A DNA stretch of 64,000 bases, from positions 248,001-312,000 of the forward strand of contig NZ_JACJON010000068.1 of assembly GCF_014695585.1 (NCBI RefSeq). The letters are read 5' to 3'. Positions 1 to 64,000 of the stretch are shown here, piece by piece. The stretch's first letter is position 1, and every line of letters begins with the position of its first letter. The DNA comes from Microcoleus sp. FACHB-831. GTDB taxonomy: Bacteria; Cyanobacteriota; Cyanobacteriia; Cyanobacteriales; FACHB-T130. Below the pieces are notes generated by a model that made no database searches, had not been told where the DNA came from, and worked only from the letters and a program-made list of their open reading frames with translations. Both the position numbers and the translations under genes were made by a program.

Positions 1-99
1 GAGTTTGATATCGAAATTCCTGACGAAGCTGCCGAGCAAATTACTACTGTTCAAGCTGTTGTAGATTACATCAGCGATAAAGTTAAAGCCTCGATCTAG
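1..99 (+). CDS. acpP: Acyl carrier protein, C-terminal end (cut by window start)
   Basis: The open frame from base 1 reads EFDIEIPDEAAEQITTVQAV and ends VKASI before TAG at 97-99. This is the typical last third of acyl carrier protein, after the phosphopantetheine serine (DSL motif), which lies outside the window. ACP carries growing acyl chains in type II fatty acid synthesis in the cytosol. It sits directly upstream of fabF, the usual cyanobacterial order. Only 32 residues are visible, so the identification rests on the acidic IPDEAAE helix and on the neighbour. Confidence 0.9.
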   Translation, partial: EFDIEIPDEAAEQITTVQAVVDYISDKVKASI

Positions 100-193
100 C
101 CCCTATAGAGGCTAGAACCTATCCTGGAGAGGAGTTATAGCTCGCAAGAGTGAATCCCGAATTCTCAATTTATACTCCTTAGCCAGTCCGTAG

Positions 194-213
194 AGACGTT
201 GCACGCAACGTCT
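194..213. repeat. Short hairpin repeat AGACGTTGC/GCAACGTCT
   Basis: Two perfect 9-bp arms separated by 2 bases lie between acpP and fabF. Elements of the GTAGAGACGTTGC type are widespread intergenic repeats in filamentous cyanobacteria (from memory). No promoter role is claimed. Confidence 0.6.
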
Positions 214-273
214 GTACCCAGTCCCTCATATTGTTCTGCGTTCTGGGTTAAAAACCCATCTTTTACTGGCATC

Positions 274-1524
274 ATGACAAATGTTGAAAGTAAGCGCGTT
301 GTCGTAACGGGTCTCGGCGCGGTTACACCGATTGGCAACACCCTGACTCAATACTGGGAAGGGTTATTGAGCGGCAAAAATGGCATTGCCCCGATCACCT
401 TGTTTGACGCCTCCCGGCACGCTTGCCGCTTCGCCGGGGAGGTAAAGGGATTTGACCCCTACGAATACATGGATCGAAAGGAGGCAAAGCGGATGGATCG
501 CTTTGCCCAGTTTGCAGTTGCAGCCAGCAAGCAAGCTATAGCTGACGCGCAGTTTGTTATTAATGACTTGAACGCAGAACAGGTGGGCGTCATCATTGGC
601 AGCGGCATCGGTGGTCTGAAGGTTCTTGAAGAGCAGGAAGAAATTTATCTGACGAAAGGCCCGGATCGCTGTAGCCCATTTATGATTCCCATGATGATCA
701 GCAACATGGCGGCAGGTTTAACTGCTATCCACACGGGAGCTAAAGGGCCAAATTCATGCCCTGTAACCGCCTGTGCTGCTGGGTCAAATGCTGTGGGCGA
801 TGCATTTCGCATAATTCAGCGGGGATATGCCCAAGCGATGATCTGTGGTGGCGCTGAAGCTGCCGTCACCCACTTGTCGGTAGCTGGATTTGCATCGGCG
901 CGGGCGCTTTCAACCCGCAATGACGATCCGGCTCATGCTTGTCGTCCGTTCGATCGCGATCGCGATGGCTTTGTTGTCGGCGAAGGCTCTGGTATCCTCA
1001 TCCTCGAAGAACTGGAACACGCTCTCAGTCGCGGTGCTAAAATCTATGCCGAAATCATCGGCTACGGCATGACCTGCGACGCATATCACATGACTTCCCC
1101 AGTTCCGGGTGGTAATGGTGCTGCAAGAGCAATGCAACTGGCGATGAAAGACGCTGAAATTACTCCCGAACAGGTAAGTTACATCAACGCTCACGGTACC
1201 AGCACCCCAGCCAACGATGTAACAGAAACAGCCGCGATAAAAACAGCTCTGGGTGAGAGTGCCTATAAAGTGGCAATTAGCTCAACCAAGTCCATGACAG
1301 GACACCTGTTGGGCGGATCTGGTGGAATTGAAGCAGTAGCCACAGCAATGGCGATCGCCTCAGACCAAATTCCACCCACAATTAACCTGGAAAACCCCGA
1401 TCCAGGCTGCGACCTAGATTATGTACCCAAAAACAGCCGCGCCCAAAAAGTGGATATAGCATTGTCCAACTCTTTCGGGTTTGGCGGTCACAACGTCACG
1501 CTAGCCTTTAAAAAATACGTCTAG
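274..1524 (+). CDS. fabF: 3-oxoacyl-ACP synthase II
   Basis: A 416-residue KAS II that condenses malonyl-ACP with acyl-ACP, elongating fatty acids in the cytosol. The catalytic triad is visible: Cys167 in [11 protein letters not shown], His307 in [11 protein letters not shown] and His344 in [12 protein letters not shown], matching the Cys-His-His spacing of FabF. The C-terminus [14 protein letters not shown] is typical. An in-frame TTG at 199 would add 25 unrelated residues running through the hairpin repeat. The ATG at 274 ([15 protein letters not shown]) fits the family and is preferred, although no strong ribosome binding site precedes it. It follows acpP by 174 bp and is probably co-transcribed with it. 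Confidence 0.96.
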
Positions 1525-1547
1525 TGCGATAAAAGTAAAAAAGCGTG

Positions 1548-1589
1548 AAGGATGGAGTATGAAAAAATTGATATTCATACTTCATCCTT
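1548..1589 (+). terminator. Hairpin after fabF
   Basis: Two 16-bp arms (AAGGATGGAGTATGAA and TTCATACTTCATCCTT, one G-T pair) separated by 10 bases lie 23 bp after the fabF stop. A short T-rich stretch follows. It is probably the transcript end of acpP-fabF. Confidence 0.6.
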
Positions 1590-1724
1590 TAGTCTTTTGT
1601 TTGCTCCTCACCACTTGCCCATAGATACCGCTAATGGGATCATGGGATGTAAACTTGGGCGATCCAGAGTCCCCAAACTCCCCGCGCCAATCCAGTGCAA
1701 AACCGTCGTTAAATAGAACAGATT

Positions 1725-3737
1725 ATGGCCGTTGCAACCCAATCACTCGAAGAGCTTTGCATTAACTCCATCCGCTTTTTGGCCATTGACGCCGTAGAAA
1801 AGGCAAAGTCAGGCCATCCAGGGCTGCCAATGGGCGCTGCTCCGATGGCGTTTGTGCTGTGGGATAAGTTTATGCGGTATAACCCCAAAAATCCCAAGTG
1901 GTTTAACCGCGATCGCTTCGTCCTCTCTGCTGGGCACGGCTCAATGCTACAGTACGCCCTGCTCTACCTGGCTGGCTTCGACAGCGTAACAATAGAAGAT
2001 ATTAAGCAGTTCCGTCAGTGGGAATCAAAAACCCCCGGACACCCCGAAAACTTTATGACTCCGGGTGTGGAAGTAACAACCGGGCCTCTGGGCCAAGGAA
2101 TTGCCAACGCTGTCGGTCTGGCAATGGCAGAAGCTCACCTAGCCGCTAAGTTTAACAAACCCGACTCCACAATCGTAGACCACTACACTTATGTGATTTT
2201 GGGTGATGGTTGCAACATGGAAGGCATTTCTGGTGAAGCTTGTTCTTTCGCCGGACACCTGGGATTAGGTAAACTCATCGCTTTGTACGACGACAACCAC
2301 ATCTCGATCGACGGTTCTACAGATGTGGCATTCACCGAAGATGTTTCCAAGCGCTTTGAAGCATACGGCTGGCACGTCCTCCACGTCAAAGATGGTAATA
2401 CCGATTTAGCAGCGATTGAAGAAGCGATCGCAGAAGCTAAATCTGTTACTGATAAGCCGACGATGATTAAGGTGACAACCACCATCGGTTACGGTTCGCC
2501 CAACAAACAAAACACCGCTGGCGTTCACGGCGCTGCTTTGGGTGGAGACGAAATAGCATTGACTCGCCAAAACTTGGGTTGGCAACACGAGCCTTTCGTC
2601 ATCCCGCAAGATGTTCTCAACCATACACGCAAAGCAGTGGAACGCGGCGCAGGCTACGAAGCTGACTGGAACAAGACATTTGCCGACTACCAAGCTAAGT
2701 ATCCCCAAGAAGCCTCTGAATTTGAACGTTACATTAGCGGCAAATTGGCCGATGGTTGGGATAAGGTACTACCCACCTACACCGCCGAAGACAAAGCACT
2801 GCCTACCCGTAAGCACTCGGAAAACTGCCTCAACAAACTGGCATCAGTTTTACCTGAGCTAATTGGTGGTTCTGCTGACTTAACCCACTCTAACCTTACC
2901 GAAATCAAGGGGACTGGCGACTTCCAGAAAGGGCAATACCAAAACCCCAACATCCATTTTGGCGTGCGGGAACACGCTATGGGCGCAATCTGTAATGGGA
3001 TAGCGCTGCATCAATCTGGATTAATTCCCTACGGCGCTACCTTCTTGATCTTCACAGACTATATGCGTGCTGCCATCCGCTTATCTGCCCTGTCCCAGGC
3101 TGGGGTGATTTGGGTGATGACCCACGACTCCATCGGACAAGGTGAAGATGGCCCGACACACCAACCTATTGAAACTCTGGCTTCCCTGCGTGCTATTCCT
3201 AACCTCACCGTAATTCGCCCCGCAGACGGAAACGAATGTTCTGGCGCTTATAAATTAGCCATCGAAAAAGCCAAGCAAAATCATCCCACCTTGTTAGCGT
3301 TCACTCGTCAAAACGTACCGAACTTAGCAGGTACATCGATTGAGGGCGTGGCTAAGGGTGCATACACCGTGGTGGATTCTGATGGTACGCCAGATATTAT
3401 CCTGATTGGCACTGGTTCAGAACTGAGTCTCTGCGTAACCGCAGCTGAGAAACTCACCGCTGAAGGTAAAAAAGTCCGTGTCGTCTCGATGCCTTCAACA
3501 GAAGTGTTTGATGGACAGGATGCGGCTTATAAAGAGTCCGTTCTGCCTAAAGCTGTCACCAAGCGCGTAGCTGTAGAAGCTGCTAGCAGCTTCGGCTGGC
3601 ATAAGTTTGTGGGTATGGAAGGCGATACTGTTAGTATCGATCGCTTTGGTGCTTCGGCTCCAGGTGGTGTTTGTCTGGAGAAGTTTGGCTTCACAGTTGA
3701 GAATGTGTTAGCTAAGGCTAAGGCTTTGTTGGGTTAA
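1725..3737 (+). CDS. tkt: Transketolase
   Basis: A 670-residue transketolase that moves two-carbon ketol units between sugar phosphates in the Calvin cycle and pentose phosphate pathway, using thiamine diphosphate. The ThDP motif begins at Gly160-Asp161 ([13 protein letters not shown]). The catalytic glutamate is Glu416 in [15 protein letters not shown], and the pyrimidine domain has [15 protein letters not shown]. The length is normal for bacteria. The ATG at 1725 gives [20 protein letters not shown], the usual start. It lies about 200 bp after fabF, an order common in cyanobacteria, and ends before a clear terminator. Confidence 0.98.
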
Positions 3738-3771
3738 TCCGATCCGCAACATTTTAGAATAATTTCTCTTG

Positions 3772-3798
3772 GGGTGGGCTGAAAAGCCCGCCCTTTTT
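3772..3798 (+). terminator. Rho-independent terminator of tkt
   Basis: The stem GGGTGGGCT / AGCCCGCCC (one G-T pair) with a GAAA loop is followed by five T, 34 bp after the tkt stop. Confidence 0.85.
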
Positions 3799-3921
3799 CA
3801 TTTTTTGTGCGATCGCGCTTTTGTCTCTATCAGGGCTAGTTTGTGGAATTTACTAAACCCTAACTGTAGAAAAAAGTTCCAAGTAGGGCGATCGCACAAA
3901 CATTAACTCGACCTCAATGCA

Positions 3922-4093
3922 ATTGAAGCGGATTTATCACGCAGAACTAATAATAACTATATGTAAAAAGTAAGATATGGGTGTAACCTTGGGCACTATA
4001 TTGATGAGCGGACTTTCCTTATACCAAACGCCGCCAAAAATATAAAAGAGATTAAAGTTTGGGTATGCAAGCATACTTGTAATCCGCTTCAAT
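3922..4093. repeat. Perfect 12-bp inverted repeat bracketing the cyclase upstream region
   Basis: ATTGAAGCGGAT (3922-3933) and its exact complement ATCCGCTTCAAT (4082-4093) bound about 150 bp of AT-rich DNA ending 24 bp before the cyclase ATG. The segment has no gene. It could be a small miniature element, a paired operator, or chance. The rest of the 3738-4117 gap holds only the tkt terminator and HIP1 sites. Confidence 0.4.
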
Positions 4094-4117
4094 CGTGTAC
4101 TTGCTTACAGCAACCTT

Positions 4118-7100
4118 ATGGCCACACCTACATTGATTGACTCTCTGATTAGCTATGTACCTTCCCTCCTAGTGCAACGCACTAGGAAAAATCCTCTACC
4201 CCTCGCTGCGCCAGAGATGGAACGTTTTTCGGCAGCAGTATTGTTTGCTGATGTATCCGGCTTTACACGCTTAACCGAAAAGCTGCAAGAACGGGGTGCA
4301 ACAGGAGTAGAAGAACTTACCCAAGCTCTCAATACCTACTTTGGGGAATTGATTGCCTTGGTTTCAGCTCACGGTGGGGATGTGGTCAAGTTTGCCGGAG
4401 ATGCGCTTTTAGTACTCTGGTCAACAACAAATGAAAGCTTAAGCGAAGTAACTTATCGTGCGGCTCAGTGCGCTCTGGCAATGACTGCCAATCTCAACCA
4501 ATATGAAGTGATTCCAGGGGTACTGCTGAACCTGCGAGTGGGAGTTGGTGCGGGTGAAGTTTTAACCGCCATCGTCGGGGGTCAGAATGGGCGTTGGGAA
4601 TTTCTGGTTGCTGGAGAACCCTTGATGCAGATGGGAGCAGCGGAAGCACAGGCGCAACCGGGTGAGGTAGTGCTATCGTCAATAGCTTGGACTTTCGTAA
4701 AACTGTTTACCGCTACTAGAGGAAATGAATCGAGCCTAGAATTAGCAACTGCTCCTCAATTAATTGGGACACCCACCCAGTCCGGGTGCGTGCGTTTGTC
4801 ATCCCTTCCTTACTTGCTGCCTTTGTGCCCGACGGCATCTCCGGAGCTGAGTGCTGATGCTCAAAAATCTTTGTTGGCCTATATTCCCAGAGCAATTCGG
4901 ATGCGTCTGGAGGCAGGACAAGGAGCTTGGGCGGGAGAATTGAGGCGGGTGACAGTTTGTTTTGTAAATCTGCCAGACCTAGATTATTACGCCCCTGAAA
5001 TACTTGATTTGCTTAATCAGATCGTGTGGGTAGTGCAGACCAATTTGTACCAGTATGAAGGCAGTTTCAATAAATTTTTGGTAGATGACAAAGGCAGCAT
5101 TTTAGTGGCAGCGTTTGGCTTGCCGCCTTATTCCCACGAAGATGATGCCGTGCGGGGTATCCAGGCGGCCTTGAAGATACAAGCAGCCTTGCGGGAATTG
5201 GGATTGCGCCCCAATATTGGCATTACTACGGGTAGAGTTTATTGTGGCGCGGTAGGCAGCGAGAGCCGACGCGAGTATACGATGCTTGGAGATGTGGTGA
5301 ACGCGGCAGCGCGGCTAATGCAAGCAGCAAAAGACGAGATATTATGCGATCGCCCGACTTATGAGGCAGCAGGTTCCCGCTTTTCGTTTGATGCTGGGTC
5401 AGCCATTTACGTCAAAGGCAAGGTAGAACCGATTGTTATCTATCGTCCTAGAGAAACTAGCGATCGCCCTGACGCGACAATAAGTGCGCGATCGCATACT
5501 TCGATGATCGGGCGGACAACGCAGCGCCATCTCCTTACCTCAAAGTTGCAAGCTTTAGGCAGCAGGAACGGTTCTGTAGTAATAATTTCAGGAGAGGCGG
5601 GCATTGGCAAATCCCGACTGATCGAAGATTTGGTGCATCAAGCACAAGCAGCAGGAGTAGGTCGCCTATTCGGGATGGGGGATGCGATTGAAAAAGCCAA
5701 ACCTTATCATGCATGGCGTTCTGTCTTCAGCCAGATACTAACTCTAGACTACCTATCTCATCCCCAAGTGAGGCAACAGCACTTACTTGGACTTTTAGAG
5801 TTTCTGCCAGAACCAGTGCAGCGACTTTACCCCTTGCTCAATCCAGTGCTGTCTTTAGATTTACCCGATAACGAGTGGACTCAGCCGCTAACAGGGAAAG
5901 AGCGAGCAGAACAAACTCGCGAGTTATTGGTGCAATTAATACAGATTTCTGCTGTTGCATCGCCCAAAGTTTTAATTATTGAAGACGCTCACTGGCTGGA
6001 CTCAGCATCCTGGGCGCTAACTCTGGCTATTAGCCAGCAGGAAATACCCCTACTTCTGGTTATCTCCACGCGACCTCTAACAGATATTCCCGCTCCTGAA
6101 TGTACTCAACTGTTGCAAATGCCGACAACAGAGCATTTGCAATTAGAAGCGCTAGGAAGAGGCGATGCTGTCGCTGTAGCCTGCCAAGCCTTGGGGGTGT
6201 CATCATTACCGCCGCAAGTAGCTGAACTAATTAGCAAGCGATCGCAGGGCAATCCTTTCTTTAGCGAAGAACTAGCATACTCCTTGCGCGAAGCCGGAGC
6301 GATCGTCATATCCGATGGTGTTTGCAGTCTATCGCCTAAAGTGCAAGACCTCAGCCAACTTTCCGTTCCCGATACCGTTCAAGGTATAGTTACCAGCCGC
6401 ATTGACCGATTGGAAGCACAGCAACAGCTTGCCTTAAAAGTTGCTAGCGTCGTCGGACGAGTGTTTCCCTTCCACATCCTGCACGATATTTACCCCATTA
6501 ATGCCGATAAAGCTAAATTAGCTGACTATCTCCACGTTCTGGAAAAATTCGAGCTTACCCCCCTAGAAACGCCAGAACCAGACCTCAGCTACGTCTTCAA
6601 ACACATCATTACTCAGGAAGTCGCCTACAACCTGATGCTGTTCGCCCAGAGGCGACGGCTGCATCTGGCGCTTGCCGAGTGGTACGAACAAACCTATGCA
6701 TCAGATTTATCTTCCTTCTACTCTTTGTTAGCCCATCATTGGGGAAGAGCAGAGGTGACACACAAAGCAATTGACTATTTAGAAAAAGCCGGACAGCAAG
6801 CCGTTACCAATTACGCCAACCGAGAGGCGGTGCTATTTTTTAGCGAGGCGATCGCTAAGTTACAAACTCTCCCAGATAGTAAGGCAAGGGCGGAACGCGA
6901 ACTCCAGCTACAAATTGCTCTAGGTGCGCCCTTGATGACAGTAAAAGGTTACGCCTCTCCAGAAGTAAAACAAACTTACGACAGAGCCATAGAATTATGT
7001 CAGCAAGTCGGGCAGGCATCGCAGTTATTCTCTGCAATGACTGGGCTGTGGGCATCTTACTTTACTAGAGCAGAATTAAATAGCTCTAGACCATTAGTAG

Positions 7101-8059
7101 AGCAAATCAGGGATTTAGCCGAAAGTAGTCAAGACTCAGGAATGTTATTGCAGGCTAACTACAACTTAGCCAGTAACTTACTCCACTTAGGAGAATTTGC
7201 ACTTACGCAAACCTACGCCGAACAAGGAGTTGCCATCTACGATCGCGCCTCGCATCATCCCCTAATTGCCACTTTCGGCTGCGATCCGGGTGTTGGTTGC
7301 TTATTCTGGGCTTGTCTTGCTAAATGGTTTTTGGGCTATCCCGATCGAGCTATAAAATACCTGGAGCAAATAAAAACACTTGCTGGAGAATTAAGTCACC
7401 CGTTCAGCATAGCTTTTGCTCTTAACTGCGCCGCCTGGTTGCCTTTTTATGGGCGGGAAGTTCAAGCCACCCAAGAGCAAGCAGAAGTCTTAATTTCCCA
7501 AACTACCGAAAACGGGTTTCCCTTCTTCACCGCACTGGGGAATATGCTGCGGGGTTGGGCGATCGCTCAAAATGGTTCTGTAGAAGGCATAACTCAGATC
7601 GAGCAAGGCTTAGAGATATTTATCGCAGGCGGTGCAGTATTAGCAAGGCACAGTCACTTAGCTATGCTGGCAGAGGCTTATGCTGAAGTGGGGCAATTTG
7701 ATAGGGCGCTTTCTTTATTAGCAGATGCACGTAAAGAGATAGAACGGACTGGCGAGTGTTTCTGGGAAGCAGAAGTTTACCGACTTGAGGGAGAGTTACT
7801 GTTAAAGCTGGGACAACAAGAAAATGCGGAACAGCGTTTTTTTAAAGCAATAGAAGTTGCTCGTCGCCAGCAAGCGAAATCCTTAGAATTGCGAAGTGCG
7901 ATCGCTTTATGTAGCCTCTGGCAGCAACAAGGCAAGATCGGCGCAGCCCGACAGCATCTAACTGAAATTTACACCTGGTTTACTGAAGGATTCAATACCC
8001 CAGACTTAAAAGCTGCCAAAGGACTGCTCAACTTTCTTAACAGCACTGATTACTATTAG
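4118..8059 (+). CDS. Tandem class III adenylate/guanylate cyclase - AAA ATPase - TPR protein
   Basis: A 1313-residue signalling protein. The first cyclase homology domain (about 35-180) has metal-binding Asp45 in FADVSGFTRL and Lys91/Asp95 in DVVKFAGDALLVLW. The second (about 275-440) has CFVNLPD, where the first metal position looks degenerate, and GITTGRVYCGAVGS. A P-loop ATPase follows (GEAGIGKS at 492-499, Walker B VLIIEDAHWLD near 618), then a long TPR-like helical region (about 850-1300). This is the architecture of bicarbonate-responsive soluble adenylyl cyclase (ADCY10), so cAMP synthesis from a C1/C2 pseudo-dimer is likely, but cGMP is not excluded. No membrane segment is seen. It is monocistronic, between a terminator and a hairpin repeat. 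Confidence 0.9.
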   Translation: MATPTLIDSLISYVPSLLVQRTRKNPLPLAAPEMERFSAAVLFADVSGFTRLTEKLQERGATGVEELTQALNTYFGELIALVSAHGGDVVKFAGDALLVLWSTTNESLSEVTYRAAQCALAMTANLNQYEVIPGVLLNLRVGVGAGEVLTAIVGGQNGRWEFLVAGEPLMQMGAAEAQAQPGEVVLSSIAWTFVKLFTATRGNESSLELATAPQLIGTPTQSGCVRLSSLPYLLPLCPTASPELSADAQKSLLAYIPRAIRMRLEAGQGAWAGELRRVTVCFVNLPDLDYYAPEILDLLNQIVWVVQTNLYQYEGSFNKFLVDDKGSILVAAFGLPPYSHEDDAVRGIQAALKIQAALRELGLRPNIGITTGRVYCGAVGSESRREYTMLGDVVNAAARLMQAAKDEILCDRPTYEAAGSRFSFDAGSAIYVKGKVEPIVIYRPRETSDRPDATISARSHTSMIGRTTQRHLLTSKLQALGSRNGSVVIISGEAGIGKSRLIEDLVHQAQAAGVGRLFGMGDAIEKAKPYHAWRSVFSQILTLDYLSHPQVRQQHLLGLLEFLPEPVQRLYPLLNPVLSLDLPDNEWTQPLTGKERAEQTRELLVQLIQISAVASPKVLIIEDAHWLDSASWALTLAISQQEIPLLLVISTRPLTDIPAPECTQLLQMPTTEHLQLEALGRGDAVAVACQALGVSSLPPQVAELISKRSQGNPFFSEELAYSLREAGAIVISDGVCSLSPKVQDLSQLSVPDTVQGIVTSRIDRLEAQQQLALKVASVVGRVFPFHILHDIYPINADKAKLADYLHVLEKFELTPLETPEPDLSYVFKHIITQEVAYNLMLFAQRRRLHLALAEWYEQTYASDLSSFYSLLAHHWGRAEVTHKAIDYLEKAGQQAVTNYANREAVLFFSEAIAKLQTLPDSKARAERELQLQIALGAPLMTVKGYASPEVKQTYDRAIELCQQVGQASQLFSAMTGLWASYFTRAELNSSRPLVEQIRDLAESSQDSGMLLQANYNLASNLLHLGEFALTQTYAEQGVAIYDRASHHPLIATFGCDPGVGCLFWACLAKWFLGYPDRAIKYLEQIKTLAGELSHPFSIAFALNCAAWLPFYGREVQATQEQAEVLISQTTENGFPFFTALGNMLRGWAIAQNGSVEGITQIEQGLEIFIAGGAVLARHSHLAMLAEAYAEVGQFDRALSLLADARKEIERTGECFWEAEVYRLEGELLLKLGQQENAEQRFFKAIEVARRQQAKSLELRSAIALCSLWQQQGKIGAARQHLTEIYTWFTEGFNTPDLKAAKGLLNFLNSTDYY

Positions 8060-8111
8060 TAGCTCGGCAACGCCCACCAAGAGATTTATCGGTGGGCATT
8101 GCCGAGCTACT
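8058..8111. repeat. Long hairpin at the cyclase stop codon
   Basis: Arms of 21 bp (AGTAGCTCGGCAACGCCCACC and GGTGGGCATTGCCGAGCTACT, one mismatch) overlap the TAG stop. The arm core (GGTGGGCATTGCC) recurs in the hairpin at 48029-48084 and in a single arm at 51822-51842, so this is a dispersed repeat that may also end transcription. Confidence 0.7.
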
Positions 8112-8496
8112 GATACTTCTACAACTCTAGGAGAACAATTATATGACTCAAACTGGTTAACAGAATCAACATGAGAATAGGAGCGATCGCTCCTATTTTT
8201 TTGCAGTCTTGGAAGAGCGATCGCTCCTATTCTATTGCAGGTTTGGGAAGAGCGATCGCTTGTTGTTCAGACAGATGTAAGATCACCCTGAGAGCGATCG
8301 CGCTATTAGTAGAGTGGATGCTGCTTACCTTAGAGGATCGAACCGCTTGAACACCACACGTATTTTAAACATGGATACACGGAGGGATTGATCGAGCAAT
8401 AGTCTCCAGTTTCTTTTAAGCTTACCAAGAAGGGTCGTGTGACGAATGATTTATAGCTGGCGATTCCGGTGTATTAATTCGGAGGCTTTGGCGAAA
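8112..8496. other. Gene-free gap with HIP1-centred repeats and a five-codon ORF
   Basis: An AGGAG-type site precedes ATG ACT CAA ACT GGT TAA (8143-8160), perhaps the remnant start of a lost gene. A 22-bp palindrome, AATAGGAGCGA plus its complement, centred on HIP1 (8176-8197), is followed by a T run. Nearly the same 34-35-bp unit recurs from 8215 and partly from 8250. No longer coding sequence is seen. Confidence 0.5.
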
Positions 8497-9366
8497 TTAC
8501 CAACGCGAATAACCAGAAGGACATTCTACAGTTGTATCATTAACAATCTGCGGTCTAGATGGAAGCTTTTTTGAGGGTTGATTGCTTCGACAAGATATAA
8601 CCTCTGTGGTGTTTTCACCAGAAGATGTCTTGACTACATACACTATACTTGTATAGCTTCTCAAATCATCTTGTTTAGACACCCCTACTAATTGAACTAC
8701 ACGTCTAGGGTCAATCACAACGATTTTATATGAATAGTTCGCTGTTTCAGAATTTATACCTACTCCCATTTCGGAGTTTGTGTACACAAAACGAGAGTAT
8801 TCCGTAAAAGCAGCTTGTTGCCCTTTGGCCATTACACCAACATAAGTTCTGGGTTCTGACTCTTTACCCATTCTCCTAGAGTTTTCCAGAAGCCCAAACA
8901 CGCTGGTATTAGGAGGTAGCCTTGCTTCATCAGATATCTTGTCGAACAATTTTACCTCGTTGCGCGGGAATTCTATGCGTAACTGACCCTTATCCGTGAA
9001 TTGAAAATTTAACCTCTCAGTTAAACCATTATCTGATAGATCTAGATATCGTGGTTGACCAGTTGGGTGAATCTTATAGCTGGTTCCTCCTGCTGTATTT
9101 GAGGAATTCAACACAAATAATTTACCCTCTGGCGTAAAAATTAGCGTCATGTAATCGCTTGCTCCTGTGGAACGCCATTGACCTAATATTTGTTTAGCAA
9201 TTGTTGAATAGTAGGCATAATTTTGTGCGCTTAGTGATTGAGAATCTGATTCTTCTTCTGTTAGGAGCGATCGCTTACTATTCTCCAATCTTTTTGCATC
9301 AGCCTGACAACTGCACACCATCGCTCCTATTACCAGTAAAACACCTGTAAACTTGAATTTTCTCAT
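8497..9366 (-). CDS. Putative lipoprotein with a type IV pilin-like G/H C-terminal domain
   Basis: A 289-residue exported protein. The N-terminus MRKFKFTGVLLVIGAMVCSC has a hydrophobic core and a Cys at a plausible, atypical lipobox. Residues about 45-150 look like a small beta domain of unknown function. The C-terminal half (AAFTEYSRFV, NSETANYSYKI, DDLRSYTSIVYVV, ending VECPSGYSRW) resembles the domain of cyanobacterial type IV pilin-like G/H proteins, but there is no prepilin cleavage motif. A good ribosome binding site (AGGAGACAAGGGG) precedes the ATG. It lies 223 bp downstream of the MNIO operon on the same strand, so co-regulation is possible but unproven. Confidence 0.7.
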   Translation of the reverse strand: MRKFKFTGVLLVIGAMVCSCQADAKRLENSKRSLLTEEESDSQSLSAQNYAYYSTIAKQILGQWRSTGASDYMTLIFTPEGKLFVLNSSNTAGGTSYKIHPTGQPRYLDLSDNGLTERLNFQFTDKGQLRIEFPRNEVKLFDKISDEARLPPNTSVFGLLENSRRMGKESEPRTYVGVMAKGQQAAFTEYSRFVYTNSEMGVGINSETANYSYKIVVIDPRRVVQLVGVSKQDDLRSYTSIVYVVKTSSGENTTEVISCRSNQPSKKLPSRPQIVNDTTVECPSGYSRW

Positions 9367-9589
9367 CCCCTTGTCTCCTAGATAACTTAACGACTAATCT
9401 ACACGCAAGGCTATCCGCAGACCTCAGCAATTTCACTTAAGTTAGCTGCGAGTCATTAAAGAGCGATGCCCCGTTCTTCCGCCGCTATGCTACGCGCTTT
9501 TATTCCACCATTTAAGCAAGCTGCCTTAAAATATCAGACGGGAAAAAATAAATTAGTAAAATCGAAACCCCGCGCGATCGCTCTCTGAA

Positions 9590-10192
9590 TTACCCTAACT
9601 TAGGCAACGCGATCGCAATATGTCGCAAATGCGATCGCGGCGATAGGCGAAACCACAAAATAAGACTGGGTTGCAATAACAACAACGGCTCTTTATCCTG
9701 TTGTGCTAAACTTCGCGCTAGCTGCTTGATAGCATAGCGAAACTTGTATGCAGTCAATCTACGAGTTGGTTCTGCGGCTTCCAGCCATGCTTTTTCATAA
9801 CGCACCAACTCCACAACCGGGGATGGCTCTATGCGATCGCTATCAGTAACTTTTTCGATAAAATTTGCGAAAGCGATCGCATCTTCCAAATGTTTCTTAA
9901 TCCCCTTGGGAATATAAGTTTCGGCATATTGCCAAAACAACTTAGAAAAATCCTTACCCAACACGCGATGCGTTAACGGTAAAAGTTCTCGCACTTCACC
10001 CAACCGCTTGCGCTTCAGCGAACTGGCAAACAAATTAACTTGTTGTGCAGATAATTGAGCAAGTTGCTTGGCTTCATCAAAACTCAGCCCAAACTCTTCA
10101 CAAACTACTTGCGGATTAGCAAAAAACCGCTCTCTTAAAACAGTATTAGTGTAAAGCTGGGCTAAAACTTGCTGCGTTTTTTCTAAACCCAT
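9590..10192 (-). CDS. Partner protein of the DUF692 enzyme
   Basis: About 200 residues, helical, with no signal peptide. The N-terminal part (VLAQLYTNTVLRERFFANP, then EEFGLSFDEAKQLAQLSAQQ) resembles the small helical recognition domains found beside DUF692 enzymes, comparable in role to MbnC or DUF2063-type partners. I do not recognise a named family. The ATG at 10192 overlaps the end of the upstream DUF692 gene by 10 bp (ATGGGTTTAG). A GTG at 10204 is possible but overlaps the GGGAGG ribosome binding site. Such partners bind the substrate peptide and present it to the iron enzyme, so that role is inferred here. It is the last gene of the operon. Confidence 0.8.
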   Translation of the reverse strand: MGLEKTQQVLAQLYTNTVLRERFFANPQVVCEEFGLSFDEAKQLAQLSAQQVNLFASSLKRKRLGEVRELLPLTHRVLGKDFSKLFWQYAETYIPKGIKKHLEDAIAFANFIEKVTDSDRIEPSPVVELVRYEKAWLEAAEPTRRLTAYKFRYAIKQLARSLAQQDKEPLLLLQPSLILWFRLSPRSHLRHIAIALPKLG

Positions 10193-11016
10193 CTTCCATG
10201 ACACCTCCCAATCTTGCGTGCGCGTTCCACTTCCGCTGAAATTTCTGCAAAAGGTGGCAAGTTTTCATCACGTTCTAGCACTATGCCTTTAACTGGAACG
10301 CTGGCTAATACTTCATCCATAAGTTTCCACACCTCTACAGGCGTCGAGTGTGAATGACTGTCGATAAGTACGCCATCATGCCAATGTCCGCCGACAAAAT
10401 GCAACTGGACGACGCGCTCTAATGGCAATTGCGATAAGAAAGTATGAACGTCATAGTTGTGGTTAACTCCATTAATATGGAGATTCGTGACATCCAGCAG
10501 CAACCCGCAATCAGAACGCTCCACCACTTCCGCGAGAAACTGGGCTTCTGTCATCTCGCCACCTGGAACAGTCAGCATATAGGTGATGTTCTCCAGAATC
10601 AGCGGCACGTCTATCAAGCGACGCGCTTGCTCAATATTGCGGCAAACCACTTCCACCGCCTCGCGTGTATAAGGTAGCGGTGAAAGATGCCCGATATCTA
10701 CACCACCCGCTCTTGTAAAACAGATATGTTCGCTCCACCAAGGTGGATTCAGTTGCTTAATTAGTGCTGCCAGTTTGCCTAAATAATCCGCGTCCAAACC
10801 TTCTGCACTGCCTAGCGAAAGATTAATCGCATGCGGGATAAGTGGGAAGTGGGCAGCTAGCAGTTCTAACTCTTGCTCCTTTTGGGGTGGTGCATCTAGG
10901 TAATGTTCGGCGACGATTTCTAGAAAATCAACCCCCCCCCGATTCAGAAACAAGTCGCTGCGGAACGGTTCCCTAAAACCTAGACCTACACCTAATGTCG
11001 GTAGATGAGACAGCAT
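10183..11016 (-). CDS. DUF692 / MNIO-family multinuclear iron oxidative enzyme
   Basis: A 277-residue TIM-barrel protein of the DUF692 family, relatives of MbnB, TglH and BufB, which use two or three iron atoms to modify cysteines of ribosomal peptides. Family motifs in order: GVGLGFREPF, EIVAEHYLD, HAINLSLGSAEG, WWSEHICFT, LILENITYML, LLLDVTNLHINGVNHNYD, QLHFVGGHWHDG, DSHSHSTP and GIVLERDENLPPF, which supply the His/Asp/Glu ligands. The ATG at 11016 is 10 nt after the stop of the Cys-rich gene, with GGAGG upstream. A longer frame to 11319 only reads the Cys-tail DNA out of frame. Codons 26-29 contain nine consecutive G (10932-10940), a possible slippage site. The substrates are probably the two Cys-tailed proteins upstream. 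Confidence 0.92.
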   Translation of the reverse strand: MLSHLPTLGVGLGFREPFRSDLFLNRGGVDFLEIVAEHYLDAPPQKEQELELLAAHFPLIPHAINLSLGSAEGLDADYLGKLAALIKQLNPPWWSEHICFTRAGGVDIGHLSPLPYTREAVEVVCRNIEQARRLIDVPLILENITYMLTVPGGEMTEAQFLAEVVERSDCGLLLDVTNLHINGVNHNYDVHTFLSQLPLERVVQLHFVGGHWHDGVLIDSHSHSTPVEVWKLMDEVLASVPVKGIVLERDENLPPFAEISAEVERARKIGRCHGRWV

Positions 11017-11026
11017 ATCTAAACTA

Positions 11027-12064
11027 TCATCCTCCACAGCCGCCACAGCCACCACCGCAACTACTGCCGCAACTACTGCCGCTGCACGAGCTATCGGACG
11101 AGCTACTACACGAGCTACCGCAGGAACTACTACTACTGCACGAGCTATCGAACGAGCTACTACACGAGCTACCGCAGGAACTACTACTGCACGAGCTATC
11201 GGACGAGCTTCTTTGCCTGCTATTAGATCCTCGACGCGATAATCGATTAGGCGAAGGTGGTGGAAGAAAGGCTTTTCGGTAGTAGTCGTAGGAAGTTCCA
11301 GCAAGTGCTTCCACGCCAAACAGCGCTACCAGCAATTTGTAGTCAAGTGCATCAGGAATGCTCGATTTTGCCTTCTCTTGGAGCTGCGCGAATGTTCCTT
11401 GAAGTCGCTTGAGATAATTTTGTCCGCGATCGCTCAAGCGTGGCGGCTGCTTAATCAACCAAAGCAGCATAACGAGCGAGACAACGCCCATCACGATCAA
11501 CAAACCCACGTTATAGCGTCCTTTAGCCAAGGCTACCAAGAGCTTGTAGCTACCGAGGGTGAAAACGATCGCTGCGCCTACTAAGCCGACTTTCACGTTC
11601 CATGCTTTCCACTCATCCGCATACAGCAATTGCTCATTTTTCAACGACTGTTCGTAAACTGCATATTTTTCCCGGACGATGACGGGTAAGAACGATGAGA
11701 ATTTCATCTCATCTGCCTGATGCGAGGAATAAAAACACTTAAAGAACTCGCTTTCTATTAGCTTCAAGCCACCCAGATCTGGGTAATTTGGCGCTTGCTG
11801 GATGGATTTTTCCTTGACTTGCAAATAACCGCGCTGAATTAAGTTAAAGACTGCTAGCTTAGTTAATTCGGTTTCGCCGCCTCGCAAGTAAGCAATTTCG
11901 TAGGGGTCGGGGTTAGTAGGAATTAACGGCAAAGGCTGTTTTTTTGTTGGGTCTTGTATGAATCGCCAGCATACTACAAGCGTCGATACAATAATAACGC
12001 TGTAAAACAGCAGAAACTGCGGCCCATACATATCTGCAATTGGATTATGCAGCAACATATCCAT
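11027..12064 (-). CDS. TIGR04222-type membrane protein with Ser/Cys-rich tail (putative MNIO substrate B)
   Basis: 345 residues. The N-terminal membrane segment follows NPIADMYGP (FLLFYSVIIVSTLVVCW). Then comes the family block DPYEIAYLRGGETELTKLAV..LIQRGYLQV, a central hydrophobic pair (about 155-205) and PPRLSDRGQNYLKRLQ. From about residue 265 it becomes low complexity, Arg/Ser and then a tail with 11 cysteines as DSSC, SSSC and GSSC units ending GGGCGGCGG. TIGR04222 (near uncomplexed cysteine) was defined on such proteins and, as I recall, noted beside DUF692. AGGAGG (12071-12076) precedes the ATG. The DNA of the tail is a degenerate tandem repeat. The tail is probably a modification substrate tethered to the membrane. 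Confidence 0.88.
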   Translation of the reverse strand: MDMLLHNPIADMYGPQFLLFYSVIIVSTLVVCWRFIQDPTKKQPLPLIPTNPDPYEIAYLRGGETELTKLAVFNLIQRGYLQVKEKSIQQAPNYPDLGGLKLIESEFFKCFYSSHQADEMKFSSFLPVIVREKYAVYEQSLKNEQLLYADEWKAWNVKVGLVGAAIVFTLGSYKLLVALAKGRYNVGLLIVMGVVSLVMLLWLIKQPPRLSDRGQNYLKRLQGTFAQLQEKAKSSIPDALDYKLLVALFGVEALAGTSYDYYRKAFLPPPSPNRLSRRGSNSRQRSSSDSSCSSSSCGSSCSSSFDSSCSSSSSCGSSCSSSSDSSCSGSSCGSSCGGGCGGCGG

Positions 12065-12270
12065 CAGGAAACCTCCTTTTTTGGGTTGCCAGTCAGCGAA
12101 TCGATTTAGCGTTTAATGGTTTAGTGTTTGCAATCTTGTCCTAATCGCTCCTGTAATTTGCATACTTCATTGATAACACACTGTTACTACAAGTAAGTTC
12201 AGGCTTACGGGGGAACCAGGGTTTTAACCAAGATAGTAGAAGGGAAAAGTTGACAGCGATCGCATCAAAC

Positions 12271-13263
12271 TTAACCGCCACACCCTCCACCACACCCGCC
12301 ACAGCCACCACCACAACCACCGCCGCCGCCATCGCCACCGCCATCACCGCCGCCACAACTTCCACCACAGCCAGTACCGCTGCTAGTAGTTGTGGACCTA
12401 TGAAACATTTGCTCAAAGTCACCATAGGGTGTACCCGCTAGCATCCCTACGCCAAAGACGGCTACAGGTAGCACCAAGCTCAAATCTGTACTATTAGGAT
12501 TATTAGTAGTGACGCTAGAAACTTGCCCCTTCAGTCCTGCAAATGTTTGCTGAAGCCGCTCTAGATAAGCTCGTCCTCGATGGCTCAAGCGCGGTGGGTT
12601 GCTGATAATTCCCAGCAAAACCAGCGATATGAAGCCCATGATTATCAGAAATACGACATTGAAGCGCCCGTTTACCAGCGCTATTAAAAGTTTATAGCCG
12701 CCTAAACCAAGGATGATTAGTATCCCTATCCAATGAACGCGCTCTGCTATGCGTTTTAGTTCATCTGGCAAAAGCAGTTTCTCGTTGTGCAGTCGCTGTT
12801 CATAGATTGTGCAATGTTGTTTCACAGATAGCGGTAGCGATAATTGGAAAATGTCTCTAGCTTTGCGCGGAGAAGAGAACCAGCTAAACACATCGCGCTC
12901 GATTGCAGTCAGATTCGACGGGTGCGGCTGGTCGGGCGCTTTCTCTATATAATCGCCCGCAATTTGCAAATACCCGCGCTGAATTAAATCAAAAATAGCC
13001 AGCCGCGTCACTTCATTCTCTCCACCCCGCAAATAAGCAATTTCGTAGGGATCGGGTTTAGTAGGAATCAATGGCAGAGCTAAGTTTGTTGGTGCATCGA
13101 GATAACGCACATTACACCAGCATATTACCAGCGTTATCCCAATAACAAAAGCATAAAACAGCAGAAAGTCCGGCCCATACATATTGGCAATTGGATTTGC
13201 TATGGGGTTGCTTATTACCACGACCGCCAAGAAAGCCAAGATGCATATTAGCAATTTATCCAT
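12271..13263 (-). CDS. TIGR04222-type membrane protein with Gly/Cys tail (putative MNIO substrate A)
   Basis: A 330-residue paralogue of the next gene. Shared blocks are NPIANMYGPDFLLFYAF, DPYEIAYLRGGENEVTRLAI, LIQRGYLQ, a central hydrophobic pair and PPRLSHRGRAYLERLQ. It has an additional N-terminal hydrophobic stretch (LLICILAFLAVVVI). The tail differs: after HRSTTTSSGTGC it is almost pure Gly, Asp and Cys with six cysteines (GCGGSC, GGGCGGGCGGCGGGCGG). AAAGGGGG precedes the ATG. It is the first gene of the operon, 206 nt ahead of substrate B, so a second promoter or processing site could lie between them. The function is inferred from the family and the adjacent DUF692 enzyme. Confidence 0.88.
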   Translation of the reverse strand: MDKLLICILAFLAVVVISNPIANPIANMYGPDFLLFYAFVIGITLVICWCNVRYLDAPTNLALPLIPTKPDPYEIAYLRGGENEVTRLAIFDLIQRGYLQIAGDYIEKAPDQPHPSNLTAIERDVFSWFSSPRKARDIFQLSLPLSVKQHCTIYEQRLHNEKLLLPDELKRIAERVHWIGILIILGLGGYKLLIALVNGRFNVVFLIIMGFISLVLLGIISNPPRLSHRGRAYLERLQQTFAGLKGQVSSVTTNNPNSTDLSLVLPVAVFGVGMLAGTPYGDFEQMFHRSTTTSSGTGCGGSCGGGDGGGDGGGGGCGGGCGGCGGGCGG

Positions 13264-13435
13264 TGCCTAGCCCCCTTTGTAAGTTTTGATTTTTTCATAG
13301 CATATTTCTACAGTATTAGGTAATGTTTTTACAGAAATGCGGAAGGCACAACCTAAACAAAGGAGCGTCCATCCTCAGAAGTGATGCAACGCCGGAACGA
13401 TAACACCCCAGTGCGTGAAGCGTTGAGCGATCGCG

Positions 13436-14230
13436 CTATTCCCTAACAACAGCTAATTTTTCCAATTTATTGCCGCAGATTTTGCAAAACCTAGCATCTG
13501 CATCGTGGGATGACAACCCACAAGTAGAACAAAGCGTTTCTACGCGATCGCTGTTCTTCACCAATCTCTTAATTAAATTACCCAACTGCCAGGGTATAAG
13601 AGCAATTCCCGTTAAAATCATTAATACTGTCAGCAGCCTCCCCAATTCTGAAGTCGGCGTTACGTCGCCAAATCCTACTGTAGTCATCGTTACTACAGAG
13701 AAATAAAAGGCGTCTAAAAAAGTACGAAATCCTTTAGGGTTTACCGGATGCTCGACTTGATAAATTAAGCCTGAATAAACAAAGATAATTGCAAATAAAG
13801 TAAATAATATTCTGGCTGAAATTACGCTATCTTCCAAAATGATGCGACCCAGTAAAGTTCTTCCCTCGATAAAACGGATTAGCCGCAAAATCCGAAACCA
13901 GCGGAATATCCGAATAAAACTTATATCTACAATTCCTAAAAAAACTGGTACTATTGCCAGCAAATCGATTACTGAATATAAACTAAATAAATATTTTACT
14001 TTATCAGGCGCACACCAAAGACGCAATAAATACTCGTAAGCAAAAAGTAGCACCAGGGCAAAATCTATAATATCGAGATTAATACGAACGTAATCTGGTA
14101 GAGGGTATGTTTCTGCAACAAATATTGCTGAAGATACAAGCACCAGGGCAGTAATTACTAAATTAATAGTTCTGCCTACTGGCGTTTCCATGTCTTCTAG
14201 ATAAAAAGCAATCTTTTGTCGCAGCAACAT
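13436..14230 (-). CDS. Voltage-gated-type potassium channel with C-terminal zinc ribbon
   Basis: 264 residues with six hydrophobic segments. S4 is positively charged (IRIFRWFRILRLIRF). The pore loop carries the filter TMTTVGFGDVTP (TVGFGD, K+-selective type). After S6 a short cytoplasmic tail holds two CxxC pairs (CSTCGLSSHDADARFCKICG), a zinc ribbon. Voltage sensing and K+ transport across the plasma membrane are expected. The stop lies 172 bp before the first Cys-tail gene on the same strand, so it may be read into that operon. The zinc ribbon on a six-segment channel is unusual, although such ribbons occur on several cyanobacterial channels. Confidence 0.9.
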   Translation of the reverse strand: MLLRQKIAFYLEDMETPVGRTINLVITALVLVSSAIFVAETYPLPDYVRINLDIIDFALVLLFAYEYLLRLWCAPDKVKYLFSLYSVIDLLAIVPVFLGIVDISFIRIFRWFRILRLIRFIEGRTLLGRIILEDSVISARILFTLFAIIFVYSGLIYQVEHPVNPKGFRTFLDAFYFSVVTMTTVGFGDVTPTSELGRLLTVLMILTGIALIPWQLGNLIKRLVKNSDRVETLCSTCGLSSHDADARFCKICGNKLEKLAVVRE

Positions 14231-14343
14231 AAATCAAAAAACTAAAAATATCAGCGTCGATCGGCGATCGCGCCTCGCAGGACATTTTACAATTATTTAC
14301 AATTAGGATCGCGATCGCTTATATTCCAGGAGAAGGTATAACC

Positions 14344-14838
14344 ATGAATAGCAGCCGCATTGCCCCAGGCCCAGGTCAGGAGTCAGTATGGGATTATCCG
14401 CGTCCGCCCCGCGTGGAGGAATCGCCCAAGCACATCCAGATCGTCTTCAATGGCATCACAATTGTAGATACTCGCAACGCACGGCGAGTCCTAGAAACCA
14501 GTCACCCGCCCGTTTACTATATTCCTCAGAGCGATATCAAGATGGAATATTTGGTGCATACAAGCGGTGGGTCGTTTTGCGAGTGGAAAGGTAGCGCTAT
14601 TTACTACAGCGTCGTCGCAGGGGACAAACAAGCGCCCAACGTTGCTTGGTCTTATCCCAACCCCACACCAGCCTTCGAGTTAATAAAAGACTGCATAGCC
14701 TTTTATCCCCAGATGATGGATGCGTGCTATGTCGATGGGGAACAAGTGGAACCGCAGCCTGGGGGTTTCTACGGCGGCTGGATTACCAAGGATATTGTGG
14801 GGCCGTTTAAGGGTGGGCCTGGGACTTGGGGCTGGTAA
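14344..14838 (+). CDS. DUF427 domain protein
   Basis: 164 residues, soluble. The family pattern is clear: VFNGITIVDTRNARRVLETSHPPVYYIP, then CEWKGSAIYYSV, NVAWSYPNP and FYPQMMDACYVDGEQVEPQP followed by GGFYGGWIT near the end. DUF427 (also called NTP_transf_9) has a small beta fold and no firm biochemical role. The start ATG follows AGGAGAAGG. It is divergent from the channel gene, with 113 bp between. Confidence 0.88.
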   Translation: MNSSRIAPGPGQESVWDYPRPPRVEESPKHIQIVFNGITIVDTRNARRVLETSHPPVYYIPQSDIKMEYLVHTSGGSFCEWKGSAIYYSVVAGDKQAPNVAWSYPNPTPAFELIKDCIAFYPQMMDACYVDGEQVEPQPGGFYGGWITKDIVGPFKGGPGTWGW

Positions 14839-14910
14839 GCAAGTCAAAAGTTAAAATCGTAGTAAATTAAAGCACAACTTATATTGATGTATCGCTAGGA
14901 GCAATTCTTT

Positions 14911-15684
14911 GTGAGTCTGCCTAGAATTTGGGCGATCGCACTAAATGTGTTTCGGGAAGTAATTCGCGATCGCATTCTCTACATAATCGGCTTTTTTGCC
15001 ATTTTGCAGCTTGCAGCAATGCCATTGCTGCGAGAAGTAGCTGCTGCTACAGAAAACAAAATGTTTGTTGATTTCGGTCTAGCTTGCATCACCATTCTCA
15101 GCGTTCTCGTTGCAGTGTTTGTTGGTACAGGACTAATTAACAAAGAAATAGAAAAGCGCACGGTATTAGTCTTAATTCCTAAACCGCTCTCTCGCTCTGA
15201 ATTTATCATCGGCAAGCATCTAGGATTATCAGCAGTCTTAGGCGTCCTGCTTGCCGCCATGACGATAATTTATTTTATTGGCCTGAGTTTAGCGAAGATT
15301 ACTTACCCAACGGGAAGCATTCTGATTTCTATACTTTACCTATTCATCGAGCTGTCTTTGCTGACAGGGGTAGCGCTACTTTTTGGAGTTTTTACCAGTT
15401 CCTTACTAGCGACGTTGCTCACCTTGGCAATTTATTTGGCAGGGCATCTAAGTCCTGATATTGTTAAGTTGGGCGAAGTAAGTAAAAATGAGACAATTCA
15501 AAACATAACTCAAAGTCTTTATTTAGTCTTACCAGACTTATCTAGACTAGATTTAAAAAATCAAGCGGTTTATGGCGTTTTACCACCGCCGATGACGCTA
15601 TTCGCTCATGCGGGGTATGGCTTAATCTACACAGTCTTACTCATAGCGATCGCTATCGTTATCTTTTCCAGGCGTGAATTTTAA
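14911..15684 (+). CDS. ABC-2 type transporter permease
   Basis: 257 residues with about six membrane segments. The N-terminus PRIWAIALNVFREVIRDRIL and the GTGLINKEIEKRTVLVLIPKP motif are typical of the ABC-2 permease family found in cyanobacteria. The start is GTG at 14911, behind AGGAG. No ATPase subunit lies nearby, so the partner must be encoded elsewhere. The histidine kinase starts 15 bp after the stop, so the two are probably co-transcribed. The substrate is unknown. Confidence 0.85.
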   Translation: MSLPRIWAIALNVFREVIRDRILYIIGFFAILQLAAMPLLREVAAATENKMFVDFGLACITILSVLVAVFVGTGLINKEIEKRTVLVLIPKPLSRSEFIIGKHLGLSAVLGVLLAAMTIIYFIGLSLAKITYPTGSILISILYLFIELSLLTGVALLFGVFTSSLLATLLTLAIYLAGHLSPDIVKLGEVSKNETIQNITQSLYLVLPDLSRLDLKNQAVYGVLPPPMTLFAHAGYGLIYTVLLIAIAIVIFSRREF

Positions 15685-15699
15685 AATAGCGATGCGGTA

Positions 15700-17520
15700 A
15701 TGCAGCAACAAAGCTACAAACAGGATAGTCTCATTAACCGCATCGTTCAGGCAATGCGAGAAACTTTAGTATTGGATGACGTGTTACAAACGACTGTAAA
15801 TCTACTACACGAAACTTTGCAAGTAAGTCGGTGTCTGATTTTCCAGCCCGATCCAAACAATCAAATGAGGGTGCGCCACGTATCGGAAGCTACAGAGAAA
15901 GGGCGCAGTCTGATGGGTATTTATTGCGACTTCTATGAGTACTACCATCAGATGCTAATGCAGGCTGAACCAGTGGTAATCGCCCGAATAGACGCCAATA
16001 TTCCACGCGAACTGCAAGAACTGGCTAGGTCTTGTGAGATTCGTTCGCTGTTGATTATGCCCTTGTTGTATCACGAGTCTTATCTAGGTGGAATTAGCCT
16101 CAATCAGTGCGATCGCGAGCGCGAGTGGACAGACACTGAAATAACACTCGTTAGAGCGATCGCTACTCAGTGCGCGATCGCCATTCATCAAGCACAATTG
16201 TTTAACCAAGTTCAACAACAAGCAACGCGAGAGCGATTGCTCAATCAGATCGGTCGTTCGCTAAATTCGAGCCTCGATCCAGACTCTATCTTGCAGGAAA
16301 TTGTCAAGCTCGCAGGGGAATGCTTTGGGGTCGATCGGGTAACTATATTTGCCATAAAAGCAGAGCATACCGAGATTGTAAAGGAATGGAGAGCCAACGA
16401 ACAAGTTATTTCTGTGGTAGGCTACCGAGTTCCTTTAATAGAACACCGAGATCTATTAGATCCCACCTCTAATTATTCTTTTCATCGAGTTGTCCATGCT
16501 CCTAAAACCAGCTTAATGGCTTATACTGCGGAGCGACAGATGCAGGTTCAGCAGGCGCAAATGCTTTCAATGCTAAGAGTGCCGATTTTTATTCGCGGTG
16601 AGTTATTCGGTGGTATATCGTTGCAAACTACAACCACTTATCGGACTTTCACACAAGACGAGATTCAATTCTTAGAAAGAATAGCCGACCAAGCAGCGAT
16701 CGCCCTCTACAATGCCCAGAGCTACGAACTCCTAGAACAACTGGTGAGAGAGCGAACTAGGGAACTAGAACAGGAAAAAATTATCTCCGAAAGCGCTAAT
16801 CGGGCAAAAAGCGAATTTTTAACCACGATGAGCCACGAACTTCGCACTCCTTTGACTGGTATTTTGGGGTTTTCTCGCCTGCTTTTGGAACAAATTTTTG
16901 GACCTCTCAATGAAAAACAATTACAATACATGGCTAATATCAATTCCTGTGGAGAACATCTGCTGGCATTGATAAACGATTTGCTAGATTTGTCTAAAAT
17001 TGAAGCAGGTCGAGAAGAATTATTCCTCGAAATATTATCAGTTGAGGATATAAGTTCCGCAGCCCTCCAAGTAGTCGCAGAGCGAGCTTATGAAGGTGGT
17101 TTGCAATTATCAATGGAGATTGCCCCAAACGTAACTGTCTGCGTAGCTGACCAACGGCGTTTGAAGCAGATTTTGGTCAACCTCTTATCTAACGCGGTTA
17201 AATTTACCCCCATAGGTTCTGTAACGCTAAAAGTAAACCAAACAGAAGACACAGTTCACTTTTCTGTAATTGATACGGGAATTGGCATTGCAGAGGCAGA
17301 TTTAGCCAACCTCTTTCAACCGTTTCGACAGCTTGATAGCGGTCTGAATCGAAAATACGAGGGAAGTGGTCTGGGGTTGGCTCTATCGTGCAAACTAGCA
17401 AAGCTACATGGGGGCAATATTACGGTAGAGTCAGAATTAGGGCGCGGTAGTTGCTTTACTTTGCATTTGCCGATACAGCCTCCAACGGAATCAGAAATGT
17501 CTTTAAATTCGCTAACCTAA
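15700..17520 (+). CDS. Soluble sensor histidine kinase, GAF-GAF-HisKA-HATPase
   Basis: 606 residues without membrane segments. GAF 1 covers about 20-165 and GAF 2 about 185-340 (QLFGVD-like FGVDRVTIFA, IADQAAIALYNAQ). A short coiled coil follows. The phospho-acceptor is His379 in MSHELRTPLTGILGFSRLLL. The catalytic domain has the N box NLLSNAVKFTP, G1 DTGIGIAEADL and G2 GSGLGLALSCKLAKLHGG. No receiver domain is attached and no regulator gene is adjacent. GAF 1 has no obvious chromophore Cys, so light sensing is not assumed. It is probably translated from the same transcript as the ABC permease. Confidence 0.93.
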   Translation: MQQQSYKQDSLINRIVQAMRETLVLDDVLQTTVNLLHETLQVSRCLIFQPDPNNQMRVRHVSEATEKGRSLMGIYCDFYEYYHQMLMQAEPVVIARIDANIPRELQELARSCEIRSLLIMPLLYHESYLGGISLNQCDREREWTDTEITLVRAIATQCAIAIHQAQLFNQVQQQATRERLLNQIGRSLNSSLDPDSILQEIVKLAGECFGVDRVTIFAIKAEHTEIVKEWRANEQVISVVGYRVPLIEHRDLLDPTSNYSFHRVVHAPKTSLMAYTAERQMQVQQAQMLSMLRVPIFIRGELFGGISLQTTTTYRTFTQDEIQFLERIADQAAIALYNAQSYELLEQLVRERTRELEQEKIISESANRAKSEFLTTMSHELRTPLTGILGFSRLLLEQIFGPLNEKQLQYMANINSCGEHLLALINDLLDLSKIEAGREELFLEILSVEDISSAALQVVAERAYEGGLQLSMEIAPNVTVCVADQRRLKQILVNLLSNAVKFTPIGSVTLKVNQTEDTVHFSVIDTGIGIAEADLANLFQPFRQLDSGLNRKYEGSGLGLALSCKLAKLHGGNITVESELGRGSCFTLHLPIQPPTESEMSLNSLT

Positions 17521-17567
17521 TAAAGGCTAGCTTGCGATCGCATTGAAATTGAATTTTTTTAAAAACC

Positions 17568-18386
17568 ATGATAAATCGTAAACTCGAACAACTAAAAACC
17601 TTATTTGCAGAAATGGAGCAAGCTTTGATTGCTTACTCTGGAGGCGTCGATAGCACTTTAGTCGCTAAGATTGCTTACGATGTACTAGGCGATCGCGCTT
17701 TAGCTGTAACTGCTATTTCTCCCTCTCTTTTGCCAGAAGAACTGGAAGACGCACGCATCCAAGCAGCTCAAATTGGTATTGCTCATAAGGTTGTCCAAAC
17801 TAACGAAATGGATAACCCTAATTACACTTCTAACCCCGTGAATCGCTGCTATTTCTGCAAAAGCGAACTGCACGACACTCTCAAACCTTTGGCTGTTCAA
17901 TTCGGTTATCCTTATGTCGTGGATGGGGTAAATGCTGATGATTTAAAAGATTATCGACCGGGAATTCAAGCCGCAAAAGAAAGAGGTGCGCGATCGCCTC
18001 TCGCAGAATTAGGCATTACTAAAGCTGAAGTGCGCCAACTTTCTCAGCAGCTAGATTTACCTTGGTGGGATAAACCCGCGCAACCCTGTCTTAGTTCTCG
18101 CTTCCCCTACGGCGAAGAAATTACAGTAGCTAAATTGCAACGAGTAGGTAGAGCAGAAATTTATCTGCGTAAGTTGGGTTTGAAAAATCTCCGCGTGCGT
18201 TCTGAAGGTGACACTGCCAGAATTGAGTTATCGCCAGAACAGATAAAAGAGTTTGTCTTAACTACAGATTTAGCAACTTTAGTTTCAGCATTTCAAGAGT
18301 TTGGCTTTATCTACGTGACGTTAGATTTAGAAGGCTATCGCAGTGGTAAGCTAAACCAAGTTTTGCCGCAGATAGTTAAAGTTTAA
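17568..18386 (+). CDS. larE: ATP-dependent sacrificial sulfur transferase
   Basis: 272 residues of the PP-loop (ATP pyrophosphatase) family. The PP-loop is AYSGGVDSTLVAK (about 22-34). The conserved NRCYFCKSELH and GVNADDLKDYRPG follow, and Cys174 in QPCLSSRFPYG matches the sacrificial sulfur-donor cysteine of LarE. LarE converts the carboxylates of the nicotinic-acid mononucleotide derivative to thiocarboxylates for the nickel-pincer cofactor. No larB, larC or lactate racemase gene is in the window, so the physiological partner is open. A clear terminator follows. Confidence 0.93.
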   Translation: MINRKLEQLKTLFAEMEQALIAYSGGVDSTLVAKIAYDVLGDRALAVTAISPSLLPEELEDARIQAAQIGIAHKVVQTNEMDNPNYTSNPVNRCYFCKSELHDTLKPLAVQFGYPYVVDGVNADDLKDYRPGIQAAKERGARSPLAELGITKAEVRQLSQQLDLPWWDKPAQPCLSSRFPYGEEITVAKLQRVGRAEIYLRKLGLKNLRVRSEGDTARIELSPEQIKEFVLTTDLATLVSAFQEFGFIYVTLDLEGYRSGKLNQVLPQIVKV

Positions 18387-18410
18387 CGAATGAGTTGTTG
18401 GTATACAAAA

Positions 18411-18437
18411 AAAGCCTGCGATCGCAGGCTTTTTCTT
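18411..18437 (+). terminator. Terminator after larE built on a HIP1 site
   Basis: AAAGCCTGCGA and its exact complement form an 11-bp stem centred on GCGATCGC, preceded by A-rich and followed by T-rich DNA. It is symmetric enough to serve both larE and the convergent DUF4864 gene. Confidence 0.85.
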
Positions 18438-18488
18438 TCTAGTGCGATCGTTAACTTTACCCACCCAAAATCTAAAATCTAAAATTTA

Positions 18489-18899
18489 TTACATGGTTTG
18501 CTCTTCTATAGGAACCAGATAACATCCATTAATCTTCCAAATATAGCCAGATTGTTTTTCCATTAAATAAAGTGCCCTCATCAAAGTCCCATTCGGAGCA
18601 AGTAGCAGCACTGTTTGAGTTAGCGCTCCATCGACTATTTTTAGCTCCTCAAACATTACAGAACGGGGACGGTAAATTGCTTGGTAAGCAGTTTTCACCA
18701 TTCGCATAAAATTTTCAGCGGTTTTAAATTGCATCTGAATTCCCGGAGTTGCAAAAGCAAAAGCACCTCCAGCATCGTCTTTTTGAAATGCTTCGAGTTG
18801 GCGTTCGATTACAGAACGGATTGCATTGCGATCGCTATTGTTAATTTTCATCTGTTGAGCCTTTGCGGGTAGTGCTAGCAGTGACAAAGCAATACACAT
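18489..18899 (-). CDS. Exported DUF4864-like protein
   Basis: 136 residues from the ATG. After the signal-like LSLLALPAKAQQ it reads NAIRSVIERQLEAFQKDDAGGAFAFATPGIQ and then ENFMRMVKTAYQAIYRP, the DUF4864 pattern (a cystatin/NTF2-like small fold), ending in NGCYLVPIEEQ. No function is known for the family. The start is odd: in-frame codons upstream continue as KEFKKSKPAILISWLFQ, which would complete a proper basic signal peptide, but no ATG, GTG or TTG is available there before a stop. Either the short start works or the original start codon has been lost. Confidence 0.75.
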   Translation of the reverse strand: MCIALSLLALPAKAQQMKINNSDRNAIRSVIERQLEAFQKDDAGGAFAFATPGIQMQFKTAENFMRMVKTAYQAIYRPRSVMFEELKIVDGALTQTVLLLAPNGTLMRALYLMEKQSGYIWKINGCYLVPIEEQTM

Positions 18900-19384
18900 T
18901 TGGAATAACCAACTAATTAGGATAGCAGGTTTCGACTTCTTAAATTCTTTCCTGAAATTATAGCTAAGCTAAAACTAACCGATAAGCGCGGTGGCTTGAA
19001 GCTTGTAGCTAATTTTTTTGCGTCCCTTTAATTCAACATTTCAATCTTATAAGCATATAAAACACCGCTTAAAAATAGGATAATTTTTCGCATAAAAAAG
19101 ATTTAAGCAAATTTTATCGTACTCTGTAGAAGCGCCCCTATTATATATAAACTTGCTGCGTAACTTATCATAAAATATTTTTTTTACAAAGCAATTTTAA
19201 AATTCAGCTATTACTAAGCCTTCAACAGTATTATGTGGCAATAATTAAACAAAGCCTTTTCTAATGTTTATTATAGCAATATTATTCAGCCTGGGCTTTA
19301 TTCGAGCGCCTGTTTTAGCCAAGTAAAGTTTGCCAAATTTAACCGCAGCATAAATCCGACATAACCTCTGTCAAGCATAATCGT
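18900..19384. other. AT-rich gene-free region
   Basis: 485 bp of low-GC DNA without HIP1 sites and without open frames of note. It is clearly more AT-rich than its surroundings. Apart from the upstream codons of the DUF4864 gene, I see no gene or repeat. Confidence 0.5.
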
Positions 19385-19391
19385 AATGTTT

Positions 19392-19500
19392 AGCGGTTCT
19401 CACACTTTAAATAACTAAAAGCTTACGCTTTTAGAAACCGTTCTAGCTGTACTTTGCCTTTAAGAGTATTATAAGCTCCCGTTTATAAACGGGAGCTTTT
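19392..19500 (+). ncRNA. Candidate small structured RNA with intrinsic terminator
   Basis: A nested structure is visible. AGCGGTT (19392-19398) pairs with AACCGTT (19436-19442, one G-U). Inside it CTAAAAGC/GCTTTTAG (19415-19434) forms an 8-bp hairpin with a TTAC loop, leaving CTCACACTTTAAATAA unpaired. A perfect terminator follows, AAGCTCCCGTTTA plus its complement (19473-19498) and T residues. A CATAAT -10-like box lies at about 19375. The unpaired CUCACAC recalls the Yfr1 small RNA core, but the full Yfr1 motif is absent, so no family is assigned. The RNA could also be the leader of the following small gene. Confidence 0.4.
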
Positions 19501-19552
19501 CATGCTTGGAACAGTTCCACATCTCTTTTATATAGCCTGCTGCAAAGAACCT

Positions 19553-19762
19553 ATGAATGACTTTTCTAATGAAAAGTGGCAACAAATTAAAATACTTGCT
19601 CTTAGATTGCAAGCTCTAAAAAATATTTTAAAAGTTTTTGACGAACAAATTACTAATCAATCGTTTGCCAATGAACTAAACCCTATAAAAGAACACCTAG
19701 ACGCAGATTTTGATAAAACATTAAATAGTTTAATAGAACTTACTAAGAATGGAGACGATTAA
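19553..19762 (+). CDS. Small hypothetical protein
   Basis: 69 residues from the ATG at 19553 (MNDFSNEKWQQIKILALRLQ), almost entirely helical, Lys/Asn-rich, and probably a short coiled coil. An upstream ATG at 19502 would add 17 residues but sits in the terminator of the candidate RNA. Base composition is as AT-rich as the region before it, unlike most genes here, which hints at recent acquisition. No family is recognised. Confidence 0.45.
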   Translation: MNDFSNEKWQQIKILALRLQALKNILKVFDEQITNQSFANELNPIKEHLDADFDKTLNSLIELTKNGDD

Positions 19763-20253
19763 CTTAATTCGGTGCTTTCTCTTACCTTGCGTTGGTAGCC
19801 TAAGCCTAAAAATATAAGTAAAGCGATACCCTCCCTTCCCGATGGCCAATTTATAACTTTAAATTACGGTAAGAGTAAATTAAGAAATTTGTCTTAATTC
19901 AAGATGGGCTAGCACTCATGTAAAGTAGGGCAATGCGGCACTGCTGCGCGGCATAAAGTGATGCGGGCAACCCGCGATCGCAACTAAAGAGGTCGATCGC
20001 ATTTTGAAGATAAGGCATAACCAGCAGATAGTTGTCCTATTGGTAGAGGCGTTGGCTTGCCTTGCCCTTACAATTAAAGAACGAGGCGGAGTGCGGCAAC
20101 GGCAAAACTATAAGATTACAGGCGATAGCTATAAAGCAATCCAAGCCAAACAACGGCTCCTAATAGCAGGGTTGTGCGTTGGTTGCGATCGCGCTAGCTT
20201 CGCGCATCGTCAGGCGGACTTGGTGGCAACTAATGTAGGGGACGGCTAGGGCA
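19763..20253. other. Gap with degraded low-complexity DNA
   Basis: About 490 bp with GC-rich palindromic patches (CTGCTGCGCGGC, GCGGGCAACCCGC) and HIP1 sites. A TTG-started frame from 20004 gives 81 residues with no recognisable pattern and is not called. Nothing else is seen. Confidence 0.4.
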
Positions 20254-20673
20254 ATGCAGAAACCTTCAGAAACTTTATATGCCAGTTTATTTTGGTTAAT
20301 TTCCGCGTTATTTATTTGGCTGTTGATATTGCCGATAGCAGTACTTTCGCTGCCACTAATGCTGCTGGTAACGGTAGGTAAGCTAATTTTCACCGTACCT
20401 AACTTAAACCTAACAGAAACAGAAATTACATCCCCGGAAAACCGAGAACACCAACCCGTTAATGCCACTAACCCGCTGCTGGAATCATTGCTAATGGCAA
20501 GTATAATAAAATTGCCTGCTATGCTGGCATCAGTAATTTCTTTACAACCAACGCGATCGAAAAAACAGTCATTGGTTGCCGAGAGTATTCAGCCACAACT
20601 AGCAGAGACGCAAAGGCATTCATCACTCGACACTATAGATATACCTGCTGAGGAAAAAACAGGTGGGAATTAA
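20254..20673 (+). CDS. Small membrane protein of unknown function
   Basis: 139 residues. One long or two adjacent hydrophobic segments (about 9-50, LFWLISALFIWLLILPIAVL onward) are followed by a polar, Thr/Glu-rich and then Ser/Gln-rich tail. The gene ends 11 bp inside the next gene, suggesting translational coupling to the methyltransferase-like protein. No family is recognised. Confidence 0.6.
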   Translation: MQKPSETLYASLFWLISALFIWLLILPIAVLSLPLMLLVTVGKLIFTVPNLNLTETEITSPENREHQPVNATNPLLESLLMASIIKLPAMLASVISLQPTRSKKQSLVAESIQPQLAETQRHSSLDTIDIPAEEKTGGN

Positions 20674-21364
20674 GCTAGAAAGCGTCATACCTTGGGGGCG
20701 ATCGCTAGAAGAATATATCAGGATGTTTGACCTGAAAGCCGCTGAACTTTGTTTGAGAATTCTTGATTGTGCTGGTGGCCCTGCTAGCTTTAATGTTGAA
20801 ATGACGCGCCAAGGGTACAACGTTATATCATGCGATCCAATATATGAGTTTACCGCTAGCGCGATCTCCACTCGCCTGCAAGAAACTTACCAACCCCTCA
20901 TCGATCAAGTCAAGGCCAACATAGACAACTATGTTTGGCAGAACATCAAGTCTCCAGAGGAACTGGGGCAAATCCGGATGTCAGCAATGCAGCAATTTCT
21001 AGAAGATTTGCCGCTAGGAATTCAACAAGGGCGTTATGTCACCAGCGAGTTACCTATTTTGCCCTTTAAAGATAAAGAATTTGATTTAGCATTGTGCAGT
21101 CACTTTTTATTCCTTTATTCTGATTTCTTTCCGGAAGATTTTCACATTGCTTCAATTCTCGAACTGTGTCGCGTTGCTAAAGAAGTAAGGATTTTTCCCC
21201 TCTTGAACCTCTCAGGGGAACCATCAATATTGCTGCAACCAGTAAGGAAAAAATTAGAAGCACAAGGCTACAGCTTGGAAATCAAGCAAGTGCCATACGA
21301 ATTTCAAAAAGGCGGCGATCGCATGTTGCGGATTGTCTGCCCCGTCCCTCCAGCTCTAGTCTAG
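20663..21364 (+). CDS. Methyltransferase-like protein (Rossmann fold)
   Basis: 233 residues. The motif I-like LRILDCAGGPASFNVEMTRQ and CDPIYEF resemble the SAM-binding region of class I methyltransferases, with LPFKDKEFDLALCSHFLFLY as the usual post-motif strand and SILELCRVAKEVRIFPLLNL after it. The GTG at 20663, behind GAGG, gives MGIKLESVIPWGRSLEEY, and homologues I recall begin with the same VPWGRS block. It is a conserved cyanobacterial protein whose substrate is not known. It overlaps the preceding membrane protein gene by 11 bp. Confidence 0.8.
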   Translation: MGIKLESVIPWGRSLEEYIRMFDLKAAELCLRILDCAGGPASFNVEMTRQGYNVISCDPIYEFTASAISTRLQETYQPLIDQVKANIDNYVWQNIKSPEELGQIRMSAMQQFLEDLPLGIQQGRYVTSELPILPFKDKEFDLALCSHFLFLYSDFFPEDFHIASILELCRVAKEVRIFPLLNLSGEPSILLQPVRKKLEAQGYSLEIKQVPYEFQKGGDRMLRIVCPVPPALV

Positions 21365-21531
21365 TCCCAGCCATCCATCTACCGGGGAGGGGAACAGTTC
21401 GCGATCGCGCTTTGCTTGCTGAATCCTGCCTTTAAATTCTTTTATTCCTAGATAGGATGCTGGAACTTTGTACAATATATCAGCTTCTTCAGATACTATC
21501 TTCCAGTAAGGCCGTTAACAGGAGTGAAGTA

Positions 21532-21894
21532 ATGAACAAAAGATTTTTGCTAAGTTTGCTAGCCAGCCCTACCGTGTTGGCATCTATGGTGTCTATGATG
21601 GCAATGGCCAATAGAGTCAACGCCGCCGAATTAGTAACCCAGCCTGCAAATTCAGTCTCATGCGTTGGCTCCCCCCGCGCAGCCCAGTTTACCTGCGTGC
21701 GCGTTGCACAAGCCGATACCACTACTAGCCAAGCGGCTCCCCCCGCTGTCGGGGATACTCAGCAACAGGACAATCCTGACGTACTAGAATTCACCGAGGA
21801 AGAAAGTGATGCTGCGGTCGCCAAGTATGGCTGCGATTGTCCGGCTTGTATCAATGGTATACGTGCCATGCGCGGTCTACCGCTTATCAACTAA
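21532..21894 (+). CDS. Small exported protein with a C-terminal CDCPACINGIRAMRG motif
   Basis: 120 residues starting at ATG 21532 with AGGAG 8 bp upstream. An earlier in-frame ATG (21457) would add 25 residues without a ribosome binding site. MNKRFLLSLLASPTVLASMV begins a signal peptide ending near NRVNAAE. The mature part has two separated Cys (about 43 and 55), a Gln/Ala/Asp linker, then VLEFTEEESDAAVAKYGCDC followed by PACINGIRAMRGLPLIN. The CxCxxC cluster could bind a metal or form a disulfide. No named family is recognised. Confidence 0.75.
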   Translation: MNKRFLLSLLASPTVLASMVSMMAMANRVNAAELVTQPANSVSCVGSPRAAQFTCVRVAQADTTTSQAAPPAVGDTQQQDNPDVLEFTEEESDAAVAKYGCDCPACINGIRAMRGLPLIN

Positions 21895-21948
21895 AGAGCG
21901 ATCGCTTAACTTTCTGACTGCGGCTAATGATTACAACTTTTATCAGGA

Positions 21949-22008
21949 ACCTGGTTTCTTGCTATAAATCTGGTGGATAAAACAAGCAATTTTTGCCAGA
22001 AACCAGGT
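21949..22008. repeat. Inverted repeat ACCTGGTTTCT / AGAAACCAGGT
   Basis: Perfect 11-bp arms are separated by 38 bases just before the hydrolase gene. GAAACCAGG-type repeats are frequent between genes of Oscillatoria-like cyanobacteria (from memory). An in-frame ATG at 21993 reads through the right arm and is not used. Confidence 0.6.
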
Positions 22009-22028
22009 CTAGAAGGCAACCACTGATA

Positions 22029-22943
22029 ATGACTACAACTTTTGAATCTACCAAGACATCCTCCACCACCGCTGATTTTGGTATTGGCGGTAAACGCCAC
22101 GAGTATCTCTGGAATTGGCAAGGGCATCAGTTATCGGTAGTTTATGAAACTCTAGGTGAAGGAAATCCAGTATTGCTGCTACCCGCGTTCAGCACTGTTT
22201 CCACGCGGGGAGAAATGCGGGGAATAGCAGAATTATTGGCTCCCAATTTCCAGGTTGTGGCAGTCGATTGGCCGGGATTTGGTGAGTCAGACCGCCCCAG
22301 AGTAGATTATCAGTCAGGGTTGTATCACCAATTTTTAGAGGATTTTGTCAAAGCTGTTTTTAATACTCCAGTAGCAGCGATCGCGGCTGGTCACGCCGCA
22401 GGCTACGTGATGCGGCTAGCCAAACAACAACCCCAACTTTGGTCAAAGATAGTATTGGCTGCTCCCACTTGGCGCGGGCCGTTCCCGACAATGGGCGACC
22501 ATCGCCCGATGTATGGAATATTAAGAGAGATCGTGCGATCGCCTATCGTAGGTCAAGGGCTTTATAAACTAAACACCACGCCATCTTTCCTGGCGTTAAT
22601 GTATCGCCGCCACGTCTACTCCAATCCCGACAAAGTACAACCGGACTTCATCGAGCAGAAGTGGCAAATCACCCAAAAGCCTGGTGCGCGATTTGCACCA
22701 GCCGCCTTCGTTACTGGCGCTATTGACCCAGTGCAAAATCGAGATGATTTTCTCTCTTGGTTTCAACCTTTACCCGTACCAGTGATGGTAGTTATTGGCG
22801 AACAATCCCCGCCCAAATCAAGGGCAGAAATGGATTTATTAGCCGCTTTGCCAGGAGTGCGATCGCAGGTGCTTCCAGGTTCGCTAGGGATGCATGAAGA
22901 ATATCCCAATGCCCTTGTTAATGCGATCGCAGATTTTTTATAA
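22029..22943 (+). CDS. Alpha/beta hydrolase
   Basis: 304 residues. The fold markers are PVLLLPAFSTVSTRGEMRGI (oxyanion region), VVAVDWPGFGESDRP and a nucleophile-elbow position reading AAGHAAGYVMRLA, where Gly-His-Ala replaces the usual Gly-x-Ser. The late His is in GSLGMHEEYP and an acid may be in VIGEQSPPKSRAE. Loss of the Ser at the elbow suggests a non-hydrolytic or altered catalyst. The family is common in cyanobacteria as a conserved hydrolase-like protein. The ATG at 22029 is preferred over 21993, which lies in a repeat. Confidence 0.82.
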   Translation: MTTTFESTKTSSTTADFGIGGKRHEYLWNWQGHQLSVVYETLGEGNPVLLLPAFSTVSTRGEMRGIAELLAPNFQVVAVDWPGFGESDRPRVDYQSGLYHQFLEDFVKAVFNTPVAAIAAGHAAGYVMRLAKQQPQLWSKIVLAAPTWRGPFPTMGDHRPMYGILREIVRSPIVGQGLYKLNTTPSFLALMYRRHVYSNPDKVQPDFIEQKWQITQKPGARFAPAAFVTGAIDPVQNRDDFLSWFQPLPVPVMVVIGEQSPPKSRAEMDLLAALPGVRSQVLPGSLGMHEEYPNALVNAIADFL

Positions 22944-23020
22944 CCCCCTGATGCACGCAGATAATCGTCCCATCTGCTTCTATCTGCGTGCATCTGCGGT
23001 TAGAATTATCTAGTATGACT

Positions 23021-23035
23021 TGATATTGATTATCA
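23021..23035 (+). promoter_or_regulatory. Zur-like operator upstream of the COG0523 gene
   Basis: TGATATTGATTATCA is a 7-1-7 near-palindrome with one mismatch to the cyanobacterial Zur consensus TGATAATNATTATCA. It ends 24 bp before the ATG. COG0523 genes are known Zur targets in Anabaena, so zinc-starvation induction is likely. Confidence 0.7.
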
Positions 23036-23058
23036 TTTTAACAAACCAGGTATTTGTC

Positions 23059-24030
23059 ATGGTACAAGCTTTGACGGCAGATTTAGTTCCCGTTACCGTC
23101 CTCACAGGCTATCTGGGAGCGGGTAAAACAACCCTCCTCAACCGCATCCTCACCCACGAACACGGCAAGAAAGTAGCCGTGATTGTCAATGAGTTCGGGG
23201 AGATAGGCATTGATAACCAATTGGTTGTCAATACAGATGAAGAAATATTCGAGATGAATAACGGCTGCATATGCTGCACCGTGCGAGGCGATTTAATTCG
23301 GATTATCGGCAACTTGATGCGGCGGCGCGATAAATTTGACCATCTAGTAATTGAAACCACTGGTTTAGCAGACCCCGCGCCTGTAATTCAGACTTTCTTT
23401 GTAGACGAGGATATGAAAGACCAACTGCAACTAGATGCAGTTGTCACCGTAGTTGACGCCAAACATATTTGGCAACACTGGGAAAGCAGCGAAGCCCAAG
23501 AGCAAATTGCTTTTGCCGATGTGATTTTGCTCAATAAAACTGACTTAGTAACGCCAGAACAGTTAAACGAGTTAGAACAGCGGATTCGGGCGATGAACGC
23601 TATGGCTAAAGTCTACCGCACCCACAACTCAGAGTTACAGATGGATGCGCTTTTAGGAGTGAGAGCGTTTGATTTAAAGCGTGCGTTAGAGATTGACCCG
23701 CAATTCTTAAATGAAGAAGCCCACGAACATGATGAAACTGTCGGTTCTATTGCCTTAGTAGAACAAGGCGAACTTGATAACGCCAAATTGCAAAATTGGC
23801 TCTCCGGGTTGTTGCAAACTCAAGGGCCAGATATTTTCAGAATGAAGGGAATTCTGAATATTGCTGGAGAAGACCGCCGCTTTGTTTTCCAAGGCGTCCA
23901 CATGATTTTTGAGGCTACAGCCGACCGCCCCTGGAAATCCGCTGAAACCCGTAAGAATGAATTGGTGTTTATCGGTCGGAATTTAGACGCGGCGAAGTTA
24001 CGAGAGGATTTCTTAGCATGTATGGCTTAG
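23059..24030 (+). CDS. COG0523 (CobW/ZNG1-like) metal-handling GTPase
   Basis: 323 residues of the G3E GTPase family. The P-loop is GYLGAGKTT from residue 17. NEFGEIGIDNQL, the metal-binding CICC at Cys70-Cys73, ETTGLADPAP and the NKTD-type LLNKTDLV follow in order. The C-terminal CobW_C domain includes GILNIAGEDRRFVFQGVH. There is a His/Glu stretch (NEEAHEHDE) that may bind zinc. The ATG at 23059 (MVQALTADLVPVTVLTG) is preferred over 23020, which lies in the Zur-like box. It probably delivers zinc to client enzymes under deficiency. It overlaps the WD40 gene. Confidence 0.92.
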   Translation: MVQALTADLVPVTVLTGYLGAGKTTLLNRILTHEHGKKVAVIVNEFGEIGIDNQLVVNTDEEIFEMNNGCICCTVRGDLIRIIGNLMRRRDKFDHLVIETTGLADPAPVIQTFFVDEDMKDQLQLDAVVTVVDAKHIWQHWESSEAQEQIAFADVILLNKTDLVTPEQLNELEQRIRAMNAMAKVYRTHNSELQMDALLGVRAFDLKRALEIDPQFLNEEAHEHDETVGSIALVEQGELDNAKLQNWLSGLLQTQGPDIFRMKGILNIAGEDRRFVFQGVHMIFEATADRPWKSAETRKNELVFIGRNLDAAKLREDFLACMA

Positions 24031-25073
24031 AGTGCGCTAGTACAGATGGGGATGAGGAGAAACCGAACCTGGAAGTATATTGGCGCGGGGCGCTATCTGA
24101 TTATGTGACTTGCATTGCCTGGTCGCCGGATGGCACAATTTTAGCCGCAAGTTCTGCTGCGGGTGAGGTCGTGCTGTGGCGCGGAATGGAAGATTTATTA
24201 ACGTTGCTTCCGCCAGCCGCCACGTCAATAGACTGTCTTGCTTTTTCTCACGATGGACAATTTTTAGCTGCTGGCGGACAAGATGGACGAGTGCAAATTT
24301 GGCGATCGCCAAATTTTGAATTAGTAGCTACTTTGAAAAATGCGCCAGCTTGGGTTGATAAGCTAGCTTGGAATCCCCTCTTAAACCAACTAGCGTTCAG
24401 TCTGGGGCGCTATGTCCAAGTGTGGGATGGCGATACAGGCAATATTGCCGCGACGCTAAATTTCGAGGCATCATCTGTATTTGATATTGTTTGGCATCCA
24501 GACGGAAAAATATTAACAGTCGCCGGCTATCAGGGGGTAAAAGCTTGGAATAGTGGGGACTGGAACGCTAAGCCTTATTTGCTAGAAGTTCCCACAGCGA
24601 GTCTGGCGATCGCATGGTCGCACGATGGTAAGTACCTCGCCAGCGGCAATTTCGACCGCACCCTCACAGTTTTAGAGTGGAACAATCCCCTTCCTTGGGT
24701 AATGCGCGGTTTCCCCGGTAAAATTCGTTCTCTCGATTGGTCGCAACCCGTTAGTTCTGTTGGTGCGCCCCTCTTGGCTTTATCTAGCGCTGAAGGCGTT
24801 GTAGTTTGGGAAAAGCACGAGTCGGAGTCAGTGGGTTGGCAAGGGCGAGTATTGGAGAGTCACGAGGGTGTTGTCAGCGCGATCGCTTTTCAACCCAACG
24901 CCACCCTACTAGCTTCAGCTGCGCTTGATGGCTGGTTGTGTTTGTGGGACAACGCCCAGGAATTAGGCCAGGCAGTCGATGGCGCCCCTAAAGGTTTCTC
25001 CTGTCTGGCATGGCATCCCCAAGGTTATCAACTCGCGGCTGGCGGAATTAATGGTGAATTGCTTATTTGGTAG
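24018..25073 (+). CDS. WD40-repeat protein
   Basis: 351 residues built of about seven WD40 blades. Visible units include CIAWSPDGTILAASSAAGEV, CLAFSHDGQFLAAGGQDGRV, IVWHPDGKILTVAGY, IAWSHDGKYLASGNFDRTL and LAWHPQGYQLAAGGINGEL. There is no signal peptide or catalytic domain, so it is a cytoplasmic scaffold. The ATG lies 13 bp inside the end of the COG0523 gene, indicating translational coupling and probably shared zinc control. It may help the GTPase recognise or hold a client protein; this is inference from the overlap. Confidence 0.9.
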   Translation: MYGLECASTDGDEEKPNLEVYWRGALSDYVTCIAWSPDGTILAASSAAGEVVLWRGMEDLLTLLPPAATSIDCLAFSHDGQFLAAGGQDGRVQIWRSPNFELVATLKNAPAWVDKLAWNPLLNQLAFSLGRYVQVWDGDTGNIAATLNFEASSVFDIVWHPDGKILTVAGYQGVKAWNSGDWNAKPYLLEVPTASLAIAWSHDGKYLASGNFDRTLTVLEWNNPLPWVMRGFPGKIRSLDWSQPVSSVGAPLLALSSAEGVVVWEKHESESVGWQGRVLESHEGVVSAIAFQPNATLLASAALDGWLCLWDNAQELGQAVDGAPKGFSCLAWHPQGYQLAAGGINGELLIW

Positions 25074-25080
25074 CTAAAAA

Positions 25081-25121
25081 AATATCAAGGCGTCCTTTTT
25101 GAGAAAGAACGCCCTGATATT
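25081..25121. terminator. Bidirectional terminator
   Basis: Arms AATATCAAGGCGT and ACGCCCTGATATT (one mismatch) enclose an inner CTTT/AAAG pairing, between the WD40 gene and the convergent small gene. The flanks are A-rich and T-rich respectively. Confidence 0.8.
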
Positions 25122-25231
25122 TATTGATGATTGCTTCAGCAGACTTACAGGATACGTGGCGATCGCGAACTCCACGACTATCCAAACGACATAACGCAAA
25201 CAATTATTTCTCGCCAATTAATTAATAAATA

Positions 25232-25432
25232 CTAGCTGAGCGAGCTATTGCTGCGGTCATAGCTGGCGCGGAAGCTGGGATGTGGTTCGCCTTGAATGTG
25301 GTTCCAGTAGCCAGTCGTCTCAACGTCCATACCAACTTCAGCCGCTGTACGGTTCAGCATTGATTGCTGACGATTCTTAATGATGTGGTGATGGCGCATC
25401 ATCAGGGAACGAGCTTGATCTTGTGTAGACAT
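25232..25432 (-). CDS. Small conserved-looking cyanobacterial protein
   Basis: 66 residues, polar, no signal: MSTQDQARSLMMRHHHIIKN opens it, and it ends in GYWNHIQGEPHPSFRASYDR plus SNSSLS. The ATG is preceded by GGAGGAC. The His/Arg-rich start and the aromatic end look like a maintained protein rather than random coding, but I do not recognise a family or function. Confidence 0.65.
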   Translation of the reverse strand: MSTQDQARSLMMRHHHIIKNRQQSMLNRTAAEVGMDVETTGYWNHIQGEPHPSFRASYDRSNSSLS

Positions 25433-25725
25433 ACCTTAGTCCTCCGTATTGCTTCAGTGCAATGTTTTAATTCAGTTCTTTGTCCTTACATAATTAATAT
25501 AACAGAAAATTCTGTATCTAAATTTACAAAATGCCTGTAGAAACAAAAATTTACAGAACCTTTTAGAATTAGATTCGCACAGACCAGCCCTGAACCAGTC
25601 TGTAGACTGATAGGGATAGCCTGGTTACAGTCAATCCTCGCCAAGTGCGTATCTAATAGTCCAAGCTGGGTACAACGTCGTGTTCAGTGCCCAAACCATA
25701 AAAAACAGCATAGAGAGTAAAAAAA

Positions 25726-26103
25726 ATGGCTACACCTTGTCACATCCTTGTAGAAGGCAACCCTGTTGTTATCTACGCCAGCCGGAAAGGCGACCCCAAG
25801 CAGCTGCTCCCCATCCTTAACCGATTTCTACACAAGTTTTGGCAAGAAAGAGAAATTTCCGGAGAAAATCGCGACACCCCAGAATGCTTAGTGGCTCAGA
25901 TTATTGTCCGCTTTGGCTACGAAATTTGTGAGGATGATTTCTCTAATCTGCGAGTGGGGGTAAATTACGCCCCAGACGTGGAATATCTATACTGGGTGGG
26001 ATTAGATCGCAGCGTCAGCGTTTGGGCAGCAGAAGCAGCCTATCGCAGCAATCCGAGTTTGGGACTCAAGGGCTGTCGTCAACTCAGTGAAGTACCTAAA
26101 TAG
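25726..26103 (+). CDS. Conserved hypothetical cyanobacterial protein
   Basis: 125 residues, soluble. It opens MATPCHILVEGNPVVIYASR and continues with GDPKQLLPILNRFLHKFWQE, then QIIVRFGYEICEDDFSNLRV and DVEYLYWVGLDRSVSVW. The mixed alpha/beta pattern and Trp/Tyr-rich core suggest a compact domain. No known motif is found. The gene stands alone, with a long gene-free region behind it. Confidence 0.7.
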   Translation: MATPCHILVEGNPVVIYASRKGDPKQLLPILNRFLHKFWQEREISGENRDTPECLVAQIIVRFGYEICEDDFSNLRVGVNYAPDVEYLYWVGLDRSVSVWAAEAAYRSNPSLGLKGCRQLSEVPK

Positions 26104-26846
26104 CTAATTGGTAATGGGTAATTAGTCTAGTCGTAAGCCATCAGCAATCTGTCATCAACGTACTAAGGACGCCAACCAATCACCTATTAAGCTCAAATTC
26201 CGGCGATCTATACTTCTATCCCGCCGACTAGCAGCAGCCTTGTCAATAAGTAGTTATCTAAACGCAGCCTTTGTGTGTATTTTTGTTTGGCCCGTTTTGT
26301 TTAGCAGACCTTGCGGCATAGTCTTTGAGCGTTGCTAGTGGTGATTGGGAGCGCGATCGCTGGTTTTTCTGGCGATGGTTAGTTGGCTTTGACATACAGG
26401 GTTTTGCGCCTTTTTAAGGCAGTGGGTAGTCCTGCTTAAGAAAAAAGAAGCATTTAGCGGAGGATAGAGTTCACCCCAAATCAGTTGTCCTCTATGCTGT
26501 TTAAAATTTCCACCAATAAGGCATCTATTAAAAAGCCGCGCTCTCGAACCAAAAGTTTTGTATGATGGCAACCCTGAAAGGATGTACAACCTAATTAAGC
26601 AATTTTCTGGGAGTGAATTCGACACAATGCACTTCACAGAGATATTTCTCTAATTTGGCGGCTATTTTCAGGCTAATAGTTAAAATTACCTAAATCTTGC
26701 CCTTACTTCCTTTTGCGCCTGCCTGCGTGATGAACGCTGCCGCGAATTGCTTATGATATATGTACTTAACAATAGTGTGTGGTAAAACGAAGTTTTCTGA
26801 CAAGACTATTGGTAGTTAAGGGTTATCATTCAAAAAAAATCAATTT
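26104..26846. other. Long gene-free region before ffh
   Basis: 743 bp. A minus-strand frame at 26335-26637 encodes 100 residues without a credible composition or ribosome binding site, and I do not call it. I looked for SRP RNA, 6S RNA and tRNA signatures and saw none. The last 100 bp probably contain the ffh promoter. Confidence 0.4.
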
Positions 26847-28307
26847 ATGTTTGACGCGCTAGCCGAACGATTAGAGGGCGCCTGGAAGAAACTGCGGGGC
26901 CAGGACAAAATATCTAAATCCAACATCGAAGACGCCCTGCGGGAGGTTCGTCGCGCCTTATTGGAAGCCGACGTTAATCTCCAGGTAGTCAAAGATTTTA
27001 TAACTGGCGTCGAAACCCGCGCGCTGGGAGCCGATGTAGTTTCTGGCGTTCGTCCCGATCAGCAGTTCATCAAAATTGTCTACGATGAGCTGGTGGCTGT
27101 GATGGGGGAAACTAACGTCCCTCTAGCCCAAGCTGATAATTCTCCTACAATTGTGCTGATGGCTGGTTTGCAAGGAACTGGCAAAACCACAGCTACAGCT
27201 AAGTTAGCCTTGCACCTACGCAAGCAGAATATCAGTACTCTTTTGGTAGCTACTGATATTTATCGCCCAGCAGCTATTGACCAACTCTTGACGCTTGGCC
27301 AACAGATTGAAGTACCCGTATTTCAGTTGGGTACAGACGCCGACCCCGTGGAAATCGCCCGTCAAGGTGTGGCTCAAGCTAAAGCCACTGGCGTGGATAT
27401 GGTGATAATTGATACCGCAGGCCGCCTGCAAATTGACCGGGATATGATGGGGGAATTAGCCCGCATCAAAGAAACCGTCCAGCCCCACGAAACGCTTCTG
27501 GTGGTGGACGCTATGACTGGTCAGGAAGCGGCAAATCTCACCCGTACATTCCATCAAGAGATTGGGATAACAGGAGCCATCCTGACCAAGCTAGATGGAG
27601 ATACGAGGGGAGGTGCGGCGCTTTCGGTGCGGCAGATTTCCGGTCAGCCCATTAAGTTTGTAGGGGTGGGCGAAAAGGTTGAAGCACTGCAACCCTTTTA
27701 TCCAGACCGCATGGCATCGCGGATTCTGGGTATGGGAGATGTCCTGACTCTAGTAGAGAAAGCCCAGGAGGAAATTGACCTCGCTGATGCCCAGAAGATG
27801 GAGGAGAAAATCCTCTCGGCGAAGTTTGACTTTAGTGACTTCCTTAAGCAGATGCGTCTGCTGAAGAACATGGGGTCGCTGGGCGGTCTGATGAAGCTGA
27901 TTCCGGGAATGGGCAAGCTATCAGACGACCAGCTGCGCCAGGGTGAAATCGGCCTGAAGCGGACAGAGGCGATGATTAACTCAATGACTTCAGAGGAACG
28001 GAAAAATCCCGATTTGCTGTCTAGTACTCCTTCGCGGCGGCGGCGGATAGCGCGTGGTTCTGGATATCAGGAGTCAGATGTAGCTAAGCTTGTGACTGAT
28101 TTCAAGAAGATGCGTAGCCTCATGCAGCAAATGGGTCAGGGTGGTATGCCGGGAATGCCGGGAATGCCGGGAATGCCAGGAATGTTTGGTGGTATGGGTG
28201 GTGGCAATATGCCTGCCCGTCCAGGCTTCCGGGGCTATCCGGGCGGCGTAGGGGCTAAGAAACAACAGAAAAAAGCCAAAAAGAAGAAAGGCTTCGGGCA
28301 ACTTTAG
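26847..28307 (+). CDS. ffh: Signal recognition particle protein Ffh (SRP54)
   Basis: 486 residues. The N domain (about 1-90) is followed by the GTPase domain with the P-loop GLQGTGKTT from residue 107, DTAGRLQIDRDMM and TKLDGDTRGGAALS. The methionine-rich M domain contains LKNMGSLGGLMKLIPGMGK, RRIARGSG and MRSLMQQMGQ, which bind SRP RNA and signal peptides. The C-terminus has four MPG repeats and a Lys-rich end. It targets nascent membrane proteins co-translationally. It is followed by rpsP, a common gene order. Confidence 0.98.
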   Translation: MFDALAERLEGAWKKLRGQDKISKSNIEDALREVRRALLEADVNLQVVKDFITGVETRALGADVVSGVRPDQQFIKIVYDELVAVMGETNVPLAQADNSPTIVLMAGLQGTGKTTATAKLALHLRKQNISTLLVATDIYRPAAIDQLLTLGQQIEVPVFQLGTDADPVEIARQGVAQAKATGVDMVIIDTAGRLQIDRDMMGELARIKETVQPHETLLVVDAMTGQEAANLTRTFHQEIGITGAILTKLDGDTRGGAALSVRQISGQPIKFVGVGEKVEALQPFYPDRMASRILGMGDVLTLVEKAQEEIDLADAQKMEEKILSAKFDFSDFLKQMRLLKNMGSLGGLMKLIPGMGKLSDDQLRQGEIGLKRTEAMINSMTSEERKNPDLLSSTPSRRRRIARGSGYQESDVAKLVTDFKKMRSLMQQMGQGGMPGMPGMPGMPGMFGGMGGGNMPARPGFRGYPGGVGAKKQQKKAKKKKGFGQL

Positions 28308-28339
28308 CCTCTCTCATCTTGCTTTTTAGACTTTTGGCT

Positions 28340-28366
28340 CCGGACTCCGGACTCCGGACTCCGGAC
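28340..28366. repeat. Heptameric tandem repeat CCGGACT, nearly four copies
   Basis: Three exact copies and one with a final change lie between ffh and rpsP. This belongs to the short tandemly repeated heptamers (STRR) typical of filamentous cyanobacteria. Confidence 0.8.
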
Positions 28367-28480
28367 ACTACCCTAGAGTTGGATGCCTAGAAATGGTACA
28401 ATTATTTATTCAGCATCTAACAACGTTTAAAAGCTGCAAGCTAAAAGCTTACAACCCAAACAGGAGAATCCTACATCAAC

Positions 28481-28729
28481 ATGGTCAAACTGCGATTAAA
28501 GCGATACGGCAAAAAGCGGGAAGCAAGCTACCGGATTGTAGCGATAAACAGCTCCGCCCGCCGGGATGGTCGTCCTTTGGAAGAATTAGGCTTCTACAAT
28601 CCTAGAAGTGACGAAGTTAGACTAGACGTTCCAGGAATTGTTAAGCGCCTCAAAGAGGGAGCGCAGCCGACTGACACCGTGCGCCGCATTTTTGAAAAAA
28701 ACAATGTCTTTGAACAACTCCGCGCCTGA
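28481..28729 (+). CDS. rpsP: 30S ribosomal protein S16
   Basis: 82 residues, the normal length. The motif [20 protein letters not shown] is the S16 signature, followed by [18 protein letters not shown]. The AGGAG at 28460 lies upstream of the ATG. It is part of the small subunit body. Its last 26 bases overlap the KH-domain gene start, so the two are translationally coupled. Confidence 0.98.
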
Positions 28730-29105
28730 GCAACTGACACGAGTAAGTAAAACTCAACCTGCCAGCCCAGATTACGCTAGCTTGGTGCGATTCCTAGTGC
28801 AACCGTTTTTAGAGTCACCCGAGTCGTTGAGTATAGACTGCGAGATATCGAACGGTAATACGCGGATCTGGATTCGGCTGGCTTTTGAAGGTGAGGATAA
28901 GGGGCGAGTGTTTGGCCGGGGTGGGCGCAACATTCAGGCGATTCGCACGGTGATTGAAGCAACAGCAGCAGCGGCTGGTCAATCTGTTTACCTGGACATC
29001 TATGGTAGTTCAGGGCAGAGTCGAGAGAGCGCGCCTACTGGTACAGGTGGAGCACCCCGTCGGTCGTCTGCTCCTAAACCGTCTTCTAGACTCCGTTCCC
29101 AGTGA
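28704..29105 (+). CDS. khpA: KH-domain RNA-binding protein (KhpA-like)
   Basis: 133 residues. The single KH domain (about 20-95) has the [16 protein letters not shown] loop (GxxG) that contacts RNA, preceded by [21 protein letters not shown] Ser/Arg/Pro-rich tail is longer than in the usual 76-residue KhpA. The ATG at 28704 overlaps rpsP by 26 bp; an earlier frame start at 28638 lies deep in rpsP and is rejected. The rpsP-KH arrangement is conserved in many bacteria, and the protein binds RNA in post-transcriptional control. Confidence 0.9.
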
Positions 29106-29449
29106 CAGTGTAGGGGCTAAAACCAGGCAACTCTGGCTTGGGAGGATAAGCCCCTCACATCTGTGCATTTATGTCTGCAAAATATGCTGGGGGAATCAAC
29201 CTGGCAGATACAGGCATTCATACCATATGAAGTTAATTTTGCAATATTGCTACTAGACGAGGTTAACCAGATATCTTGCATAGCAGCTAGATAGTGGGGA
29301 ATCGCGTGATCTATATGCATTGCTAAGAATAAACCGCATTACAACTGCCCCAGAAGGTGACGCCTGAGAATAGATCTAAATAATTAGTACTATTCAGGCG
29401 ATTCTTGGCATATGTAGTAAAGAGTTTAAAGGAGCGAGAGAATGCCGGA
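29106..29449. other. Leader region before phoH
   Basis: 344 bp without a credible gene. It contains a near-perfect hairpin, CGCCTGAGAATAG (about 29362) with CTATTCAGGCG (about 29390), about 50 bp before the phoH ATG, which could be a leader structure. No other signal is seen. Confidence 0.4.
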
Positions 29450-30406
29450 ATGACAGAGGAACTAAAGACAATTCAGCTACCGAGCAATGAGAGCGCGATC
29501 GCTCTGTGCGGCGCTCGTGAAGAAAATTTGAAAACTATCACTCAGCTAACTGGTGCCCAGCTAGTGCTGCGGGGGCAAGAGTTGCTGATTTCTGGGACTG
29601 AAAAACAAGTTGACCGCACTTATGAACTTGTGAGGGCGCTAAAGCCTTTTTGGAAATACGGCAAGCGCATCGCTAATGTAGATATCTGCACTGCTGCTTA
29701 TGCCCTAGATACAGACCACGTGGAAGATCTCCAAGCAATGCAGGAGAATTTACTGGCGCAAACTCGGCGTGGTGAAGAAATCCGCGCCAAAACGCTCCCG
29801 CAGTGGAAATATATCCAGGCAGTACGCACTCACGACCTCACGTTCTGCATTGGCCCCGCTGGTACGGGTAAAACCTATCTAGCAGCAGTTCTTGCAGTGC
29901 AGGCGCTCTTGAACAATCAGTACGAACGATTAATAATGACAAGACCAGCTGTAGAAGCTGGTGAAAAACTGGGTTTTTTGCCAGGGGATTTGCAGGCTAA
30001 GATTAGCCCGTTTCTGCGACCCCTCTATGACGCCTTGTATGAATTTATCGATCAAGAAAAAATTAATAATTTAATGGAAAGGGGAGTAATTGAAGTTGCT
30101 CCCTTGGCTTATATGCGGGGTCGCACGTTGAGCAATGCTTTTGTAATTGTCGATGAAGCCCAGAACACGACACCAGCGCAGATGAAAATGCTGCTGACTC
30201 GCCTTGGTTTCCGTTCGCGCATGGTTGTAACTGGCGACATTACTCAGACCGATCTACCTGCTAACCAAACATCGGGTTTAGCTGTAGCTCAAAAGATTCT
30301 GCAAAGGGTTGAGGGCATTGCTTTCTGCAATCTTACGTCTTCGGATGTGGTGCGTCATCCTTTAGTTGGGCGGATTGTAGCCGCCTACGAACGGTACGAA
30401 AGTTAG
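29450..30406 (+). CDS. phoH: PhoH-like ATPase
   Basis: 318 residues. An N-terminal KH-like RNA-binding segment (about 10-75, ENLKTITQLTGAQLVLRGQE) precedes the P-loop ATPase domain. Walker A is GPAGTGKTY from residue 135, Walker B is FVIVDEAQNTTPAQM, and VTGDITQTDLP follows. PhoH proteins are predicted RNA helicases linked to RNA metabolism and stress. The ATG at 29450 follows AAAGGAGCGAGAG; a TTG frame start at 29405 would read through the leader hairpin. Confidence 0.92.
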   Translation: MTEELKTIQLPSNESAIALCGAREENLKTITQLTGAQLVLRGQELLISGTEKQVDRTYELVRALKPFWKYGKRIANVDICTAAYALDTDHVEDLQAMQENLLAQTRRGEEIRAKTLPQWKYIQAVRTHDLTFCIGPAGTGKTYLAAVLAVQALLNNQYERLIMTRPAVEAGEKLGFLPGDLQAKISPFLRPLYDALYEFIDQEKINNLMERGVIEVAPLAYMRGRTLSNAFVIVDEAQNTTPAQMKMLLTRLGFRSRMVVTGDITQTDLPANQTSGLAVAQKILQRVEGIAFCNLTSSDVVRHPLVGRIVAAYERYES

Positions 30407-30467
30407 TAGGTCTTCCGCAATTCAAGTTATCAAGTTCGGGATATTTTCAGGTAGTAGGCTCTGAGTC

Positions 30468-30641
30468 ATTGAGTTAAAAATACTTCCCTTTCGGCTTTCT
30501 GAATCTAGAGATTATTTGGTTCTGCAAAAGGCAGGAAATAATCTCAGCCAGTGGTTAAAGCAAGCGATCGCCGAGAAACTAGAAGGGGAAGGGGACTCAA
30601 TATCCAATAATTTCCCATCAAAAAAACAGGTATCAAGTTGA
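30468..30641 (+). other. Possible remnant of a small ribbon-helix-helix-like ORF without a start codon
   Basis: About 57 codons read KILPFRLSESRDYLVLQKAG and then NNLSQWLKQAIAEKLEGEGD. This strand-helix-helix pattern resembles small antitoxin-type regulators. No ATG, GTG or TTG is available; the frame opens with ATT just after a stop. It may be a decayed gene or chance. The rest of the 30407-30803 gap has only a short GCCCG/CGGGC hairpin (30662-30681), perhaps the terminator of the minus-strand gene. Confidence 0.3.
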
Positions 30642-30803
30642 TTCTATAAGTATTAAAATTGGCCCGCTATTAAAGTCGGGCAAATTTTATTCCTTCTAAA
30701 ATTGTGCAGCTTCCCAGGAAAAGCTAAAGGGCAACAAAGTACGCAGGAAAACTTAAATTCTTCACGACCATTAGTTATAAACAGGCAACCAAAGCATTAA
30801 TTA

Positions 30804-33800
30804 TTACCAAGGTGAGCCAACTAGGGTAAAAGCCGCCCAATAATAAGGATGATTTAATTGCTTGTCTTGTATCCGCCCCATTGCTGCGGGCAAAAGCAGC
30901 GATTTACCTACAGAAGTAGTTAACCCACCCTTGTGAATACGCACCTTGCCTTGGATCATGGCTACCTGCGTGCGTCGCAACGCCTCTGCTTTCATTGGGG
31001 CTGTTTTTAATTGCTCGTAAAAATCGGTCATCAGTCCCAACGTGCCCTCATCGCTGATATACCAAAGGCTTGCCAACACGGACTTCACCCCCGCTTGGAT
31101 GGACATTCCAGCAAAACCCAACTCCGCCTGTTCGTCCCCCAGCGCTGTACGACAAGCACTAAGCACTAATAAATCTAATGGGGGATCGTTCCAGCCCATT
31201 TGCGACAGTTGGTCTAGTCGCAGCTGAGTATCCCACAACTGGATATAAGAGTTTTTGGGGGCACCCGACTGAAATTCCGCATGAGTGGCTAAGTGGAGGA
31301 TGCCGAAGGGCTGAATACGGCGCTGCGATCGCAAATTTTGCAGCGTGAAGGCGGAATTCAGAAAAGATTTACCTGGCCACAGAGAAGGAACAATTGCACT
31401 AAGTTCGCTTGGTACGGCAGGCAAAGGTTTTTGGTTATTAAATGTCGCTGCTCCCATCGCCAGAACTTGAGCGTTTTTGATGCTGTGGGGACGGATATCG
31501 GTCAAGCTGAGACTGGGCATCAGACCGATGCTGTAGCGTTCTACTAGGAACCCTTTACCATCGTGCATTGCCGAAATGGGTATGGAACGGAGACCAGCAT
31601 CCATTACAAACACAAGATTTTTGATGCCTCGTGCTTGTAAATCATTTTCCAGAGGTGCGACTATCCACTGATAGAGTTGCTGCGCCGAGGGTAGATAGCT
31701 AGTTAGCCGCGTTCGCCTTGGCCCTGCGGTTACTTCAGCTTGAAAGTTTCTTGCAACTGCTAGCACTTTAGAGCGATGAGCTAGAGGAACTCGCGCTCGT
31801 ATGGGCTTACCTTCTGCGGTAATTAGCAATACTTCGAGCTGGTCGCTACCAGGAGTTAGGCAATTTATCTGCTTCTGATTGTTAACGTTGTGTCGATTGG
31901 AAAGATCCGCAGAATCTAACTGCTGTGTTTGTGCTGGCGCGACCTTAGTCTGGCATTTAGTTGTGTTCTGTGCAGTACGTTGAGCGAGGTTGCGTTCTAT
32001 GGCGCTGGGTGTAAAAGTCACATAAATAACCGCACTTCTAACCCCACTTTCTTCATCAAAATCCCTTGTCGCATTGCGAATATCCGGCAAGGTTTTCATT
32101 TGTGTCTTAAAAGGTCGTTGAAAGTAATCCTCAAACTCTTGTTTGTAGTTGTCCTCAAGGAGAGTAACAGTTTCCTCTGCTGTTGCAACCGGACTGGTAG
32201 TGCTTACAACTGTAGGAGAGACACTCTGGCTGCGATTTTCGCTATCACTTCCCGTTGAGGCGATCGCATTTCCCCCAGAGTTTGAGGCGGGACTAGGATT
32301 ATTGCCATTTCCCTCTATTTGACTAACACCAGCTGAGTTACCAATTGGACTAGGATTATTGCCATTTCCCTCTATTTGACTAACGCTAGCTGAATTGCCA
32401 GCGCCACTGGGTTTACTTCCATTCCCCTCAATTGGACTACCGCTACCTGAGTTATCAATGGGGCTACGATTATTCCCACTTCCTTCTATTGGACTACCGC
32501 CACCTGAGTTATCAATGGGGCTGGGATTATTCCCACTTCCTTCTATTGGACTACCGCCACCTGAGTTCCCTGCGCCACTGGGTTTACTTCCATTCCCTTC
32601 GATTGGAGTAATGCCACCTGAGTTATCAATGGGGCTTGGATTATTCTCACTTCCTTCTATTGGACTACCGCCACCTGAGTTCCCAGGGCCACCGGGTTTA
32701 CTTCCATTCCCTTCGATTGGAGTAATGCCACCTGAGTTATCAATTGGACTAGGATTATTCCCATTTCCTTCTATTGGACTACCGCCACCTGAGTTACCAA
32801 TTGGACTAGGATTATTCCCACTTCCTTCTATTGGACTACCGCCACCTGAGTTACCAATTGGACTAGGATTATCTCCACCTGAGTTACCAATTGAACTAGG
32901 ATTATTCCCACTTCCTTCTATTGGACTACCGCCACCTGAGTTACCTGTGGGAGTGGGATTATTCCCATTTCCTTCTATTGGACTACCGCCACCTGAGTTA
33001 CCAATTGGACTAGGATTATTCCCACTTCCTTCTATTGGGCTACCGCCACCTGAGTTATCAATTGGACTAGGATTATTTCCATTTCCTTCTATTGGGCTAC
33101 CGCCACCTGAGTTACCTGTGGGAGTGGGATTATTCCCATTTCCTTCTATGCGATGGCTCGCCAGAACTGGCCGATCCTCGCCGCTAGGAGGTAACAGACT
33201 ATCCGCAAGCGATCGCTGTGGTCGCAAAGCACCATTAGGCGTAGGCGATATAGATGAATTAGTTGCTAGGACAATAGTACCGCCTATGCCTTCTAAGCGG
33301 TTGAAAATATCAGCATTAATACCACTCGGTACTTGAGGAAAAGCTCCGGGGATAATCCTATTATTACTGGCTAATTGGTAAGGAACTCCAGAGATAATAC
33401 CATTACTCACCAAATTAAAATTGCCGCTATCTTTGAAGGGATTTCCTGATAAAGGTACTGCCTGGATATCAATCCCTCTATTACCAATGATGTTAAGGTT
33501 TTGTCCAGCTTGAGCGATCGCGGGATACTGTATGCTGTTTTGCAGCTGCACTGTATCACCAGCTAGCAGATCTACATTCCCCGTCGTGAACAACTGGCTT
33601 TCGACCAACCTGATATCGCGCCCTGCTTCTAGCCTTATTGTCTTGGCGTTCAACAGGCTGTTTTGCAGACGCAGAGTATCCCCCGCCGCCAGGTTTATAT
33701 CTCCAGCAGCCAACACTTTGCTCGAATCTAAGATGAGATTACCCGATGCCTGTACTGTTGCTGAATTGGCGTTCACCCCGCGCACCACAACGTCCCCATC

Positions 33801-34781
33801 CTCCACCAACAGACCAGAATCTGTTAATTTCACCTTCTGCTGAGTGTTACCAAAAAGACTGGGAACCTTATCCGCAACATCATTGCCAGTCAGTAGTTGA
33901 GGCAGAGTGCGAATATTAATCTGGTTTGAATTGTCTAGTAAAGCTGACTGCGGAATGTCCAAACTCAGCAAATGCCCTCGTTGGCTCAATCGCAACCAAC
34001 TCTCGCCAGGTACAGACTGGATGAGTATTTGCCCTCCGGGTGCATTCAGGTTGCCAGTGCTAGCTACCGTGCCGCCCAGCAATGTTAAACTCTTTCCTGG
34101 ACTTACTTCCAGCGTTCCCGCGTTAATAATTGCTCCAGGCGATCGCACCTTGCCATTGTTTCCAGTAGTGTTGAAAGCAAACGCACTTGGCGTTCCTACT
34201 AAAGCTGCGTAGTTATTGTCACCTCTGGCATTAAACCATTGGTTTCCAACTCCAATTCCTGTTGCGGTCGTGGCGGTGAAGTCTCCTGGTACGTTCAGAC
34301 TCGCATTCTGGCCAAATACAATCCCCGCTGGGTTCATTAAGAATAAGTTGGAATTGCCGCCACTGACTTGGATAAGGCCGTTAATAATTGAAGGGTTGTT
34401 ACCTCTAACGCGAGCCAGGATGTTTTGGATATTCGGGTTAGATATAAAATTGGCAATTTGGCCAGCGTCGAGGTTAAACCGCTGAAAGCTTTGGAACAGG
34501 TTGCTTCCAGCGTTTTTGCCGCCAGTAATATCAAAGCGATCGCCAGCAGGAGTAAAAATAGGAGCGCTTACCTGAGTATTTGTTCCGTTAGCGCCCTTCT
34601 CTGGGTCAATTTGTTGTGCCTGCGCTACTATAGGGCAAAGCATACCAACGCCGAGCCAGGGAACAGCAGCAAAAGGTAAAATTAAGAAATTTTTAACCTT
34701 TTTCTGGTTATTTTGAGTTTTTAATTTTAAATTTTGACTTACAGTATATTTTGCTGGTATTAACCAACTAAGTAGGCACAC
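30804..34781 (-). CDS. Secreted filamentous hemagglutinin-CHAT protein 1
   Basis: 1325 residues. A signal peptide ends at QAQ (about 56). The two-partner-secretion domain (about 57-190) has [39 protein letters not shown] and PAGIVFGQNASLN. Beta-helix-like repeats follow to about 500, then a Gly/Asn/Pro/Ser repeat block (about 545-840). The C-terminal CHAT domain (about 1000-1325) is a caspase-like peptidase with His1167 in HLATHAEFQ and Cys1210 in VLSACRTALGD, ending AFTLVGSPW. It is expected to be exported by a TpsB outer-membrane pore, but none is encoded in the window. CHAT peptidases act in self-recognition and programmed death. It is the first of three paralogues. Confidence 0.9.
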   Translation of the reverse strand: MCLLSWLIPAKYTVSQNLKLKTQNNQKKVKNFLILPFAAVPWLGVGMLCPIVAQAQQIDPEKGANGTNTQVSAPIFTPAGDRFDITGGKNAGSNLFQSFQRFNLDAGQIANFISNPNIQNILARVRGNNPSIINGLIQVSGGNSNLFLMNPAGIVFGQNASLNVPGDFTATTATGIGVGNQWFNARGDNNYAALVGTPSAFAFNTTGNNGKVRSPGAIINAGTLEVSPGKSLTLLGGTVASTGNLNAPGGQILIQSVPGESWLRLSQRGHLLSLDIPQSALLDNSNQINIRTLPQLLTGNDVADKVPSLFGNTQQKVKLTDSGLLVEDGDVVVRGVNANSATVQASGNLILDSSKVLAAGDINLAAGDTLRLQNSLLNAKTIRLEAGRDIRLVESQLFTTGNVDLLAGDTVQLQNSIQYPAIAQAGQNLNIIGNRGIDIQAVPLSGNPFKDSGNFNLVSNGIISGVPYQLASNNRIIPGAFPQVPSGINADIFNRLEGIGGTIVLATNSSISPTPNGALRPQRSLADSLLPPSGEDRPVLASHRIEGNGNNPTPTGNSGGGSPIEGNGNNPSPIDNSGGGSPIEGSGNNPSPIGNSGGGSPIEGNGNNPTPTGNSGGGSPIEGSGNNPSSIGNSGGDNPSPIGNSGGGSPIEGSGNNPSPIGNSGGGSPIEGNGNNPSPIDNSGGITPIEGNGSKPGGPGNSGGGSPIEGSENNPSPIDNSGGITPIEGNGSKPSGAGNSGGGSPIEGSGNNPSPIDNSGGGSPIEGSGNNRSPIDNSGSGSPIEGNGSKPSGAGNSASVSQIEGNGNNPSPIGNSAGVSQIEGNGNNPSPASNSGGNAIASTGSDSENRSQSVSPTVVSTTSPVATAEETVTLLEDNYKQEFEDYFQRPFKTQMKTLPDIRNATRDFDEESGVRSAVIYVTFTPSAIERNLAQRTAQNTTKCQTKVAPAQTQQLDSADLSNRHNVNNQKQINCLTPGSDQLEVLLITAEGKPIRARVPLAHRSKVLAVARNFQAEVTAGPRRTRLTSYLPSAQQLYQWIVAPLENDLQARGIKNLVFVMDAGLRSIPISAMHDGKGFLVERYSIGLMPSLSLTDIRPHSIKNAQVLAMGAATFNNQKPLPAVPSELSAIVPSLWPGKSFLNSAFTLQNLRSQRRIQPFGILHLATHAEFQSGAPKNSYIQLWDTQLRLDQLSQMGWNDPPLDLLVLSACRTALGDEQAELGFAGMSIQAGVKSVLASLWYISDEGTLGLMTDFYEQLKTAPMKAEALRRTQVAMIQGKVRIHKGGLTTSVGKSLLLPAAMGRIQDKQLNHPYYWAAFTLVGSPW
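32270..33160 (-). repeat. In-frame Gly/Asn/Pro/Ser-coding tandem repeat of exoprotein 1
   Basis: About fifteen imperfect copies of a 54-60-bp unit encode variants of SPIEGSGNNPSPIDNSGGG. Unit length stays a multiple of three, so copy number can change without breaking the frame. Copies differ mainly in the blocks SPIDN, SPIGN, PTGN and KPSGAGN. Confidence 0.85.
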
Positions 34782-35124
34782 AGGAACTTTCCTCTGGCTG
34801 ATTTTTAGAAATAAATACGGAAAATTTGCACCCTGAACTTTTCAACATCTGGCACTCTCAGCCTAATTTGTGCGGGGAGTGGCAGGTATTCCGCAAATCA
34901 ATACCTGAGTGCCCCTTCGCTCGGCACCTATCCGAACGCGGGTAAGCGATCGCTTAAAACTTATTAAGCATAACCCTTACTTCTAGAAAAATTGGTTGAG
35001 AGCCTCTTCTATCTAGGGTTACATATTTTTTATATAGAAGTCATTAGTTAACTAGGTCAAAAGGTAGTTATCCACGTTTAACTTACCGATTGACCTATTA
35101 AGAATTAGCAATTACACCTAGTAA
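34782..35124. other. Spacer between exoproteins 1 and 2
   Basis: 343 bp of AT-rich DNA with one HIP1 site. It should contain the promoter of exoprotein 1, but I cannot place -35 and -10 boxes with confidence. There is no open frame or repeat of note. Confidence 0.35.
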
Positions 35125-38100
35125 TCACCAAGGATTGCCAATCATGGTAAAAGCCGCCCAGTAGTATGGATGCGTCAGCTTTGTAGTTTTCAGATTTGCC
35201 ATTTCCGGGGGGAGTTGCACCTTGCCACCCGGAGTGAGCAGATACCCATTTTCTAGACGAACGTCTCCCTTGATCATCGCCAACTGCGCCTGTCGCAGCG
35301 CCTCGGCTTTGATGGGGGCTTTTCTCAATTGCTCGTAAAAGTTAGTCATCAGCCCCAAAGTGCCTTCATCGCTGACGTACCATAAACTAGCGAGTGCCGA
35401 TTTTACTCCGCTCTGGAGAGCCAAGCCAGCAAAGCCCAATTCTGCCTTGCGATCGCCCAGCGCTGTTTGGCATGCACTTAGCACCAATAAATCAACTGGT
35501 GGATCGTTCCAACCCAACTGGCTCAATTGTTCCAATCGCAGTTTGCTATCCCAAAGTTGAATATAGGATTGCTTGGGATCGTCTACCTGGAATTCGGCGT
35601 GAGTTGCTAGGTGGACAATTCCAAAGGGACGCTGGCTGCGTGCCGACTTCAAGTTATCAAATGTGAAGGCTGAATTTAGGTAAGATTTACCCGACCACAA
35701 GTGCTGGGTGATATTCTCAATTTCGACGGGTACCGCAGGTAAGGGTCTTTGATTAGGTAAATTCGCCGCTCCCATCGCCATGACTTGCGAGTTCCTAATA
35801 TCGCGGTATTTGGTATCAGTGAGATTGAGACTGGGCATTAAGCCCGCGCTGTAGCGCTCCACCAGAAATCCTTTACCATCGTGTAAAGCTGCGACCGGAA
35901 GGCTACGCAGACCCTCATCCATGATGAAGACTAGATTATTGATGTCAGCGGCTTGTAGATCGCCTTCTATAGGTGATACCAGCCAGTTATAGAGTTGTTG
36001 GGCTGGAGCTTGATAGCTAAGCGGTCGTCGGGCATTAGTCACTTCCGAGCGGAATTTAGCAGCGACTCGGAGAACCTGCGATCGCGTAGCTCCAACTATG
36101 CGCTTGCGAATCACTTGGCCATGACCCATCACCACGGTCACATCCAGTTCGTCGAGCTTCTGATCCATGCGGTTGGGGGCATCCATCTGATTTCCCCCAG
36201 TGTTGGTTTTGACTTGTGGGGTGTTCTGTGCGTTATTCGTCCCCGAAAGCAAGCTATTTTTGCCTGCCCTTGCGTCTTGGGATATACCATTTGGAGGCAC
36301 AAAAGCTACATATATCAGCGCCGATCTTATGTTCGTTGCTTCCTGTACGCTGTCCAAAATCTGCGTTGCATCCACCGAGTTAGCAGCCTGAATGTTAGCG
36401 GACGACCCAAAATATTCCTGCCATTCAGTACTGAACTGTTTATCCAGCGCCGCAACATGGGCAACATCTGGTGAACTGATTGCATTGGAGATTACAAACT
36501 GCGGGCGTGCCGAGCCAGTCTTTTTCGCTACAGGTGCAGAAGAATCGCCGCTCCCCTGATCGGAAGACGTAGCCTCGCCACTCCCCTGCTCAGAAGATTG
36601 AGATTCGCCACTTACCTGTCTACTAGGTGCAGAATCGCCAGCCGCCTGCGGTAAAGACCTAACATCGTTACTCTCCTGACCTATTCCCATGCTGGGTTGA
36701 GACTGTTGTACTGGGGTAGTTAGCGCATCCCTATTGTTAGTGTTTCCTAGTGGTTTATTACCACCAATGTTGTTTGAGTCCATTCCAGGCGAGCTACCCA
36801 CACCATTTGCAAGCGAGTTACTCACACCGTTTCCTGGCACGTTGTCGGTGTCCTTTCTAACCGAGTTATCCTTACCATTTCTATCGCGCCCATAGCCCAT
36901 ACCATTTCTAGCAGGCCCGCTGCCTGTGCAATCTCCCTGCTGTTTGCCCGGGCAATCTCCCTGCTTCTTAGGTTTAGTGCTGACACCCGGGGGATTAGTT
37001 TTGCCGCTGTTGTCAGATTGGTTCTTTTTGTCGCTGTTGTCAGATTGGTTCTTTTTGTCGCTGTTGTCAGATTGGTTCTTTTTGTCGCTGTTGTCAGATT
37101 GGTTCTTTTTGTCGCTGTTGTCAGATTGGTTCTTTTTGTCGCTGTTGTCAGATTGGTTCTTTTTGTCGCTGTTGTCAGATTGGTTCTTTTTGTCGCTGTT
37201 GTCAGATTGGTTCTTTTTGTCGCTGTTGTCAGATTGGTTCTTTTTGTCGCTGTTGCCAGACGGGTTCGAGTTGCCATTGCCAGACGGGTTCGAGTTGCCA
37301 TTGCCATTTTTCGGCTGGGTGTTGCCAGCATTATTTTCTGGCTGCGGGTTGCTAGCGTTATTTCCTGGCTGTGGGTTGCTGTCGCCATTATTCGGCTGTG
37401 GATTGCTGGCGTTATTGCTCGTAGTTGGGTTTGTGTTATTTCCCGTAGTTGGATTTGTGTCGCTATTTCCTGGCTGCGAGTTTGTGTTTATTCCTGTTAT
37501 TGGGTTGCTAGCGCTATTATCCGTAGTCGGATTGCTGGCGCTATTATCCGTAGTCGGATTGCTGGCACTATTTCCTGGAGTCGGATTGCTGGCACTATTT
37601 CCTGGAGTCGGATTGCTGGCACTATTTCCCGTAGTCGGGTTGCTGGCACTATTTCCCGTAGTCGGGTTGCTAGCGCTATTTCCCGTAGTCGGGTTGCTAG
37701 CGCTATTTCCCGTAGTCGGATTGCTGGCACTATTTCCTGGAGTCGGATTGCTGGCACTATTTCCCGTAGTCGGGTTGCTAGCGCTATTTCCCGTAGTCGG
37801 GTTGCTAGCGCTATTTCCCGTAGTCGGGTTGCTAGCGCTATTTCCCGTAGTCGGATTGCTGGCGCTATTGCCAGTTCCCGTAGTCGGGTTGCTAGCACTA
37901 TTACCCGTAGTCGGGTTACTAACGCTATTTCCCGTAGTCGGGTTACTAACGCTATTACCTGGAGTCGGGTTGCTAGCACTATTACCCGTAGTCGGATTGC
38001 TGGGGCTATTGCCAGTTCCCGTAGTCGGGTTGCTGGTGCCAGTTCCCGTAGTCGGGTTGCTGGTGTTATTACCAGTTCCCATAGTCGGGTTGCTGGTGTT

Positions 38101-40632
38101 ATTACCAGTTCCCATAGTCGGGTTGCTGGTGTTATTACCGGGAGTCGGGTTGCTAGCACTATTACCGATAGTCGGGTTGCTGGTGCTATTGCCAGTTCCG
38201 GGAGTCGGGTTGCTAGCACTATTACCGATAGTCGGGTTGCTGGTGCTATTGCCAGTTCCGGGAGTCGGGTTGCTGGCGCTATTTCCCGTAGTCGGATTGC
38301 TGGCGCTATTGCCAGTTCCCGTAGTCGGGTTGCTGGTGCTATTACCGGGAGTCGGGTTGCTGGTGCTATTGCCAGTTCCCGTAGTCGGGTTGCTGGTGCT
38401 ATTACCCGTTCCTGGAATTGGGTTGCTGGCGTTATCTCCCGTAGTTGGGTTGCTGGTGTTTGTCCCCGTGGGTGGGTTAGTGTCAGAAGTATTAGGCTGT
38501 GGGTTGCTAGTGGTATCTCCCGTAGTTGGGTTGCTAGTGCCTGTTCCCGTAGCCGGGTTAGTGTCACCAGTATTAGGCTGCGGGTTGCTTGTGCTATCTC
38601 CCGTAGGTGGAGTAGTGTCGCCAGTACCGGACGGCGGGTTGTTAGTGCTATTTCCGTCGTTTGGTGTAGGAATTGGGCTGGGGATGGGAGATAGAACAGC
38701 TCCCCCCGTAACCGATTGAGAACTTCCCTTGCTTGCTAATGTAATGTTGCCTGGATAACCTTGGTTGCCCTTACCTGGATTACCAGAATGAGTCGCATTT
38801 ATAGTGCCGTACTTAATGCTGCCTGCATCGACGCGCAACGTTACATTACCAGAATTGCCTTGACCAACAGCGGTTGTATTTATCTTGTCAGTGATAATGT
38901 TTCCAGCCTTGCTGGACAAACTGACAGAACCGCCATTGTTTCCACCCTTTACGCTCGAAGTTATAGTTCCAGCAGTAATATTGCCTTGGGCGGACATGAT
39001 AACTGGCCCGCCATCGCCTTTAACTTCGCCAGAAGTATTTATATCGCCTGCGGTAATGCTCCCAGTTGCTGATTTCAATATCAGTGCGGGAGTGGTAGTT
39101 AAAGTCTTGAAATCTGTATCGTTCTCAGAAATACTAGCGGCGGTATCTGGTTGGGTAATTTTAATATTTCCAAACGTGATATTGCCGCCAGCTTCTACCT
39201 TCAGTGCAGCACCAGTGTAATCGCCAAAATTATAGTCTCCATCTACTTTGTAAATTGGGTCGTAGAGACTGATTGATTTACCTAAGCCACCTGATAAGTT
39301 GAGCAGGTAAAAATTTCCACCGCTGGAAAAGTGAGCATCCAAAGAAGCAATTCCATCTGTAACCACACTGGTGTTGCCGCCACTCTGGAACGGCATTTCA
39401 GTCTTGGTATGGTTTAGCGCCAGAATATCAATTGATTGCTTGCCCTCAACGTAGAGGTTGCCCCCTGTTTTAGCAAGAAAGGGATTTGCGACGCTATCCC
39501 GTATTCGCACTGTATCTTGTGCAAAGAGATTCAAGTCTCCTGCTGTTTGAAGTTTAGTTTCTACTAACGTTAGATTACGGTTCGCTGATAAACTTGCCCC
39601 TGCTCCTGTGACATTTCCCCCCGCTACTACTACATCTCCGGTTTGGATAGCTATACCTGAGCCAGATAGTTGCAGGCTACCGTCGTTGTTTTTGGTTATT
39701 TGTGTAGCGCTGCTGGCATTTCCACCCGTCAGCAAAGAAGGGAGGGATGCAATTGGCAGCGTCGAGTTGTTTGGCTGGCTGCTATCTGTTGTCAGGGGTT
39801 GAATTTCCACACCTAACAAAGATCCTGCTGGGGTAAGCCGCACTAGAGTTAAGCCTGGTACGGTTGCGACAGTAACTTTCCCTCCTGGCGCAGATAGCTG
39901 TCCTGTACTAACAACTGTTCCACCTACTAAACTTAAATTTCCCCCACTTCCCACCGCTAGCGGTGCCGCGTTGATAATAGCTCCCGGCTGGGATGCGTTG
40001 AAGGCAAAGGTATTAGGCGTTCCTGCAAGGGCAGCGTAATTATTAGAGCCAGTGGCACTAAACCAATTATTATTCCCAAACCCGATGCCTGTAGCAGTGC
40101 TAGCGCTGAAGCTTGCTGGTACGTTCAGGCTGGCATTGTTGCCAAATACAATTCCAGATGGGTTGATTAAAAATAAGTTGGAGGTGCCATTGCTGACTTG
40201 AATAAGGCCATTAATAATGGAAGCGTCACCGCCATTTATGCGCCCAAGTATGTTTCGGATAGCTGGGTTCGACAGAAAGTTGGCGACTTGACCAGAGTCG
40301 AGGCCAAATTTAGTGAAGCTATGGAACAGGTTGGCTCCATCCCCGGAACTTTGCCCTCCGCTGATGTCAATGCTGTTTCCGCTGGGAGTGACAATAGTGT
40401 TGGTGCCGTCGGCTGCTGGTACTATTGTTTGTGCCTGCACCAAACCAGGACAAACCATTCCCACCGTGAGGCTGGGAACAAGGGCAAAAAAGGTTGCCGC
40501 TTTTTTGTATTTATTGTTACTTTTAATTTTTGATTGTTGAGATGCCAAACCGCTATGTGCGGGTAGGTTTCCACCACACAAAGAGTTGGCCGCGAACCAT
40601 AAGCTGATTCTATATCCAGCGCCTTTCATCAA
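35125..40632 (-). CDS. Secreted filamentous hemagglutinin-CHAT protein 2, with very long repeat region
   Basis: 1835 residues, a paralogue of its neighbours. A long signal region ends at LVQAQT (about 69). The secretion domain has [40 protein letters not shown] and PSGIVFGNNASLN. Beta repeats run to about 650. An Asn/Pro/Thr/Ser block (about 660-1110) is followed by nine copies of DKKNQSDNS (about 1127-1208). The CHAT domain has His1678 (HLATHAEFQ) and Cys1721 (VLSACQTALGD), again 43 residues apart, and ends AFTMIGNPW. The repeat region is likely an extended, surface-exposed stalk. The ATG at 40632 is the most upstream plausible start. Confidence 0.9.
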   Translation of the reverse strand: MMKGAGYRISLWFAANSLCGGNLPAHSGLASQQSKIKSNNKYKKAATFFALVPSLTVGMVCPGLVQAQTIVPAADGTNTIVTPSGNSIDISGGQSSGDGANLFHSFTKFGLDSGQVANFLSNPAIRNILGRINGGDASIINGLIQVSNGTSNLFLINPSGIVFGNNASLNVPASFSASTATGIGFGNNNWFSATGSNNYAALAGTPNTFAFNASQPGAIINAAPLAVGSGGNLSLVGGTVVSTGQLSAPGGKVTVATVPGLTLVRLTPAGSLLGVEIQPLTTDSSQPNNSTLPIASLPSLLTGGNASSATQITKNNDGSLQLSGSGIAIQTGDVVVAGGNVTGAGASLSANRNLTLVETKLQTAGDLNLFAQDTVRIRDSVANPFLAKTGGNLYVEGKQSIDILALNHTKTEMPFQSGGNTSVVTDGIASLDAHFSSGGNFYLLNLSGGLGKSISLYDPIYKVDGDYNFGDYTGAALKVEAGGNITFGNIKITQPDTAASISENDTDFKTLTTTPALILKSATGSITAGDINTSGEVKGDGGPVIMSAQGNITAGTITSSVKGGNNGGSVSLSSKAGNIITDKINTTAVGQGNSGNVTLRVDAGSIKYGTINATHSGNPGKGNQGYPGNITLASKGSSQSVTGGAVLSPIPSPIPTPNDGNSTNNPPSGTGDTTPPTGDSTSNPQPNTGDTNPATGTGTSNPTTGDTTSNPQPNTSDTNPPTGTNTSNPTTGDNASNPIPGTGNSTSNPTTGTGNSTSNPTPGNSTSNPTTGTGNSASNPTTGNSASNPTPGTGNSTSNPTIGNSASNPTPGTGNSTSNPTIGNSASNPTPGNNTSNPTMGTGNNTSNPTMGTGNNTSNPTTGTGTSNPTTGTGNSPSNPTTGNSASNPTPGNSVSNPTTGNSVSNPTTGNSASNPTTGTGNSASNPTTGNSASNPTTGNSASNPTTGNSASNPTTGNSASNPTPGNSASNPTTGNSASNPTTGNSASNPTTGNSASNPTTGNSASNPTPGNSASNPTPGNSASNPTTDNSASNPTTDNSASNPITGINTNSQPGNSDTNPTTGNNTNPTTSNNASNPQPNNGDSNPQPGNNASNPQPENNAGNTQPKNGNGNSNPSGNGNSNPSGNSDKKNQSDNSDKKNQSDNSDKKNQSDNSDKKNQSDNSDKKNQSDNSDKKNQSDNSDKKNQSDNSDKKNQSDNSDKKNQSDNSGKTNPPGVSTKPKKQGDCPGKQQGDCTGSGPARNGMGYGRDRNGKDNSVRKDTDNVPGNGVSNSLANGVGSSPGMDSNNIGGNKPLGNTNNRDALTTPVQQSQPSMGIGQESNDVRSLPQAAGDSAPSRQVSGESQSSEQGSGEATSSDQGSGDSSAPVAKKTGSARPQFVISNAISSPDVAHVAALDKQFSTEWQEYFGSSANIQAANSVDATQILDSVQEATNIRSALIYVAFVPPNGISQDARAGKNSLLSGTNNAQNTPQVKTNTGGNQMDAPNRMDQKLDELDVTVVMGHGQVIRKRIVGATRSQVLRVAAKFRSEVTNARRPLSYQAPAQQLYNWLVSPIEGDLQAADINNLVFIMDEGLRSLPVAALHDGKGFLVERYSAGLMPSLNLTDTKYRDIRNSQVMAMGAANLPNQRPLPAVPVEIENITQHLWSGKSYLNSAFTFDNLKSARSQRPFGIVHLATHAEFQVDDPKQSYIQLWDSKLRLEQLSQLGWNDPPVDLLVLSACQTALGDRKAELGFAGLALQSGVKSALASLWYVSDEGTLGLMTNFYEQLRKAPIKAEALRQAQLAMIKGDVRLENGYLLTPGGKVQLPPEMANLKTTKLTHPYYWAAFTMIGNPW
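37007..37254 (-). repeat. 27-bp tandem array encoding DKKNQSDNS
   Basis: Nine almost identical 27-bp copies with very few differences lie inside exoprotein 2. Near-identity implies recent expansion or continuing homogenisation. Confidence 0.92.
37490..38640 (-). repeat. 27- and 33-bp tandem array encoding NSASNPTTG-type units
   Basis: About forty copies of 27 bp (NSASNPTTG, NSASNPTPG) are interspersed with 33-bp variants (NPTTGTGNSAS). All variants keep the frame. Opposite-strand frames of up to about 600 codons here are by-products of the repeat. Confidence 0.9.
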
Positions 40633-41399
40633 AGCATCTACACAGCCATACCCCTATATATTAGATACGGGGAAGAGCCGGGTCTCCGAATAACAACTGA
40701 AAAATGAGAACATACCAATTAGTGTTTAACACGCGATCGCCGTATTTGTCTCGATTAAGGCCTTACAGACTTCGGGCGCTTTTATCGTTCTTTGTTTAAT
40801 TTTCCCAAAGACTGGAGCGAGCGCATCCCTCAACAGGCACCATATATACATAAAATTTGAGTATTTACACTTACCTCCTGTTTTTTGCTTCCTTGATAGA
40901 AAAAAAACTTATTTTCCCCAAAAGTAATATCAACGCCAATTTGTCTGTTTTATAATACACAACCAGAATTTAGAGATGCACTACGGGTTGGTTAGATAGG
41001 AGCTACTCCCTAGTAGACTGTTGTTCATGGTTTATTGTTCATTGTTCATGGCGATGAAACCGGAAACAGAAACTATGAATACAAGTCTAAAACTCAACTC
41101 TTAGGCAAAGCCCTTGTTATACGATCTCGTCTTTAAAACCCATTGTCTGGCATTGGCAACCTAGCTTGTGCCTCAATATGCCGATGCCCGCTATCTAGAT
41201 GATACTGCGCTTCGCCTCTCGGAACCAAGTGACATCGGAAAGCTACTCACAAGTTATTAATAATTAATTTTGATAAAACCTACGAGAGGATTCGTCTTTC
41301 TAGAGTTAGAAACTTTTTTAGAAATAGGCATATATTATTATTTTAATAATATATAATTTATTTGTTAAAAAGCCTTAGATAGCAGCATCGAATGCTATT
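40633..41399. other. Spacer between exoproteins 2 and 3
   Basis: 767 bp without a gene. It includes a GTTCATGG/TTGTTCAT short direct repeat (about 41024-41050), poly-A/T tracts and AT-rich DNA next to the end of exoprotein 3. No RNA gene or mobile element is recognised. The promoter of exoprotein 2 probably lies in the first 200 bp. Confidence 0.4.
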
Positions 41400-44300
41400 C
41401 TACCAGGGGCTGCCAATTGTAGTAAACGCCGCCCAAAAATAGGGGTGTGTTAGCTGTTGGGTTCCCTGCTTTGCTAAAGACGGCGGGAGGGGCATAGACG
41501 CCTCAGAAGTACGCAGTTGACCTCCCTCTAAACGTACTTGTCCCTTAAGCATTGCTACTTGCGTCCGTCGCAAAGCTTCTGCTTTAATAGGGGCTTTTTT
41601 CAATTGTTGATAGAAGTCTGACATTAGTCCCAACGTTCCCTCATCGCTGACGTACCAAAGACTAGCCAAGGCTGTTTTCACCCCTGCAGCAATCGACAAC
41701 CCCGCAAAGCCTAACTCTGCCTCTTCATCGCCCAGTGCTGAACGACAGGCACTTAGCACCAATAACTCGACTAGCGGGTCGTTCCAACCTAGTTGTCGTA
41801 ACTGGTCTAGTTTTAACTGCGTATCTGACAGTTGAATATAGGAATTGTTGGGTTTTCCAGGCTTAAATTCACCGTGAGTTGCTAAGTGAATGATTCCAAA
41901 AGGCTGCTTTGCGCGTTGTGCTTTAAGGTTATCTAGCGTAAAGCCTTGGTTGAGGAAAGACTTACCAGGCCACAACTGCTCTGTGATAATAGATAACTCT
42001 ACAGGGACGGCGGGTAAGGGGTTCTGGTTAGCAAATTGCGAGGCTCCCATACCCAAAACTTGAGCTTTTTTGATATCAACAAAACGAGTATCGGTAAGGC
42101 TGAGACTGGGCATTAGACCAACGCTGTATTTTTCTATTACAAACTGTTTGCCATCATGAAGAGCAGCAATAGGGAGACTGCGTAGGCCAGAGTCCATGAT
42201 AAACACCAGATTGTTTATGCTTCGCGCTTGTAAATCTGTTTCTAGAGGTGCGAGCAACCATTGATAAAGTTGTTTGCTGCTAGTTAGGTAGCGATTCGTT
42301 CTGGTGGAGTTAGTAATTTGTGAGCGGAATTGCTGGGCGCTTTTGATGACTTGCTCGCGCGTCGCACCACTTAGGCGCTTACGCACTGGTTGCCCCTTTG
42401 CTGTCACCATTATCAGTTCCAGCTGGTCTGTATCCGATTTGGGAATAGGGATTTGAGATTTGGGATTTTCTGAAGGTTTACCCGAATTTTCAGCCAGTTG
42501 TGTTAACGCAGATCCTTGAGAATTAAAGCTCCAAAGTATATCTCGTCCCGCGCTAACAGTATTCTCCTTAACTGCCGCTGCTGGTGGAACTGTTGAAGGT
42601 ACAAAAGCTACATAGATAAGCGCGGGTTTAACACCAGTTGCCTTCTCAATTTGGCTGAGAATCTCGCGGGTTTCTGCTAGAGATTTAATCGGAGTATCCG
42701 CCGGCTGCCCAAAATATAGTTCAAACTGGCGCGTGAATGGCTCATCAAACGTGGCGCTAACAGAGTCAATTTCAGCAAAAGGTACGGTATCAATTGATAG
42801 TTTTTGTGCGCCTGTCTCTTGCGGTGGCTTATCCCGCAATGATGGAGTTGGTGTTGGCGTTGGTATTACAGTTGGTGTTGGTGATGGACTGGGTGATGGA
42901 CTGGGTGATGGACTGGGTGATGGACTGGGTGATGGGCTGGGTGATGGACTGGGTGATGGACTGGGTGATGGACTGGTTGATGGGCTGGGTGATGGACTAG
43001 GTGATGGGCTAGGTGATGGACTAGGTGATGGGCTAGGTGATGCGGTGACAATCAATGTCACCTGTTGCGACGCTGAAAATGAAGCGCGATCGCTCGCTTT
43101 GAGCGTGAAAGCATTAATTGCACCACTCACCCCTGCTGGCGGAGTATAAACTAAATTATCACCAGGAGATATAGTTGTTCCCGCCGTTACTGGAACCCCA
43201 TTTATTGTCAGCGTTCCTCCAGGCGCGATCGCATCAATAACTATAATTGTATTATCAGCGTTTGTATCTGAAGCACTAGGATTTAAATCTGTATAAGTAA
43301 AGCTAAATGGCTGATCTTGTTGAGCGCCTGCTAGTGACGAACTAGCTGGTAGTGTTGCTGGAGTATTAAATGAATTTATGGTAATTCCAGCAGGAGTACC
43401 GCTAGCAGTTCCGTCATTTGGAAGTACTGCAAATGTTCCGGATGAAAACGTAGTGCCATTAATATTAATAGCTCCTGCTAGGCCATTAATACTTGCATCA
43501 CCCACAATAAATGGAGCGTTGTTTGGCCCACCATCATGCTCAATCGTAACTGTTCCAAGTATGACAGTTGTAGTTGCATCTGTAGCAGTTGCTATTGGTT
43601 GGATATCAATTGTATTTCCCGAACCTGTGCCTTGAACTGTTCCTTTGGCGCTAATTAATACATTGCCGCCTGTAGCCTGGGATCCGGCGGTAAACGACTG
43701 AGCTGTGCTTCCAGCATCAATGGCAATAAAGTTAATGTTACCGCCATTATTTAAGGTTTTTAGGGTTACGTTGCCACCCGTAGCTGAGATAAGACCATCA
43801 GAAGAACCTGATCCTGATGCCCTAGAAGAAATTTCTCCTTGTACTTTGATACTACCCCCAGCAGTTAGATTAACTTCACCACCTGTTGTGTTAAAAGATT
43901 GATTTCCGTTAGCAGACGAATTGATTCCGTCTGTAGTAATGTCACCAACAGCAGTGAATAAAATATTGCCTCCATTAGTAAAATTAGTAAAATCAAAAGT
44001 ATTAGCATTAGCATCAACTATTTGGGTGGTGATGCTTGCTTTAGAGTCAAGCACGATATCGCCGCCGCTGTAACCAGAGCCTATTAAATCGTTAGTAATA
44101 ATAGCTCCTGCCGTGCTTGTGAGGCTAATTTTCCCCCCATTGTCACCAGCACGGCTGGTATTAATAATCCCAGCAGATATACTTGCTCCGGAAATCGTTA
44201 CATTATTGCCATTACTCCGGATTGTATCTGATGAATCCATAGAAAAAGCTCCAACCTTATCGCCATCAAAGTCAGCAATAAAAGTAACCGATCTAGTTGA

Positions 44301-46646
44301 ACCGCTAGCACTAAAGTTCAATGTGGCGTCAGTGAGCTTATTGATGGTGATATTGTTAGTCGCTTGGAGGATAACATCACCAGAGAAAATTGCGCTTTCT
44401 AGTGCTTGTTCCGAAATCGTGATCGCAGTACCGGGGAAGTCAGTAGTTAATATATCTGGAAGTGCGCTATCGCCTGTTCCCGGTCCAGCACCATCTATTA
44501 TTGTGATATCGGTTGGATCTAACAGTAAGGTGCCAAACTTCCCCTTGGCAGCGCTAGTATCGACCTTACCGTTAAAATTTAAATTTTCCTTACCCGAAAC
44601 CTCAACAAAACCACCGTCGCCGGAATTGCTGCCGCCTTTGGCGCTGATGTTGCCAAAAAATCCTGTAAATTTATCAGCCCAGACAATAATACGACCGCCA
44701 TTACCGTTAAGCAGACTATCGACAGAAATAATAGAATCCTTACTTACGAAGGTGCGAATCGCATTCGGTACTGTCCCCTTGCCCTGATAATCGCCGCCAA
44801 TCAGCACCGTCCCGCCGCCATTTGTGCCGGAAGCGTTGATATTAGCACCAAATAAACCGACCTTATAGCCTAAGACATTTACTTTGCCGCCTGTCTGACT
44901 CGATACATTCAAGTTGCCAGACAAAATATTAGTCCCTGCGTCTGTTGGCACTGCAATTCCAGAAGCAGCCAGAACCACTCCACCTTTGCCGTTGACGCTC
45001 AATCCTCCCGCACTGCTTCCACCTGTTCCCGTCAGCAATTCTGCTACTGATTTAGAATTGGGAACTTGGGACCGATCGTGGGAGATTTGACTCTGGGGGA
45101 CTTCCAAACTTAGCAGGTGTCCGGGTTTGGTGATGCGTAACCACTTGCCGCCCTGTAAGGCTGCTACGGTGATATTACCTCCGGGCGCTGTCAAAGTTCC
45201 GGTATTAATAACAGTGCCGCCCAGGAGATTTGCGTTATATCCCTCTTTCACAACTAAGTTACCAGAGTTGATAATAGCTCCAGGCTGGATTGAGTTGAAG
45301 GTGAAGATGCTGGGCGTTCCGTTTAAGGCGGCGAAGTTATTTTGCCCAAAGGCGTTAAACCAATTATTGTTACCAAAACCAATGCGATCGCTTGTGCTAG
45401 CTGTAAAATCAGCGGGTACGTTGAGGCGGGCATTAGTGCCAAATATTAAGCCCGCTGGGTTCATCAAATACAAATTAGAATTGCCGCCCGTAACCTGAAT
45501 TAAGCCGTTAATAATCGAGGCATCGCCGCCGTTGATCCGCCCCAGGATATTTTTGATGTCAGGGTTAGAAAGAAAGTTGGCTATCTGATTTTGGTCTAAG
45601 CCAAATTTGGTAAAGCTGTGGAAGAGATTGGTTTTATCGCTCGAAAGGCTGCCGCCAGTGATATTCAACTGGTTGCCATTCTCATTAATAACGGTGTTTG
45701 TGCCGTCATCTGCTCGAATAATATTTTGTGCTAAGGCAAAGTTTGGAGAAAAGCAAACGGCGATAGGCAAGAAGCAAGAGGCAAGGGGTGGTAAGAAAAA
45801 CTTTTGAGTGATGCACTTTTTACAGGCTTTTTTTAGAAATGCGAAGACAGAATTACTAAAAGCTTTTGCCTGACTTATAGGAGTTATTTTGACTATGTAC
45901 TGGAAGGGAGAATAGCTAAAAATTTGCAGTTCTACTTGGAAGCGATCGCTCAATCCTCGGCGCTGGATTGCCCTCGCAATGGCTTTAGCAGAGTCTTCAG
46001 CCTGTTTTTGGGTGTTTTGTCGGGAGGAAGTTTGTGCGTGTTGGCGGTAGTAATAAAGTGGTTTTTTGACGTGCCCCACTGATGTGACTTCAGAAAGCCG
46101 CAAGCATATATCGTAGTCTTCAGCGTAGGCGATTTCCTCGTCAATTCCTCCCACTTGGTCGAACACATCGCGGCGGATCAGCCGGAAATGAAAAGTAATT
46201 AAGTCCAAGAGCAACCTATCTTTGGAATAGGGAATGTGACAGCGTTTGCCGTAGCCTTTAATCTTGCCTGTTTCTTCCATATCCAAGTAGTCGGTATAAA
46301 CTAAACCGACTTCTGGCTGGGTATCTAAAATGGCTGCTGTTTCTTTAAGGGCTGCTGGTGCTAACAAATCGTCGCTGTCTACCCAGCCAAGGTATTTCCC
46401 GGTTGTTTGTGCGATCGCTGCTTTCAATGCACCAACACGCCCTTGATGCTTTGCTGCTACTACTCGCACGCGGCGATCGCTTTTTGCGTAGGAGTTAGCG
46501 ATCGCCAGCGAGTCATCTGTAGAACCGTCATCCCAAACTAACAGCTCAAAGTCGCCTCTAGTTTGTGATAAAACGCTGGCGATCGCGTCGCCCAAGTAAC
46601 GCTCTCGGTTATAAGTGGTTATGACTATAGAAATTGTTGCTGCCAT
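41400..46646 (-). CDS. GT2 glycosyltransferase fused to hemagglutinin-CHAT protein 3
   Basis: 1748 residues. Residues 1-240 are a GT2 glycosyltransferase ([38 protein letters not shown] with the Dx[13 protein letters not shown]). From about 255 the frame continues without a stop into a signal-like segment ([14 protein letters not shown], ending FALAQN near 300). The secretion domain ([20 protein letters not shown]), beta repeats, a cadherin-like stretch, a Pro/Ser repeat and the CHAT domain follow, with His1591 (HLATHGEF) and Cys1634 ([11 protein letters not shown]). No ATG or GTG occurs between the GT2 end and the internal signal; the nearest is a TTG. Gene fusion by deletion of the GT2 end and the exoprotein start is the likeliest origin. 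An internal signal would hinder normal export. Confidence 0.88.
42881..43042 (-). repeat. 12-bp tandem array encoding Ser-Pro repeats
   Basis: About thirteen copies of GGACTGGGTGAT and one-base variants encode alternating Ser and Pro in exoprotein 3. This is a typical flexible linker just before the CHAT region. Confidence 0.9.
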
Positions 46647-46743
46647 GACCTTCTCTCTGCGTGTTAGTATAATTTACTACTTTCCTTTCTCAACTTTTTA
46701 AGCGATCGCGACCCCATTTTAAATATTAAAGTTTAGAAAGAAA

Positions 46744-47327
46744 ATGGCAACAAATATTACAAACCTGCACTTGTGCTGCGGTAAAAATATTTTGCAAGGC
46801 TGGATTAATCTAGATATAGTTGCTCGTGATGGCGTAGATATTATTCCGATTTAGATGATTATCAAAAGACTAGCTTACCTTTTGAAGATAATGGCATTGA
46901 TGAATTTTTGGCAAGTCATGTTATTGAACATTTACATAAACCTCTTCCTTTTATGGAAGAAATTCATAGAATTGCCAAACCCAATGCCAAGGCTGTATTT
47001 AGACTTCCCTATGGTTCCAGCGACGATGCCTTTGAAGATCCCACCCATGTTAAGCAATATTTTTTAAAATCATTTGGATTTTTTTCACAACCTTTCTACT
47101 TTAAAGCCGACTATGGCTATAGAGGCGATTGGTTAACTGAAAAAATTATTTTGCTAGTAGACGCTAATATACACCAAGGTAAAACAGCCGAGCAAATTAT
47201 GTTTGAGGTTAATACATACAGAAATATAGTTATAGAAATGCTTGTTGAGCTTAAAGCAATAAACCCTATAAAATACCGCAAAAAAGAATTAATAATTGAG
47301 CCGCGCATTGAAATAAATTCCCTATAA
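46744..47327 (+). pseudogene. SAM-dependent methyltransferase broken by a one-base frameshift
   Basis: The first frame from ATG 46744 reads MATNITNLHLCCGKNILQGW then INLDIVARDGVDIIP and stops at TAG 46852-46854. The same protein continues one frame over from 46848 as DLDDYQKTSLPFEDNGIDEF, with HVIEHLHKPLPFMEEIHRIA, and runs to the stop at 47325-47327. Restoring one G near 46847 gives an intact class I methyltransferase of about 194 residues, of the kind found in glycan and sugar clusters. It is divergent from the GT2-exoprotein fusion, so both may be remains of one glycan locus. A sequencing error is the alternative. Confidence 0.8.
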
Positions 47328-47486
47328 AACAACCCTCAATTTATCTTCATTAGCTAGCTATACTAAAAAAAATTGAATTATTTGGCGCTGCGTATCGCTA
47401 CGACAGATAGAGATCGCTGGGTATTTTTTAACACAAATATAAACTGATATAGCAATCCTATTTGAGTTGTCAGATGCCAGGAGTTC

Positions 47487-47519
47487 ACATCCCCGACTTC
47501 TTGGAGAAGTCGGGGATGT
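47487..47519. repeat. Perfect 15-bp-arm hairpin ACATCCCCGACTTCT
   Basis: The arms ACATCCCCGACTTCT and AGAAGTCGGGGATGT are exact complements with a 3-base loop. It is a common dispersed hairpin in filamentous cyanobacteria. The remainder of the 47328-47621 gap is AT-rich with no gene seen. Confidence 0.85.
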
Positions 47520-47621
47520 CGCCTTCACGAAATTTACGACTATTATATGTGCCTTATGGTATATCCTGTGTAAAGCAGACCGAGCGTAATTTTAACTTTT
47601 TCAACCTTTCAACCGAAGCTG

Positions 47622-48023
47622 ATGGCTACTTTAAAAGAATTTTTGGAAGCTTGCGAGAACCTGGGAACGCTGCGTCTAATTGTGACAAGCAGTGCAGCAG
47701 TTCTAGAAGTGCGCGGAAGAGTAACAAAGCTGTTTTATGCAGAGTTGCCCAAGGGCAAGTACGCTAATATGCACGCAGACGTTTTTGAATTTCACCTAAA
47801 TATGGATGCAATTTCGCGGGTGAAGTTTGAAACGGGTGAAGCGAAACGAGGCAATTTCACCACATATGCGATTCGCTTTCTGGATGAGAAAGAGGAACCA
47901 GCATTAAGTGCATTTTTGCAGTGGGGTAAGCCTGGTGAATACGAACCGGGTCAAGTGGAAGCTTGGGAGGCGCTAAGAGAAAAATACGGTGAAGTTTGGG
48001 AACCAGAAACAGTTGAATTATGA
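47622..48023 (+). CDS. Conserved hypothetical protein, possibly HutX/ChuX-like
   Basis: 133 residues. The pattern FYAELPKGKYANMHADVFEF then HLNMDAISRVKFETGEAKRG, with the acidic C-terminal EKYGEVWEPETVEL, loosely resembles the heme-utilisation fold family ChuX/HutX. I am not certain: the resemblance is in the short histidine/leucine strand (FHLNMDAISRVKF) and length. There is no signal peptide. It is monocistronic, with a dispersed hairpin repeat on each side. Confidence 0.65.
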   Translation: MATLKEFLEACENLGTLRLIVTSSAAVLEVRGRVTKLFYAELPKGKYANMHADVFEFHLNMDAISRVKFETGEAKRGNFTTYAIRFLDEKEEPALSAFLQWGKPGEYEPGQVEAWEALREKYGEVWEPETVEL

Positions 48024-48028
48024 ATTTT

Positions 48029-48084
48029 AGTAGGGCGGGCAATGCCCACCAATTGCCTATGCGGTGGGCATTGCCCACCCTACT
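48029..48084. repeat. Long hairpin repeat, GGTGGGCATTGCCCACC family
   Basis: The 22-bp arms (left AGTAGGGCGGGCAATGCCCA plus CC) pair with one mismatch around a 12-base loop, just after the preceding stop. It shares the core arm sequence with the element at 8058-8111. Confidence 0.85.
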
Positions 48085-48102
48085 GCTATTGATTGATTGG
48101 TA

Positions 48103-48888
48103 ATGGTTATTGTGAGAGCAATTTTAAGTTTGTGTTTGGCGTTGCTGCTGTTGGCTGGTGAGGCGCAAGCGGGGCAACTGGCTAACCGTTTGACGCAGTT
48201 TTCCGCTTGGGAAGGTAAGCCGCCAGTGCAGGTGGCTGAGGGGGATTTAATTTATCCAGACTGGATGGAAGGCACTTGGAATGTTACTAGCACGTTGGTT
48301 GATTTGGTTGCGCCGCTAGCACCAGAAGTGGTGACGCCTGGGTTTGAAAGCAATAGACGACATCTAAATCAGCCTGTTAGCTTCCAGGTAAGATTTGAAG
48401 CAGCTAGCCCAAATAATTCTCACTACTCAATTTGGCATTTTCAACCCACAATACAAAATGAAAAATCTAAAAGTGCTGGAAAAGTAGTGGCAGATCGGGT
48501 GTTTAATGGGTTGAATATAGCGAGGGCATATTTAGGCGATCGCGCTATTAAATCTGTCAAAGTAGATCCTAATTCTCCTAATCGGCAGATTACCTCATTA
48601 ACAAGCGCTCGCCAGTTAGTTTCTGTCATTACTGGTAGGGCAAGTGAGACACCAGCCCCAGATAATTTTGTTGCCACAGAAGTCGCACAACAAGTTTTTC
48701 GCCAGCCGCCTCAAATTTATTTCAATACAGTAGAAACGACAACAGATTATCAACGGCTTGATTCTTCTATTGAGGCCGATCAAGTGACAGCAGTTTATTT
48801 ATCGCCTCAAGAGCCTGATTATTTTAAAGCTGTTGAGCGACCAGTCGCACTCTATCGCTATAAATTGGAATTAGTTCCAGCGCAATAG
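48103..48888 (+). CDS. Exported conserved cyanobacterial protein (DUF6816-like)
   Basis: 261 residues from the ATG at 48103 (a TTG two codons earlier is possible). The signal peptide is AILSLCLALLLLAGEAQA. The mature part includes WEGKPPVQVAEGDLIYPDWM, EGTWNVTSTLVDLVAPLAPE, VVADRVFNGLNIARAYLGD and a C-terminal strand block ending YRYKLELVPAQ. It resembles the DUF6816 family of cyanobacteria and chloroplasts, probably a lumenal or periplasmic protein. Its function is unknown. Confidence 0.78.
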   Translation: MVIVRAILSLCLALLLLAGEAQAGQLANRLTQFSAWEGKPPVQVAEGDLIYPDWMEGTWNVTSTLVDLVAPLAPEVVTPGFESNRRHLNQPVSFQVRFEAASPNNSHYSIWHFQPTIQNEKSKSAGKVVADRVFNGLNIARAYLGDRAIKSVKVDPNSPNRQITSLTSARQLVSVITGRASETPAPDNFVATEVAQQVFRQPPQIYFNTVETTTDYQRLDSSIEADQVTAVYLSPQEPDYFKAVERPVALYRYKLELVPAQ

Positions 48889-48951
48889 AAGCGATCGCAT
48901 GCATCTTTCACACTAATAGCGATCGCCCCGCCGTCTCGCAAAAATCGATTG

Positions 48952-49584
48952 TCACTTGGGTTTTTTGTTGTTTGTTGCGGCTGGGCTACCTGACAGTTGC
49001 CTAGCACTACCTGCGATTAGTTTAAACGAATTTAGAAACTTGTCACCACCATCAGCAAAACCTTCCTCCGAATCTGCCACCACGAATACTCTATACAGGC
49101 GTTCATTCACCCAATAAATCCTAGCTTTGATGACTCCATCAGCACCTTCGATTTCGACTTCTTTGCCCAAATAGCCATTTAGGGTAATAGGGCGATCGCC
49201 CCTTAATTTGCTGTTCTTCACAAAGTCATCGCGCCAAGCATTTAAAAGCGTATTAATTTGAGCGGGAGTTAACTGGGGTGGTAAATTCGGAAACTCCTCA
49301 TAGTTAATCCCATATACCCCTGATTCGTCTTCTAGTACCAAAACGTACAGCTGAGAATCACCTAAATTTTTCTCCGCGATCGCAGCTTCTTTCCGTGCAA
49401 CAGGTGTACCGGGCAACAAGACACTAAACCCCCCCTCCTTGGGAGAGAATTCCTTCCATATCCCTGCCTCAGATGCTAAAGCACCTGAGATTTTTAGGTT
49501 AGCAAGCGGCATCTGGAAGACAGAACTAAGCGACAGCATCAGTGTTGTAGCAATAAGGCTGAGTAACTTCAGACGCAGGTGCAT
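48952..49584 (-). CDS. Exported protein of unknown function
   Basis: 210 residues. The signal peptide runs MHLRLKLLSLIATTLMLSLS to about residue 37. Mature motifs are WKEFSPKEGGFSVLLPGTPV, YGINYEEFPNLPPQLTP, LNGYLGKEVEIEG and RIYWVNERLYRVFVV, a mostly beta pattern. Cyanobacteria encode many such periplasmic proteins beginning with SPEGGFSVLMPG. No catalytic residues are evident. The C-terminus is a Ser/Lys-rich unstructured tail. Confidence 0.78.
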   Translation of the reverse strand: MHLRLKLLSLIATTLMLSLSSVFQMPLANLKISGALASEAGIWKEFSPKEGGFSVLLPGTPVARKEAAIAEKNLGDSQLYVLVLEDESGVYGINYEEFPNLPPQLTPAQINTLLNAWRDDFVKNSKLRGDRPITLNGYLGKEVEIEGADGVIKARIYWVNERLYRVFVVADSEEGFADGGDKFLNSFKLIAGSARQLSGSPAATNNKKPK

Positions 49585-49674
49585 ATATACCGCCTCACAA
49601 ACAAATTAGAAGGTTGCTTGCTTAATGTAGCCCTAGTTCTTAGATTTTGAAAAGTCTGTATCCAACAATACGAA

Positions 49675-49703
49675 AAACCGTGCAAATGAGGGTTGCACGG
49701 TTT
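49675..49703 (-). terminator. Terminator after the SRPBCC gene
   Basis: The arms AAACCGTGCAA and TTGCACGGTTT are exact complements with a 7-base loop. On the minus strand the stem is followed by T residues, so it ends the gene at 49835-50272. Confidence 0.85.
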
Positions 49704-49834
49704 CTGGTCTAAGGAGTCTTATCTTAAACATCATCCTAAACGCAGTTGATCTTATAAAGATGCTGGTAACAGTTTTTGTAACTAGACAAACCCCTAAGCA
49801 GCCTAAAACTCACCCCCAAAAGTCTAAAGTGCGA

Positions 49835-50272
49835 TCAAGCATGAAATTCAACATAGCGCTTCAACTCACGCGCCATTCGCCTTATTCCCTGCTGCTCATC
49901 TTGCCGAATCCAAGGGAGGAAAACGCGGCTGAGTAATCCTGAATAATTGTCCTTGTGAATATACTTAGTCCGATTAACGCCAATTTCTTGCAGCTCAAAT
50001 ACATACTCATTGCGATATCCAGAAATAGCCGCAACCCAACTAAGACACACCCCAGGCTGTACCAAAGTTACCAAAGGCTGAAATTCTGTCTCCTCCTCAC
50101 CAGGAAGACGCCTTAGAGAAAGTACAACTTCTTGCCCCTGCTTAAAAGGCGCAGAGGGATCTCGGTCATATAAAAATGTATTCCAGTGCTTCCAGTGTTC
50201 TTTTTGGAACAAAACCTGCCAAACCCTTTGTTTAGAAGCATTTATTTCAATTTCTGCATACAAACTCGCCAT
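49835..50272 (-). CDS. SRPBCC-fold (polyketide cyclase/START-like) protein
   Basis: 145 residues from the ATG at 50272; a TTG at 50287 would add five residues. The pattern LYAEIEINASKQRVWQVLFQ, then FYDRDPSAPFKQGQEVVLSL and VTLVQPGVCLSWVAAISGYR, is the helix-grip fold. SRPBCC proteins bind hydrophobic ligands in a deep cavity, and no ligand can be deduced. The gene is divergent from the malic enzyme. Confidence 0.82.
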   Translation of the reverse strand: MASLYAEIEINASKQRVWQVLFQKEHWKHWNTFLYDRDPSAPFKQGQEVVLSLRRLPGEEETEFQPLVTLVQPGVCLSWVAAISGYRNEYVFELQEIGVNRTKYIHKDNYSGLLSRVFLPWIRQDEQQGIRRMARELKRYVEFHA

Positions 50273-50373
50273 CGTGGGGCTGCTCAAACTGGTGTAACTG
50301 AGTACAATTGCTAAGTTGTGGCTCCTTTAGGCTAGGTGTAAGTTTAAATTTTAGATTTGGCATTTTAAATTCA

Positions 50374-50404
50374 ATCTAAGATCTAAAATCTAAAATCCAA
50401 AATC
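50374..50404. repeat. Heptameric ATCTAAA tandem repeat
   Basis: Three to four imperfect copies of ATCTAAA lie just upstream of the malic enzyme. The same heptamer array occurs at 56677-56700 and near 18470-18485. Confidence 0.7.
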
Positions 50405-50412
50405 GAGACAGC

Positions 50413-51804
50413 ATGGTAGAACTTACACCCAACTCTAGCTTCAGTTTAACGATTCGCTTGCAAGTCCCCAACCGCGCCGGGATGTTGGCAAACGTCACGC
50501 AGGCGATCGCTGCCCTTGGTGGCAATCTCGGTCAAATCAGCCTGATCGAGCAAACTCGTCAAATTTCCCTCCGCGACATCACTGTAGACGCTGCCAGTAG
50601 CGAACACGCCGAGAAAATTGTCCAAGTGGTCAGGTCGCTACCAGATGTCAATATTATCAATGTCTACGATCGCACTTTCAACCTGCACCGCAGCGGCAAA
50701 ATTGCCATTACAAGTAAAATTCCCCTGAAAAATCAGGCGGATTTGGCAATGGCCTATACCCCCGGCGTTGGTCGCATCTGTAGGGCGATCGCTGAAGATC
50801 CAGAACAAGTCTACAGCCTTACCATCAAACAAAACACCGTCGCCATTGTCACAGATGGCAGCGCCGTCCTGGGACTGGGCAACTTGGGTGCAGCCGCCTC
50901 GCTGCCAGTTATGGAAGGCAAAGCTATGTTATTCAAAGAATTTGCCGGGATTGACGCCTTCCCCATTTGTCTGGACACCCAAGACACAGAAGCAATTATC
51001 CAGACAGTGAAGAACATCGCCCCAGTCTTTGGCGGCGTCAACCTGGAAGATATAGCAGCCCCCCGCTGTTTCGAGATAGAAGCGCGGCTGCGAAAAGAAT
51101 TAGATATCCCAGTCTTTCACGACGACCAACACGGCACAGCCATAGTCAGCCTAGCGGCTTTGATCAACTCGCTCAAGTTGGTGAAAAAATCAATGGAGGA
51201 TATCCGCATTGTAATTAACGGTGCGGGTGCAGCCGGAGTAGCGATCGCTCGCCTGTTGCGTAAAGCTGGCGCAAAACACATCTCTATGTGCGACTCTAAA
51301 GGCATTCTCGCCATCAGTCGCTCTGACTTAAACGAAGAAAAGCGCGAATTTGCTGTAGAAGCCAGCGGCAACTTAGCAGACGCTATGCAGGGAGCAGATG
51401 TATTTTTAGGCGTTAGCGCACCTGGAGTCGTCACGCCGGAAATGGTGCGTTCTATGGCAAAAGCTCCGATTGTGATGGCTATGGCTAATCCCATTCCTGA
51501 AATTCAGCCGGAGTTAGTCACAGAATATGTTGCTGTTATGGCAACCGGACGCAGCGACTACCCTAATCAAATCAACAACGTTCTCGCCTTCCCTGGTGTA
51601 TTTCGCGGTGCTTTGGACTGTCGAGCCTCTACGATTACTACCACAATGTATTTAGAAGCCGCAAACGCGATCGCTTCCCTGATCAAACCCTCCGATTTGC
51701 ACCGCGAGTATATCGTCCCATCTGTATTCGATCCCCGCGTAGTGACAGCAGTCGCCGGAGCCGTACAAGCCGCCGCCCGTCAAGAAGGCATCGCCCAACG
51801 CTAA
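50413..51804 (+). CDS. NAD(P)-dependent malic enzyme with N-terminal ACT domain
   Basis: 463 residues. The ACT domain (about 8-80, RLQVPNRAGMLANVTQAIAA) probably binds an amino-acid effector. The catalytic part has the malate-binding Tyr in AYTPGVGRICRAI, Lys/Asp in FKEFAGIDAFPICLD, the metal site FHDDQHGTAIVSLAAL, and the Rossmann motif VINGAGAAGVAIARLL. It decarboxylates malate to pyruvate, with NAD more likely than NADP. The ACT arrangement is typical of bacterial malic enzymes in cyanobacteria and Firmicutes. The stop is followed by a dispersed hairpin arm. Confidence 0.95.
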   Translation: MVELTPNSSFSLTIRLQVPNRAGMLANVTQAIAALGGNLGQISLIEQTRQISLRDITVDAASSEHAEKIVQVVRSLPDVNIINVYDRTFNLHRSGKIAITSKIPLKNQADLAMAYTPGVGRICRAIAEDPEQVYSLTIKQNTVAIVTDGSAVLGLGNLGAAASLPVMEGKAMLFKEFAGIDAFPICLDTQDTEAIIQTVKNIAPVFGGVNLEDIAAPRCFEIEARLRKELDIPVFHDDQHGTAIVSLAALINSLKLVKKSMEDIRIVINGAGAAGVAIARLLRKAGAKHISMCDSKGILAISRSDLNEEKREFAVEASGNLADAMQGADVFLGVSAPGVVTPEMVRSMAKAPIVMAMANPIPEIQPELVTEYVAVMATGRSDYPNQINNVLAFPGVFRGALDCRASTITTTMYLEAANAIASLIKPSDLHREYIVPSVFDPRVVTAVAGAVQAAARQEGIAQR

Positions 51805-51821
51805 CGGTAGTTAAAAGTTTT

Positions 51822-51842
51822 GTAGGGTGGGCACTGCCCACC
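51822..51842. repeat. Single arm of the GGTGGGCA hairpin repeat
   Basis: GTAGGGTGGGCACTGCCCAC is itself a short dyad (GGTGGGC/GCCCACC). It matches the arms of the elements at 8058 and 48029 and sits just after the malic enzyme stop. Confidence 0.6.
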
Positions 51843-52041
51843 AAAGCATTACCCTAGCCCTTTTTTTAGGCTGTTTATTACTGTTGATCGCCCAGATTTG
51901 TGCAAATTTTGAACATTTGTCCGAAAAATCATAATTTTTATAGATTGTCCACGCCTGCCCACCTTACTGCTAAAGATAGACCCTTTACGTCACAAGAATA
52001 GGAACAATAAAGGGCATTAGTGCGTTTTTTACCAATAAATA

Positions 52042-52929
52042 ATGACTTTTAGTTTTTTTGACATATTCTGGGTTCTTCTCTTGCTGTCTTCGTTCTTGCC
52101 TGGATTGCAACAACGCCAGGTAGCATCTAGAAGAGTTCAAGCTTTAAGAGAATTTGAGCGATCGCGCAATAGTCGCGCAATTTTGCTCATCCACCGCCAA
52201 GAATCAATCAACTTTCTCGGAATTCCCATATCCCGCTACATCAGCATCGAAGACTCAGAACAGGTACTACGTGCAATTCGCCTCACACCGCCCGATGTAC
52301 CCATTGACTTAATTCTCCATACCCCCGGCGGCTTGGTTTTAGCAACCGAGCAGATTGGCAGGGCGCTAATTCGCCACCCCGCTAAAGTCACCGTTTTTGT
52401 GCCCCACTATGCCATGAGCGGCGGCACAATGTTAGCACTCGCAGCCGATGAAATTGTCATGGATGCCAACGCCGTTTTAGGCCCCGTCGATCCCCAACTG
52501 GGAAATATGGCAGCAGCCAGCATCCTCAAAGTCGTCGAACAAAAGCCTATTAGTGAAATTGACGACCAAACGCTAATTATGGCAGACCTGTCGCGCAAAG
52601 CCATTGACCAAGTGCAGCGGTTTGTGCGGACTCTCCTGAAAGACAGTATCCCCAAACAAAAAATCGCTCCAGAAAATATCGAGCGAATTGTCGAAGCCAT
52701 CACGACCGGGCGCGTCACCCACGACTATCCCATCATGGTGGAAGAAGCGACGGAATTGGGTCTGCCCGTTACTGTGGGCTTGCCCAACTCCATCTACGAT
52801 CTGATGGAGTTGTACCCACAGCCCCAGGGCGGGCGTCCGAGCGTACAGTACATTCCCATGCCCTACGAACCCCGCCCCGCTTTACCCGAACCCAAGGGAA
52901 GACCCCTGCCCGAACAAGCTCGGTTGTAA
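52042..52929 (+). CDS. Membrane-anchored serine dehydrogenase proteinase-family (ClpP/SppA-fold) protease
   Basis: 295 residues. One N-terminal membrane segment (FFDIFWVLLLLSSFLPGL) precedes a ClpP-fold domain: VPIDLILHTPGGLVLATEQI, then Ser126 in HYAMSGGTMLALAADEIVMD and ANAVLGPVDPQLG. This matches the SDH_sah family (PF01972), putative integral-membrane serine proteases with a Ser-Lys dyad. The C-terminal tail is Pro/Gly-rich. It probably trims or quality-controls membrane or periplasmic substrates. Confidence 0.9.
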   Translation: MTFSFFDIFWVLLLLSSFLPGLQQRQVASRRVQALREFERSRNSRAILLIHRQESINFLGIPISRYISIEDSEQVLRAIRLTPPDVPIDLILHTPGGLVLATEQIGRALIRHPAKVTVFVPHYAMSGGTMLALAADEIVMDANAVLGPVDPQLGNMAAASILKVVEQKPISEIDDQTLIMADLSRKAIDQVQRFVRTLLKDSIPKQKIAPENIERIVEAITTGRVTHDYPIMVEEATELGLPVTVGLPNSIYDLMELYPQPQGGRPSVQYIPMPYEPRPALPEPKGRPLPEQARL

Positions 52930-52949
52930 AAATTTGAACCTGGTTTAAC

Positions 52950-53597
52950 CTATGGGTTGGGACTTGTTGTAGGTGATGGGCTGGGACTCATTTCAGGCGA
53001 TGGACTTGGAGTTGCTTCGGGTGTCATCTCTGGACTTGGCTCCGGCGATGGGCTGGTGTCTGGTGTAGGAGTATTAAGACGCTGTTGAGCTGGTGGGGTT
53101 GAAGTTGAGGGAGCCGCGTTCGTATTAATTCCCAACGCTCTTTTTGCCTCTACATCCAGTCTCTGACGGACTGGCAAGGTGGCAACGCCCGTTTCTTGCA
53201 GGTTGTATTGCTTCTGGAACTGCCTGACGGCTGATTCAGTTCGCGGGCCATAAAACTGGTTGCGGGGTAAGCGAGGATTCGGCTTAACCACGACGTTCAA
53301 GCTGCCCTGAAGATTTTTTGTCAAATCTGCTGCTAAATTTTGGGTTTGGGCATTAGCTGTGCCATCAGTTGGTAGTTTGTAGCCCTGCTGAAACTGGCGG
53401 ACAGCCTGTTTAGATGAAGCATCCGTGAGAGTATCTCCGGGGGTGACGTTATACCCAAAGCCGCGTAAGAAGCCGCGAAACTCGCTTGGGGTGTAATCCC
53501 GGTTGCGCACGGCTAAAGCAACTTGGTAGCTAACTACGCTTGCTGTTAAACCCAACGTAACAACAGCGATTGTCGTTTTTCCAAATCTAGACCACAT
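52950..53597 (-). CDS. Exported peptidoglycan-binding protein
   Basis: 215 residues. The N-terminal hydrophobic segment (KTTIAVVTLGLTASVVSYQV) anchors or exports it. Two PG_binding_1 domains follow: about 30-95 (YTPSEFRGFLRGFGYNVTPG then VRQFQQGYKLPTDGTANAQT) and about 108-155 (ESAVRQFQKQYNLQETGVAT). A Pro/Thr/Ser tail closes it. It is convergent with the protease gene with only 20 bp between them, so a terminator in the gap is not visible. Confidence 0.9.
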   Translation of the reverse strand: MWSRFGKTTIAVVTLGLTASVVSYQVALAVRNRDYTPSEFRGFLRGFGYNVTPGDTLTDASSKQAVRQFQQGYKLPTDGTANAQTQNLAADLTKNLQGSLNVVVKPNPRLPRNQFYGPRTESAVRQFQKQYNLQETGVATLPVRQRLDVEAKRALGINTNAAPSTSTPPAQQRLNTPTPDTSPSPEPSPEMTPEATPSPSPEMSPSPSPTTSPNP

Positions 53598-54131
53598 AAT
53601 TCAAACTCCTCACTGGACTATTTAGCAAAATAGTCGAAACAGCTACATTTTAGGATGGCGCAAGGGTTCTTGGGGTGTTTCTAGGACATTATTCTTTTTT
53701 TTAGGCTGTATTTAGCCTAATTACAGAAAGGAACCCCCACTTGCCCTGCTTTCATCCTCCCTCATATGGTTGTCAAGCAACAAAAAACTTATTTTTGTTG
53801 GCTTAAGATTCAGTACCCCTTTGATTGCATCGGGTGAGGGAAAATCAACAACCGTTAATTATGGAAGTATTGGCTAATTTGCGTCTGTCTAAGGGGATAC
53901 GTTTGCACATATGGCGTCGCTATCAAAGTGTTTTAAATTAATCTATACTTAAACTGCGATCGCTATTTTTTTGTTATTTTCTATACTAACTGTCACTATA
54001 TTTACGCCTTGCAAAGTCATAACTCGAAGCTGTTTTTGAATGCAAGCTAACACTTAAGAAAAAAAGTGTAAAAATAATAATGTTAAAAATTATACAATAA
54101 AATAGGCGCGAAAATACCGGACATAGATTAT
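53598..54131. other. Divergent intergenic region
   Basis: 534 bp between two divergent genes, AT-rich in its right half with an AATAATGTTAAAAATTAT stretch near 54076. The promoters of both genes must lie here. I see no repeat, RNA gene or small frame that I would call. Confidence 0.4.
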
Positions 54132-55577
54132 ATGCCAGAAACAAACGCTCGCAACTCGGTCGTGTCAACTGGAAAGCTTGCTAAAAACAAACCATCCCGC
54201 CGTCAGTTGTGGTTTGAAAGAGTGATGGCGCTTCTAGCACTGACAAACTTGGGGGTGGTGCTATTTGACTTGAGCTATATAGCTTGGAGGGATTTATACT
54301 TCCGGGAGGCTCGCGTTCTAACAGAAGTGTATGACCCGGTTAAGGGTATTGAAGAGCATAGAGATACACAAAGATATTTGAAAACGGTAGAGCAACTTAA
54401 AGCTCAGGTGCAGCAGACGGGTTTGCAGTCACCAGAGGTGGAAGCTTTACTGAAGGAATTGCAAGGCTTGAGCGTGGAAATGGTTGAAACCAATCCGTTT
54501 GCACAAGCGAATAAGACAGGGACGTTGGAAAAAATCAAAAATCGGATGCGCTATCGGATGCGCAACGAATCTGCCAAACAATCTTTCACAACCTTCTGGA
54601 GTCAGCCCTATTTAGCCCAACAAGGCTGGCAAAAAGAAATTAAATTTTACGATAGTAAAATTCAGCCTTTGATAGCAGCTAATTATTTCCGCCCAATTTG
54701 GGAAAACGGCGAGCCTATCGATTATTTTTTCTGGCAGATTGACATTTGGTTTTTCAGCCTATTTGCCGTCGAATTTCTGCTGCGTACTTACATCCTCCAC
54801 AGGCGTCACGGTGGTATTAGCTGGCTAGAAGCTATGCTGTGGCGGTGGTATGACATTTTACTGCTATTACCTATCTTCCGGTGGCTGCGTGCGATCCCGG
54901 TTGTTATACGCCTCCATCAAGCAGAATTCTTAAACCTCGACACAGTAAGAACCCAATTTAACAGGGGGTTCGTAGCCAATTTTGCTGGAGAATTAGCGGA
55001 AATAGTGGTTATCCGGGTGATTAACCAGGTACAGGGATCGATTCAGAGAGGAGAATTTGTCCGGTGGCTGACACAACGGGATCAAAAAGACTACGTTGAC
55101 ATCAACAATATCAACGAAGTCGAAGCGATCGCCAAGTTGATGATGAACCTGACAGTCCACCAAGTCATGCCTAAAATAATGCCCGACGTGGAAGCTCTCC
55201 TGCGACACAACATTGAGAAAATTCTCAACCAGTCTCCCGTCTACCAAGGACTCCAGAACGTTCCAGGATTGGGACACTTACCCACTCAGATGACAGAGCG
55301 ACTTGTGGCAGAAATTTCCCAAGGAGCCTACAACACTCTAATTGCCGCCCTAGAAGACGATCCCGTTGGCGACGAAATATTCAGGCGGTTGGTGCAACAC
55401 TTCAGCGAAGCCGTCGGATCTGAAGTGCAGAGACAGCATACACTGCCAAAACTCCAGTCTTTACTTACTGATTTTCTGGAGGAAATTAAAATAAATTACG
55501 TCGAGCGCTTGTCTGAAGAAGATTTAGAGCAAATATTAGAACAAACAAGAAGTATCCGCCAAATTGTCAAGCGTTAA
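54132..55577 (+). CDS. Conserved cyanobacterial membrane protein with ion-channel-like segment
   Basis: 481 residues. A first membrane segment (about 35-52, MALLALTNLGVVLFDLSYIA) is followed by a helical stretch (about 75-165), then two or three hydrophobic segments (about 205-265, WFFSLFAVEFLLRTYILHRR and WYDILLLLPIFRWLRAIPVV). The latter resemble the S3-S4 linker region of ion transporters. A long soluble helical tail (about 280-480) ends in a Glu/Arg-rich coil (LSEEDLEQILEQTRSIRQIV). No pore motif is seen, so channel function is not claimed. Confidence 0.75.
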   Translation: MPETNARNSVVSTGKLAKNKPSRRQLWFERVMALLALTNLGVVLFDLSYIAWRDLYFREARVLTEVYDPVKGIEEHRDTQRYLKTVEQLKAQVQQTGLQSPEVEALLKELQGLSVEMVETNPFAQANKTGTLEKIKNRMRYRMRNESAKQSFTTFWSQPYLAQQGWQKEIKFYDSKIQPLIAANYFRPIWENGEPIDYFFWQIDIWFFSLFAVEFLLRTYILHRRHGGISWLEAMLWRWYDILLLLPIFRWLRAIPVVIRLHQAEFLNLDTVRTQFNRGFVANFAGELAEIVVIRVINQVQGSIQRGEFVRWLTQRDQKDYVDINNINEVEAIAKLMMNLTVHQVMPKIMPDVEALLRHNIEKILNQSPVYQGLQNVPGLGHLPTQMTERLVAEISQGAYNTLIAALEDDPVGDEIFRRLVQHFSEAVGSEVQRQHTLPKLQSLLTDFLEEIKINYVERLSEEDLEQILEQTRSIRQIVKR

Positions 55578-55794
55578 ACCCAATTGGGTAGGGACTCGCC
55601 ACTAAGGTACCGATTGCGTTAAACTCAAAACAGAGACGAATCAACCCAGATTCGTCACAGAGCTTCTTGTAAAAAATTTTGCAGGGAGCTTCTTTAAGCT
55701 CGGGTATTTGCGGTAAAAGTAAAAACGGGCGCGGCTTAATTGTAAGGCGCGTTCGCTGAGTTTTACAAGCATCTGGTTTGCATTTCCAGGACAA
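55567..55794 (-). CDS. Possible small protein
   Basis: 75 codons from a TTG (55794), with a maintained look: QRTRLTIKPRPFLLLPQIPE then LKEAPCKIFYKKLCDESGLI and RLCFEFNAIGTLVASPYPIG. The Cys/Phe pattern and lack of low complexity suggest a real or recently lost gene. It overlaps the end of the membrane protein gene by 11 bp on the opposite strand. There is no strong ribosome binding site, so confidence is low. Confidence 0.35.
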   Translation of the reverse strand: MSWKCKPDACKTQRTRLTIKPRPFLLLPQIPELKEAPCKIFYKKLCDESGLIRLCFEFNAIGTLVASPYPIGFNA

Positions 55795-56171
55795 CTAGCT
55801 ATACTGGGTTTTGAGCAAAAATGTCTGAAAACCAAGCCAATAGGCGCTTTTTCAAACAGCGTTTGGCTAGACCCGGTAGAGCTTGTGCAGAGAAATGTCT
55901 GCTGAAGATTTCTATTGAAGCAGGAAGTAAGCAGAAATATCTAGGGAGAAAGTTCCACTAACTGCCAGATAGTTCATAAGTCTTATAGAGCAGCTTGGTA
56001 ACAAGCAAAGAGTGCAGGAGCGCACGTTCCTACGCTCAACCAAATGGCATCGGCACTGCCTCCGGTAAAAGTTAGCGAGGAAAGCTGCAAAATTACTGAG
56101 ACAGTACAGTAAAGCTTTGGTGGGTTACTGCCCACTTTTTTTTTGGAGTTCTGTTTTGTTGGGAATATTGA
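55795..56171. other. Gap before rimP
   Basis: 377 bp. It ends in GTGGGTTACTGCCCAC followed by nine T (56120-56144), a terminator-like or attenuator structure about 27 bp before rimP. No gene is called. The overlapping minus-strand frames are not credible. Confidence 0.4.
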
Positions 56172-56633
56172 ATGACTCACCCCCTAATTCCACAAATAAT
56201 TGATTTAGCGACACCAGTGGCAGAAGAACTGGGATTGGAAGTGGTCGGGGCAGTATTTCACACTAACCAACGCCCGCCAGTGCTGCGCGTAGACATCCGC
56301 AACCTCAACTCAGACACTGGTCTGAATGACTGCGAACGGATGAGTCGGGCAATGGAGGCAGCGTTAGATGCGTCAGATATCATACCCGATGCTTACGTGT
56401 TGGAGATTTCAAGTCCTGGTATATCGAGGCAGTTGACGACAGATAGGGAGTTTATATCCTTCAAGGGATTTCCCGCGATAGTTAGCACATCACAACCCTT
56501 TGAGGGCAAGCAAGAGTGGAGCGGTCAGCTCGTGGGCCGGGATGAGCAAGCCGTTTACCTAAATCAAAAGGGAAGAGCGATCGCAATTCCCCGAACTCTG
56601 ATTGCCAGGGTACAACTGGACGACCGCCGCTAG
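56172..56633 (+). CDS. rimP: Ribosome maturation factor RimP
   Basis: 153 residues. The RimP pattern is [20 protein letters not shown], the SRAMEAALD helix, then [20 protein letters not shown] followed by FISFKGFPA, and a C-terminal SH3-like domain ([20 protein letters not shown]). It assists 30S subunit assembly. It begins the conserved rimP-nusA-ylxR-infB operon and is followed by 83 bp containing a heptamer repeat. Confidence 0.96.
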
Positions 56634-56676
56634 TAAATTTTGGATGCAGGGATTTGGATTTTAGATTCAAGTCCAT

Positions 56677-56700
56677 TATCTAAAATCTAAAATCTAAAAT
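56677..56700. repeat. ATCTAAA heptamer array inside the rimP-nusA spacer
   Basis: Three tandem copies of the ATCTAAA-type heptamer lie within an operon, 16 bp before the nusA ATG. Confidence 0.75.
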
Positions 56701-56716
56701 TCACGGAGTTTTGCTT

Positions 56717-57991
56717 ATGTCAATAGTTAAGTTGCCTGGGCTTAAAGACCTGATCGACAATATCAGCCGAGAGCGCAACTTACCGCGCCACGCAGTACAA
56801 TCCGCCCTCAAAGAAGCGCTTTTGAAAGGATACGAGCGCTATCGCCGCGCTCAACGTCTCGACCGCTTCCATTTTGAAGAAGAATACTTCGACAACTTTG
56901 AAGTCGATCTTGATGTCGAAGAAGAAGGGTTCCGCATCTTGGCCACCAAAATTATTGTCGAAGAAGTCGGGGATACCGACCATCAAATTTCACTTGAAGA
57001 TGTCCAAAAAGTTACCGATGAGGCTCAACTGGGCGACTCGGTTGTACTGGATGTAACGCCAGACCAAGGAGAATTTGGTCGTATGGCAGCAATTCAGACC
57101 AAGCAGGTGCTAGCGCAAAAATTGCGAGACCAGCAGCGCAAACTTGTGCAAGAGGAATTTCAGGACTTAGAAGGAACAGTGCTACAAGCACGGGTGCTGC
57201 GGTTTGAGAGACAATCAGCGATCGTTGCTGTTAGTAGTAACTTCGGTCAGCCAGAGGTAGAAGCCGAACTTCCTAAGCGCGAACAGCTCCCCAATGACAA
57301 CTATCGCATCAGCGCTACATTTAAAGTCTTTCTCAAAAAAGTGCGCGAAGGCCCCCATCGCGGCCCCCAGCTAGTCGTTTCCAGAGGCGCCGCAGGTTTG
57401 GTAGTTTATCTATTTGCCAACGAAGTACCAGAAATTGAGGACGAAGTAGTTAGGATTGTGGCTGTAGCGCGGGAAGCCAATCCCCCCTCTCGTCATGTTG
57501 GCCCCCGGACGAAAATAGCTGTTGATACACTGGAGCGAGATGTAGATCCAGTTGGCGCTTGTATCGGCGCTCGCGGCTCCCGCATTCAAGTAGTTGTTAA
57601 TGAATTGCGGGGTGAAAAAATAGACGTTATTCGCTGGTCGCCTGACCCAGCTACCTACATCGCTAACGCCCTCAGCCCCGCCCGCGTGGATGAAGTTCGT
57701 CTAATTAATCCCGAAGGGCGTCAAGCTCATGTATTAGTTGCAGAAGACCAGTTGAGTTTGGCGATCGGTAAAGAAGGGCAGAACGTGCGTCTGGCAGCCC
57801 GCCTGACTGGTTGGAAAATCGACATCAAAGATATTGCCAAGTACGACTACGCCGCCGAAAGCGCCAAAATCCAAGAGGTACAACAAGCTGCCATAGCAGA
57901 CGAAAATGAGGATGAGGACGCTTTGGAAAACTCATTACCAGTAATGGAGGATTTTGAGGCAGAGTATGAGGAGGAAGAGGCTGAAGTATGA
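56717..57991 (+). CDS. nusA: Transcription termination/antitermination factor NusA
   Basis: 424 residues. The N-terminal RNA polymerase-binding domain (about 1-125) has [20 protein letters not shown]. The S1 domain (about 135-200) and two KH domains ([40 protein letters not shown]) follow. The tail is very acidic ([23 protein letters not shown]) and lacks the acidic-repeat domains of E. coli NusA, as usual in cyanobacteria. It regulates pausing and termination. The ATG at 56717 is preferred over an upstream TTG. Confidence 0.97.
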
Positions 57992-57994
57992 AGC

Positions 57995-58032
57995 AAGAAT
58001 TCTTAATTTTATATATAAAATTAAGAATTCTT
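57995..58032. repeat. Perfect 38-bp palindrome between nusA and ylxR
   Basis: AAGAATTCTTAATTTTATA and its exact complement, with no spacer, begin 3 bp after the nusA stop. In RNA it would form a long AU-rich hairpin, possibly a terminator or an RNase III processing site splitting the operon. No single mismatch occurs in 19 pairs. Confidence 0.9.
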
Positions 58033-58092
58033 AAAAAGTCACAGCGGCGGTCGGCATAACTTTGACAGTTGAGGATATCCTTCCGATTTTCT

Positions 58093-58428
58093 ATGCAACC
58101 TAACTATCGGCGATGTGTAAGTTGCCGCAAAGTGGCACCAAAACAGTCTTTTTGGCGTATTGTCAGAGTCTATCCATCTAGACAGCTACAATTAGACCAA
58201 GGGATGGGGCGCTCTGCTTACCTTTGTCCCCAGGCGAACTGTTTAGGAGCGGCTAGGAAAAAGAATCGGTTGGGAAACACGCTAAAAGCCCCGGTTCCAG
58301 AAGAACTGTATCAAAGCTTATGGCAGCGTCTAGCCGAGAAGCAAGACGGTGGATGTGAAAGCGGAGGGGAAACCTTCCGCCTTGCGTCAGACGCCACCCA
58401 CGTCAAACAATCGTTAAAATCAAAATAA
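58093..58428 (+). CDS. ylxR: YlxR (RnpM) RNA-binding protein
   Basis: 111 residues. The family motif NYRRCVSCRKVAPKQSFWRI is followed by GRSAYLCPQANCLGAARKKN. YlxR binds RNA and modulates RNase P in other bacteria. A frame start at 58069 exists but the ATG at 58093 (MQPNYRRCVSC) fits the family. The C-terminal extension is Ser/Gly-rich. It belongs to the nusA-infB operon. Confidence 0.95.
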   Translation: MQPNYRRCVSCRKVAPKQSFWRIVRVYPSRQLQLDQGMGRSAYLCPQANCLGAARKKNRLGNTLKAPVPEELYQSLWQRLAEKQDGGCESGGETFRLASDATHVKQSLKSK

Positions 58429-58760
58429 AGATGTAAATTTAAATTGTTCTCATGGAGGCTAGTCAGTGTCAAAATAGAAATCAAGCCATTGTTAAAGCAA
58501 CGTCAGGCAGAGAGTCGGGAAAACCGCCCCAGTTTTTTAAAGATTTGTGCCAGATTAGAGAAGAAGTGTTTTGCGCTTCTAGGGGCAGCCAGCTGGCTTG
58601 CTGTGAATAGGCCCGCTTTGATCGGTTTCTTATCCATTATTTAAATACGCCGTTTTCGGCTAAGGGGTTAAACCCATTAGGCAGTAGGCAGAGGAGCAAA
58701 GGGTCGTTCAAGCATCTAGTCATAGCGTGACAACTGGTAGGTACGACGGGGAAAGAGTGC
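58429..58760. other. Spacer between ylxR and infB
   Basis: 332 bp. A TTG frame at 58444-58644 gives 66 residues (ending ALIGFLSII) without family resemblance; it may be a relic, but I do not call it. The infB start lacks a strong nearby ribosome binding site. Confidence 0.4.
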
Positions 58761-61700
58761 ATGAACAACGGCAAAGTGAGAATTTACGAGTTATCAAAAG
58801 AATTGAACTTGGACAATAAAGACATCTTGGGAATTTGCGATCAGCTCAACATTGCGGTCAAAAGCCACAGCAGTACAATTACAGAATCAGAGGCGGAGCG
58901 TATTCGCAGCCTAGCAGCAGAAAAACAATCAGAGCGTCAGGCGGCTGCCGCAAAACGGGTTGGGACTGCTGGCGGAGCGGACAAAAAATCTGGGCCATCA
59001 TCCGGGAACAGCAATCAACATAAGCAGCAAATTCTGCAAATAAAGCATAAGTCTGGGTCCGGTTCCGGTTCTAACTCCAAACAGCCGGGGGCTGCTAAAC
59101 TTGCTAGCCCACCATCACCGCCAAGCAAACAGCACACCGCCTCACCTTCACCTATGAAGCAGACGACACTTACTCGCCCAGTGCGTAGCAGCAATCAGGA
59201 TGCTAACCCGACAAGTGCACCTGTAGAAGAATTGGAAGAATCACAGGAAATTCCAGAAATGGAGGCTTTTGTTGAAGAAAGTCCTAGCCAACCGGAAATT
59301 GCCGCCAAGCCCCTAGCTGAACCTCCCGTTAGGCCTGTAGCAGAATCATCTGCGCCAGCTATATTTGAGCGTCCGGTTCTGAAACGAGCTAATGCACAGG
59401 CAGCGCCTAGCAGCCGCGCTCCTAGCCCATCGGCCGGAGAGCCGAAGGTAAGCCAACCAGAAACAAAACCTCTAGAAACAAGACCTGTTGTTGCCAAAAA
59501 ACCGACTCCTAAACCAGAGCCGGGGGTTGATACCAAAGTTTCTGAATCTCCGCAACCAGTCTCAGACCTGCAAAGACCTCAGAAAAAGGTACGTGCTGTA
59601 GGAGGGGTTACTCCACCTGTAAGGGATTCACAAAAACCAGATGTAGTCAAGATATCGCCTAGACCAGTTCGGCTTCAGGATGATTCAAGACTAGATAGAT
59701 CGAGTGTTGAGATTGATGAAAACGACAAAGGTACAAACGAGCCTGAGTTACTAGAGCTAGAGCTAAAGCGTCCTAACCCACCTCGCCCAGCAAAAACTAA
59801 AAAAGCTTGGGAGGAAGAGGAAGAAGATCCGGATATTGCTAACAAGAATAAGGCGGCTAGTAAAGTCAAGCGTCGTCCTGCCATAGTTGATGAGGACGAT
59901 GATGATTTTGCCAGCGACCTAGAGGATCTGCCAGAAACAGTTGTGGTAAGCCTCTCCGTTGCCCGTCCTCCAAAACCCAAAGGACGCCCAGGACAACCAA
60001 TAGCGCCTGCGGCAATACAGGCACCGGGAGCAAGCAGGGCTAGAAAACCAGGGCATAAGACCGCTGGCGATACAAGCAATTCGCGAGATACGCGACGCGG
60101 CGGCCAAAAGAATAACGTGGTCGAACGTCCGGAAAAAGTTGTACTGACAGGCAGCATGAGTCTCCGGGAACTGGCTGAAGCTTTGGCTGTGCCAGAAACA
60201 GAGATTATCAAGAAGCTCTTCTTTAAAGGCATGGCTGTCAACATTACCCAAACCCTGGATGTCGAGACTGCCAAAATGGTGGCCGAAGAACTGGATGTTG
60301 AAGTCGAAATCGCCCAAGAACAATCACAAGCTATACAGACCGTATGGGTAACTGAGGAAGACCTGGAAAGCCTCCAGCGCCGACCGCCAGTGGTGACGAT
60401 AATGGGGCACGTCGATCATGGTAAAACTAGCCTACTTGATGCTATCCGGGAAACCAAGGTGGCACAGGGAGAAGCAGGTGGTATTACTCAACATATCGGT
60501 GCTTATCATGTGGATGTCGAGCATGAAGGCAAAAAAGAACAAATAGTCTTCCTGGATACACCTGGTCACGAAGCCTTCACCGCTATGCGGGCACGGGGCG
60601 CAAAAGTGACCGACATTGCCATCCTAGTAGTGGCGGCTGATGATGGAGTCCAACCTCAAACGGTAGAAGCTATCAGCCATGCCAAAGCAGCCGAAGTGCC
60701 CATTGTTGTGGCAATTAACAAAATCGATAAAGCGGACGCGCAACCAGACCGCGTTAAACAGGAATTGACCGAATATGGTCTTGTTGCGGAAGAGTGGGGC
60801 GGCGACACAATCATGGTGCCTGTGAGTGCCCTTCAAAAGGAAAATTTGGATACGCTCCTAGAGATGATTCTGCTAGTCGCCGAAGTGGCTGAACTTGGGG
60901 CTAACCCAGACCGGGAAGCTAAAGGCACGGTGATTGAAGCCCATCTTGATAAGGCTAAAGGTCCAGTTGCTACTCTGTTGGTACAAAATGGCACTTTAAG
61001 GGTGGGCGATACCCTGGTCGCTGGCTCTGTCTTTGGCAAGGTACGAGCGATGGTAGATGACCGGGGCAAACGGGTCGAAGTTGCTGGGCCATCATGGCCA
61101 GTAGAAGTGCTGGGCCTAAGCGATGTGCCTGCTGCGGGAGATGAGTTTGAGGTGTACGAGAGCGAGAAAGAAGCACGCTCAATCGCTTCGGACAGATCCG
61201 ATCAGCAACGCCAGTCTCGCCTGCAACAAGTAATGGCGTCCCGCCGCGTCACCCTTAATACCCTTTCTCAACAGGCTAAAGAAGGAGAACTTAAGGAACT
61301 CAACTTAATTCTCAAGGCAGATGTTCAAGGCTCGCTAGAGGCTCTTCTCGGAGCGCTCAAACAGCTACCTCAAAATGAAGTGCAAATCCGAGTTTTGTTG
61401 TCTGCTCCAGGTGAAATCACCGAAACTGACGTTGACTTAGCCGCAGCTTCCGGTGCTGTAATTGTGGGCTTCAACACGACTCTAGCCACTGGTGCTAGAC
61501 AAGCGGCTGACCAAGCGGCTGTCGATGTGCGCGAATACAATATCATCTACAAACTTCTAGATGATATTCAAGGCGCAATGGAAGGTCTGCTGGAACCAGA
61601 GATGGTGGAAGAACCGCTGGGTCAAGTAGAGGTGCGGGCTGTATTCCCAGTGGGCAAAGGAGCCGTCGCTGGTTGCTACGTGCTGTCGGGCAAGGCTATT

Positions 61701-61910
61701 CGTAATTGCCGAGTGCGCGTGCGACGCGGTGGCAAGGTACTCCATGAAGGAGTCCTTGATTCTCTCAAGCGGATGAAGGAGGATAGCAAGGAAGTCAACG
61801 CTGGATTTGAATGCGGCATTGGCCTGGATAAATTCAATGCGTGGGAAGAAGGCGACATCATCGAAACTTATCAGATGGTGAGCAAGCGCCGTACCCTATC
61901 CCCTACTTAA
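58761..61910 (+). CDS. infB: Translation initiation factor IF-2
   Basis: 1049 residues. The long N-terminal region (to about 450) is low complexity, Pro/Ala/Ser/Glu/Lys-rich, as in many cyanobacterial IF-2. The IF2_N domain precedes the G domain, with GHVDHGKTS from residue 549, [11 protein letters not shown] and NKIDKAD, then domains II, III and IV ([20 protein letters not shown]). It loads initiator tRNA on the 30S subunit and joins the 50S. It closes the rimP-nusA-ylxR-infB block and a terminator follows. Confidence 0.98.
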
Positions 61911-61928
61911 GAATTAGGGAGACTAGGT

Positions 61929-61970
61929 AGTAGGGAGTGGGGATTAAGAAATTAGTAACCACTCCCTACT
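61929..61970 (+). terminator. Terminator after infB
   Basis: The exact 12-bp arms AGTAGGGAGTGG / CCACTCCCTACT enclose an 18-base loop, 18 bp after the stop. The T run is weak, so it may act as a processing hairpin. Confidence 0.65.
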
Positions 61971-62006
61971 CTATACTCAGCAACATACAGTACCCAGCCC
62001 CAATTT

Positions 62007-62603
62007 ATGCGTTCGTTTTGGTCTGAACCTTTTTTGTGGATTCATCTTGCTGGCTTGACAGCGGTTCCAATTTTTCTGGGGATATGCTTCCTGGGTCTTA
62101 CTGCGGGCGAGCCAATATTGCCGATTTGGTTAGAAATTTTTTTAGTAGCGGTTGTAGGTATTACACCGGTGCTAGGGATGCAAATACTCCGCCCTTTTTA
62201 TATATTCAGTATCCTGGCACTCGCTATAAAGCCAGAGCAGCTGAACGAACAGCAACGACGCCTTTTGTCACAGTTTAAAACTAAAGTAAACCGAGTGGTG
62301 GCAGTTCTAGCAGCTGTTTTCATGCTGTTGGTATTGATACAAATATACGATGCTACACCTGCGGTGGCATCTTTTGCACCTTTTCTACCCCAATCCCACA
62401 ACTTAGGGCTGATGTTGGCTTGTGTGGCGTTTCTTTTAGGCAATTTGTTTTTGCAAATACCCGTTAGCGTGGCTCTCGTAGTGCTAACTGATGAAGCAAA
62501 GTTGGCTGCGACAGAACCCTATGAAGTAGAACGCATATCGCAGGATTTTACTATACCGGGCTGGCGGGTTAATAAAATATTGCCACCTATGGTAGAAGAA
62601 TAA
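62007..62603 (+). CDS. Low-complexity-tail-type membrane protein
   Basis: 198 residues with four to five membrane segments (IHLAGLTAVPIFLGICFLGL, FLVAVVGITPVLGMQILRPF, VVAVLAAVFMLLVLIQI, LMLACVAFLLGNLFLQIPVS). It begins SFWSEPFLWIHLAG. It resembles a cyanobacterial membrane family found just after infB, named for a low-complexity tail that is short here. Function unknown. Confidence 0.78.
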   Translation: MRSFWSEPFLWIHLAGLTAVPIFLGICFLGLTAGEPILPIWLEIFLVAVVGITPVLGMQILRPFYIFSILALAIKPEQLNEQQRRLLSQFKTKVNRVVAVLAAVFMLLVLIQIYDATPAVASFAPFLPQSHNLGLMLACVAFLLGNLFLQIPVSVALVVLTDEAKLAATEPYEVERISQDFTIPGWRVNKILPPMVEE

Positions 62604-62795
62604 TTAAAAATCAGCTCTGTAAAGGCATTTCAAGGTAGGGAAGTGTAAACCTGTAAAGTTGGAATTTTATATTAAAATTGTCTATAAAATGTTGTTTTCC
62701 GCACAACCACTAACAAATTACTGGGCTATGCTAAAAATAGACAGAAAAAGTGGTAACAGACCAGTAAATTTACTATTGCTTAGTGGCAGGTGCAT

Positions 62796-62999
62796 ATGGT
62801 TAGTTCTACAGCTTCATCTAAAGGCGGAGTTTTTGAAGACACCCAAATTTGGGACAGTCTAAAACAAGCGATCGCCTCTAGTTCAGGATTCCAGCGCTGG
62901 GATCTCGAACATGCTGTTGATGACGCAGACAAAGAGTGCAGCCTAGATTATCGAGTTCGCCGCTATTTGCGGGAAACTTTAGAGACGCTGGCTTATTGA
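62796..62999 (+). CDS. Small conserved-looking cyanobacterial protein
   Basis: 67 residues from the ATG at 62796, with GGCAGG 6 bp upstream. It reads MVSSTASSKGGVFEDTQIWD, then SLKQAIASSSGFQRWDLEHA and DYRVRRYLRETLETLAY, a helical acidic protein without membrane segments. An upstream GTG at 62790 is possible. Its composition supports coding, but no family name is recognised. A perfect terminator follows. Confidence 0.65.
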   Translation: MVSSTASSKGGVFEDTQIWDSLKQAIASSSGFQRWDLEHAVDDADKECSLDYRVRRYLRETLETLAY

Positions 63000-63017
63000 T
63001 ATTTATTAGTTATGAGC

Positions 63018-63040
63018 GGAGCCGGAGATGCTCCGGCTCC
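63018..63040. terminator. Terminator between convergent genes
   Basis: The exact 10-bp arms GGAGCCGGAG / CTCCGGCTCC have an ATG loop. It lies between the small plus-strand gene and the minus-strand DUF1400 gene and can serve both. Confidence 0.85.
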
Positions 63041-63061
63041 AGTTTTGAGGGAATTTATTAC

Positions 63062-63589
63062 TCAAAACTTGGGTAAACGCTCTGCCAGCTTACGGAGTTG
63101 ACCAAAAACCTCAGCAAGGCGATCGCCCTCCACCTGAACTTCTGGGGTGGGGTAATTTTCCAACGCTTCAATCAAGGAAATTTTGCCGTCTTTAAGAGCA
63201 GAGCCAACTATGGCAGAGCGTAAAGACTCCCGGTTAGCCGCATTGCCGGGAGTATGAACCACCTGAGAAACGCGATCGAGTATCGATTCTCCGATAGGGC
63301 TAGTCAGCATTGCATATAAAAGAACCGGATTGACTTTGACTTCATTAGTTAGAGCGCGTCGAAGCTCCGAAGGATCTCTCTTTGCCATAGCCAAATAAGC
63401 TCGCAGCGACGGGGAGAGTTCACCAGTTTTGGCAAAAGTAGAGAGTTCTGTAACAGATACAGATTCCCGAAGAATGCGGTATTTCAGTACGACAGAGTCG
63501 GCAGCTTGAGCGTTTTGGCTAAATAGCAAAATCACAGCACTAGCAGTAGAACCTAAGATTAAACGCCGTAATAATAAATTGAAGTTCAT
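63062..63589 (-). CDS. Exported DUF1400 protein
   Basis: 175 residues from the ATG at 63589; a TTG at 63670 would add 27 residues that do not look like a signal. The signal peptide is LLLRRLILGSTASAVILLFS, ending QAAD. DUF1400 occurs at the start of cyanobacterial alpha/beta-hydrolase-like proteins (LKYRILRESVSVTELSTFAK, NPVLLYAMLTSPIGESIL), but here the hydrolase part is absent, so this is the stand-alone form. It ends in a helical segment (VFGQLRKLAERLPKF). Function unknown. Confidence 0.85.
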   Translation of the reverse strand: MNFNLLLRRLILGSTASAVILLFSQNAQAADSVVLKYRILRESVSVTELSTFAKTGELSPSLRAYLAMAKRDPSELRRALTNEVKVNPVLLYAMLTSPIGESILDRVSQVVHTPGNAANRESLRSAIVGSALKDGKISLIEALENYPTPEVQVEGDRLAEVFGQLRKLAERLPKF

Positions 63590-63886
63590 AGTAGAAAGTG
63601 TAAAAATATTGATGTTCTCATATGACGATAATTTAGCAAGATAAGTTGCCGCCTCTGGCTCAAGTAACAATTATGCGCGATGCTCTTATAAGCTATTCAA
63701 ACAGCTTATAAGCTAATAATTATCTAAGATTTGCAGATATGGTAAAGTCTTGCCAATAAGGTACTTGGCTCATACTAACTGCTAAATTTAAATGCGCGAT
63801 CGCGTACTGCTTCAAAGCTCCAACCTTATCCGGATGTCGAATTGCTCGCCCGTAGATTACTTAAAACCATAAAAGCTTTCAACCCC

Positions 63887-64000
63887 ATGACACATAAAGG
63901 TTGGAGTCCTCACTCAAACCGCTCGCTCACCATCCCTTTTCCCCTACCCGTCCGCGCATCGTTACTAACAAACCTGCTGCTTTTGTCTGGCGGCGCGGCG
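63887..64000 (+). CDS. Start of a membrane-type protein, cut by the window end
   Basis: 38 open codons from ATG 63887: MTHKGWSPHSNRSLTIPFPL then PVRASLLTNLLLLSGGAA. A hydrophobic segment begins near the end, as in integral-membrane permeases such as FecCD-type transporters, but too little is present to assign it. No strong ribosome binding site is seen. The gap before it (63590-63886) shows no gene. Confidence 0.45.
   Translation, partial: MTHKGWSPHSNRSLTIPFPLPVRASLLTNLLLLSGGAA

Follow-up and report, generated by a model that had tools for sequence, protein, structure and literature searches.

In a 64,000-nt window of cyanobacterial DNA, four genes on the minus strand form an operon encoding two TIGR04222 membrane proteins (A and B), an MNIO (DUF692) enzyme and a partner protein. 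We put at about 0.7 the probability that this operon specifies a RiPP-like pathway with a membrane-anchored product, in which the MNIO and its partner oxidise cysteine tails of A and B that face the cytoplasm. The operon belongs to a published type, TIGR04222-MNIO-PME2, which was predicted from genomes: Antoine et al. (2025, PMC12452194) proposed TIGR04222 proteins as substrates of MNIOs that have 'PME-type 2' partners, and the novelty that the initial annotation claimed for a membrane-protein substrate was therefore overstated. No experimental test of this type was found in the literature. In the literature covered, characterised MNIO products are peptides, for the most part copper-binding. 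If MNIOs do modify full-size membrane proteins, cyanobacteria, acidobacteria and planctomycetes would use this chemistry as a routine modification of proteins. The compact locus, with three gene types, also occurs in genomes of named Nostoc strains.

The clusters described in PMC12452194 share with the window the substrate family, the enzyme family, the partner type and a membrane protein with a C-terminal Ser/Gly/Cys region. Their signature, a TIGR04222 protein with C-proximal cysteines adjoining an MNIO gene, is present in the window. Pirellula staleyi is one of the two examples modelled there, and a metagenome bin labelled Pirellula staleyi (L162) lies within the clade of the window MNIO; a word search of the main text returned no mention of Cyanobacteria, Nostoc or Planctomycetes. 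The window differs from the published clusters in its two tandem substrates, in a tail for which we argue a cytoplasmic location and in an Os1348/NHLP-like domain on the partner. The present analysis adds hints of a cytoplasmic tail, the leader-like domain on the partner and extra Ser-Cys repeats in tails encoded beside an MNIO (linked tails).

Gene layout and association across genomes

The features of the operon are as follows.

12271..13263, minus strand: TIGR04222 membrane protein A, 330 aa (TIGR04222 E 5.6e-33)
12271..12399, minus strand, stop codon included: Gly/Ser/Cys tail of A, residues 289-330, 6 Cys, ending in CGGCGGGCGG (tail start set by eye)
11027..12064, minus strand: TIGR04222 membrane protein B, 345 aa (TIGR04222 E 1.8e-27; AlphaFold2 model)
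11027..11254, minus strand, stop codon included: Ser/Gly/Cys tail of B, residues 271-345, 11 Cys, ending in CGGGCGGCGG (tail start set by eye)
10183..11016, minus strand: MNIO (DUF692) enzyme, 277 aa, ATG start (PF05114 E 2e-89)
9590..10192, minus strand: MNIO partner protein, 200 aa, PME-type 2-like (structure model and TglI match)
10013..10192, minus strand: Os1348/NHLP-like helical N-terminal domain of the partner, residues ~1-60 (NF038399 and 6lk7_C matches)
9590..9760, minus strand: beta-alpha-beta-beta C-terminal short part of the partner, residues ~145-200 (modelled secondary structure)

The coordinates and starts bear out the order and spacing that the initial annotation gave for the four genes, and its Cys-rich tails are present on both TIGR04222 proteins. 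The MNIO gene likely starts at the ATG at 11016, and since the stop codon of B ends at 11027, the two genes are 10 nt apart. From its ATG at 10192, the partner gene overlaps the end of the MNIO gene by 10 bp (22 with the alternative GTG at 10204). A longer, TTG-started MNIO frame (to 11319) was rejected, as its extra length is no more than read-through of the repeats in the B tail. Of 40 cyanobacterial loci compared, 39 keep the order TIGR04222, MNIO, partner, and the overlap between MNIO and partner, as called there, is exactly 10 in 29 of the 40; this gene order is not due to chance. The genes are broken in one order-keeping locus, L170.

The association extends well beyond the window. The initial annotation had named homologues of the enzyme occurring without Cys-tailed proteins as evidence against its reading; among 74 loci whose MNIO is related to that of the window, in fact 67 contain a Cys-tailed TIGR04222 protein and 72 contain a partner, under labels of several phyla. 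Two of the seven loci without such a protein have one elsewhere in the genome, and the genome of one clade member (L172) gave no TIGR04222 match. In the MNIO tree, 73 of the 81 members of the window clade are linked to TIGR04222, compared with 0 of 15 outside it. Beyond cyanobacteria, TIGR04222 proteins were sampled in Planctomycetota only, where 8 of 149 genomes scored above the cut-off. PMC12452194 places the majority of TIGR04222 proteins in Actinomycetota.

The MNIO enzyme and its partner

The MNIO matches PF05114 with 299.8 bits against a gathering score of 25. His62, His97, Glu142, Asp175, Asn178, His206, Asp219, His221, Glu248 and Asp250 are invariant in all 81 clade members and align with the MNIO structures 3bww, 8hci and 7dz9; they include the metal (iron) ligand positions. 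At position 251, 70 of the 81 have Glu. For Asp250, the catalytic Asp, the role is that given in section 14 of PMC13097082, where Phe is placed at position 251 in the Lys-Cys (EGKCG) enzymes. Like the window, the bufferin and captophorin systems (BufABC, HvfABC and FonABC) combine an MNIO and a partner with a Cys-rich substrate, and they share the conserved iron-ligand positions and the catalytic Asp. In contrast to the window, their precursors are small and carry a signal peptide, and their partner is of the DUF2063 (PME-type 1) kind. The window MNIO itself stands apart from their enzymes in missing the NCBIfam cut-offs for BufB (244 vs 310 bits) and HvfB (213.6 vs 360) and in lacking the Lys-Cys Phe.

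The partner was modelled with high confidence (pLDDT 94.1). The model matches TglI (8hi7_A; Foldseek E 7.9e-6; Z 11.8 over 189 residues), its closest fold, as well as structure 3dee, and on this model the partner is folded like the MNIO partners already known (NGO1945/TglI-related). TglHI, which belongs to the 3-thiaglutamate pathway, differs from the window in working without a membrane substrate; TglH acts on a Cys that has been appended to a carrier peptide. The window partner matches no Pfam family at E ≤ 1 and hence not DUF2063, which was matched by one of 50 aligned clade partners (E 0.0086). These 50 include the window's own partner; the others were chosen from 91, leaving aside near-copies and sequences of odd length.

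The N-terminal ~60 residues of the partner share both a sequence signal and a fold with the Os1348/NHLP leader family. The match to NF038399 (E 2.6e-6) reaches 27.4 bits, below the family cut-off of 40, and the Os1348 structure 6lk7_C superimposes over 63 residues with a Z of 8.9 and an rmsd of 2.1; we take this as resemblance to the family rather than membership. This leader-like domain was found in 41 of the 50 clade partners and in none of eight partners of the DUF2063/HvfC kind. In NHLP systems the Os1348/NHLP domain leads the substrate, whereas in the window it leads the partner. The C-terminal part of the partner, judging from the model, is possibly a shortened RRE.

Membrane topology of the TIGR04222 proteins

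Both A and B score above the curated cut-off of the TIGR04222 profile. The AlphaFold2 model of B (pLDDT 82.4, pTM 0.73) consists of a TM1 helix (14-36), a soluble domain (~50-149), a TM hairpin (150-181/187-204), short helices up to residue 266 and a tail of low confidence. Hydropathy of A indicates an extra N-terminal hydrophobic segment at residues 4-22 in addition to those at ~33-51, 179-197 and 203-221. We aligned 68 TIGR04222 sequences, two of them the window's own, chosen from 107 candidates plus the window with near-copies and odd lengths omitted. The end GGGCGGCG, residues 337-344 of B, is at least 90% conserved across the 68, and 54 of these relatives match DUF2207_C (PF20990) at E ≤ 0.01; A and B score 33.8 and 32.8 bits against its gathering score of 33. 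Searches of the PDB with the B model (Foldseek) gave no match at E ≤ 0.001, and sequence searches with the TIGR04222 alignment gave hits at E 0.04 or worse, apparently by chance. We also considered a kinship of the soluble part with GOLPH3/GPP34. Structural comparison of the B model gave Z 7.7 over 160 residues for 3kn1 and Z 6.3 for 2zih, but designed helical bundles scored higher. When profiles were compared, five GPP34 proteins yielded probabilities of at most 2.5%, against at most 0.4% in six control comparisons. We retain the kinship as no more than a lead.

The tails of A and B may lie in the cytoplasm, a prediction from charge balance, the B model and kinship with DUF2207. The summed balance of Lys and Arg favours the soluble part and the tail inside in 65 of 66 proteins, the flank of TM2 being the weak one among three charge comparisons (39 positive, 16 zero, 11 negative). 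In the model of B, the hydrophobic stretch leading to the tail is a broken helix of 11 and 4 residues, and among the 29 cyanobacterial proteins listed, 21 have fewer than 18 charge-free residues in the corresponding segment. For the DUF2207 family, a Gly/Ser-rich C-terminus that is intracellular is predicted (PMC10457818). The published reading has the same enzyme and substrates, with the modified tail crossing the membrane and acting on the periplasmic side, as a tethered bufferin would; PMC12452194 predicts this location from TM topology. In 40 of 66 proteins, including A of the window with a run of 21, the last hydrophobic segment does contain at least 18 charge-free residues and would therefore permit a fourth TM segment and a periplasmic tail. 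Opposed by the summed charges, by the short and broken helix of B, by the charges within the segment of many cyanobacterial proteins and by the kinship with DUF2207_C, a periplasmic tail is in our view rather unlikely, though it is the best placed of the alternatives.

With the tail in the cytoplasm, the oxidation of the tails by the MNIO and its partner could proceed as follows. A and B would enter the membrane so that a short N-terminal part or loop lies outside and the soluble domain, following the topology above, inside, succeeded by the TM hairpin and the Cys tail, also inside. The cytoplasmic MNIO and partner would then bind the tail, the partner holding the enzyme and presenting the tail, and several cysteines would be oxidised, probably to products of the 5-thiooxazole type as in the nearest characterised relatives. 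Formation of a thiooxazole or oxazolone-thioamide lowers the mass by about 4 Da per Cys. An absorbance near 305 nm is given in PMC13097082 (section 14). The leader-like domain of the partner may replace the leader missing from the substrate. The product might conceivably be a metal-binding or redox-active patch on the inner membrane face. The full version of this scheme, with modification in place in the cytoplasm, the leader-like domain acting in trans instead of the leader found on ordinary RiPP substrates, and a permanent inner-face patch of thiooxazole-type cysteines rather than a secreted metallophore, is offered tentatively, with the odds somewhat against all of it holding together. No feature of the locus suggests metals, the family scan having covered the window's neighbours only, and none of 38 upstream regions matched any of three rough patterns for metal-regulator sites.

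Tail composition and other roles for the neighbouring genes

A Cys tail by itself is not enough to mark modification. Among the TIGR04222 entries in the loci fetched from the cyanobacterial phylum, 15 have no linked MNIO, and 10 of these have at least three tail Cys; since two L065 entries among the 15 are fragments of a single gene, the count in genes is 10 of 14, which rules out tail Cys as a sufficient marker of MNIO modification. Nine of the 10 genes belong to genomes without a reported PF05114 match (e.g. G008, G011, G151 and G312), so that similar-looking tails alone do not imply modification; the tenth (L062, G360) comes from a genome with MNIO genes elsewhere. Among nine Planctomycetota proteins, five have an MNIO in the locus and 5-7 tail Cys, and four without one have 5, 7, 1 and 0, the loci of the unlinked Cys-tailed ones (L185 and L187) spanning only 1.5 kb on each side. 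Such tails must then be useful without the enzyme or be modified otherwise. The interpretation of the initial annotation, in which the tails are the substrate, is supported in part: it keeps its footing in the strong gene association across phyla and in the fold of the partner, and loses the Cys tail as a sign of modification.

What separates linked from unlinked tails at the sequence level is a section with Ser-Cys and C-x5-C: both are richer in linked tails (63 of 94 proteins vs 1 of 15 unlinked entries), though the 15 are few and related, and the p-values of the comparison are therefore not independent tests. The residue after Cys in linked tails is Gly in 484 cases and Ser in 186, with 11 others among the five commonest, which is in line with the preference of FonB for a small residue there (PMC13097082, sections 13 and 15). 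This fit is not specific, because Gly and Ser are equally usual in unlinked tails (49 and 4 of 55).

These data bear on a further reading, that the TIGR04222 tails act unmodified, by thiol or metal binding, while the MNIO and partner target something else and are neighbours through a shared condition. The persistence of Cys tails in the nine genomes without a reported PF05114 match is what one would expect from it. It sits poorly with the fixed-order association under labels of several phyla and with the extra Ser-Cys section of linked tails. Another substrate was sought among small frames (25-110 aa, at least 3 Cys) within 2.5 kb of the MNIO, a scan added because the earlier listing of neighbours covered only frames of at least 90 aa; the widest Cys-bearing family occurred in 6 of 83 loci. 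We therefore regard unmodified tails as improbable, and oxidation of the tails by the MNIO and partner as the preferred reading. That the ion channel upstream (13436-14230) is part of the system and served by the modified tails is very improbable: in 27 of 40 cyanobacterial loci it is the gene directly upstream, in the same orientation, but 115 of 195 genomes from the order contain a match to it, 25 of 30 channel loci examined lack a TIGR04222 gene within 1.5 kb, and it is absent among the neighbours common to at least 4 of 42 loci of other groups, so that from its wide occurrence without TIGR04222 we judged its position to reflect shared gene order rather than a fifth operon gene.

The operon and its occurrence across genomes

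Four minus-strand genes make up the operon, listed here in transcription order:

12271-13263, minus strand: TIGR04222 protein A, first gene
11027-12064, minus strand: TIGR04222 protein B, second gene
10183-11016, minus strand: MNIO/DUF692 enzyme, third gene
9590-10192, minus strand: partner protein, fourth gene

The spacing described in the initial annotation, a gap of 10 nt and then an overlap of 10 bp, is borne out, and the Cys-rich tails claimed for A and B contain 6 and 11 Cys residues, respectively. The genome has one match to PF05114, the MNIO family, and two to TIGR04222, none outside this operon. Open frames on both strands across the repetitive tail of B (10995-11319) appear to be artifacts of the repeat; in automatic annotation they would lead to a false N-terminus for the MNIO.

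TIGR04222 proteins have already been named as putative MNIO substrates in PMC12452194, which places this operon in a described type. There, TIGR04222 proteins account for 40% of the Cys proteins that precede MNIO genes and lack a signal peptide, one third of the genomes with TIGR04222 have no MNIO gene, and PME-type 2 partners are proposed. We found no experimental test of TIGR04222 proteins as MNIO substrates in the literature searched. What goes beyond the available text of PMC12452194 is the topology argument and the leader-like domain of the partner.

Profile searches found TIGR04222 in 22 and PF05114 in 28 of 386 genomes of the phylum, with an MNIO in 5 of the 6 genomes of the window's family and the same operon in nine genomes (G000, G024, G042, G068, G074, G338, G340, G352, and G382). 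In a second draw, almost full-length matches to the partner profile came from 9 of 373 genomes, which are eight of the nine operon genomes (G382 was not among the genomes listed) and G038, where a weakly TIGR04222-like, Cys-tailed frame precedes the MNIO. The conserved co-occurrence of TIGR04222 tails and DUF692 raised in the initial annotation was confirmed by scanning named genomes with an MNIO alignment: a Cys-tailed TIGR04222 protein (at least 3 Cys in the last 60 residues) is encoded at 67 of the resulting 74 MNIO loci and the partner at 72. These records are labeled Cyanobacteriota, Acidobacteriota, Planctomycetota, Myxococcota/Deltaproteobacteria, Armatimonadota, Bacteroidota, and Verrucomicrobiota, although many are metagenome bins and some phylum labels may be wrong. 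Among the seven exceptions, the MNIO is close to a contig end in L141 and L152, genes are broken in L170, L135 has a frame that weakly resembles TIGR04222 and carries 5 Cys in its tail, and a Cys-tailed TIGR04222 protein is encoded elsewhere in the genome for L118 and L137 (8 and 7 Cys); for L172, a whole-genome search gave no TIGR04222 match.

An ion channel with a zinc-ribbon-like C-terminal end (13436-14230, minus strand) lies directly upstream of the operon. The same arrangement is seen at 27 of 40 cyanobacterial loci, where a deaminase and a two-component pair often lie further outward. In 38 upstream regions, taken as the 200 bases before the first TIGR04222 gene in the window (upstream of 13263) and its relatives, TTTCCGTA, TTCCGTAA, and TCCGTAAA are each present in 13 regions where fewer than one is expected, and may mark a regulator site; in the window, TTTCTGTAAAAAC stands at this place. 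Downstream, the product of 8497-9366 (minus strand) contains a Pilin_GH domain (E 1.2e-25).

The MNIO clade

The best NCBIfam models for the window's MNIO are BufB (244 bits, 310 needed) and HvfB (213.6 bits, 360 needed), so the enzyme is near both groups but below the cut-off of either. The maximum-likelihood tree built from 96 MNIOs has a branch with 100/100 support that separates 81, including the window's, from the other 15, all from the cyanobacterial phylum; support within the clade is mixed, with some long branches. Linkage to a Cys-tailed TIGR04222 protein was found for 73 of the 81 clade MNIOs versus none of the 15 others, the TIGR04222-linked MNIOs of other phyla having been sampled solely through the window's relatives. 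Small Cys-bearing frames with N-termini that appear signal-peptide-like by eye precede five non-clade MNIOs (L081, L087, L088, L092, and L093), and G382 has MNIOs of both kinds. In L087, of the same phylum, a single 581-residue frame (5143-6888) combines an MNIO with a partner-like match.

The ligand-type residues and Asp250 are unchanged in all 81 clade MNIOs. In FonB, Asp249 is required, and Arg15, Arg16, and Phe250 bear on the residues around the Cys (PMC13097082). At the positions that probably correspond, matched through the ERD motif and a 3bww alignment, the first Arg is retained in 81 of 81, the second is Glu in 44 (otherwise Gln, Pro, or others), and the Phe position is Glu in 70 of 81.

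Cys tails and the partner protein

The 94 TIGR04222 proteins linked to an MNIO have a median of 7 Cys, with at least 3 in 91 and at least one C-x5-C in 63. A Cys tail is missing from three of them: in L170 the gene is broken, in L105 the protein is a truncated second copy, and in L167 it comes from a second gene that follows the partner. The 15 unlinked entries, representing 14 genes, have a median of 4 Cys, with at least 3 in 10 and C-x5-C in one. CGG repeats at the end of the tail are shared by linked (89 of 95) and unlinked (8 of 15) entries and may therefore have a role that does not need the MNIO. As the part that is modified, the Ser-Cys section would be a stronger candidate, judged against a small control group of related proteins. 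The residue after a tail Cys is almost always Gly (484) or Ser (186), which fits the preference of FonB for small residues (PMC13097082); unlinked tails are alike, with 49 Gly and 4 Ser among 55 such residues.

No Pfam family matches the window's partner at E≤1. Its structure model (pLDDT 94.1) resembles TglI (8hi7_A; E 7.9e-6, Z 11.8 over 189 residues) and, over residues 55-198, NGO1945 (Z 9.0), and in profile comparison residues 44 onward align with partners of the DUF2063/HvfC type encoded at the other MNIO loci (probability 96%). In 41 of 50 clade partners, the N-terminal 60 residues match the Os1348/NHLP family at E≤0.1, versus none of eight DUF2063/HvfC-type partners at E≤1. Of the 50, 45 come from loci that encode a Cys-tailed TIGR04222 protein, and those of L094, L137, L141, L152, and L172 do not. 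All eight match the HvfC model, and the six of these eight scanned with Pfam (L082 and five more) all match DUF2063. The window's partner itself scores 27.4 bits against the Os1348/NHLP model, where 40 are needed. The Os1348 crystal structure gives Z 8.9 over 63 residues, a value helical domains can reach by chance, although the match at sequence level is independent of it. The partner thus looks like a leader-like domain followed by DUF2063-like helices and a short RRE-like end. In the one literature collection searched, no paper names both DUF2063 and NHLP and, among the matches listed, none names both MNIO and Os1348.

Predicted membrane topology of the putative substrates

In the model of B, helices 14-36, 150-181, and 187-204 are in the membrane range, the first and second of them flanking a soluble domain; short helices follow the hairpin, of which 239-249 and 251-254 form a hydrophobic stretch ahead of the tail. 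A periplasmic tail is predicted in PMC12452194, and the last segment has at least 18 charge-free residues in 40 of 66 proteins, including 8 of the 29 cyanobacterial ones. Against this, the summed flank charge is positive in 65 of 66, placing the soluble part and the post-hairpin stretch inside. The individual charges are positive, zero, and negative in 59, 6, and 1 proteins for TM1 and in 65, 1, and 0 for TM3, and are weaker for TM2 (39, 16, and 11). Moreover, 54 of 68 TIGR04222 proteins match DUF2207_C, whose proteins have a Gly/Ser-rich C-terminus predicted to be intracellular (PMC10457818). We therefore consider the tail to be probably cytoplasmic, at a probability of about 0.7. An extra first segment is present in 11 of the 66 proteins, including A, and 10 long forms that begin with a soluble domain were checked for orientation; in both, the orientation would be unchanged provided that the soluble N-terminal domain is cytoplasmic.

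Sequence profile comparison gave no support for kinship of B with GOLPH3/Vps74, which the model of B (11027-12064, minus strand) resembles with Z of 7.7 and 6.3. At loci L059-L064, L067, L075, L076, and L080, long TIGR04222 proteins carry a soluble domain at the N-terminus and have no linked MNIO; the protein of L080 has no soluble domain between its TM1 and TM2.
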